DNA from: Deltaproteobacteria bacterium
Lineage (GTDB): Bacteria > Desulfobacterota > Desulfobacteria > Desulfobacterales > C00003060
Length of the DNA: 36,775 bases
Reading direction: 5' to 3'
Assembly: GCA_016930875.1 (NCBI GenBank)
Contig: JAFGFW010000054.1
Location: 1-36,775 of the forward strand
The position numbers were made by a program, and so were the translations under genes. This document shows, one piece after another, positions 1 through 36,775 of this stretch (position 1 is its first letter; each line of letters opens with the position of its first letter). The notes under the pieces were generated by a model. It saw nothing but the letters and a program-made list of their open reading frames with translations, did not search any database and had not been told where the DNA came from.

Positions 1-228
1 CGTCGGTTAAATAGCTTGCTATTCGCCCTCCTCGCGCCTTGCCATGCGTGCGCCTCGACTCCTGAAAATGCAAATTTATTTCTTCGCGAACCCTAAGCCC
101 TCTTTCCTGCCGAAGGCGGATCGCGTTTTTTCTCTTCCGTCCTCCAAAAAATGGCTTGGCATATATCCGTTTTTTGCGTAAATTGGCTGGTACGGTGTCC
201 GTTTTCGTAGAAAGGGAGGCCAGAGAGT
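1..228. other. Upstream spacer of the ABC importer
   Basis: No gene is supported here. A stretch around 80-145 (TTATTTCTTCGCGAACCC, then CTAAGCCCT and a TTTTCTCTTCC end) resembles one at about 7087-7145, so it looks like another dispersed repeat. The promoter of the importer operon should lie in the last 100 bases, but no clear -35/-10 pair stands out. A purine-rich GGGAGG lies just before the ATG at 229. Confidence 0.4.
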
Positions 229-1713
229 ATGAAGCTATCAGCAAAAGCGATTGCTACATGTGTAATCGCCCTTTTCTCGATCCTTTGGCTTGCAGATCTT
301 GGCTGGACAAAGGAACAGAAAAGTCTTGTCATTCTTACGAGGATGATGGACATGCAGGATCGGTGGTTTCGGAAAGAGATCATTGCTTCATTTGAAAAGG
401 AGCATGATGTTGAAGTCACAGTGGTCTCTTTTGACAAGTTCTGGGACCTTGAGGTCATACTGAAACTGGAACGTGACAGCGAACGGCATTCCATCGGCCT
501 TGTGAAGGTCCCCCTGGAAATGACCAGGCCGCTGAAAGATTTCATGGTCCCTTATGATGACCTGATGAGCAAAAAGGAATTATCGGCCCTGAAATCCCAG
601 TACGACACAAGGGCGGTCGAGTTAGGAACCTTGAACGGAAAGCTCTACTATTTTCCCCGCAAACTGGAAACCAGAATGATTACCTATCTCAAGTCAAAGG
701 CAGATGAGGCGGTCATGGGATGGGGGAAGTTTAAGGCAGAAATCAATCGAGCCCTCAAAGGTGATAATGGTTTTGGTCTGCCTGCAGGCTATCAACTGGA
801 GAAGGACCCGAATCTGTGGGATTACTACGATCTGTTTGTTGTCTCGTACTACTGGACCCACACTCCGTATTATGGCATCACCATGCCTCGTATGGCCCAC
901 CGGGGGAAAAAATACGGCGGCACGGTTGTCGGGCTGGTGGATCGAATCTATCAGATGGGTGGGACTTCCATGGATCTGCTTAAGGTGTCTGCCGCCCCTG
1001 TTGTTGATATGTTCGTGTGGGAGGCCATTTACAGGAAGAACGGGCTCTACAACCCCGGTATGTGGCAGGACCCGTGGAGTGGCGGCGGGATCTGGAATGC
1101 AATGAAAGACGGTAAAGTCTTTCTGGCAATGATGCACCAGATCGATTCGTTTTTCATCCACGGCGGAACCCATCCGCACATGCAAGGGTATCTGGCAGAT
1201 CCGGATGACATGGGTGTGGCCGTGATGCCTGAAGGGATATCATTTGAACTTGACAAAAAGGGTTTTCCCCGGAGAACAGGCAACAGGCAGGCAGGAACCG
1301 CTGGTTGGTGGTGGGGCATTCCAAAGGCCTCGCCTCATCCCGCAGTCTCCGTAGCCCTGGCGAAATGGATCACAAGCTACGAGAATCACCTGTCCGAGTG
1401 CAAGATATTCGGCATGATGCCCATACGAAAGGATATCCTGGCCAACCTGCAAAAGGTCTTTCCAAAGGGTTGGATGGCAAATGTATTCGATGTTTCCACA
1501 AGGCAGATCAGACTTAATGGCGATGCCACCATGCCATTGCTGCCCGAGTACTCTGATGTGGGAAAGATCTATCTGAGGGCATGGTATGATATTGTTGTGG
1601 CAGAAAATTATGGGAAAGATGGCAAGGTGGACAGGGATTATATCAAGGATAGGCTCGAGAGGATTTATGTACCCATGGTCAAGGAGGTGCTTGGAGGCAA
1701 GTATCCAAACTAA
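229..1713 (+). CDS. Extracellular solute-binding protein of a CUT1-type sugar ABC importer
   Basis: This 494-residue protein is the periplasmic receptor of the importer encoded just downstream. Residues 1 to about 27 form a signal peptide: basic start, hydrophobic core VIALFSILWLADLG, then mature KEQKSL. No clear lipobox is seen. The mature part has the family 1 binding-protein style: an early beta strand (SLVILTRMMDMQ), an aromatic-rich middle with many Trp and Tyr likely to stack on sugars, and a late WWWGIPKASPHP segment followed by the usual KW-type helix. The start ATG is preceded by GGGAGG and GAGAGT. Membership of the CUT1 (maltose, glycerol-phosphate, trehalose) class follows from its neighbours, two MalFG-type permeases and a MalK-type ATPase. 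The substrate cannot be named from sequence. The 355-bp gap before the permeases is unusually long for such an operon. Confidence 0.88.
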   Translation: MKLSAKAIATCVIALFSILWLADLGWTKEQKSLVILTRMMDMQDRWFRKEIIASFEKEHDVEVTVVSFDKFWDLEVILKLERDSERHSIGLVKVPLEMTRPLKDFMVPYDDLMSKKELSALKSQYDTRAVELGTLNGKLYYFPRKLETRMITYLKSKADEAVMGWGKFKAEINRALKGDNGFGLPAGYQLEKDPNLWDYYDLFVVSYYWTHTPYYGITMPRMAHRGKKYGGTVVGLVDRIYQMGGTSMDLLKVSAAPVVDMFVWEAIYRKNGLYNPGMWQDPWSGGGIWNAMKDGKVFLAMMHQIDSFFIHGGTHPHMQGYLADPDDMGVAVMPEGISFELDKKGFPRRTGNRQAGTAGWWWGIPKASPHPAVSVALAKWITSYENHLSECKIFGMMPIRKDILANLQKVFPKGWMANVFDVSTRQIRLNGDATMPLLPEYSDVGKIYLRAWYDIVVAENYGKDGKVDRDYIKDRLERIYVPMVKEVLGGKYPN

Positions 1714-2068
1714 TGCTTGACCGATAACTTCATTCCGTCAGAAACTCGAAATCCGAATATCTAAATCCGTGCTGTTTTCAAGGCGTCAGCCGCAAACAAT
1801 ATCGAAATCCTAATGTTCAAAACTCAAAACAAGAATGAGTTGTTATTGTTTTTTCCCGTTTTGGCTATTGATATTTTGGTTCCGCCGCGGATTTCGTGGT
1901 TGCGCCTGACGCCTTGAAAACAGCACGATATTCGAATTTGCGGCTGTCGCCTTGAGAACAGTACGGATTTCAATGCTTCTGTAAAATGGATGAAGCACAG
2001 CATTTCTTTCAAATTGCCATTTTAAACCGCAGTACTTATGAAACAAGGAACTAGTCACCATTTGAGCC
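1714..2068. repeat. Spacer with inverted copies of a ~34-bp repeat
   Basis: There is no gene in this 355-bp gap. It carries three copies of one repeat unit. Copy 1 (1763-1796, core CGTGCTGTTTTCAAGGCG) is on the plus strand. Copy 2 is on the minus strand: 1906-1927 is the exact 22-base reverse complement of 1768-1789. Copy 3 (1937-1970) is also on the minus strand and matches copy 1 over 34 bases with three differences. A fourth copy lies at 18664-18692. The flanks are the degenerate AAATCCGAATATC/GAAACTCGAAA type. The RNA could fold into a long hairpin between the receptor gene and the permease genes, which might lower permease expression relative to the receptor. That role is inference. Confidence 0.75.
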
Positions 2069-2968
2069 ATGACGAGAATCATAGTTTTTACGAGAAAAAA
2101 CCTTTTCAGTATTATCATCCTTGCCCCGGCAGTGCTTTATCTGGTGGGCTTTTTGTTGATTATCTTATTCAAGGTCGTAGCGCTGGCCTTGACTCGCGTT
2201 GGTCCCCAGGGTGACCTTTTTCCCACTGCTTATCATTTTGTCGAGCTTTCAAGAAATCCCGAATTCAGACACGCCTTAGTTCGCACCATCTGGTTTACGC
2301 TCATTGGCACGCCACTTGAGCTTGTCATAGGGATGGCAGCCGCTTTTCTCGTGGTAAGAGAGTTTAAGGGAGGGGGCATCACGAGAAGTCTCTTTATTCT
2401 TCCTCTGGCAATCCCTGCCATTGTAACGGCCATCATGCTCTACATCATCTTTGACTTTCCCGGAGGCCACGTTAATGACATTCTCATGGGACGATACAGC
2501 TTTTTCCCTTTCCAGGTCATATCTCATCCTGTGGACTGGCGAGGATCCGGCTTTTTTGCCCTTATGGTCTCCATATTGGGAAAAGTGTGGCGGGACATGC
2601 CCATTTCAATGCTGATCATTCTTGCAGGACTTCAGGCCATTACAAAAGACCAGCATGAAGCAGCAAAGACCCTGGGGGCTAACGCGTATCAGACGTTTTT
2701 CAGAATAACCTTTCCTCTACTGACCCCGGCCATGTCTACCGTGCTGGTCTTGCGGTCGATTGAAGTCTGGAAGGAGTTCATTTTTCCGTTTATTCTGGCA
2801 GGAAGTTACCCTCTGTTGGCAACCCTTATAGAAAGGGCGTACCATGAATGGAGAAATCCCAATGAGGCGTGCGCTATTGCATTAGTCCTGCTGGTTTTGA
2901 TCATCATATCGACAATCTTTATTTTTCATGTCTTAAAATGGCTCAGAAGGCGGTTGGTGAGAGTATGA
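2069..2968 (+). CDS. Sugar ABC transporter permease, MalF/UgpA type
   Basis: A 299-residue inner-membrane permease that forms half of the importer channel. It has the usual six membrane spans, starting with LFSIIILAPAVLYLVGFLLI. The cytoplasmic EAA loop, which docks onto the ATPase, is at about residues 196-215 (EAAKTLGANAYQTFFRITFP) with the conserved Gly. Length fits the CUT1 family when the long periplasmic loop of E. coli MalF is absent. The start ATG at 2069 has only a weak ribosome-binding site, and the next gene overlaps its stop codon by four bases (ATGA). That overlap implies translational coupling with the second permease and the ATPase. The substrate is unknown. Confidence 0.92.
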   Translation: MTRIIVFTRKNLFSIIILAPAVLYLVGFLLIILFKVVALALTRVGPQGDLFPTAYHFVELSRNPEFRHALVRTIWFTLIGTPLELVIGMAAAFLVVREFKGGGITRSLFILPLAIPAIVTAIMLYIIFDFPGGHVNDILMGRYSFFPFQVISHPVDWRGSGFFALMVSILGKVWRDMPISMLIILAGLQAITKDQHEAAKTLGANAYQTFFRITFPLLTPAMSTVLVLRSIEVWKEFIFPFILAGSYPLLATLIERAYHEWRNPNEACAIALVLLVLIIISTIFIFHVLKWLRRRLVRV

Positions 2969-3816
2969 GGGAAAAAGGCGCCTCGATTTCAAAGATCAGC
3001 GCAACCAGGGTTATATGGTTTGCGGGCATTGTCTTGATGATTCTGATAGTGCTGGCCCCTATCTTTGTCATGTTCAAATATTCTCTCAGCGATCGTTCGA
3101 GTGTGGTAACCGGTGGAATGCCTATACCTCTTTGGCCCTACCATCCGACCGTGGAGCAGTTTGAAGGTCTGGCCACCATGGACTCGTTTATCACGGCTGC
3201 CTTTACCAGCATGAAGGTGGCATTGCTTTCAGTGATCATCTCGCTTGCCATCGGAACCCCTGCGGCTTACGGCCTGGTGCGTTACAGATTTCCCGGCATC
3301 ATGGTGTTGGCAACTATGCTCATATCGGTTCGTCTTTTTCCGGACATTGTCTCGGTAGTTCCCATTGTCGAGACCTTCATAAGATTTCAATTAGTGAACA
3401 GCGTCCTGGGTGTTGCCATGGCTCACTCCCTCCTTTCCACGCCCTATGTCATCTTTATCGCCATGGGTGTCTTTGAGATGATTCCCAGAGACCTGGATGA
3501 GCAGGCCCAGATCCTGGGTGCGAGCAAGCTGTACAGTTTTACCCGGATAGTGCTCCCCGTGGCCCTGCCCGGGTTGGCTGCCGCTGCGATATATGTCTTC
3601 TTGCTTTCCTGGGACGAATTCATATTTGCGTATTTTCTCCTGGCCTTTGGAGAACTCTCGACACTTCCTGTGTTGTTGCAAAAGGTCCTGTCCTGGACAC
3701 CGCAGCATAATCTGCTTGCTGCCATTTCAGTTATGCTTTCCATCCCTGTGATCATATTTACCTTTATTGTGCAAAAGTATATGCAAACAGGAGCCACTGC
3801 CGGGGCAGTGAAATAG
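2965..3816 (+). CDS. Sugar ABC transporter permease, MalG/UgpE type
   Basis: A 283-residue second permease of the importer. The ATG at 2965 is chosen because it gives the ATGA overlap with the upstream stop and a MalG-like beginning: a short basic tail, then VIWFAGIVLMILIVLAPIFV. A longer reading from 2869 would lie inside the upstream permease. The EAA loop lies near residues 178-198 (EQAQILGASKLYSFTRIVLP). Six spans are predicted, with the typical C-terminal span ending QKYMQTG plus a short tail. It heterodimerises with the 2069-2968 product and is followed one base later by the ATPase start. Confidence 0.93.
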   Translation: MREKGASISKISATRVIWFAGIVLMILIVLAPIFVMFKYSLSDRSSVVTGGMPIPLWPYHPTVEQFEGLATMDSFITAAFTSMKVALLSVIISLAIGTPAAYGLVRYRFPGIMVLATMLISVRLFPDIVSVVPIVETFIRFQLVNSVLGVAMAHSLLSTPYVIFIAMGVFEMIPRDLDEQAQILGASKLYSFTRIVLPVALPGLAAAAIYVFLLSWDEFIFAYFLLAFGELSTLPVLLQKVLSWTPQHNLLAAISVMLSIPVIIFTFIVQKYMQTGATAGAVK

Positions 3817-3817
3817 C

Positions 3818-4903
3818 ATGGCCAGAGTCCAATTAAAGAGAATCAGCAAGAAATTTGGTGATGTTGAGGTCGTAAAAGATCTGGACCTGGTGGTTGATGA
3901 CGGTGAATTTGTGACCCTGGTAGGGCCGTCCGGCTGCGGGAAATCGACTACCTTAAGAATGGTTGCCGGTTTGGAAGAGATCACGTCAGGAGAGCTCTAC
4001 ATCGGCGATATTCTGGCAAACCAGATACCTCCCAGGGGCAGGGGAGTCTCCATGGTGTTTCAAAGCTACGCCCTGTTTCCCCATATGACTGTGTCTGAAA
4101 ATATCGCTTTTGGATTAAAGATCAAAAAGTATCCTCGCGGCAAGATCCTGAAGAAAATCGAATGGGCAGTAAACCTGTTAAATCTTGAAGGCCTGGAGAC
4201 AAGACTTCCCAAGGACTTGAGCGGCGGGCAGAGACAAAGGGTGGCCCTTGCAAGGGCCCTGGTGGTAGAGCCCGATGTCTTGCTTCTGGATGAGCCTCTG
4301 AGCAACCTGGATGCAAAGCTGAGACTCAAGATGAGGGCAGAGTTAAAAAGGATTCATAAGAGATTGGGAGCCACGGTTATCTACGTCACCCACGACCAGG
4401 TTGAGGCCATGAGCCTGAGCGAGCGGTTGGCAGTCATGTACGAGGGAAGGCTGGTCCAGGTTGGATCGCCGCTGGAAGTCTATAACTCTCCACAGAATAT
4501 GTTTGTTGCAGGCTTTATTGGAAGTCCTTCAATGAATTTTTTTGATGCCAAGATCATAAAAAAAGACGGGAGCCTGTTTGTTGCTCTCAAGACTTTTGAA
4601 CTGGCAATTTCTCAAGCCTGTGAGTCAAGATACTCGGGATACCTGGACAGAGAGATTGTCTTTGGCATCAGGCCGGAACATATTTATGACAAAAGATTTT
4701 CAAAGACAGAAAGCTCTTTTGGAAATACGATCCACGCAGTCATCGATGTAGTCGAACCATTGGGTGATAGGGATATTGTCGAAGCAAAAGGGGAGGGGGT
4801 CAGTTTTTCCTTATTGCTCGAACCAGAGGCAAAGGCAGCGCCGGACCAACCCATCAGCGCCGTATTTGACATGGAGAAGTCTCATGTTTTTGACAAGAAG
4901 TAG
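3818..4903 (+). CDS. Sugar ABC transporter ATP-binding protein, MalK/UgpC type
   Basis: The ATPase that powers the importer, 361 residues. Motifs: Walker A GPSGCGKST (36-44), Q-loop Gln82, signature LSGGQ (134-138), Walker B VLLLDEP (154-160), switch His192. After the nucleotide-binding domain comes the CUT1-type extension with the conserved SPSMNFF and GIRPEHI signatures, i.e. the OB-fold/TOBE regulatory domain of MalK/UgpC proteins. In MalK this domain can bind regulators, but nothing here shows which. It is the last gene of the operon, starting one base after the upstream stop. No convincing terminator follows it. Confidence 0.95.
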   Translation: MARVQLKRISKKFGDVEVVKDLDLVVDDGEFVTLVGPSGCGKSTTLRMVAGLEEITSGELYIGDILANQIPPRGRGVSMVFQSYALFPHMTVSENIAFGLKIKKYPRGKILKKIEWAVNLLNLEGLETRLPKDLSGGQRQRVALARALVVEPDVLLLDEPLSNLDAKLRLKMRAELKRIHKRLGATVIYVTHDQVEAMSLSERLAVMYEGRLVQVGSPLEVYNSPQNMFVAGFIGSPSMNFFDAKIIKKDGSLFVALKTFELAISQACESRYSGYLDREIVFGIRPEHIYDKRFSKTESSFGNTIHAVIDVVEPLGDRDIVEAKGEGVSFSLLLEPEAKAAPDQPISAVFDMEKSHVFDKK

Positions 4904-5728
4904 CATTTTTGTCGGGATTTGCGCGCCCCCGAAAACAGGACTTGCAGCTTGAATTTGGAGCTTCATGCGAAGCCGCCACAGTTTGCTGTATCATTGTTCA
5001 ATATCCAGGGAGTCATTGCGAGCTAAGCGCCCTCGGTTTTTCTCAATCGAATCGGCCAGATCTGAGCGCCAACTCTGCGAACTTATTCTTGCGCGAGCCC
5101 TTAGTGCTTCGCCCTTTTGGAATTCCCCTGATCTGTACCGTTGGTTTGAGTAGGCAGTGGAAAACTTTTTCTCTTTTTGTGACCATAACTACTCAGCTTG
5201 GTGGTATTTTTGTTCATCTGTTTCTCGGGGAGGGATTGCTTGTTGGGATAACCTTTTGAACTAACACGAAAAAACAAAAATTAAATTTTTTTTACGAATG
5301 GTGCACGGTTCTTGCGAAACCATCGGGCACGCTGAATTCTTTTGAATTTTGCAGTGAAGCAGTTTACTGAAAACATGTTGTGTAGTGTGCCTACCAGTTT
5401 TAAGCTCGACGAACAATGGAAATCGTGTAACTGACTGTTTTTATTTATAGCGCCCCGATAATTTGGCAGTTTTTGGCCGGTTTTGATAGCTACAAAACCC
5501 AAACTAAAGTCCTTATAACAGGATGGACATGATATAAACGCGGTTAATCAGGAGAAGAGAGGGACGCTGTTGACTATATTGAATGAGTGTTGTTTGGGTC
5601 GCAATATTGTGCAGAAGAGGCACGTTTTTTTGCCTTGAGAGTTTCAACTATTATGTTGTTCGCCTTCAAATAAAAAAGAATTGTAGGAGGTTAGCCTTTT
5701 GAAAAAAAGCGGATTTTACTTACTCCTG

Positions 5729-5848
5729 TGAGCAATTTTGGGATTTTCGATTCGCCTGTCTAAATTGCAAAAACTCGGGCTAACGCCCTAAAACAGTATG
5801 CAATTTTTGACGCCAGGCTCATCGCAAATCTTTTTCCAAAATTGCTCA
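5729..5848. repeat. Nested palindromic element (~120 bp)
   Basis: Three concentric inverted repeats share roughly one centre. The outer arms TGAGCAATTTTGG (5729-5741) and CCAAAATTGCTCA (5836-5848) are perfect 13-mers. The middle arms are AAATTGC (5762-5768) and GCAATTT (5800-5806). The inner hairpin is GGGC-TAAC-GCCC (5777-5788). This layout fits a miniature inverted-repeat element or a folded RNA. No coding frame or known RNA family is recognised. Confidence 0.55.
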
Positions 5849-5913
5849 GTGTCGTTCGCAAAACAGGGTTTTTGAAAGCGCTAAAGTGTTACAAAGAATT
5901 ATGTTGTATAAAA

Positions 5914-5928
5914 GCAACAAACTGTTGC
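5914..5928. promoter_or_regulatory. Putative operator of the toxin-antitoxin operon
   Basis: The perfect hyphenated palindrome GCAACA-AAC-TGTTGC lies about 60 bases before the antitoxin ATG, within the A/T-rich zone expected to hold the promoter (TTGTAT at 5904 and TATAGT at 5943 are candidate elements). Antitoxins of type II pairs commonly bind such palindromes to repress their own operon. The assignment rests on position and symmetry only. Confidence 0.45.
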
Positions 5929-5985
5929 ATATTGCTATTTTATATAGTATCGTTGCGTAAAACATCCTGATAGGAGGTAATTACA

Positions 5986-6204
5986 ATGACAACAGCAGTA
6001 AGAGTTTCCGACGAGTTGGTACGGGAAGCAAGGATATTCAGCAAAATTGATCAACGATCTCTAACCGGCCAAATTGAACACTGGGCAAAAATTGGCAAAT
6101 GCGCTGAAGAAAACCCTGATTTGACTTATAGCCTAATCAAGAACATCCTTATTGGTCTTGTTGAGCTTGAACAAGGTGAATCATCAGAATACAAATTCGG
6201 ATAA
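5986..6204 (+). CDS. ParD-like antitoxin
   Basis: A 72-residue protein that starts TTAVRVSDELVREARIFSK and continues with RSLTGQIEHWAKIGK. This is the pattern of the ParD_like antitoxin family: a short N-terminal strand for DNA contact followed by helices. It should neutralise the RelE-like toxin encoded six bases downstream and repress the operon. The start is well supported by AGGAGGT eight bases before the ATG. A palindrome at 5914-5928 is the likely binding site. The pair sits in a decaying accessory region, which fits a mobile or addictive module. Confidence 0.85.
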   Translation: MTTAVRVSDELVREARIFSKIDQRSLTGQIEHWAKIGKCAEENPDLTYSLIKNILIGLVELEQGESSEYKFG

Positions 6205-6210
6205 CCGCGG

Positions 6211-6492
6211 ATGAAAATTTTACAGTCTCGGCAATTTGAGAGAAAGGTTAAAAGATTTATCAAACAAGAAAAAAAGTCGCTCGACAAGCAGATTTTAAGA
6301 ATCGCTGACAATCCTGGCATCGGTTCGGAAAAAAAAGGCGACCTTCGAGGGGTATATGTTCATACATTTAAAATAAAACATACACAATATCTGCTTTCTT
6401 ATCGTTTTGCCGAAGAGAATCTTGAATTAATCATGATTGGTCCCCATGAAAACTACTATAGAGACCTGAAAAGCTATTTGAAAACCAGATAA
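6211..6492 (+). CDS. RelE/ParE-family toxin
   Basis: A 93-residue basic protein with the RelE/ParE fold pattern: an N-terminal strand MKILQSRQFERKVKRFI, two helices rich in Lys, then strands GVYVHTFKI, QYLLSYRF and LELIMIGPHENYYRDLK. The end motif GPHENYYRDLK is typical of one RelE/ParE subgroup, whose members usually cleave mRNA on the ribosome. Catalytic residues cannot be assigned with certainty. The gap to the antitoxin stop is six bases with a poor ribosome-binding site, so translation is likely coupled. No truncation is seen, so the pair is probably functional. Confidence 0.87.
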   Translation: MKILQSRQFERKVKRFIKQEKKSLDKQILRIADNPGIGSEKKGDLRGVYVHTFKIKHTQYLLSYRFAEENLELIMIGPHENYYRDLKSYLKTR

Positions 6493-6644
6493 AAAGGCGA
6501 ACAAATGGCTTGACCTGAGCGCTTTTTTTTTGCTTCTTTTTTTTCTGGCGTTTCGAAGTCGTTTCGGGGTTTACCAAAAGTCAGAGTTATCAAGACGCGT
6601 CAGGTCAGCTTTCCGTTAGGCTCGTGAGAAGGAGAGTAAAAACT

Positions 6645-6916
6645 GTGACAAAAAAGCAATTTCTTAACAGCCTTGCAAATACTCAAGTGGACGTCTTGCA
6701 GCAATTCCTTAATGCTATAAGCAGAAAAGCAATGGTTTACGAAATGAAAGTTGCCGCTTTGCAAGATGTATTAGGAGGCAAGATTTGGGCTATTCTGATG
6801 ACCAAAGGCGCAAGAGTAAGCGACAAAAAGATTTGGCTGATATTTTTCGTTTGGTCGAGGCATATCCGCACCTGATGGATTTGTTGCCGGAGTCAATAAG
6901 AGCTACTGGGATTTGA
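6645..6916 (+). pseudogene. Remnant of a nucleotidyltransferase-like gene
   Basis: The N-terminal piece (GTG at 6645, preceded by GGAG; TKKQFLNSLANTQVDVLQQF) and the C-terminal piece resemble the two ends of small nucleotidyltransferase-fold proteins of the DUF6036/AbiEii type. The catalytic middle of roughly 100 residues is missing. The join is near 6720-6740. The end reads MKVAALQDVLGGKIWA, then needs a one-base shift near 6791-6797 to continue DDQRRKSKRQKDLADIFRLV and finish LMDLLPESIRATGI at the TGA at 6914. An internal loss plus a frameshift makes this a dead gene. Such proteins often accompany toxin-antitoxin loci, which fits its neighbour. The family naming is from memory of the C-terminal motif. 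Confidence 0.65.
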
Positions 6917-6920
6917 GATA

Positions 6921-7007
6921 ACCGGTGCCGGAGATTTCTGTGAAAGTGTTTTTGACAAAGATGTAGATGTGGATGGCTTAGATCTGGCAGCCTTTGCAGC
7001 ACCGTAG
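6921..7007 (+). pseudogene. Dockerin-like calcium-binding fragment
   Basis: Reading from 6921 gives GDFCESVFDKDVDVDGLDLAAFAAP and then TAG. The spacing D-x-D-x-D-G-x-D-L resembles the calcium loop of dockerin-like repeats at the C-terminus of secreted proteins (typical form DFDGDGDVDGSDLAAFA). Only one loop remains, there is no start codon, and it lies five bases after the end of the preceding remnant. It is best read as a leftover of a larger secreted protein brought in by rearrangement. It could also be chance. Confidence 0.4.
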
Positions 7008-7149
7008 GTCAGGTTGCCCGGAAGGGACTATCTGGATCTTTGAGCACGACGCAGATACGGAGGGCCGATGTCTGCTTTTGCGGCGGGCTTATTTTTGAGC
7101 GAGCCCTAAGCCCCATGATCCGGGACCCTGCCGTCTTTTCTCTTCACTG

Positions 7150-7178
7150 TTGACATGTCATGTTTTGGGTTATATTAT
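7150..7178 (+). promoter_or_regulatory. Predicted sigma70-type promoter
   Basis: A perfect -35 box TTGACA (7150-7155) is separated by 17 bases from TATTAT (7173-7178), five of six matches to the -10 consensus. Transcription would begin near 7185 and give a leader of about 70 bases ahead of the ATG at 7257. Confidence 0.7.
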
Positions 7179-7256
7179 ATTATTGTGATTAAATTCTTTT
7201 CCTGATTCGTATTAATGACCGCTTCCTTCCAAAAGAGGTATTACCGTTGATACTGC

Positions 7257-7886
7257 ATGAAGGCTGTGTGCAAGAATTGTGGTGTAAAGATGATTATTGA
7301 TCGCGAGTCAGGGAAGACACAACTCCAACAGGAAGCGCCGGGCCCTGAGTCTACACAGACGTCGCAATCCAAGGCCGGTACTTCAGGTCTGAAGACTCTC
7401 AGGGCCGGGAGCAAGATGGATCAATCCGAATTCACTGTCGCCTCCATGTCGCCCGGATATCCAAGGTACAGGAATGCTCTCATCATTGGCGTCGTGGTTC
7501 TGATCTTTATTGGTATTTTGTCCGGAGCCTATTTGCTGATCAGAGATACGGGAAAAACCTTGCAGGAATTTACTCGCAATCCCGTTGAGTATGTTACCAG
7601 TTTGATTATGGGCTCTGAGAAGTACAAGGTATGCAAGTCATTTTTGGCTCGGAATGAAAAACGATTGGCTCAACTTGGCCTTGGCGAGGATCTCGAATTT
7701 TTTCTGATCAAAGAAGAAGTAAGAGTCATCAATGGGCAGAAAACAGCTATAGTGACAGCAAGAGTCAAGGGTTCCAAGGCCACGAGAGATGTGATCTTCC
7801 GGCTGCAGAAACGCAGGGGAGATTGGAAGATCCAATACGTAGCCCTGGAACTGGACAAGGGAGAGCATAAGAGAATCTATCCATAA
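7257..7886 (+). CDS. Single-span membrane protein with a short zinc-ribbon-like N-terminus
   Basis: A 209-residue protein of unknown function. Residues 1-15 (MKAVCKNCGVKMIID) look like half of an MJ0042-type zinc ribbon: one CxxC is present and the second pair is missing. A low-complexity Ser/Thr/Gln linker runs to residue 70. One membrane span, LIIGVVVLIFIGILSGAYLLI, covers about 75-95. The outer C-terminal part (100-209) ends in strands such as TAIVTARVKGSKATRDVIF and DWKIQYVALEL, like the small NTF2-like or DUF4878-type domains of envelope proteins. A stop lies three codons before the ATG, so no longer start exists. It has its own promoter at 7150-7178. No function is assigned. Confidence 0.7.
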   Translation: MKAVCKNCGVKMIIDRESGKTQLQQEAPGPESTQTSQSKAGTSGLKTLRAGSKMDQSEFTVASMSPGYPRYRNALIIGVVVLIFIGILSGAYLLIRDTGKTLQEFTRNPVEYVTSLIMGSEKYKVCKSFLARNEKRLAQLGLGEDLEFFLIKEEVRVINGQKTAIVTARVKGSKATRDVIFRLQKRRGDWKIQYVALELDKGEHKRIYP

Positions 7887-7929
7887 AATTGCAGCCGTTC
7901 ACCGCAGTTTGCTGCCTACAATGACTCGT

Positions 7930-8903
7930 TCATGGTAATCCTGAAAGCCACTGGTGTGCGGGAGCCACGAGCACAGATTGGTCCAGGTTTGACAGTATCC
8001 GGTATCCGTCCCCTTTGTTTGTAAGCTGAACTGCCGGAATGTCCAGGGCGCGTTGGAATTTCTTGAGGTCGGAAGATGGCTCTGTATCAGTAAGTTTAGT
8101 CTCTACCAGAAGAAACGGTTCGCGTGCTTTGGCTATCAGGAAGTCCACTTCCTGCCGCTCCTTGTTCTTCATAAAATGGAGTGAAAACGATCCATAGCCC
8201 ATATCATTCCATACGGTAACAGCCCGCCACAGTTCCATGGCGACCATGTTTTCAAACCGGCCTGCAGGCTCCTTTATGCGAGGCGCATTCCAAAGATAGA
8301 CCTTGCGTTCTTTTTGAATGGCCCGCGAGATTTTCTGCGTCCACGGAGAAATACTAAAAATCAGAAAGAATCTTTCAAAAACCGATAGCCAGCTTTGAAC
8401 AGAATTGTAGGAGACTCGTAAATCACGAGCAAGAGACGGGACAGAAAGAGGACTGCCCACCTTGGAGGGCAACAAAAGGTAGAGCATCTCTACATCTCCA
8501 ACAGATTTGATGCCTGTCAGGTCACGAATATCCTCACGTATCAGTTGCTGGGAATAGGTGTTTGACCATCGACGGTAAGTCGTCATCCGGTTTGCCAAAT
8601 ACGGTTCCGGAAAACCGCTTAGCTCGGATAGCCGCGACCATATTTCTCTGAGTTCATCGTTGCGCTCCATACTGATATTGACGTATTTTTGCGCTCGACA
8701 GCCTCAAAAAAGGCAGGGTTTTCGATAAGGCGGATTCTGTTTTGAGGAATATCCCAGTTGAAATAAAGGCTATTCGCGAAGGAACGGGAAATGATTTCTG
8801 CAAGCGTAGTTTTTCCTGCCTGTCGCGGGCCGGTCAGGAAGATCATGCTCTTGCCTGCGGCAAGATCTGCCCAGATTCTCACATAAGGATTTCTGCCGTC
8901 CAT
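7930..8903 (-). pseudogene. Internally deleted AAA ATPase with DUF4143 domain
   Basis: Two frames on the minus strand add up to a damaged AAA_14/DUF4143 ATPase. The first (8903 to 8619) carries Walker A GPRQAGKT and runs to PAFFEAVERKN. The second (to 7930) resumes at ELWSRLSELSGFPEPYL-like sequence and holds a complete DUF4143 half, including VGSPLSVPSLARDL, KVYLWNAPRI, RFENMVAMELWRA and KERQEVDFLIA. The expected Walker B/sensor stretch of roughly 100 residues between them is absent and the frames differ. Family members are usually about 380-400 residues. The join is around 8640-8690. Their function is poorly known. The loss of Walker B means no ATPase activity even if both parts were made. 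Confidence 0.8.
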
Positions 8904-9267
8904 ATGGACAATTATTCATAGTATTGAAAAATAGCAGTATTCTTGAGACACGTAAGTCAGGTTGCGAGCGAAGCGAGTTACCTGACTTATGTTATTCGCC
9001 TTCGCCGGAATACCCTGCAGCGCACCGTCGCCCAAGCTATGGCGCGTCGGCATATGAACCCGGCCCACCCTGGCGCGACAGAAGCTGGACAGTGTCCAGG
9101 AGAGAAAAACCGGGTCTGGGCCAGGGAAGCAATCTCCTGCTTAATCTATGAGGATTGCTTCGTCGCTACGCTTCTCGCAATGACAACAGGCGCAGCCGTG
9201 AACGGTTACGGATTGAGTAACATCTTGACCTCATGGCCTTTTACATATAGCTTGCGGAAAAAGAGTT
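8904..9267. other. Spacer with two hairpins and dispersed repeats
   Basis: No supported gene. A perfect 10-bp inverted repeat TAAGTCAGGT/ACCTGACTTA (8953-8962 and 8980-8989) encloses a 17-base loop. A second hairpin pairs GAAGCAAT (9126-9133) with ATTGCTTC (9154-9161), followed by a CGTCGCTACGCTTCTCGCAATGAC-type tail. A related tail, TTACGCTCGCAATGACATC, occurs near 15383, so this is a dispersed module. GTGAACGGTTACGG near 9197 matches the palindrome at 36561. The promoter of the M48 protease gene should lie at the right end. Confidence 0.55.
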
Positions 9268-10755
9268 ATGCACGAGCATCCAAGAATGGAAATGAAGCTG
9301 ACAGCAAGAGTCGGAATTTTACTTGTGTTATTTAGCATCATGTTGTGCTTGATTTCGTGCGCGGCGAATCCGGTGACAGGTCAACATGAGTTGATGCTCT
9401 TGAGCGAGCCTGATGAGATCAGGCTGGGCCGCAAAACGGATGCCCAGATAGCTCAAACATACGGAATCTACGATGATCCTGACTTAATGGCCTATATTGA
9501 AGGTCTGGGTCAACGGATAGCCGGAGGCTCCCATCGCCCCCACCTGTCCTTTGAGTTCAAGATCCTGGATAGCCCGGTTGTTAACGCCTTTGCCGTGCCC
9601 GGCGGATATATCTATGTGAGCAGGGGCATCTTGAGCTATCTCAACAGCGAGGCAGAGCTTGCCGGCGTTATAGGACACGAGATCGGACACGTGGCGGCCC
9701 GCCATTCCGCCCAACAGTACAGCAGGGCCCAGCTCGCCCAGTTAGGACTGGGGTTGGGAGTAATACTCTCTGAGGACTTTAGACAATATGTCGGGCTGGC
9801 TCAGTTCGGTGTTGGCATGCTGTTCTTGAGGTTCAGCCGGGACAATGAGCGTCAGGCTGATCAACTGGGTGTGGAGTACGCTACCAAGGCAGGGTTTGAT
9901 GCCAGCCGGATGGCAGCCTTCTTTTCAACCCTTGAGCGGCTGCACCCCTCCTCGGATAAGAGCGGTCTGCCGGGCTGGTTTTCCACGCACCCCAATCCAC
10001 CGGATAGGATAAGAGCAGTCCAACGAAAGAGCCGGGAGTGGACGAGCAGATTGGACGCGCGAGAGCTGCAGGTTAACCGTAACGCTTACTTGCGCCGGAT
10101 CGAGGGTCTTGTCTTTGGGGAAGACCCCCGTCAGGGATACGTAGCTGATCAGGTGTTCTATCATCCTGGGTTGAGATTTCAGTTCCCCGTGCCATCTGAC
10201 TGGAAGCTCAATAACAGCCCGGCCCAGGTTCAAATGGTGAGCAAAACAAAGAACGCAGCCATCCTGTTTTCCGTGGGAAAGGGATCATCCCCGGCAGCAG
10301 CCAGGGAATTTGTTGCCAAGGCCGATGCCCGTGTTATCAAATTTGATTCTACCAGAGTAAACGGGCTGCCAGCCCAACAGGTGATTTCAGATATTTCTTC
10401 CCAGCAAGGGACGACCCGGGTCATGTCTTGGTTTATCAGCAAAGAAGAACGTGTCTTCGTGTTTCATGGTTTTACCTCTCAGGCCATGTTTGAAAGATAC
10501 GGATCTGCCTTCCGTGTCACCATGGGGGGATTTGCGACTCTCACTGATCCGAAAAGGATCAACGTGAGGCCGGACCGTATCCGGATTCGAGCCACGGGAA
10601 GCGCCGGCACATTGAAAGAGGCCTTCCGGTCATTGGGCATGCCAGATAACAAACTGAAAGAAATGGCTTTGCTGAACGGAAGGCATCTGGGCGATTGGAT
10701 TGCGGCACATAGCCTGCTTAAAGTGGTGGAGAAGGGACAGGAGGATCAAAGCTGA
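9268..10755 (+). CDS. M48-family zinc metalloprotease lipoprotein (BepA-like)
   Basis: A 495-residue secreted protease. A signal sequence with the lipobox-like LISC^AANP gives a lipoprotein, followed by VTGQHELMLLSEPDEIRLG, typical of BepA/YfgC/LoiP-type M48 proteases. The zinc site is HEIGH (137-141), with the third ligand Glu194 in NERQADQLGVEYA. The active-site segment ends with the STHPNPPDRI motif. Residues about 290-495 form an extra domain with no clear name. Homologues help outer-membrane protein assembly and degrade misfolded barrels in the periplasm. The start is uncertain: ATGs at 9268, 9286 and 9292 all precede the signal peptide. Its last residues QS and stop come from a dispersed repeat, and the gene overlaps the end of rtcA by 38 bases tail to tail. 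Confidence 0.9.
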   Translation: MHEHPRMEMKLTARVGILLVLFSIMLCLISCAANPVTGQHELMLLSEPDEIRLGRKTDAQIAQTYGIYDDPDLMAYIEGLGQRIAGGSHRPHLSFEFKILDSPVVNAFAVPGGYIYVSRGILSYLNSEAELAGVIGHEIGHVAARHSAQQYSRAQLAQLGLGLGVILSEDFRQYVGLAQFGVGMLFLRFSRDNERQADQLGVEYATKAGFDASRMAAFFSTLERLHPSSDKSGLPGWFSTHPNPPDRIRAVQRKSREWTSRLDARELQVNRNAYLRRIEGLVFGEDPRQGYVADQVFYHPGLRFQFPVPSDWKLNNSPAQVQMVSKTKNAAILFSVGKGSSPAAAREFVAKADARVIKFDSTRVNGLPAQQVISDISSQQGTTRVMSWFISKEERVFVFHGFTSQAMFERYGSAFRVTMGGFATLTDPKRINVRPDRIRIRATGSAGTLKEAFRSLGMPDNKLKEMALLNGRHLGDWIAAHSLLKVVEKGQEDQS

Positions 10756-11821
10756 AAGGTGAAAGCTCAAAGGAAGAAAATGTGGGAAACCCCGCACCGT
10801 CGATGCTCACCGTTCCGGTCCTCTTGTCCACGTCGAACTTGACTGGCAGGAGCCGTTCAATAACCCATATGTTGGTGAGCAGGTGTTTTGTGATGGCTCC
10901 TGCGACAAAGGAGGACCGTCCCTTGGCCAAAGCCATGTAGAGAACCAACTGGTCGGCCAGGTGGTCGTCAACAGTGGCCTCTGAGGCCATGAATTCAAAA
11001 AAATCCGAACAGGCCTCGTCAGCAACGGTTTCAGCGGGTTTTCCCCTTCTGCCCAGGGATGTAAAACCAGCGACGCCATTTTCGAACGAAGCTCTTATGA
11101 AGACGACTGTGCCGGTCCCACGGGAAGGCCCGTTCAAAAGCCTGACTCGGGGTTTGCTGTACCCCTGACCCGCAAGGCGCTTAAGGGCCTGGTCCCGCTG
11201 CCTCTCCCCGATGCCGGCAGCAAGGTTTGAAACCGCTGAGAGGAGATGAACAGCTCCAAGTTTACCCCGTCGAGTTCGTTGCTTTGCGCGAAATCCTGCC
11301 ACTGGAGATATACCCGCAACAACCGTTCCTCCTCCTTTCGGATACCAACCCCAACGGCTGATTTCCAACGAAACGGCGCCGCCCATCTCCTCCATTGTCG
11401 GCACGAATACTTCGTTTACGTAATGGAAACAGGGGCTCCATGGGACATGGGTCCCGCCGGTAATGGTCACCCGGGACGGGTTTTTGGCTAGGAGCAAGCA
11501 CGGCAACACCGTTTGTAGCACAAGGCCCGTGGAACCTGCCGTGCCAACGTCCAACGTGTACGTTCCGCCCTTGAGTTGCAGGGGCTCAAAATATAGATGC
11601 GTGGAGCCCGCTTCAGCCCCTTTAGTGCGAGCCGAGGTTATCAGCGAGAGGGCCTTTACGGCCATAACGTGCTGGGGTCTTAGTCCTGGCTTCTTGCGAC
11701 CGGCCCGGATATTTGTGATCTTCAGGGGTTGCTGGAGTATGGCCCCCAGGGAGAGGGCGGTCCGCAATATCTGTCCTCCTCCCTCGCCGTAGCTTCCGTC
11801 AATTTCAAGCATTGTGCTCAT
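10718..11821 (-). CDS. rtcA: RNA 3'-terminal phosphate cyclase
   Basis: RtcA turns a 3'-phosphate on RNA into a 2',3'-cyclic phosphate with ATP, through a covalent AMP-histidine. This 367-residue protein begins with the family signature LEIDGSYGEGGGQILRTALSL and RAGRKKPGLRPQH, has GTAGSTGLVLQT and WGWYPKGGG, and carries the nucleotidylated histidine as His287 in DDHLADQLVLYMALA. The family usually has about 340 residues. The extra tail (FSSFELSPFSFDPPVPS) is encoded by a dispersed repeat and the end of the opposing protease gene, so the natural end was probably a little earlier. No rtcB or rtcR is visible in this window. It follows engB on the same strand after 180 bases. Confidence 0.95.
   Translation of the reverse strand: MSTMLEIDGSYGEGGGQILRTALSLGAILQQPLKITNIRAGRKKPGLRPQHVMAVKALSLITSARTKGAEAGSTHLYFEPLQLKGGTYTLDVGTAGSTGLVLQTVLPCLLLAKNPSRVTITGGTHVPWSPCFHYVNEVFVPTMEEMGGAVSLEISRWGWYPKGGGTVVAGISPVAGFRAKQRTRRGKLGAVHLLSAVSNLAAGIGERQRDQALKRLAGQGYSKPRVRLLNGPSRGTGTVVFIRASFENGVAGFTSLGRRGKPAETVADEACSDFFEFMASEATVDDHLADQLVLYMALAKGRSSFVAGAITKHLLTNIWVIERLLPVKFDVDKRTGTVSIDGAGFPTFSSFELSPFSFDPPVPSPPL
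10747..10776. repeat. Dispersed repeat at two gene ends (AAAGCTGAAAGG type)
   Basis: CAAAGCTGAAAGGTGAAAGC then TCAAAGG. The same module, on the other strand, occurs at 27860-27896. In the protease it supplies the final codons CAA AGC TGA. On the opposite strand it is read as part of the RtcA tail. Confidence 0.6.
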
Positions 11822-12001
11822 CTATCCAACCACATGGTTGACTTGCCTCAGGTGGATCAGCCCTGCCCCCAACTTGATGCTAAAAACGCTTTGTTTGAAG
11901 GCCGCTTTGTTGGACGAGTATACTATTTGAGGTTGGAAGATCGTCCCGTTCCTGGGACTTCAGGTTGGAGGCAAAAGAAAACGATTCCTTTCCCTCAAAC
12001 C

Positions 12002-12586
12002 TCAGACCTCCAACCCAGCTTCCAGCGCCTTCCATAGCTCCTGCTTACCCATGCCTGTTGATGCGGAAAAGAGGATAAGTGATGAAGGATCTTTGGAAAG
12101 ATCCTCTGCAATCACGCGACGCTGAAGGACCTGTTTGGTTTTCTTGAGTTTGTCTGCCTTGGTGAGAATCAGGATCTCGGCAATGCTGTAGTGGGCAAGC
12201 CAGGAAAGGAGGTCATGGTCTGCCTGGTTTGGCAATCTACGGATATCCAGAATCACCACCACTGCGCAAAGGTTTTCACGGGACTTCAAGTATCTTTCCA
12301 CCATTGGCCCCCATTTCTTTTGCACCTCCATAGGGACCCTGGCATAGCCGTAGCCCGGAAGATCAGTGAAATAGAAGCTGTTATTGACAAGAAAAAAGTT
12401 TATGGTCTGGGTGCGTCCGGGGGTGGAGCTGGTCTTTACGAGTTTCCTGCGGCCGAGCAACGTGTTGATCAGTGAAGATTTTCCCACGTTGGAGCGTCCG
12501 GCAAAGGCAAGTTCGGGCCTGTCAGGGAAAGGATACTGGGCGGGCTTGACAGCGCTGGTTACAAAGGCAGCGGATTTGATGTTCAT
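12002..12586 (-). CDS. engB: Ribosome biogenesis GTPase YsxC/EngB
   Basis: An essential small GTPase needed to assemble the large ribosomal subunit, 194 residues, the usual size. Motifs: G1 GRSNVGKS (30-37), G2 region TPGRTQTINFF (55-65), G3 DLPGYG (75-80), G4 TKAD (142-145), and a G5-like LFSASTGMG near the end. The opening NIKSAAFVTSAVKPAQYP is typical of EngB. It stands alone: rtcA is 180 bases downstream and the aminotransferase end is 246 bases upstream, with a repeat-rich spacer between. Confidence 0.96.
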   Translation of the reverse strand: MNIKSAAFVTSAVKPAQYPFPDRPELAFAGRSNVGKSSLINTLLGRRKLVKTSSTPGRTQTINFFLVNNSFYFTDLPGYGYARVPMEVQKKWGPMVERYLKSRENLCAVVVILDIRRLPNQADHDLLSWLAHYSIAEILILTKADKLKKTKQVLQRRVIAEDLSKDPSSLILFSASTGMGKQELWKALEAGLEV

Positions 12587-12639
12587 TTCAGTTCAGGAAG
12601 CCTGGTCCTTTGGGCCAGGTGAGAGTCATTGGCTCTGGC

Positions 12640-12840
12640 ATACTTGTTTCGGTATGGCGTTGAAATGCCTAAATTGAACTAAAATGCTAAAATTGATGTA
12701 TTCCGTCATTTTGGGATTCCGATCCGAAAAGAGGCCTTAACCGTGATTGACCAATTTGCTTTTGGCCGGGTTTTTCAAAACTGACCCGCCAAAGGCGAAC
12801 CACAATTTTAGGCATTTTTAACTCTAGGCATTTTAGGCAT
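12640..12840. repeat. Repeat-rich spacer (CCTAAATTG/AGGCATTTT modules)
   Basis: Between engB and the aminotransferase gene lie ATGCCTAAATTGAAC, TAAAATGCTAAAATTG and, on the other strand, TTTTAGGCATTTTTAAC and TAGGCATTTTAGGCATTC. These are degenerate copies of a roughly 10-base unit, related to the cleaner decamers at 27444-27488. They face each other across the spacer, so the RNA could fold back. Confidence 0.5.
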
Positions 12841-13978
12841 TCATTTCAACCACATACCGCTCAATCCTATCCATACCCTCAGCAATGTTCTCAATGGCAT
12901 TAGCGTAGGAAAACCGCAGATAACCTTCTGCATTAGCACCGAAATCGATCCCCGGTGTGACTCCGACATGGGCGTTGTCTAGGATATCAAAGGCAAGTTT
13001 GTAGGAATCCTCTGAAAACCGTTTGGCATTGGCCAGGACATAAAACGCTCCGGTGGGCTCCACGGTGATGCCGAAACCTATCTCTTTTAGCCGCTTGATC
13101 ATGAACTTGCGGCGCTCATTGTACGTGGCCCTCATCCGCGCAACGTCTTCGGCAGCCTCATCCAGGGCAGCTATGCCGGCCCATTGGACCATGGCATTTG
13201 CTGAAATGAAAAAATTCTGTTGAACCTTCTGGATGGCTCGGATAAATCCCTTTGGCGCTATCATGTAACCCAAACGCCAGCCGGTCATGGCGTAAGCCTT
13301 GGAAAAGCCGTTGAGCACAAAGGCCCTGTCCGTGAATTCCAGGATGGAATGCTCCTTACCCTCGTAAACCAGGCCGTGATATATCTCATCAGAGATAATG
13401 TAGGGAGAGAGCCCTGCGATGGCCTCCATCCGATCATGGGAGAGCAGGTTTCCCGTGGGATTTGACGGGGAGTTGATAAAGATGGCCTTTGTCCTGGCAT
13501 CGATCTTTTCCTTGATTACTTCGGGCCTGAACTGGAAAGCGTCATTTTCGTAAACCGGGATGGTTACTGGCTCGCCACCAGCAAAACGAATGAAATTCGG
13601 ATAGCAGGCATAGTGAGGATCTGAAATGATGACCCTGTCTCCCGGCTCAAGAAGCGCCGCAAAGAGCATGAACATGGCAGGCGATGTCCCTGAAGTGACC
13701 ACCACCTGGTCAGGTTCAACGATAGCGCCATAGCGCCTGTAATAGTGACGGCAGATGGCCTCACGAAGCTCCACCAAGCCGAGGCTGTGGGTATAGTGGG
13801 TGTGGCCGGCCTCAAGTGCGCGAATGGCTGCTTTCTTGATGCATTCAGGGGTGTCGAAGTCCGGTTCTCCCACTTCCATATGGACCACATGGATGCCAGA
13901 GCGCTCCATGCTGTGGGCCTTTTCCAGCACGTCCATGACAATAAAAGGAGTGATTTCCCGGGTGCGTTTGGAGATCAT
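12833..13978 (-). CDS. PLP-dependent class I aminotransferase
   Basis: A 381-residue fold-type I aminotransferase of the aspartate/aromatic group. It has the N-terminal MEVGEPDFDTPECIK, the AGHTHYTHSLG loop, SNPTGNLLS (substrate carboxylate and cofactor contact), ISDEIYHGLVYEG with the Asp-Tyr pair that holds PLP, and NGFSKAYAMTGWRLGY with Schiff-base Lys227. The ATG at 13978 is preferred over the TTG at 13993 because GAGG lies nine bases before it. The gene follows hisG closely. Neighbouring hisG and hisI would suit a histidinol-phosphate role, but the sequence looks more like aspartate-type enzymes, so the substrate is left open. Confidence 0.9.
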   Translation of the reverse strand: MISKRTREITPFIVMDVLEKAHSMERSGIHVVHMEVGEPDFDTPECIKKAAIRALEAGHTHYTHSLGLVELREAICRHYYRRYGAIVEPDQVVVTSGTSPAMFMLFAALLEPGDRVIISDPHYACYPNFIRFAGGEPVTIPVYENDAFQFRPEVIKEKIDARTKAIFINSPSNPTGNLLSHDRMEAIAGLSPYIISDEIYHGLVYEGKEHSILEFTDRAFVLNGFSKAYAMTGWRLGYMIAPKGFIRAIQKVQQNFFISANAMVQWAGIAALDEAAEDVARMRATYNERRKFMIKRLKEIGFGITVEPTGAFYVLANAKRFSEDSYKLAFDILDNAHVGVTPGIDFGANAEGYLRFSYANAIENIAEGMDRIERYVVEMNA

Positions 13979-13989
13979 GATAAGATTCC

Positions 13990-14865
13990 TCAAATCACCT
14001 TATTCAACGGATACTCGATAATCCCCTCCGCCCCATTTCTTATCAGTTTTGGGATAAGATCCCTCACAACAGAGGATGCCACCACGGTCTCTACCGCAAA
14101 CCAGTCCGACTGATAAAGAGGAGATACAGTGGGAGCATTAAGGCTGGGAAGCAGCTTAACAACCTGCTCCAGTTTTGCCTTGGGCACATTGGTCTTAAGT
14201 CCCACCATCTGTTCGGCGTGCAGGGCGCCCTTGAGAAGAAGGGCGATATGCTCGATCTTTTCTCGCTTTTCTGCGTTGCCCCATGCCGCATGGTTAGCGA
14301 TGAACTTGGTGTTGGTTTGAAGCAATTCGTGGATGATCTTAAGTCCGTGGGCCTTTATGGTTGAGCCTGTTTCAGTAACTTCTACAATTGCATCGGCCAG
14401 GCCTGAGACCACTTTGGCCTCAGTAGCGCCCCAGGAGAACTCCACCCTTACGTCAATGCCTCTATCATGAAAGTACTTTTTCGTGAAATTGACCAATTCA
14501 GTGGCGATTTTCTTCCCTGAAAGGTCTTCCAGTTCCTTGATTTCAGAATCATACGGAACGGCCAACACCCAACGGGCCGGCCTCTGGCTGACTTTCGAAT
14601 AGACCAGATCTTCCACAGTGTGCACATCTGATTCATTCTCGAGTATCCAGTCTATGCCGGTAAGTCCCGCATCCAGTGTGCCGCTCTCCACGTATCGAGA
14701 CATCTCCTGGGCTCGACAGATGGCGCACTCAATGCTCTCATCGTTGATTTCGGGAAAATAGCTCCGACCATTGATGTTGATCTTCCATCCGGAGTTCTTG
14801 AACAGTGCAATCGTGGCATCCTGAAGGCTCCCCTTTGGAATCCCCAGTTTAAGTTTGTCTTTCAC
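13990..14865 (-). CDS. hisG: ATP phosphoribosyltransferase, long form
   Basis: First enzyme of histidine biosynthesis: ATP plus PRPP give phosphoribosyl-ATP. This 291-residue form begins [18 protein letters not shown], has [31 protein letters not shown] and [14 protein letters not shown] (PRPP loop region), and ends with the regulatory ACT-like domain ([20 protein letters not shown] to EYPLNKVI). The long form is feedback-inhibited by histidine and does not need HisZ. The start is taken as GTG at 14865, four bases after the hisI stop, with AAGGAGG inside the end of hisI about 15 bases upstream. A longer reading to 14934 would only translate hisI in another frame. Confidence 0.95.
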
Positions 14866-14869
14866 TTTT

Positions 14870-15244
14870 TTATTTGTATACCTCCTTGGGATCAAAAATC
14901 TTTTTGCCGGTGATCCGGACCGATCCGTCCTCAACCTTCTTGAAAAAACAGCTCCGATATCCCGTATGACAGGCGGCTCCGCCGATTTGATCCACCTTCA
15001 AGAGAACCGTATCATCATCGCAGTCTATGCGAATCTCTTTGACCAACTGGACGTGCCCGGAAGTCTTGCCCTTGACCCAGAGTTCCTGACGGGTCCGGCT
15101 CCAATAAGTGGCTATTCCGGTCTTCAGGGTTTCTTGCCACGCCTCCTCATTCATAAAGGCGAGCATGAGGACGTCGCCGGTGTCAAAGTCCTGGACAATA
15201 GTGGGAATCAAACCGCCGCATTTTTCAAAATTCAGTGTAATCAT
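14870..15244 (-). CDS. hisI: Phosphoribosyl-AMP cyclohydrolase
   Basis: Third step of histidine biosynthesis: opens the purine ring of phosphoribosyl-AMP using zinc and magnesium. The 124-residue protein is the single-domain HisI without HisE. Hallmarks: [32 protein letters not shown], the magnesium-binding DCDDDT and the zinc-binding [10 protein letters not shown] followed by SCFF. It heads a hisI-hisG-aminotransferase run with tight spacing. No ribosome-binding site precedes its ATG, while a promoter-like pair ends about 12 bases upstream, suggesting a leaderless message. Confidence 0.96.
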
Positions 15245-15255
15245 GGGACAAGCTT

Positions 15256-15283
15256 ATTAGTCGGAATGCCTCGATTGTGTCAA
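15256..15283 (-). promoter_or_regulatory. Predicted promoter of the hisI-hisG operon
   Basis: On the minus strand TTGACA (15283-15278) is followed after 16 bases by ACTAAT (15261-15256); the shifted TAATAA is another -10 candidate. Transcription would start only about 5 bases before the hisI ATG. Confidence 0.45.
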
Positions 15284-15423
15284 GCTATTAAATCACCGAG
15301 CGATTCTGTTCCGAAATCCAGAAGACACAATCAATCTTGCTTGTCAGCGCCTTTTTTGTTAGAAACCAATTATCATGATTTCGTTACGCTCGCAATGACA
15401 TCAAGAGGAGAGATCGAACTCCG

Positions 15424-17802
15424 ATGAAACCAACAAAGGCCAAACCAGGCAAAAAGGGAACCCTGCGAAGGTTGCTGTATCTTTTCTACGGAACGGTGCT
15501 CTTGGTTTCTGTTTTTGCGGGACTCTTTGCGGGGGCGGCGTATTTCTACTTCACAAGAGATCTTCCTCAGATATCTTCTTTAAAGGATTACCGTCCTCCG
15601 ATCATTACGACGGTCTACTCGGATGATAATCGGAAAATCGCAGAATTTTATAAAGAACGCAGGATCATAATCCCGCTGTCCAAGATGTCCAAAATGCTTA
15701 TAGACGCCTTTGTCTCCGCCGAAGACGCACGATTTTATAAGCATGAAGGCATTGACTTTTTCAGTGTGGTTCGGGCATTTCTGAAAAACATCGAAGCAGG
15801 CACAATAATTCAGGGGGGAAGCACCATCACCCAGCAGGTGGCAAAATCTTTCTTCCTCTCGACAGAGAAGAGTTACTCCCGCAAGATACGAGAGGCTATC
15901 CTTGCCTATCGTATCGATAAGGCCTTCACCAAGGAAGAAATCCTGTTCCTCTATCTGAACCAGATATACCTGGGACATGGCGCCTATGGAGTCGGGGCTG
16001 CAGCTGAGAACTACTTCGGAAAGTCGGTGTTTGAACTCAATCTGGCCGAATGTGCTTTGCTCGCCGGTCTTCCCCAAGCCCCCAGTCGTTATTCCCCGTT
16101 CATTCATCCTGAACAGGCCAAACAGCGGCAGATTTATGTGTTGAACAGGATGATCACGGAAGGCCACATCACGAATCTTCAGGCCACGGAATCCATTGGC
16201 ACAAAGCTCGACATCAAGCGGAGACGTAACTGGTACATTGAGGAAGTTCCTTGTTATACGGAATACATTCGGCAGTACGTGGAGGAAAAATACGGGAAGG
16301 ATGTCCTGTATAAGGAGGGTCTGAAGATCTATGGGGCAGTCAATATCGAGATGCAAAAAGCCGCTCGAACCGCTCTAAACGATGGACTTGGCGCGCTGGA
16401 TAAAAGGCAGGGATATCGAGGCCCCCTTAAGTACCTCGAACCAGAGGAGATTGAAACCTTTTCTCAGCAGATTCACAGAACCATTGAAAGGGAGCCGCTT
16501 GAGCGACACAAAGTCCTTGAGGGAGTCGTATTGGCCGTAAATGATGATGAGGAAATGGCCACTGTTCGAATAGGAAACGAACTGGGGCGACTTCAACTCG
16601 ATGACATGAAGTGGGCAAGGAAACCTGAACCGGAAGTTCCCTACTATAGCGTGAGCGTGAAGAAGGTCAGTGATGTTCTGAAGGTGGGGGATGTGATCTC
16701 AGTGCAAGTGAAGGGCGAGCAAGAGGAGACCGGGTTTTGGGACCTGGCATTAGAACAGACTCCTCGTGCCGAAGCCGCGCTCATTTGCGCAGAGGCGGAA
16801 ACCGGCTATGTCAAAGCTATGGTCGGGGGACGAGACTTTAGGGTAAGCCAGTTTAACAGGGCAGTCCAGTCCAGGCGTCAACCCGGTTCTGCCTTCAAGC
16901 CTATTATCTATGCCGCTGCCCTGGATAAGGGCTACACGCCTGCCACCATGATTATAGACTCAGCGCTTGTGTTTGAAGATACCGAAAGGGAGTTCACGTG
17001 GAAGCCGAGGAATTACGGGGAGAAGTTTCACGGTCCCACGCTTTTCCGAACAGCCCTTGCCAAATCTCGAAATGTCGTCACTGTGAAGATACTGAAGGAT
17101 ATCGGAGTCGATTATGTAATTGAGTATGCAAAAAAACTGGGCATCGAGTCGAGCCTGAGTCGCGACCTTTCTATATCCCTTGGGTCTTCCGGCGTATCAC
17201 TGCTTGAGTTGCTTCGGGCTTACGGTGTTTTCGTCAACCAGGGATATCGCACAAAACCATGTTTTATCACAAAGATACTTGATCGTGATGGAAACGTTCT
17301 GGAGGAGAATTATCCTGAGAGCGAAAAGATCATTGATAAGAGCACGGCCTATGTTGTCACGAACCTGCTGCAGGGCGTAGTTCAAAACGGAACGGGTTGG
17401 CGCGTAAAAGCCCTTGGTCGTCCCGTTGCCGGGAAGACCGGCACGACCAATAACCTCTATGATGCATGGTTTGTTGGATACACGCCCCGCTACGTCACTG
17501 GTGTTTGGGTGGGATTTGATGAAGAAGAATCCCTGGGGACAGGTGAAACGGGTTCCAGGGCTGCGAGCCCAATCTGGCTGGCATTCATGCAGGCCGTCCT
17601 GCGAAACAAGCCCGTGAGGGTCTTTCAGGTGCCAGACGGCGTGGTTTTTGCCAAGATAGACGCCGAGACGGGACTTCTAGCCATTCCGGAATCAAAGGAG
17701 ACCATCTTTGAATGCTTCAAGGAAGGCACGGTTCCCACCGAATACACAAAAAAGCCCGGCGACATCACTGATCCGGGCCAATTTTTTAAGTTTGATATGT
17801 GA
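15424..17802 (+). CDS. mrcA: Penicillin-binding protein 1A (bifunctional transglycosylase/transpeptidase)
   Basis: Class A PBP that polymerises lipid II and crosslinks peptidoglycan in the periplasm, 792 residues. After a basic cytoplasmic tail comes one membrane span (about 18-42). The GT51 domain has catalytic Glu100 in EDARFYKHEG, GGSTITQQVAKSFF and the KEEILFLYLNQIYLGHGAYGVG block. An OB-like insert of PBP1A type follows (about 315-440). The transpeptidase domain has the acyl-enzyme motif SAFK (489-492), SRN (548-550) and KTG (671-673). All catalytic motifs are present. The gene is divergent from hisI and convergent with the CBS-domain gene, whose stop is only 7 bases away. The ribosome-binding site is weak. 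Confidence 0.96.
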   Translation: MKPTKAKPGKKGTLRRLLYLFYGTVLLVSVFAGLFAGAAYFYFTRDLPQISSLKDYRPPIITTVYSDDNRKIAEFYKERRIIIPLSKMSKMLIDAFVSAEDARFYKHEGIDFFSVVRAFLKNIEAGTIIQGGSTITQQVAKSFFLSTEKSYSRKIREAILAYRIDKAFTKEEILFLYLNQIYLGHGAYGVGAAAENYFGKSVFELNLAECALLAGLPQAPSRYSPFIHPEQAKQRQIYVLNRMITEGHITNLQATESIGTKLDIKRRRNWYIEEVPCYTEYIRQYVEEKYGKDVLYKEGLKIYGAVNIEMQKAARTALNDGLGALDKRQGYRGPLKYLEPEEIETFSQQIHRTIEREPLERHKVLEGVVLAVNDDEEMATVRIGNELGRLQLDDMKWARKPEPEVPYYSVSVKKVSDVLKVGDVISVQVKGEQEETGFWDLALEQTPRAEAALICAEAETGYVKAMVGGRDFRVSQFNRAVQSRRQPGSAFKPIIYAAALDKGYTPATMIIDSALVFEDTEREFTWKPRNYGEKFHGPTLFRTALAKSRNVVTVKILKDIGVDYVIEYAKKLGIESSLSRDLSISLGSSGVSLLELLRAYGVFVNQGYRTKPCFITKILDRDGNVLEENYPESEKIIDKSTAYVVTNLLQGVVQNGTGWRVKALGRPVAGKTGTTNNLYDAWFVGYTPRYVTGVWVGFDEEESLGTGETGSRAASPIWLAFMQAVLRNKPVRVFQVPDGVVFAKIDAETGLLAIPESKETIFECFKEGTVPTEYTKKPGDITDPGQFFKFDM

Positions 17803-17809
17803 GAAGCGG

Positions 17810-18505
17810 TTACGGAATCCTTACTCTTCGTTTTTCAACCTCCTCCATCAAGTCCTTGGACGTATACAGCACGACGAATTTCTCTTCCAGTTCTTTAACC
17901 ACGGTCCTGAGTCTGTCGTCAGGCAGGGGGCTGCAGCGAATGTACACATTGCGTCGTTCCTCTTCAGCGGTCTCACGCGTGGACAGAATACTCACAATAC
18001 GCGCGCCGTGAGAACGGATAACATCAGCGACTTCTTTGATTGAACCGGGCTGATCCTCGAGACTGAAAGCAAACTGAATGCCCCCAGTATAAACTCCCGC
18101 AATATTGATCAGTACCTTGAAAATATCCGTCTGCGTTATAATTCCCACCAGGACTTCCTTGTCATTGATGACCGGCAGCGAAGAGATCTTATTTTCAAGC
18201 ATCAGAATTGCAGCAAATTCCACGGTCTCATCAGGCCTTACAAAGACTAGGTTCTTAGTCATTATGTCCTTGATCTTCATGGAAGAAAGCAGGTAGTTCA
18301 GTTCGTACACGTCCAATGTCGTTGCCTTGGAGGGCGCCGCATCCTTTAGGTCCCTGTCACTGACAATCCCCACGAGTTTGCCTTTTTTGTCCACCACGGG
18401 CAAGCAGCGGATGTTCTTTTCCTTCATGATAATAGACGCCTTCATCATGGAGGTGTCCTCATCAACTGTAGTCAAATCAATTGTCATCCATCCTTTTACC
18501 AACAT
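17810..18505 (-). CDS. CBS-domain protein with C-terminal ACT-like domain (AcuB-like)
   Basis: A 231-residue cytosolic sensor. Two CBS repeats: residues about 5-65 (GWMTIDLTTVDEDTSMMKA to LVGIVSDRDLKDA) and about 80-140 (IMTKNLVFVRPDETV to VGIITQTDIFKVL). Such pairs bind adenine nucleotides. The C-terminal part (FSLEDQPGSIKEVADVIRSHGARIVSI) is an ACT-like fold, which often binds amino acids. The arrangement is that of AcuB-like proteins, with no known partner here. The start at 18505 is chosen over 18541 because AAGGAGG lies eight bases before it. Confidence 0.9.
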   Translation of the reverse strand: MLVKGWMTIDLTTVDEDTSMMKASIIMKEKNIRCLPVVDKKGKLVGIVSDRDLKDAAPSKATTLDVYELNYLLSSMKIKDIMTKNLVFVRPDETVEFAAILMLENKISSLPVINDKEVLVGIITQTDIFKVLINIAGVYTGGIQFAFSLEDQPGSIKEVADVIRSHGARIVSILSTRETAEEERRNVYIRCSPLPDDRLRTVVKELEEKFVVLYTSKDLMEEVEKRRVRIP

Positions 18506-18904
18506 GTAACAAACCTCCTTAAGAGTCAGTTGCTTGAGCAATACAATAACATTCTTTTTTAATAGATAATCTTAGACTTGTCAAGGATCACTCCGCACTG
18601 CCACCGCAACGTCAAAGTCGATCGGGTTTTCCCAAATTAGAAGGAGTTGCGACGCCTAAAATTCGTGCTGTTCTCAAGGCGCAAGCCGCAAATCCGAATA
18701 TCGAAACTCGAAACAATATCTAAATTCGAATATCAAATGACCTAAACATCTCGCGCGTTGCTGCAATATCTATTTGAAAGTTGCATAGGCATCCTTTGTT
18801 TTGAATTTCGGATTTGAGTTATTGTTATTTGTTTCGGATTTCGTGCTTCGAGTTTCGAATTTGCAAAAAGTCAATTAAGCAAATAGTCTTGACATTACCG
18901 CAAG
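18506..18904. repeat. Spacer with dispersed repeats
   Basis: No gene. It contains the fourth copy of the 1.7-kb repeat (18664-18692, core CGTGCTGTTCTCAAGGCG), then a run of AAATCCGAATATCGAAACTC-type words and, further on, the reverse words TTTCGGATTTCGTGCTTCG. The two halves (about 18685-18735 and 18800-18860) are imperfect inverted copies. Confidence 0.6.
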
Positions 18905-20641
18905 TTACTTCTTTGAATGACGTGGCTCCGCACGCCTGCCTCCCCGCCCTGCCAGCAGCTCACTGGCATGATCCAGGGCCTTTTTCGTGATTTTTACCCC
19001 TGCGAGCATGCGAGCCAGTTCCTTTACCCGCGTCTCGCCATCCAAAGGCGTTATAGTCGTCCGGGTGCGTCCCTTGTAAACCCCCTTTGCAATCTTGAAG
19101 TGGTGTTTGCCGAACCGTGCAATCTGGGGCAGGTGTGTAATGCATATAACTTGATGAAAAGAGGCGAGGCGCCTTAGTTTATCGCCCACCATTTCCGCCA
19201 CACCCCCGCCAATACCTGAATCCACCTCGTCAAAGATGAGAGTCTCCACGGATTCCCTGGTAGCCAGGATGGCCTTTAAGGCAAGAATGATGCGGGAAAG
19301 CTCGCCACCCGATGCAATCTGGGCCAGGGGCCTAAGCTCCTCACCCACATTCGGAGCAATGAGAAAACCAACCCGATCTACGCCCGTGGCTTCTATGCCA
19401 CTGTTTTGCAAAACAAGGTGGGGGTCCGCATGTTCATCAACGGGTACGGCCTTGAACCGCACCTCAAAACGGGTTTTAGCCATTCCGAGGGAACGTACCT
19501 CTTCTTGCACTGCCTTTTCAAGGCGAATGGCCGCCTGCCGTCTTTCGGAAGAGAGCTCGCGGCAAAAGGTTGCGAGTTTTTTGTAGACTGCGGCAAGTGT
19601 TCTCTCCGTTTCAGCAATCTGTTCGGGCAAAGATGACACACGCTCTAGTTTCTCTTCAACCTCTTTGGCCCTGGCAAGGACAGACTCAAGGGAGCCTCCG
19701 TACTTTCGCTTCAGGTTCCGCAGTGTTTCAAGACGCTGTTCCACAGCGTCCAGTCGCTCACTGTCAAAGACAATGCCCTGGAGATAGGCCTGGAGTTCAT
19801 TGGAAATGTCTTCCAACTCGAAAGATGCCGACTCCACCCTTTGTGCCACCGGAGCCAGGGCCTGATCTATCTGACTGAGTGATTGGAGGTCCCTTCCGAT
19901 CCTGGTCAGATGTTCAACGACTGCGCCTTCCACGCCGTAAAGAAGGTCCGCGCACCTGCCCACAGTCTCATATAGGCGCTCGGCATGCTTGAGGCGTTCA
20001 CGTTCGTGCTCAAGTTGCTCGTCTTCCTCGGGGACTATTAGGGCCTGCTGGATCTCGCGACACTGAAACTCAAGAAGCTCGCGATGTTCGGCTTGTTCGT
20101 TTGTTTCACGCTTGAGGTTGGCCAACTTCCTGATCAGCGGGAGCATTTGCTGATAGCAACGGGACACCTTGTGACGGAGTTCAGAAACGCCTCCGAACTG
20201 ATCAAGGACTTGAAGGTGATGTTCCGGTTTCAGTAAACTCTGATGGGCATGTTGGCCGGCTATGCTCGCAAGGTGCTCACTAATGCTGGAAAGGGTCTGG
20301 GTGGTGGCCAGCCGGTCATTGATATAGACCTTGTGGCGGCCGCTTTTCTGAATTATGCGACGGACCAAAAGGCCTTCTGAGAGATCAACTTCGAGCTGCC
20401 CGGCAATGCTTGTGGCCGGGCTTTCGAGGGGGATGTCAAAGAGGGCTTCAAGTTCGGCGGTCTCTTCAGAGGTGCGTATCAGTTCGGGCGAGGCACGGCT
20501 TCCCAGGATAAGGTTTACAGCGTTTATGATGATCGATTTTCCGGCGCCTGTTTCTCCGGTCAATACGCTTAGACCTTCGTCAAAGCTGATCGAAAGGTCG
20601 TCAATGATAGCAAAGTTTCTTATGGATAGTTCACGAAGCAT
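18905..20641 (-). CDS. recN: DNA repair protein RecN
   Basis: SMC-like ATPase that acts early at double-strand breaks and holds DNA ends together, 578 residues. It starts MLRELSIRNFAIIDDLSISF with Walker A GETGAGKS right after, followed by a globular part, a long coiled coil (about 160-370, rich in Glu, Lys, Leu and Gln), then the C-terminal ATPase half: signature IASGGELSRIILALK, Walker B ETLIFDEVDSGIGG and the switch ITHLPQIARFGKHHF. The tail after the ATPase domain is short and Arg-rich. The upstream spacer holds dispersed repeats. No LexA box was recognised. Confidence 0.96.
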   Translation of the reverse strand: MLRELSIRNFAIIDDLSISFDEGLSVLTGETGAGKSIIINAVNLILGSRASPELIRTSEETAELEALFDIPLESPATSIAGQLEVDLSEGLLVRRIIQKSGRHKVYINDRLATTQTLSSISEHLASIAGQHAHQSLLKPEHHLQVLDQFGGVSELRHKVSRCYQQMLPLIRKLANLKRETNEQAEHRELLEFQCREIQQALIVPEEDEQLEHERERLKHAERLYETVGRCADLLYGVEGAVVEHLTRIGRDLQSLSQIDQALAPVAQRVESASFELEDISNELQAYLQGIVFDSERLDAVEQRLETLRNLKRKYGGSLESVLARAKEVEEKLERVSSLPEQIAETERTLAAVYKKLATFCRELSSERRQAAIRLEKAVQEEVRSLGMAKTRFEVRFKAVPVDEHADPHLVLQNSGIEATGVDRVGFLIAPNVGEELRPLAQIASGGELSRIILALKAILATRESVETLIFDEVDSGIGGGVAEMVGDKLRRLASFHQVICITHLPQIARFGKHHFKIAKGVYKGRTRTTITPLDGETRVKELARMLAGVKITKKALDHASELLAGRGGRRAEPRHSKK

Positions 20642-20886
20642 GTTGGTTGGTCAGTGGGCATTTGTCATTGGTTTGATGCCGGACACGAGATGCCCGATTC
20701 CGGATGCCGGATACATGTAACCGGACCGATAGAAGTTTCTTCTTGTAAGGTGGGAGCATAGAGAAAATGGGGTTGTGTGTCAAGTCTCGGTGAATGGGGT
20801 AAAAATAGCTGTCCCCCTTTTGCGAATGGGGGAAACGACTGAAAATCCCCCTTTTGTAAAGGGGACTTAGGGGGATTTTGCAGGGA
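20642..20886. repeat. Spacer with modular repeats and a CCCCC/GGGGG hairpin
   Basis: GATGCCGGACACGAGATGCC to GGATGCCGGATAC (20675-20714) and the adjacent TTTGTCATTGG are reverse-strand copies of modules found at 27692-27760 and 31486-31543. A perfect 10-bp stem AAAATCCCCC/GGGGGATTTT (20842-20851 and 20870-20879) encloses CTTTTGTAAAGGGGACTTA-like sequence; a cousin lies at 34392-34412. No gene is supported. Confidence 0.6.
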
Positions 20887-20932
20887 ATAAAAAGAGTGAT
20901 GGGGTCAGGCTCAAACGAGCAAGACCCCATCA
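20887..20932 (-). terminator. Rho-independent terminator of the mtrAB-like operon
   Basis: Read on the minus strand, TGATGGGGTC pairs perfectly with GACCCCATCA (20897-20906 and 20923-20932). An inner GCTC/GAGC stem sits in the loop, and CTCTTTTTATT follows. It lies about 40 bases after the natural stop of the barrel gene. Confidence 0.8.
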
Positions 20933-20970
20933 TGAGTTCCACCTTCTAACCTGAAATCAGCTTCAAAGGC

Positions 20971-23091
20971 TTAAAACAAGTAAGACACGCTCAAATCCGT
21001 GATGTAAGCCTCTCCGGCGCCATCCTCAAGATAGGGTTGATCATCATCGTAGCGCAGGTAGGTAAAACCGCAACCAACTGAGACGTTATCTGCAACTAGA
21101 TAATTAGCTGCCACTGAGAGATCCGTCTGCGCAACATCCAGATCGGAATAAGTATGTACTGTGGAAAGGTCATAGTCGTAAGTTGCTGCCATGGCCGCAG
21201 GGACAGAGCTGGTGTAGTCGTTCAGTTGATCCATCTCTGCCGTAGAATCCGTATAAGTACCGGTAAAAGAGAGGTTAAGCTTTTCATTCACCACATAGTT
21301 AGCTGCCAGAATAAAGGTACTGGTCTCGGTCTCGTAATCTGTCTTTTCACTAAACGACTCAGACTGAGCCACGTTGGTAGCGCCAGCTCACCCATCAAAG
21401 ACGGGTACGCAGGCAAGGGTCTCCGTCTTTGTCCAGTCATAGACATAGGAAAGATTGAAACTCAACTTAGCCGTGGGAGCATACCACAGGTTTATTGATG
21501 GCATATGTGATTCCTGCTGCCAGTCTGATACGTCATCGTTTTCTTTGTCAAGCCAACGATAGTTGGCAGTCAGAGAAAGGTTGGGCTTCACAGACCAGAT
21601 AAGATCTGCCGTTATCTCATTTACATCGGTGGGCTGGTTGCTCAGGGTAGCAGTTCTGGTGTCTTGCCTGTCCGAATAATAGACAGGAAACGTAGCATTG
21701 GCCGGTTCGCAAGCGGCCTTCAAATTATTAAAAGGATTATCAATATCTTGCCACTTGTAACCGATCTTTGCCTTCAATTTTCGGTGAAGGCGACTGCTTA
21801 CACCTAACTTTACGGTGTTTTTCTCCGTTTTTGTCTCACCCACACCTACCTCATAATTGTCCCTATCAATCTGGTCCCACTCGTAGCCAAACTTGAGGGA
21901 GGTCTTTTTGGTCAGGCGGTAGCTGGAATCAAGACCGATGGTGGTTTCGTCCCGGGACATAGCCGATTTCCTGATGAAATCCGGGTCAACACCGGCAGGC
22001 CATGTCGTATGATTAACGTCTACATTCACATCATCGTTATCCAGAGACAAATACCTGAATTTCAGGCCAAGGTTCAAGCCTGGGAAGAGGCTGTTATTGG
22101 TAAGCCGGGCGGTTATGGTATCTGAATCCATCTCGCGCGAGTCATTTGTCGGCACGTCGGGATAGTTGTTACCATTTTCCACCTTGGAATGGACATAAGA
22201 TCCAAAAAAGGTGGTGTTTTGGGGAAGCTTGGCCATGACCTTAACCAGGTGGGAGTCTTTCTGGGAATCGGGTACGAGATTGTAGGCAAGGGTTGCGTCA
22301 TCATATTGCACACGGGGACTGAAATCGGCGCTCGTGACCGGATGTATCGCGTCATCATAAGCGTTCGTAGGCGTAGCCCCGTTTTCCTGGAAGTCCCTGT
22401 GAAAATAGCTGTATGCCAGGCTCATACCCCCAAACTTCATACTGGCTCCCATCTTATAATCTTGGGTTTCTTCATTTACTTCCCTTCCGTTGTTTACGAC
22501 ATGACAACCGCCACAGTGGCTTATGGCTAAGGCCTGCCGTTGCCCTTCTCTAGCCTCCCTGCGATAGTTAAAATGTACTTGCCCACCGGGCAGAAAGGGA
22601 AGGTTCAGGGTAGTGTCGCTCTTCAGCTCAGAACGCTGGATCATATAATCCTTGCCGACCTGCCAGTCTTTATGGCTTACCTTGGGCCCTCCCGCATGTG
22701 CTGAGAGATTTTCCAATGGATCATGGTCCAGCCGGTGCTCAAAGCGGCTATAGCTAAAATCTTCCATGATGATACGGCGCAAATCCGCCTCCAAATCATA
22801 CATATAATCATTATCCTCGTAGTATGATCCATGCAAATCAAGATAGACGTCTTTGTCCCTGCCGGTGGCGGAAAAATCCGCATGTGCTCCGGCACCGCCG
22901 TTTTCCAGGAATTCATATTCACCGACCTTTCCAGCGGAACTGCTATAATCCGTGTAATGGACACCTGGTGCAATCTTAACATTAAACTCGCCTTTTTCGT
23001 CTTTTTCATCGCCTTCTGCCCAAGCAATGAAGGTGAAAGCTCCCAGGAACACAAGGGCAGTGAACACGACGCCTATTTTCTTGCCCGTCAT
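20971..23091 (-). CDS. MtrB/PioB-like outer-membrane beta-barrel, with one in-frame TGA
   Basis: Outer-membrane barrel expected to sheathe the decaheme cytochrome encoded just upstream, as MtrB does for MtrA. The start at 23091 (MTGKKIGVVFTALVFLG) has AAGGAGG five bases before it, then a signal peptide ending near AWAEG. The mature part is a run of alternating amphipathic strands with Asp/Asn-rich turns. A TGA at 21388-21390 follows VPVFDG, yet the same frame stays open for 138 more residues of barrel-like strands and ends DLSVSYLF, with the terminal Phe typical of barrel sorting signals. Full length is about 706 residues, normal for MtrB. Shortened at the TGA it would lose several strands and the sorting signal. 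It also has an unusual HCGGCH motif (codons at 22499-22516), a possible heme site. Options are a recent nonsense change, a base error (TGG), or readthrough. Confidence 0.85.
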
Positions 23092-23139
23092 AATGACCTC
23101 CTTTTTCTCAATTTTCATCTGGATTCCAGGTAGAAAAAA

Positions 23140-24105
23140 TTATCGGGTCAAGGCCTTTCCTTGGCCGGTCACACCTTGTGAAGGTAGATCGGAACCGTGG
23201 ATCTCGGAATGGCACTGAGTACACTTGGTGGTATAGGCCATCTTCCAAGCTTGATCTCCAGCCGTAATAGATCTGCCATATATATCTGTAACCGTACCGG
23301 TATTGCCGGTTTTCCCTGCATGGAAGTGCAACTGATGACACTGCAGGCACAGGAAGGGCTCATTTTGTACGAGCAGGTTATTGGCTACGGTTCCGTGGGC
23401 ATCGTGGCAGATGGCACAATTTTCTACTACCGGCTCATGTTCAAAGGCAAAAGGCCCCTGCTTGGAGGCGTGACAGTTGAGGCAGAGATCATTCAGTCTT
23501 TCCTCGGTTTTGAGGTTTGCCAAAAAGGCGCCGTGAGGCTGATGACAGTCAGTGCATACCATCTTTCCCTCCCTGATCGGATGGTGGGAAGGATAGAGGG
23601 TCTTTGTCCGGATGTCCTGATGACAATCATTACAGAGCTTGGGCTCAGACTGGGCCAAAAGCCTTTTGGCACCCGAGTGGGCCCGGTGGCAGTCGACACA
23701 TGAAATATCATTGATGGAATGTTCACTTCCCTGCCAATCCATGAGAGTTCCCGAGGTGTGGCACTTCAAACAGATTGCCGAAGCTTCGCCCTTGGATATG
23801 TCTTTGAAACTTATGATGCTTGCCGGGTCTTCGTCTTGGGCGTGAATACTTCCCAGACCATGGCACGATTCGCACCCTTTACTCAGACCAACTACTTCAA
23901 AGTCGGCGATCCGGCCATGAATGGTTTTCTTAAATCCTTCAACTACCTCTTCATGACAATCAAGGCAGCTCTCATCTCCTACGTAACTGGCTCCTGGAGT
24001 GGTGGGAATCACCGCCCCCTTTCCGAGAGTCCCTTCATGAACACAGCTTCCACAGGCTAATATGAATAACCCTGCAAAAACCCCTGCCGCAAGCTTCTCT
24101 TTCAT
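23140..24105 (-). CDS. Decaheme c-type cytochrome, MtrA/DmsE/PioA-like
   Basis: Electron carrier that, in known systems, sits inside an MtrB-type barrel and passes electrons through the outer membrane. The 321-residue protein has ten CxxCH heme sites in order: CLDCH, CESCH, CLKCH, CVDCH, CNDCH, CTDCH, CLNCH, CAICH, CLQCH, CTQCH. The many extra His residues (HGRI, EHSI, HHPI, HEPV, HFHAG) fit bis-His ligation. The N-terminus (LFILACGSC) looks like a lipoprotein signal with lipidation at the first Cys, unlike soluble MtrA. AAGGAGG precedes the ATG. It is first in an operon with the barrel gene 48 bases downstream. Maturation would need the Ccm or Ccs system, which is not in this window. Confidence 0.93.
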
Positions 24106-24674
24106 CTCGTTGTCCTCCTTTTCTTGCCGTTACGTGTCCATTGTGCGTGCAATTCCTGCCGTGAAGACCGAACCCGCTTTGATGAAAGGGCCTTAAGGTT
24201 TTCATCTTGATGGCCACTTTCGCCCTTTGGTCACCTCGATTGTGTCGGCTGCATCAATCATGCCGAAATTGACATATGCAGTATTTTCTCAGAGAAATTG
24301 GGTTGGCTCACGGTGGATTAACGCCCATATATTGCCTGGTTGGCACTTTCCTGCCATATGTCATTGATTCCCGTTCGGTTGGCAGGATAATGGTAGACGA
24401 AAGCCCCATATACGAAATATACATAGACGTCAAGTTTTTTTTGGGGTTTTCACTCAAAGGGAAGATAGTCCTTGAAGGTATGATTAGGCCTTGATCCAAA
24501 CCTGTTTGGCAACCGCGTGGGAAGAGGTGACTATATGAAACAGGGGATCACAACAGGAAGATCTTTAGGATGCAAAGTGAATTTTGGATGGAAGTTTTTC
24601 CACATAGTCATTTTTTTGACAGCCGATCACCCAAAATATTGACACAAAGAGACCTTCAGCGCTCATCGAACTAC
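24106..24674. other. Gene-free spacer upstream of the cytochrome operon
   Basis: About 570 bases without a supported gene. A 72-codon frame (24276-24494, plus strand) has no ribosome-binding site and no recognisable product. The promoter of the cytochrome operon must lie near the left end and any terminator of the CooC-like gene near the right end, but neither could be identified. TTGACA words occur at about 24617 and 24642 without good partners. Confidence 0.4.
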
Positions 24675-25442
24675 TCAAAGAGGTTTTTCAAACAGATCAA
24701 AAATAGTGCCCTCAAAGATCTCGTTTAGCGCCTGAACCGACCTGGCATCATCAGGCAGTTGCGCGGTGGGCCGTCCCTGGGTATCGTAGTGGGAGATTAA
24801 ATCGTCTTCGGGCACGCAGCCTGCCAAATTCAAGCCCGCCGCATCGGCCGCATCCTTGATGGCAGGCGGCAACTCGCCGTTCACCCGGTTTATGATCAGG
24901 CACTCTTTCTTGAATTCCAGCTTAAGTTCCCTGGCAAGATCGCGAATCCGCTTGGCTGCCAGTATTCCTCGCTGGCTTGGGTCAGATGCGATGATCAAGA
25001 TATCAGCGCGACGGGCCATTAAGCGACTGATATGCTCCATGCCCGCCTCATTGTCCATAACCACAACGCGGTAATTGCTGCAGAGCCTGTCTATATACCG
25101 GGAAAGGAGGGTGTTGGCGTGACAATAACAACCCGGGCCTTCGGGACGACCCATAACGATCAGGTCATACCCATCGCTTTCCACCAGGGCCTCTTCAAGC
25201 TTATATTCCATGTAGATATCCCTGGTCATACCGGTTGGCACATCGTCTTTAAGGCCCTCCCTGGCCTCACCAACGGTAGTCTCTACTTCCACGCCAAGGA
25301 CCTCATTCAAATTTGCATTCGCATCCGCATCCACGGCCAGGATCGGCTTGATACCCCTTTTCAGGAGAAACTTAATGAGAAGACCTGCAATGGTGGTCTT
25401 GCCGGTGCCGCCCTTGCCGGCCATGGCAATGGTCATCGTCAC
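24675..25442 (-). CDS. CooC/AcsF-like ATPase for CO dehydrogenase/acetyl-CoA synthase maturation
   Basis: MinD/NifH-class ATPase that helps insert nickel into CO dehydrogenase or acetyl-CoA synthase, 255 residues. It begins with the deviant Walker A GKGGTGKTT (10-18), followed by AVDADANANLNEVLG. The CxC pair Cys105-Tyr-Cys107 (GPGCYCHAN) matches the metal-binding, dimer-forming site of CooC. VVVMDNEAGMEHISR and IASDPSQRGILAAKRI are further CooC hallmarks. GTG at 25442 overlaps the preceding stop (GTGA); ATG at 25436 is an alternative. Coupling to the AcsV-like gene supports a role in the Wood-Ljungdahl branch. The CO dehydrogenase genes themselves are not in this window. Confidence 0.9.
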   Translation of the reverse strand: MTMTIAMAGKGGTGKTTIAGLLIKFLLKRGIKPILAVDADANANLNEVLGVEVETTVGEAREGLKDDVPTGMTRDIYMEYKLEEALVESDGYDLIVMGRPEGPGCYCHANTLLSRYIDRLCSNYRVVVMDNEAGMEHISRLMARRADILIIASDPSQRGILAAKRIRDLARELKLEFKKECLIINRVNGELPPAIKDAADAAGLNLAGCVPEDDLISHYDTQGRPTAQLPDDARSVQALNEIFEGTIFDLFEKPL

Positions 25443-27436
25443 GATGCCTTCCTTTCACTGCTGACCATTTGAAGGCTCGCCTCAAGATACTCGCTCACAT
25501 TGGGAAAAAGGCTGGCCTCTGTGTGGGGAAGGAACAGGGCTCCCATATACTTGTCCATGAAGAAGGCGTTATCGCTCAGTTCTATATTAGTCATCATCCC
25601 GGCAATCCGCTCGGCCTCCGGCAACATAGCTTTGCAAAGGCAAACCAGGCGCGCCCCCAGCAGGGAGCCGTTTCCGATAAAATGGAACTTCTCAACAGGT
25701 ATATCCGGAAACAGTCCTATCAGTTTTCCCTTTTCAAGGTTGATATATCTGCCAAAAGCGCCCGCAATAATCACCCGGTCAACGTCCTGAAAAGAGAGGT
25801 CCAGACTCTCGAGCAGGGTCAGACATCCGGCAAAAAGCGCTCCTTTGGCACGCATCAGATTTTCGATATCGACCTCGGTGATGACGATATCATGCCCCGT
25901 GGCAGAGTCTTTGGCCCATGCGAGCACGTATTCGTGTCCAAATCGTCCCGGGCGAATACGCTCAGAGGCAAGGTCGCGAATAAACTTGCCCCGGCGGTCG
26001 ATCACGTATGCGCTCAGCAGATCAGAAAGGATGCTGATAAGGCCGGACCCGCAAATGCCTCGGGGCCCTTTTCTGCCGATTGTGACAATCATGGGTTCCA
26101 GGGTCACGGGATTGATATTGAATCCCTCGATCGCTCCCTGATCTGCCCGCATGCCATGTTTGATGCCACCCCCTTCAAAGGCAGGGCCCATGGAACAGGC
26201 TGCGCAGGCCAGCCAATCCCGGTTTCCCAAAACGATCTCGCCGTTTGTCCCGATATCCATATAGAGTGTCAGTTCCTCTTTTTGAAAGACACCGGAACCG
26301 AGTATGCCGGAGACAATGTCGCCGCCGACATAACTTGCCACCGAAGGAAAGGTGTAAACCTGCACACAATCAGGCAGAAGGTCAATGCCAATGTCTCGTG
26401 CCCACACGACCGGAACAGAACTTGCCACCGGAACATAAGGCGCTTCCCTGATATAGCGCGTCTCTATGCCAAGGAGCAGGTGCATCATCGTGGTGTTGCC
26501 GGCGGCAGCAATGCATGAGACGCTCTTTTCTGAGCTGTCGGTTTCTTCTAACAGCTCATCAATTACCTGATTAATGGAAGACACAACAAGAGACTGCAGC
26601 TTTTTTCGCCCTTCGGGTTGTTGGGCATACACGATCCGTGTGATGACGTCGTCGCCGTATTTGACCTGCCCGTTGTATTCGGCCCGTTCTGCCATGATCC
26701 TTCCGTTCTTAAGATCTATCAGCTCGGCGCAGATTGTCGTGGTTCCGATATCCAACCCAATGGCAAGATTCTCATCAGATGCATCACCGCCCTGGATGCG
26801 CACCAGGTTGAACGTTGAGGTTTTGTCTCCTGGGGAAAGGAGATTGTTTGCAGCAGGCGCTGCCATCAAAGTAGCTGTGACATGCCAATCACTGGCCCGC
26901 AGGATCTCAGGCATGGTTTTAAGGCACCTAATATCAGCCGACACCTTTTCAATTTGATGTTGCTGTCTCAGTCCCGCGGAAAACCGCGACAGGTCACTTG
27001 CGTTATCCTGTAACGTGGGTGGTGCAAGCCGGGTGGGCACCTTAATGGCTATCGGGTCAAGCTGCCACCCTTCAGCCAGGAGCTTTGTGTCGAGGGCAGA
27101 GATCTTACGTTCCCCTTTGGCTATGTCAAGTTTCTGGGTAACAAGCCGGCGCAAGCCCCTTGATTCATCAGGAATCCAGACCGTGCAATCTGAAAGAACA
27201 GACGTTCTACAGGCCTGGCGCCACCCCTGCTCATATTTTTTCTCGCTAATATTCTCTGTCTTTTCGCTATCAACCTCGCCTTCTTCAATCACCACGCGGC
27301 ACTTGCCGCAAACACCCTGGCCGCCGCACGAGGCATTGATATGAACGCCTGCCGCAAGGGCAGCGTCCAGGAGGTTGCTCCCCTTGGGAACGGTGACTGA
27401 AACATTGTCTGGTTTAAAGGTGATGATGTGTTTCAT
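25439..27436 (-). CDS. acsV: Corrinoid activation protein, AcsV/RACo-like (2Fe-2S plus ASKHA domain)
   Basis: An ATP-driven activator that re-reduces the cobalt of the corrinoid iron-sulfur protein when it drops out of the methyl-transfer cycle. The 665-residue protein has an N-terminal 2Fe-2S domain with Cys37, Cys43 and Cys46 (CGGQGVCGKC) and Cys76, a linker region to about 210, and a large ASKHA-type ATPase part (DUF4445-like): GLDIGTTTICAELIDL, AAAGNTTMMHLLLGI, DIGTNGEIVLGN, GICGSGLISILSDL and VIIAGAFGRYINLEKG. It is followed by the overlapping CooC-like gene. Similar activators serve other methyltransferases, so the AcsV name rests partly on the CooC neighbour. The upstream spacer is full of repeats. 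Confidence 0.88.
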   Translation of the reverse strand: MKHIITFKPDNVSVTVPKGSNLLDAALAAGVHINASCGGQGVCGKCRVVIEEGEVDSEKTENISEKKYEQGWRQACRTSVLSDCTVWIPDESRGLRRLVTQKLDIAKGERKISALDTKLLAEGWQLDPIAIKVPTRLAPPTLQDNASDLSRFSAGLRQQHQIEKVSADIRCLKTMPEILRASDWHVTATLMAAPAANNLLSPGDKTSTFNLVRIQGGDASDENLAIGLDIGTTTICAELIDLKNGRIMAERAEYNGQVKYGDDVITRIVYAQQPEGRKKLQSLVVSSINQVIDELLEETDSSEKSVSCIAAAGNTTMMHLLLGIETRYIREAPYVPVASSVPVVWARDIGIDLLPDCVQVYTFPSVASYVGGDIVSGILGSGVFQKEELTLYMDIGTNGEIVLGNRDWLACAACSMGPAFEGGGIKHGMRADQGAIEGFNINPVTLEPMIVTIGRKGPRGICGSGLISILSDLLSAYVIDRRGKFIRDLASERIRPGRFGHEYVLAWAKDSATGHDIVITEVDIENLMRAKGALFAGCLTLLESLDLSFQDVDRVIIAGAFGRYINLEKGKLIGLFPDIPVEKFHFIGNGSLLGARLVCLCKAMLPEAERIAGMMTNIELSDNAFFMDKYMGALFLPHTEASLFPNVSEYLEASLQMVSSERKAS

Positions 27437-27886
27437 GGTTTAGGAAAAGTGCCTAAAGTGAACTAAAGTGAGCTAAAGTGCCTAAAGTTGTTTGTATCCG
27501 TTCACGGAGTATTGGAGTGTTGGAGTACTGGAGTATTGGAACAAAACCAGGCTCCCAGACGAAGTCCGATTTGGGGAAACATCATGGCTATTCGACCGGA
27601 AAACAGACAGATCATGATAATTTTTCTGTTTCATGGAGCTTCCCAGGCCCATTACTCCATCACTCCATCACTCCAGTACTCCAATGCTACTGCATCCGGT
27701 ATCAGGCATCCGGTATCACGTCATTGACCAATGACAAGTGATCAATGACTAATGACTAACTGAACAGGCCGCTCGGGTCATCCGCCCAAGCGGCCTGTCT
27801 GGTCAGATCAGATTTTGAACCCTTGAGCCCGCCAGAAATACGGCGGACCTGCGGCCTTGACCTTTCAGCTTTCCGGCTTCCACCTT
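27437..27886. repeat. Repeat-dense spacer: tandem decamers, inverted nonamer arrays, hairpin
   Basis: There is no gene. From right to left of the AcsV start: four decamers of the form CCTAAAGTGA/ACTAAAGTGA (27444-27488); an array GGAGTATTGGAGTGTTGGAG (27505-27540) of nonamers; its inverted counterpart TACTCCATCACTCCATCACT (27653-27685); two tandem GCATCCGGTATCA units (27692-27718); CATTGACCAATGACAAGTG and CAATGACTAATGAC words (27720-27760); a strong hairpin (27765-27798); and AAAGCTGAAAGG-type words that run into the end of the next gene (27860-27896). Confidence 0.75.
27765..27798. terminator. Strong hairpin downstream of the pyruvate oxidoreductase gene
   Basis: CAGGCCGCT (27765-27773) pairs with AGCGGCCTG (27790-27798), with a further GGG/CCC inside. 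It lies about 90 bases beyond the stop of the minus-strand gene. No clear T-run follows on the minus strand, so it may be a terminator or an mRNA-end stabiliser. Confidence 0.4.
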
Positions 27887-31602
<3,716 letters not shown>

Positions 31603-32472
31603 TCACCGAAACACCTCCCTCGCTTCCTTGCCCAGCTCTCCCAGGTGTTCTACTACGTGAATGCCGGCTTTTAGCATAGCGGCGATTTTCTCAGCCGCCG
31701 TTTCCCCGCTGGCCGATATGATGGCTCCGGCGTGTCCCATACGCTTTCCAGGCGTGGCAGTGAGGCCCGCAACAAATCCCATCACGGGCTTTTTGAAATG
31801 ATCCCTGATGTATTCGGCAGCAGCCTCCTCGTCATTTCCCCCGATCTCTCCGATAAGCACCACGCCTTCGGTCTCAGGGTCTTTGTTAAAGAGCTTCAAG
31901 ATGTCTACAAAGGAAGAACCGATGATCGGATCGCCCCCGATCCCGAGACAGGTGCTCTGGCCCAGGCCGCTTTGGGTGAGTTGGTGCACCACCTCATAGG
32001 TGAGCGTGCCGCTTCTTGATACTACACCTATAGAACCCTCTTTGTGGATATGGCCGGGCATGATACCCGCTTTGCAGAGACCCGGAGAAATCACGCCGGG
32101 ACAATTTGGACCGATTAGGCGGCAGTTGCGGCGTCTCAAAAATCTAAGAACCTTAAACATGTCATGCACGGGAATCCCCTCGGTAATACAAATGGCCAGA
32201 GGAAGCCCTGCTGCTGCAGATTCCATGATGGCGTCAGCCGCAAAAGGAGGAGGCACAAAGATAAGGCTGGCATTGGCCCCGGTGTTTTCAACTGCATCAC
32301 GAATGGTATTAAAGACAGGGATACCGTCCAGTTTCTGGCCCCCCTTGCCAGGCGTGACTCCTCCCACAACGTTAGTCCAGTAGGCCACACACTGCCGGGC
32401 ATGGAAACTCCCCTCCCTGCCGGTGATCCCCTGAACCAGAAGGCGGGTTTCTTTGTCGATTAGTATGCTCAT
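31603..32472 (-). CDS. sucD: Succinyl-CoA synthetase alpha subunit
   Basis: With SucC it links succinyl-CoA cleavage to ADP or GDP phosphorylation, or runs in reverse, in the TCA cycle. The 289-residue chain has the CoA-binding Rossmann part ([18 protein letters not shown]), [36 protein letters not shown] and the phosphorylated His247 in [12 protein letters not shown]. Length is normal. It is unusual that sucC ends 194 bases upstream, since these genes usually overlap or nearly touch. Confidence 0.96.
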
Positions 32473-32666
32473 ATGAACAACTTCGTTGTGAGCTCGCTTC
32501 GGTTAAGGCTTTAGGACCGCTTCGCTTGAGGTTTGAGGCACAACGAAAAAGGCCTCCGACCTCAAGTCCACCGGAGGTGGACGGTCCTCCAACGTCTATC
32601 GGCGCGGCCTGCACCTCGGGGAAACGTAGCTCACAACCCTCTAAACTATTCTTACGTTTTTACCCG
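32473..32666. other. Insert-like gap between sucC and sucD with a hairpin
   Basis: A 194-base non-coding gap. It holds GCTCGCTTCGGTTAAGG-type repeat words, the palindrome ACAAC-TTC-GTTGT near 32476, and the perfect hairpin GTCCACC-GGA-GGTGGAC (32566-32582). Its composition resembles the repeats seen elsewhere rather than coding DNA. Confidence 0.55.
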
Positions 32667-33824
32667 CTATGCAATCTTCCTCACCTTCTCCGCCGCATCA
32701 GCCATACTGTGGGCTACGATGAAATCGAGATCGGATTGGGCCAGGATACGGCGGCCTTCCTCCACGTTGGTGCCGTCCAGACGGACCACCACAGGCACCT
32801 TGATCGCTACCTTTTTGGCCCCATCCACCACTCCCCTGGCCAGTACGTCGCATCGCAGGATACCACCAAAGATGTTGATCAGAATCCCCCGCACATTCTT
32901 GTCGGCAAGGATGATTTCAAAGCCTTTGGTGACCATTTCCGTGGTGGCTCCGCCGCCCACGTCCAAAAAATTGGCCGGTCTGGCCCCAGCCTGCTTTATT
33001 AAGTCCATGGTGGCCATGGCGAGGCCGGCGCCGTTGACCATGATCCCGATGTCTCCCTCAAGGTGGATATAGTTCAGACGGTGTCGTGAGGCTTCAAGCT
33101 CCAGTGGGTCCAGCTCGTAAGGATCATCCAGTTCCAACAGGTCCTTGTGGCGGTAAAGGGCATTGTCGTCGAACTCGATCTTGGCATCCAGGGCAAGAAG
33201 GTGATTGTCATCTGTCAGGACCAAGGGGTTGATTTCTGCCAGCATGCAATCCAAGGAGTCAAAAAGCCTGTAAAGTTGCGTGAAGATCCCCGTGCCGACC
33301 CGTATAAGGGCGGGGTCTATTCCCATGCCGAACACGAGATTGCGTGCCTGAAAGGCCGGAAGCCCGAGGCCCACATTGATCCACTCCCTCATAATCCGTT
33401 CAGGAGAGCTTTCAGCCAGCTCCTCAATCCCCATGCCGCCCTCGGAGCTGGCGATCAAGACCGGGCGTTGTCTGGCGCGATCAATAGTTGTTCCAACGTA
33501 AAACTCCTGCTTTATGGCAAGACCCTCTTCCACCAGGACCTTTCTGACCCGTTTTCCCCTGGGGCCTGTCTGGGGCGTTACCAGGGTCATATTCAGAATC
33601 TCCCGGGCAGCCTCGGCCACGGCTTTCACTGTTTCTACTACGCGGACACCACCGCCTTTACCGCGGCCTCCGGCATGGATCTGGGCCTTAACGACCCAGC
33701 GAGACCCGCCGATCTGTTCGGCGATTTTCCTCGCCTCTTCAGCATCACGGGCCACTGAGCCTCGCGGAACAGGGATTCCGAATTTCGACAAGATTTGCTT
33801 TGCCTGGTATTCGTGGATTTTCAT
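32667..33824 (-). CDS. sucC: Succinyl-CoA synthetase beta subunit
   Basis: ATP-grasp subunit that binds the nucleotide and succinate, 385 residues, normal for the family. It starts MKIHEYQAKQILSKFGIPVP and has WVVKAQIHAGGRGKGGGV, the SSEGGMGIEELA loop, LAEINPLVLTDD with magnesium-binding residues, GDIGIMVNGAGLAMATMDLI and LDVGGGA. It begins nine bases after the end of a small membrane-protein gene, so the two are probably co-transcribed. sucD and nifJ follow on the same strand, making a carbon-metabolism run. Confidence 0.96.
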   Translation of the reverse strand: MKIHEYQAKQILSKFGIPVPRGSVARDAEEARKIAEQIGGSRWVVKAQIHAGGRGKGGGVRVVETVKAVAEAAREILNMTLVTPQTGPRGKRVRKVLVEEGLAIKQEFYVGTTIDRARQRPVLIASSEGGMGIEELAESSPERIMREWINVGLGLPAFQARNLVFGMGIDPALIRVGTGIFTQLYRLFDSLDCMLAEINPLVLTDDNHLLALDAKIEFDDNALYRHKDLLELDDPYELDPLELEASRHRLNYIHLEGDIGIMVNGAGLAMATMDLIKQAGARPANFLDVGGGATTEMVTKGFEIILADKNVRGILINIFGGILRCDVLARGVVDGAKKVAIKVPVVVRLDGTNVEEGRRILAQSDLDFIVAHSMADAAEKVRKIA

Positions 33825-33833
33825 GGTTGAGTC

Positions 33834-34301
33834 CTACATATTGACCGGGCGCTCCTCTATCTTGCCCATTGGTTTTCCGTTCAAATCGTCAATGGCCGCC
33901 CCGAGAGCCTTCATAACCTCAAACTTGTCTGCGCCTCGTACTTTCAAACTCTGGTGATTGGGCAGTCGGAAAAAGAAAAGCCTTTTCATCCTTCTGATAC
34001 CACCCAGGTACGTGCGGATCTTCCATTGTGAGTGGACAGGCAAGGTGTTGTTCCTGAAGACCGACAAAAAACCGTAATGGATTTTCAGGCCATCCTGGCT
34101 TACGGTCACCGCGCTGAAGCCCCAAAGGGGACCGTTGAAAAACCACAAGGCGATCAATCCCCAGGCGACCACAAGGATCACCTGGGTGAAGTTCTGTTTC
34201 CGAATAGTACGGACCAGCAGCCACACAATGATCGCCACAATAATCCCCATGATGACATTTTGCACCATCACGGAGCGTATAAAAAAAGTTTCAGCCTCCA
34301 T
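33834..34301 (-). CDS. Small membrane protein with a PH-like tail
   Basis: A 155-residue hypothetical protein. Two membrane spans lie near the start (VQNVIMGIIVAIIVWLLV, then VILVVAWGLIALWFFNG). The rest is soluble and strand-rich (FSAVTVSQDGLKIHYG, IRTYLGGIRRMKRLFFFRL, SLKVRGADKFEVMKALGAAI), in the manner of small bacterial PH-like domains. ATG at 34301 is used; ATG at 34268 is possible, and neither has a good ribosome-binding site. It is placed directly ahead of sucC. No function is assigned. Confidence 0.75.
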   Translation of the reverse strand: MEAETFFIRSVMVQNVIMGIIVAIIVWLLVRTIRKQNFTQVILVVAWGLIALWFFNGPLWGFSAVTVSQDGLKIHYGFLSVFRNNTLPVHSQWKIRTYLGGIRRMKRLFFFRLPNHQSLKVRGADKFEVMKALGAAIDDLNGKPMGKIEERPVNM

Positions 34302-34728
34302 TTATCAACTATTTTTGTACTGTACTGCTGTCAGTCTGACCTAAACCCTCTTCCCTGTCGGCGTAACCGCTAAGCAACTCTTTCCGCTCATCCCCCCTTT
34401 GAAAAAGGGGGGAACGGCAGTTAGTCTCCTGAGTGAGCGCTTATGGTCCCCGTGGGGGATAGGCCAAGGTGATGGAGCAGAAGGCCCCAGGTTCGGACTG
34501 GTATCACCGGCCGGAATTCCTGTCAAACAAAAAACAGGCTCAAAAAAATGCCGGTTTAGTACAAGGACTTTTGGCGATTCCATCAAAAACAGATTGACGA
34601 TTTAGAGCTTTTGTGATATCTGACGTCGACAATTTTGGTTGATATATAGGTTTAGAAACCAATTTATGATTCCCGGTATGCCCTTGAGATGAGGCATTAC
34701 TGCGGAACCAGAAGCGAGGAGGAAATTC
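34302..34728. other. Divergent spacer with a CCCCCC/GGGGGG hairpin
   Basis: No gene. A perfect 9-bp hairpin CCCCCCTTT-GAA-AAAGGGGGG (34392-34412) belongs to the same type as 20842-20879. TTGACG at 34595 with A/T-rich sequence after it is a weak promoter candidate for the transporter gene to the right. Confidence 0.5.
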
Positions 34729-36477
34729 ATGCGGGTACATAAAACACCATTAATTCTAGCAGTGACGATTGCACTGTCATTTCTCTGCCCCTTTGCCTTT
34801 GCCGGTCATGGGGGAGGCAGCGCCCACAAGATGGTCCATATTGAAGGTGGAGACTATGTGACCATCTCGGGAACCATCATCGATTCCCACAAAGAACCGG
34901 TGGGAGAAGCAGTGATCACAGTGGATATGGAAGGCCATCCGGTGGCCCATGTTGAAACAGCACATAACGGCCATTACCTCGCCGAGTTCATGGTCGAGGC
35001 AGGCGCTATGGAGACTGCCCGCTTTGACATGAAGGTTAGAAAAACCAGCTTTGGGACCAAGACCATACACTTTCCGGGAACAGAGTTTGCTCAAAAAGGA
35101 AAGCACTTTTATGTTGCCGAGGAGGTTTCCCTGGACCGTGTCCTGGGTCCGGCGTTCTGGATCTCCACCGTTGTTTTTATCCTTGCCTATGTCCTGATCG
35201 CCTTTGAGCTCCTGCACCGTACCATTGCTGCCATGCTGGGAGCTGCGCTCATGATGTGCATTTCATACACAATCGGTACGGTGGCTCCCGAGTGGCGCAT
35301 CTTTTCCTTTGAGCGCGCCATCGCTGCCCTTGACATGAACGTGGTCTTTCTTTTGATGGGAATGATGATCATCGTGGGGGTTTTGAAAAATACCGGTGTC
35401 TTTCAATGGTGCGCCTATATCTCTTACAAGGTGGCCAAAGGCAAGGTCTTTGTATTGACGGTCATTTTGATGATCTTTACGGCGGTTTCTTCGGCGTTTC
35501 TGGATAATGTTACCACCATGCTGCTTCTTACGGGTGTTGCCATCGAGATATCCATTTCATGCAATCTCAATCCACTCTATTTGCTGATCCCGTTGGTCCT
35601 TTCCTCTAACGTCGGTGGTACGGCGACTCTCATAGGGGATCCGCCCAATATCATGATCGGCTCCTATGCGGGCCTTAGCTTCATGGACTTTGTGATAGCG
35701 CTCGCCCTGATATGCGTGGCCTCCATGATTGCCATGTTCGTTTACACGAAAGTGGTCTGGGGCAAGGCTTATGCGACGTCCCAGGCATCGGTTGCCAATG
35801 TTGAAGAATTTACTGCCGAGCTAAAGGAAAAATACAAGATCTATGACCCCACATTGCTCACCTACGGATTGATTATTCTCGGTTTTACAGTCTTCCTCTT
35901 CCTTTCTCATGGTTACTGGCACATGGAGGTGAGTGTTGCGGCCCTTATAGGCGCGAGCGTCCTGTTCACGGTGGGCGTTGTCACCGGAAAGGTGGATTTG
36001 CTCCACTTGATCGAAAAAGATATTGAGTGGCCAACGCTCATGTTCTTTATCTTCCTATTTGTCCTGGTAGGCGCGGTGGAAGAAGCAGGGCTCCTTGCGG
36101 TTATTGCGGACTGGATACTTAATGTTTCAGGCGGAAACTATCTCATGTCCATGACTTTGATCCTGTGGGTGGCTGCCATTATGTCCGCCTTTGTGGACAA
36201 CATCCCGTTTACGGCCACCATGCTCCCCATTGTGGCCTATCTCACCAAGGTTATTCCGGGCGCTGAGAACACCCTGTGGTGGGCCCTGGCCCTGGGGGCG
36301 TGTTTCGGCGGCAACGGAACCATTATCGGCGCTTCGGCAAACGTGGTCACAATGGGTATTGCCGAGTCCAAGGGATACAAGATATCCTTTGGCGGATTCA
36401 TGAAGACAGCATTTCCGTACATGATCATAAGCATTATCATCTGCCAGGTGTGGCTCATGCTATTTAAGCCGGCGTAG
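34729..36477 (+). CDS. ArsB/NhaD (SLC13-type) ion transporter with N-terminal beta-sandwich domain
   Basis: A 582-residue transporter of the ion-transporter superfamily. A signal peptide (1-25, ending FAFAG) leads into a periplasmic domain of about 100 residues (ISGTIIDSHKEPVGEAVITV; GHYLAEFMVEAG), like a carboxypeptidase-regulatory or Ig-like fold. About twelve membrane spans follow from residue 140. The two inverted halves show FLDNVTTMLLLTGV with GGTATLIGDPPNIMIGS, and FVDNIPFTATMLPI with GGNGTIIGASANVV, the re-entrant signature loops of ArsB/NhaD/P-protein transporters. Likely substrates are sodium/proton exchange or an anion; sequence alone does not decide. GAGGAGG lies six bases before the ATG. 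A terminator follows. Confidence 0.9.
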   Translation: MRVHKTPLILAVTIALSFLCPFAFAGHGGGSAHKMVHIEGGDYVTISGTIIDSHKEPVGEAVITVDMEGHPVAHVETAHNGHYLAEFMVEAGAMETARFDMKVRKTSFGTKTIHFPGTEFAQKGKHFYVAEEVSLDRVLGPAFWISTVVFILAYVLIAFELLHRTIAAMLGAALMMCISYTIGTVAPEWRIFSFERAIAALDMNVVFLLMGMMIIVGVLKNTGVFQWCAYISYKVAKGKVFVLTVILMIFTAVSSAFLDNVTTMLLLTGVAIEISISCNLNPLYLLIPLVLSSNVGGTATLIGDPPNIMIGSYAGLSFMDFVIALALICVASMIAMFVYTKVVWGKAYATSQASVANVEEFTAELKEKYKIYDPTLLTYGLIILGFTVFLFLSHGYWHMEVSVAALIGASVLFTVGVVTGKVDLLHLIEKDIEWPTLMFFIFLFVLVGAVEEAGLLAVIADWILNVSGGNYLMSMTLILWVAAIMSAFVDNIPFTATMLPIVAYLTKVIPGAENTLWWALALGACFGGNGTIIGASANVVTMGIAESKGYKISFGGFMKTAFPYMIISIIICQVWLMLFKPA

Positions 36478-36505
36478 AAACAGGCAACTAAAGCCGTAAC
36501 ACACG

Positions 36506-36540
36506 AAAAGCCCGACCTCTTTATGAGATCGGGCTTTTTT
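36506..36540 (+). terminator. Rho-independent terminator
   Basis: AAAAGCCCGA pairs with TCGGGCTTTT around a CCTCTTTATGAGA loop that adds three more pairs, ending in a T-run. It lies about 30 bases after the transporter stop. Confidence 0.9.
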
Positions 36541-36775
36541 GATGCTGAAGAACTCTTGCGGTAACCGTTCACGGTTACAAATAAATGAACATCGAACATC
36601 GAACGTCCAATCGCTCGACCTTGAGGCTCTCGACAGGCATCGAATGTTGAATGGGAAAACACGTGGCGCAAGCGCCTGCGTTGCGCGGAGGAAACAGAAG
36701 AATTAATTAAGATTTTCGTTACGAGTATCAAAACGGCCGTTCGACAGGCCGTTCGACAGGCTCACGGTCCCGAGC
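36541..36775. repeat. Repeat-rich end of the window
   Basis: No gene. GTAACCGT-TC-ACGGTTAC (36561-36578) is a perfect palindrome, related to GTGAACGGTTAC near 9197. GAACATCGAACATCGAACG with the related CATCGAATGTTGAATG, and the tandem GGCCGTTCGACA (about 36733-36757) followed by GGCTCACGGTC, are further short repeats. Confidence 0.55.

Follow-up and report, generated by a model that had tools for sequence, protein, structure and literature searches.

The closest described relatives of the locus analysed here are OmcK/OmcL (GSU2203/GSU2204) of Geobacter sulfurreducens and the OmcKL pairs of HotSeep-1 and Seep-SRB2, which belong to the same families (NF041028/NF041027) and are the same gene pair as that of the window, our term for the whole 36,775 nt stretch of DNA analysed. 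Statements drawn from papers cited by PMC number refer to the accessible parts of those papers. GSU2203/GSU2204 are up 2.68/2.36-fold on hematite and 1.65/1.53-fold on magnetite (PMC4070692), and OmcKL has been named a putative conduit of ANME partners (PMC10553843). The GSU2204 family has also been listed among selenoproteins, with '-' entered for its motif and no function given (PMC9312934, PMC13188914). The accessible text of the published OmcKL accounts discusses no selenocysteine (Sec) in OmcL, the word 'selenocysteine' occurring zero times in the main text of PMC10553843. Our literature search, which left subscription papers mostly and bioRxiv preprints wholly outside its range, found no paper joining selenocysteine with the OmcKL conduit. 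Already known, then, are the listing of the family as a selenoprotein (NCBIfam and the same two papers, both reviews) and the publication of OmcKL as a putative conduit; new here are the joining of these two facts, the topology, and selenocysteine as the likely older state.

MtrAB of Shewanella (6r2q) shares a decaheme wire and a 26-strand barrel with the window pair, which differs in that its barrel carries a CxxCH motif and, very probably, a selenocysteine, its cytochrome is a probable lipoprotein, and its operon is without an MtrC-type gene. MtrA lies inside the MtrB barrel, its C terminus and heme A10 pointing outward (PMC7198977). PioAB of Rhodopseudomonas palustris TIE-1 is, in the accessible part of its account, likewise two-part, with one decaheme cytochrome and one barrel; the window barrel lies far under the cut-off of the strict MtrB/PioB model TIGR03509, and that part of the PioAB account mentions neither Sec nor a barrel CxxCH. 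ExtKL of Geobacter is also a predicted selenoprotein tied to outer-membrane electron transfer clusters, but is predicted to be a five-heme cytochrome, with no barrel (PMC5877670).

The window pair, omcK and omcL, is encoded on the reverse strand (Table 1). An earlier note, made from the sequence alone, had described a unit with a ten-CxxCH cytochrome, a 48-base gap, a barrel protein and a rho-independent terminator; its coordinates for the unit were correct, and the cytochrome ORF, of 321 aa, does carry ten motifs. The 48-base gap holds if the barrel starts at the ATG at 23091, which has AGGAGGT before it; a longer ORF call begins at 23118 and adds 9 residues, and the residue numbering used here (P0001) counts from 23118. 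The second gene does encode a barrel, as the note had it, but not as a single plain ORF: in the standard code it is two, 23118-21388 and a piece to 20971, split by an in-frame TGA that the note had overlooked and beyond which 138 codons are open.

Table 1. Features of the omcKL operon in the window
Feature	Coordinates	Strand	Product or role	Evidence
omcK	23140..24105	-	decaheme c-type cytochrome, probable lipoprotein, 321 aa, MtrA/DmsE homologue	10 CxxCH; NF041028 454.8 bits (cut-off 325); TIGR03508 249.4 bits (cut-off 192.2); MtrA 6r2q_A E 5.1e-47; model Z 10.4 vs 6r2q_A
Cys21 codon	24043..24045	-	probable lipidation site	C21 invariant in 33 aligned OmcK homologues
omcL, read through TGA	20971..23091	-	26-strand MtrB-like outer-membrane barrel, very probably a selenoprotein	start ATG 23091 preferred; NF041027 615.3 bits (cut-off 350); PF11854 97.2 bits (cut-off 23); model pLDDT 82.9, Z 23.0 vs MtrB 6r2q_B
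His128 codon	22735..22737	-	candidate distal heme ligand (weak)	His in 52/52 UGA barrels; outer end of strand 5 (model)
CGGCH	22501..22515	-	candidate eleventh heme c	CxxCH in 52/52 UGA barrels; loop between strands 7 and 8
In-frame TGA	21388..21390	-	selenocysteine (very probably), residue 577 (P0001 numbering)	UGA at column in 52 barrels, Cys in 2 nested members; SelA, SelB, UCA tRNA in genome
SECIS-like hairpin	21354..21372	-		8 pairs, loop GUC starting 26 nt past U of UGA; homologue comparison
Intrinsic terminator of omcKL operon	20886..20932	-		hairpin 20897-20932, then CUCUUUUUAUU

OmcK scores above the cut-offs of both NF041028 (the GSU2203/OmcK family) and TIGR03508 (DmsE/MtrA decaheme cytochromes), and matches MtrA of 6r2q over query residues 42-309. 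MtrA also ranks first against its predicted model, and because that model is mediocre (pLDDT 67.1) the fold match adds little beyond the sequence match. All ten heme-motif columns and C21 are invariant in the OmcK alignment (33 of 49 homologues used); the cytochrome of one further locus, L086, has only nine heme motifs by strict pattern. The earlier note had proposed lipidation at ILAC^G. A probable lipoprotein it is, but the cysteine of that motif, C18, is not the conserved one; the lipid anchor is probably better placed at C21, since it is C21 that is invariant in the 33 aligned homologues.

The barrel exceeds the cut-offs of NF041027 ('GSU2204 family CXXCH-containing (seleno)protein'), in a match that stops just short of the TGA, and of the broad MtrB/PioB model PF11854, in a match that spans it; it falls below that of the strict model TIGR03509 (47.9 versus 240.05 bits). 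Its predicted model was built with 40 of 50 barrels, leaving out L086 (which is without CxxCH), with Cys in place of Sec and no heme. It matches MtrB of 6r2q over 578 residues with an rmsd of 3.0, the next chain scoring Z 14.7. Many other outer-membrane barrels lie at Z ∼13–15, and MtrB alone stands apart; a comparison of sequence profiles, without the fold, matches MtrB weakly (E 5.5e-4). The searches with DmsE/MtrA and MtrB/PioB models that the earlier note had proposed gave scores above the cut-offs of TIGR03508 and PF11854, and its reading of an MtrAB-like conduit is supported by these two, by NF041028 and by the matches to MtrA and MtrB of 6r2q. Its further comparison with PioAB stands for the two-part layout and fails for the barrel on the strict model.

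The OmcL model has 26 long strands, a count that excludes six short strands inside loops. By the general rule for such barrels, an even number of strands and a last strand that closes with F should put both termini in the periplasm. In the model the even-to-odd turns are all of 2–7 residues, the odd-to-even loops span 3–39 residues with 11 of 13 net negative, and the loop between strands 1 and 2 holds a short helix (62–65). In MtrB the periplasmic turns are tight, the extracellular loops are negative, and strands 1 and 2 are joined through a cap helix (PMC7198977). The barrel's own CGGCH (residues 202–206 of the read-through protein), which the earlier note had missed, lies between strands 7 and 8 of the model and Sec 577 in the loop that joins strand 21 to strand 22. 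Because both fall in odd-to-even loops, and the turns and loops follow the pattern of MtrB (PMC7198977), the CxxCH and the selenocysteine are both predicted to be extracellular, the membrane side being assigned from this pattern. The Sec loop is modelled at low confidence (block-mean pLDDT 57–61, residues 578–583 below 50). To our knowledge selenocysteine would be unusual at such a place, in a loop on the surface of a barrel that conducts electrons.

The CGGCH, a motif conserved in every UGA barrel, would give OmcL a heme c of its own, a candidate eleventh for the pair. His128 was considered as the distal ligand and is a weak candidate, since it is also kept in L086, where the CxxCH is absent.

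NF041027 was found above its cut-off at 44 places in 395 genomes, of which 40 including the window were read, four partial matches (G338, G259, G248 and G141) being left out. The other 39 loci comprise 36 with UGA at the site, two with Cys (L080 and L081) and one with neither (L079); UGA is absent from all five below-cut-off places read (L082–L086). Among 26 named loci, seven were duplicates of loci already counted; of the other 19, 10 have UGA and seven do not, L143 and L146 being dropped from the count. Together with five congener barrels, 40–62% identical, this gives 52 barrels (window, 5 congeners, the 36 phylum loci and the 10 named ones) in which the UGA lies in G-U-[AG]. In a tree made by a quick method, with several long branches and excluding L143, L146, L086 and L148–L151, the two Cys members are nested inside the Sec clade and adjoin a Sec member, so Sec is likely the older state in OmcL. 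The Myxococcota label on three tree loci is probably a filing of unclassified Deltaproteobacteria and was not counted as a phylum. As a separate observation, L080 has an extra UGA, aligned to Arg in two Sec members within a variable stretch; error or decay is the probable cause.

The stretch 3' of the UGA is under purifying selection. Between the window and four congeners dN/dS there is 0.29–0.44, against 0.19–0.23 5' of the UGA, and constraint is thus weaker 3' than 5' in the window's four measurable pairs, two further window pairs being saturated; six other pairs give 0.04–0.38 3' of the UGA. A change of genetic code was rejected, four of seven window genes checked having TGA as their ordinary stop, and a frame-shift or pseudogene reading was rejected on the UGA conservation and dN/dS.

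A SECIS-like hairpin follows the UGA. Within a wide search range the loop of the best hairpin begins at nucleotide 25–27 from the U of UGA in 42 of 42 barrels, and 10 more barrels have one at matching distance in a narrower range that fixes its position partly by construction. Loops are mostly GUU or GGU; of the 52 hairpins, eight have five pairs, two have four and the others six to nine. Pairing is 77.9% versus 66.4% in shuffles and the covariation score 0.331 versus 0.146, each reached by 0 of 500 shuffles; two of five covariation measures were not above the shuffles (175/500 and 490/500). Compared with other in-frame stretches of their own genes, 36 of 42 hairpins exceed the 95th percentile and that of the window is in the top 2.3%; neither this rank test nor the shuffles take account of relatedness. 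Folded by itself, the window's UGA region is unremarkable (z −0.38), and its minimum-energy structure pairs differently. An Rfam scan gave three matches, each below its gathering score and each away from the hairpin, so the case for the hairpin is built on comparing homologues.

The genome encodes SelA (616.8 bits) and SelB (379.9 bits). A tRNA gene with anticodon UCA is also there, cut off by the end of its contig; its tRNA-Sec match is weak (47.8 bits, gathering score 47), under a tRNA-Trp match at 50.2, and ARAGORN made no call of it. The G-U-[AG] context in 52 barrels, the hairpin at fixed distance, the purifying selection downstream, the nested Cys members and the SelA, SelB and UCA tRNA genes together make it very probable that the UGA of omcL is decoded as selenocysteine, presumably with help of the hairpin just 3' of it.

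The two genes travel together. Of 50 barrels read, 49 have a multiheme ORF as their immediate upstream neighbour, with ten hemes in 46 cases, nine in two and eight (a shorter ORF) in one; at L078 none was found. A further multiheme gene occurs in the flanks of L048, L051, L083 and L084; the flanks of most loci, which differ in length, have none. No MtrC/OmcA-type cytochrome is in the operon, as the earlier note had remarked, and the one match to that family in the genome (assembly 97% complete) reaches 26.1 bits, where the cut-off is 209.3. The genome search that the note had proposed turned up genes for cytochrome c assembly as well as other multihemes, among them large ones on other contigs with 26, 16, 12 and 12 CxxCH. 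The note would have given up its reading for a barrel of an unrelated porin family or a genome without cytochrome c maturation, and neither applies.

We consider it likely, with good confidence, that OmcK and OmcL form a porin-cytochrome conduit in which OmcL is a selenoprotein whose heme site and selenocysteine, in predicted extracellular loops, would make the outward contact. OmcK, probably lipid-anchored, would be threaded through the 26-strand OmcL as MtrA is in MtrB, a complex that we infer from these likenesses, and would move electrons across the outer membrane through it. Because the heme site and the selenocysteine are both predicted to lie in extracellular loops, OmcL would itself give the outward redox contact, the role of MtrC in Shewanella. 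In the reading we prefer, the selenocysteine would act as an exit site, by redox chemistry or by binding metal, towards a partner outside the cell, which may be a mineral, a nanowire cytochrome or a partner cell. The stronger proposal, that a surface Sec near a barrel-borne heme is a working outward contact replacing MtrC, with extracellular electron transfer then selenium-dependent in its users, is tentative and in our view rather unlikely; it would cover at least the phylum of the window and Acidobacteriota, and single bins named Arcobacter, Armatimonadota and Hydrogenobacter may extend it or be mis-binned.

The strongest competitor concerns only the selenocysteine: OmcL would be a true conduit barrel, with Sec engaged in a Cys-Sec bond or in protection (peroxide or metal scavenging) outside the electron path. 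Selenocysteine commonly acts in redox sites, which counts for this reading, as does a Cys seven residues upstream of Sec in 33 of 52 UGA barrels, the window's (C570) included. In the other 19, including congeners L088 and L090, that Cys is replaced by Ser, Val, Thr, Trp or Asn and Sec is kept; a local Cys-Sec pair is therefore unlikely as the general role, and we rejected it as such, the −7 Cys varying even within the genus. A role of Sec outside the electron path, taken as a whole, is a substantial possibility to which we give somewhat less than an even chance.

Doubts about the conduit itself carry less weight. OmcK could be extracellular and OmcL a plain porin, with another periplasmic cytochrome feeding the electrons, the view of PMC10553843. 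That paper states OmcK of HotSeep-1 to be extracellular, PMC13194489 lists OmcK as such in a table, and a lipoprotein of the outer membrane would agree with the conserved lipobox Cys. A lipid anchor would equally fit the inner leaflet beside the barrel, however, and OmcK lies above the DmsE/MtrA cut-off and matches over 42–309 an MtrA that sits inside its barrel (PMC7198977), which leaves an extracellular OmcK improbable. That omcL is a pseudogene, or the TGA an assembly error, with a truncated true protein or a Cys or Trp codon, is extremely improbable: the source assembly is fragmented (212 contigs), and L060, L071 and L080 have isolated, error- or decay-like in-frame stops elsewhere, but the UGA occupies one column in 52 barrels of many assemblies, with its hairpin, selection downstream of it is purifying and the family's NCBIfam model describes a (seleno)protein.

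If, as we prefer, Sec takes part in electron exit, this would explain two-part conduits without a surface cytochrome and would link selenium to mineral respiration or to direct electron transfer between species. Standard gene calling stops OmcL at the UGA, losing its last 138 residues and with them five barrel strands. For this family, which reviews list with no function, Geobacter sulfurreducens offers a direct test of what it does.

The barrel protein was searched against 60 genomes, with matches in its own, in five of 21 congeners and in none of 38 others of the order, hence among these genomes in the genus only. The genome has one PF11854 barrel, and a second NF041027 piece, at 19 bits, lies on contig C23. 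A simple terminator scan did not list the hairpin closing the operon, whose loop is longer than the scan allows, and returned five others against 4.0 expected. By folding energy the hairpin is strong (−25.7 kcal/mol, z −6.2, 0 of 200 shuffles) and a T-run follows it, which bears out the rho-independent terminator that the earlier note had placed there.

In the barrel tree, built by a quick method and with several long branches, the barrels of loci L141 and L142 are almost identical, though their bins are named Armatimonadota and Acidobacteria; either the gene was transferred very recently or mis-binning is at work. Locus L133, labelled 'Hydrogenobacter', clusters among loci of the window's phylum (Desulfobacterota) and may likewise be mis-binned. 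Two planctomycetotal relatives (L148 and L150) have a widely spaced C...CH at the column of the barrel's CxxCH.

The window's genome encodes two large cytochromes with DmsE-like repeats as building units (table), possibly long wires or conduit partners. The adjacent 12-heme proteins of L154 had no NCBIfam match at E 1e-10; at L051, a 12-heme pair lies immediately downstream of that locus's own OmcKL (decaheme cytochrome and barrel). The TGA in the cytochrome c assembly gene could be an error, decay or the mark of a further UGA gene.

Features elsewhere in the window's genome
Locus	Coordinates	Strand	Feature
L153	560-2506	-	Cytochrome, 26 CxxCH
L155	115-1368	+	Cytochrome, 16 CxxCH
L154	2263-4141	-	Pair of adjacent 12-heme proteins
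L096	G000:C186:6335-6937		Cytochrome c assembly (PF01578) gene, 748-codon frame with one in-frame TGA
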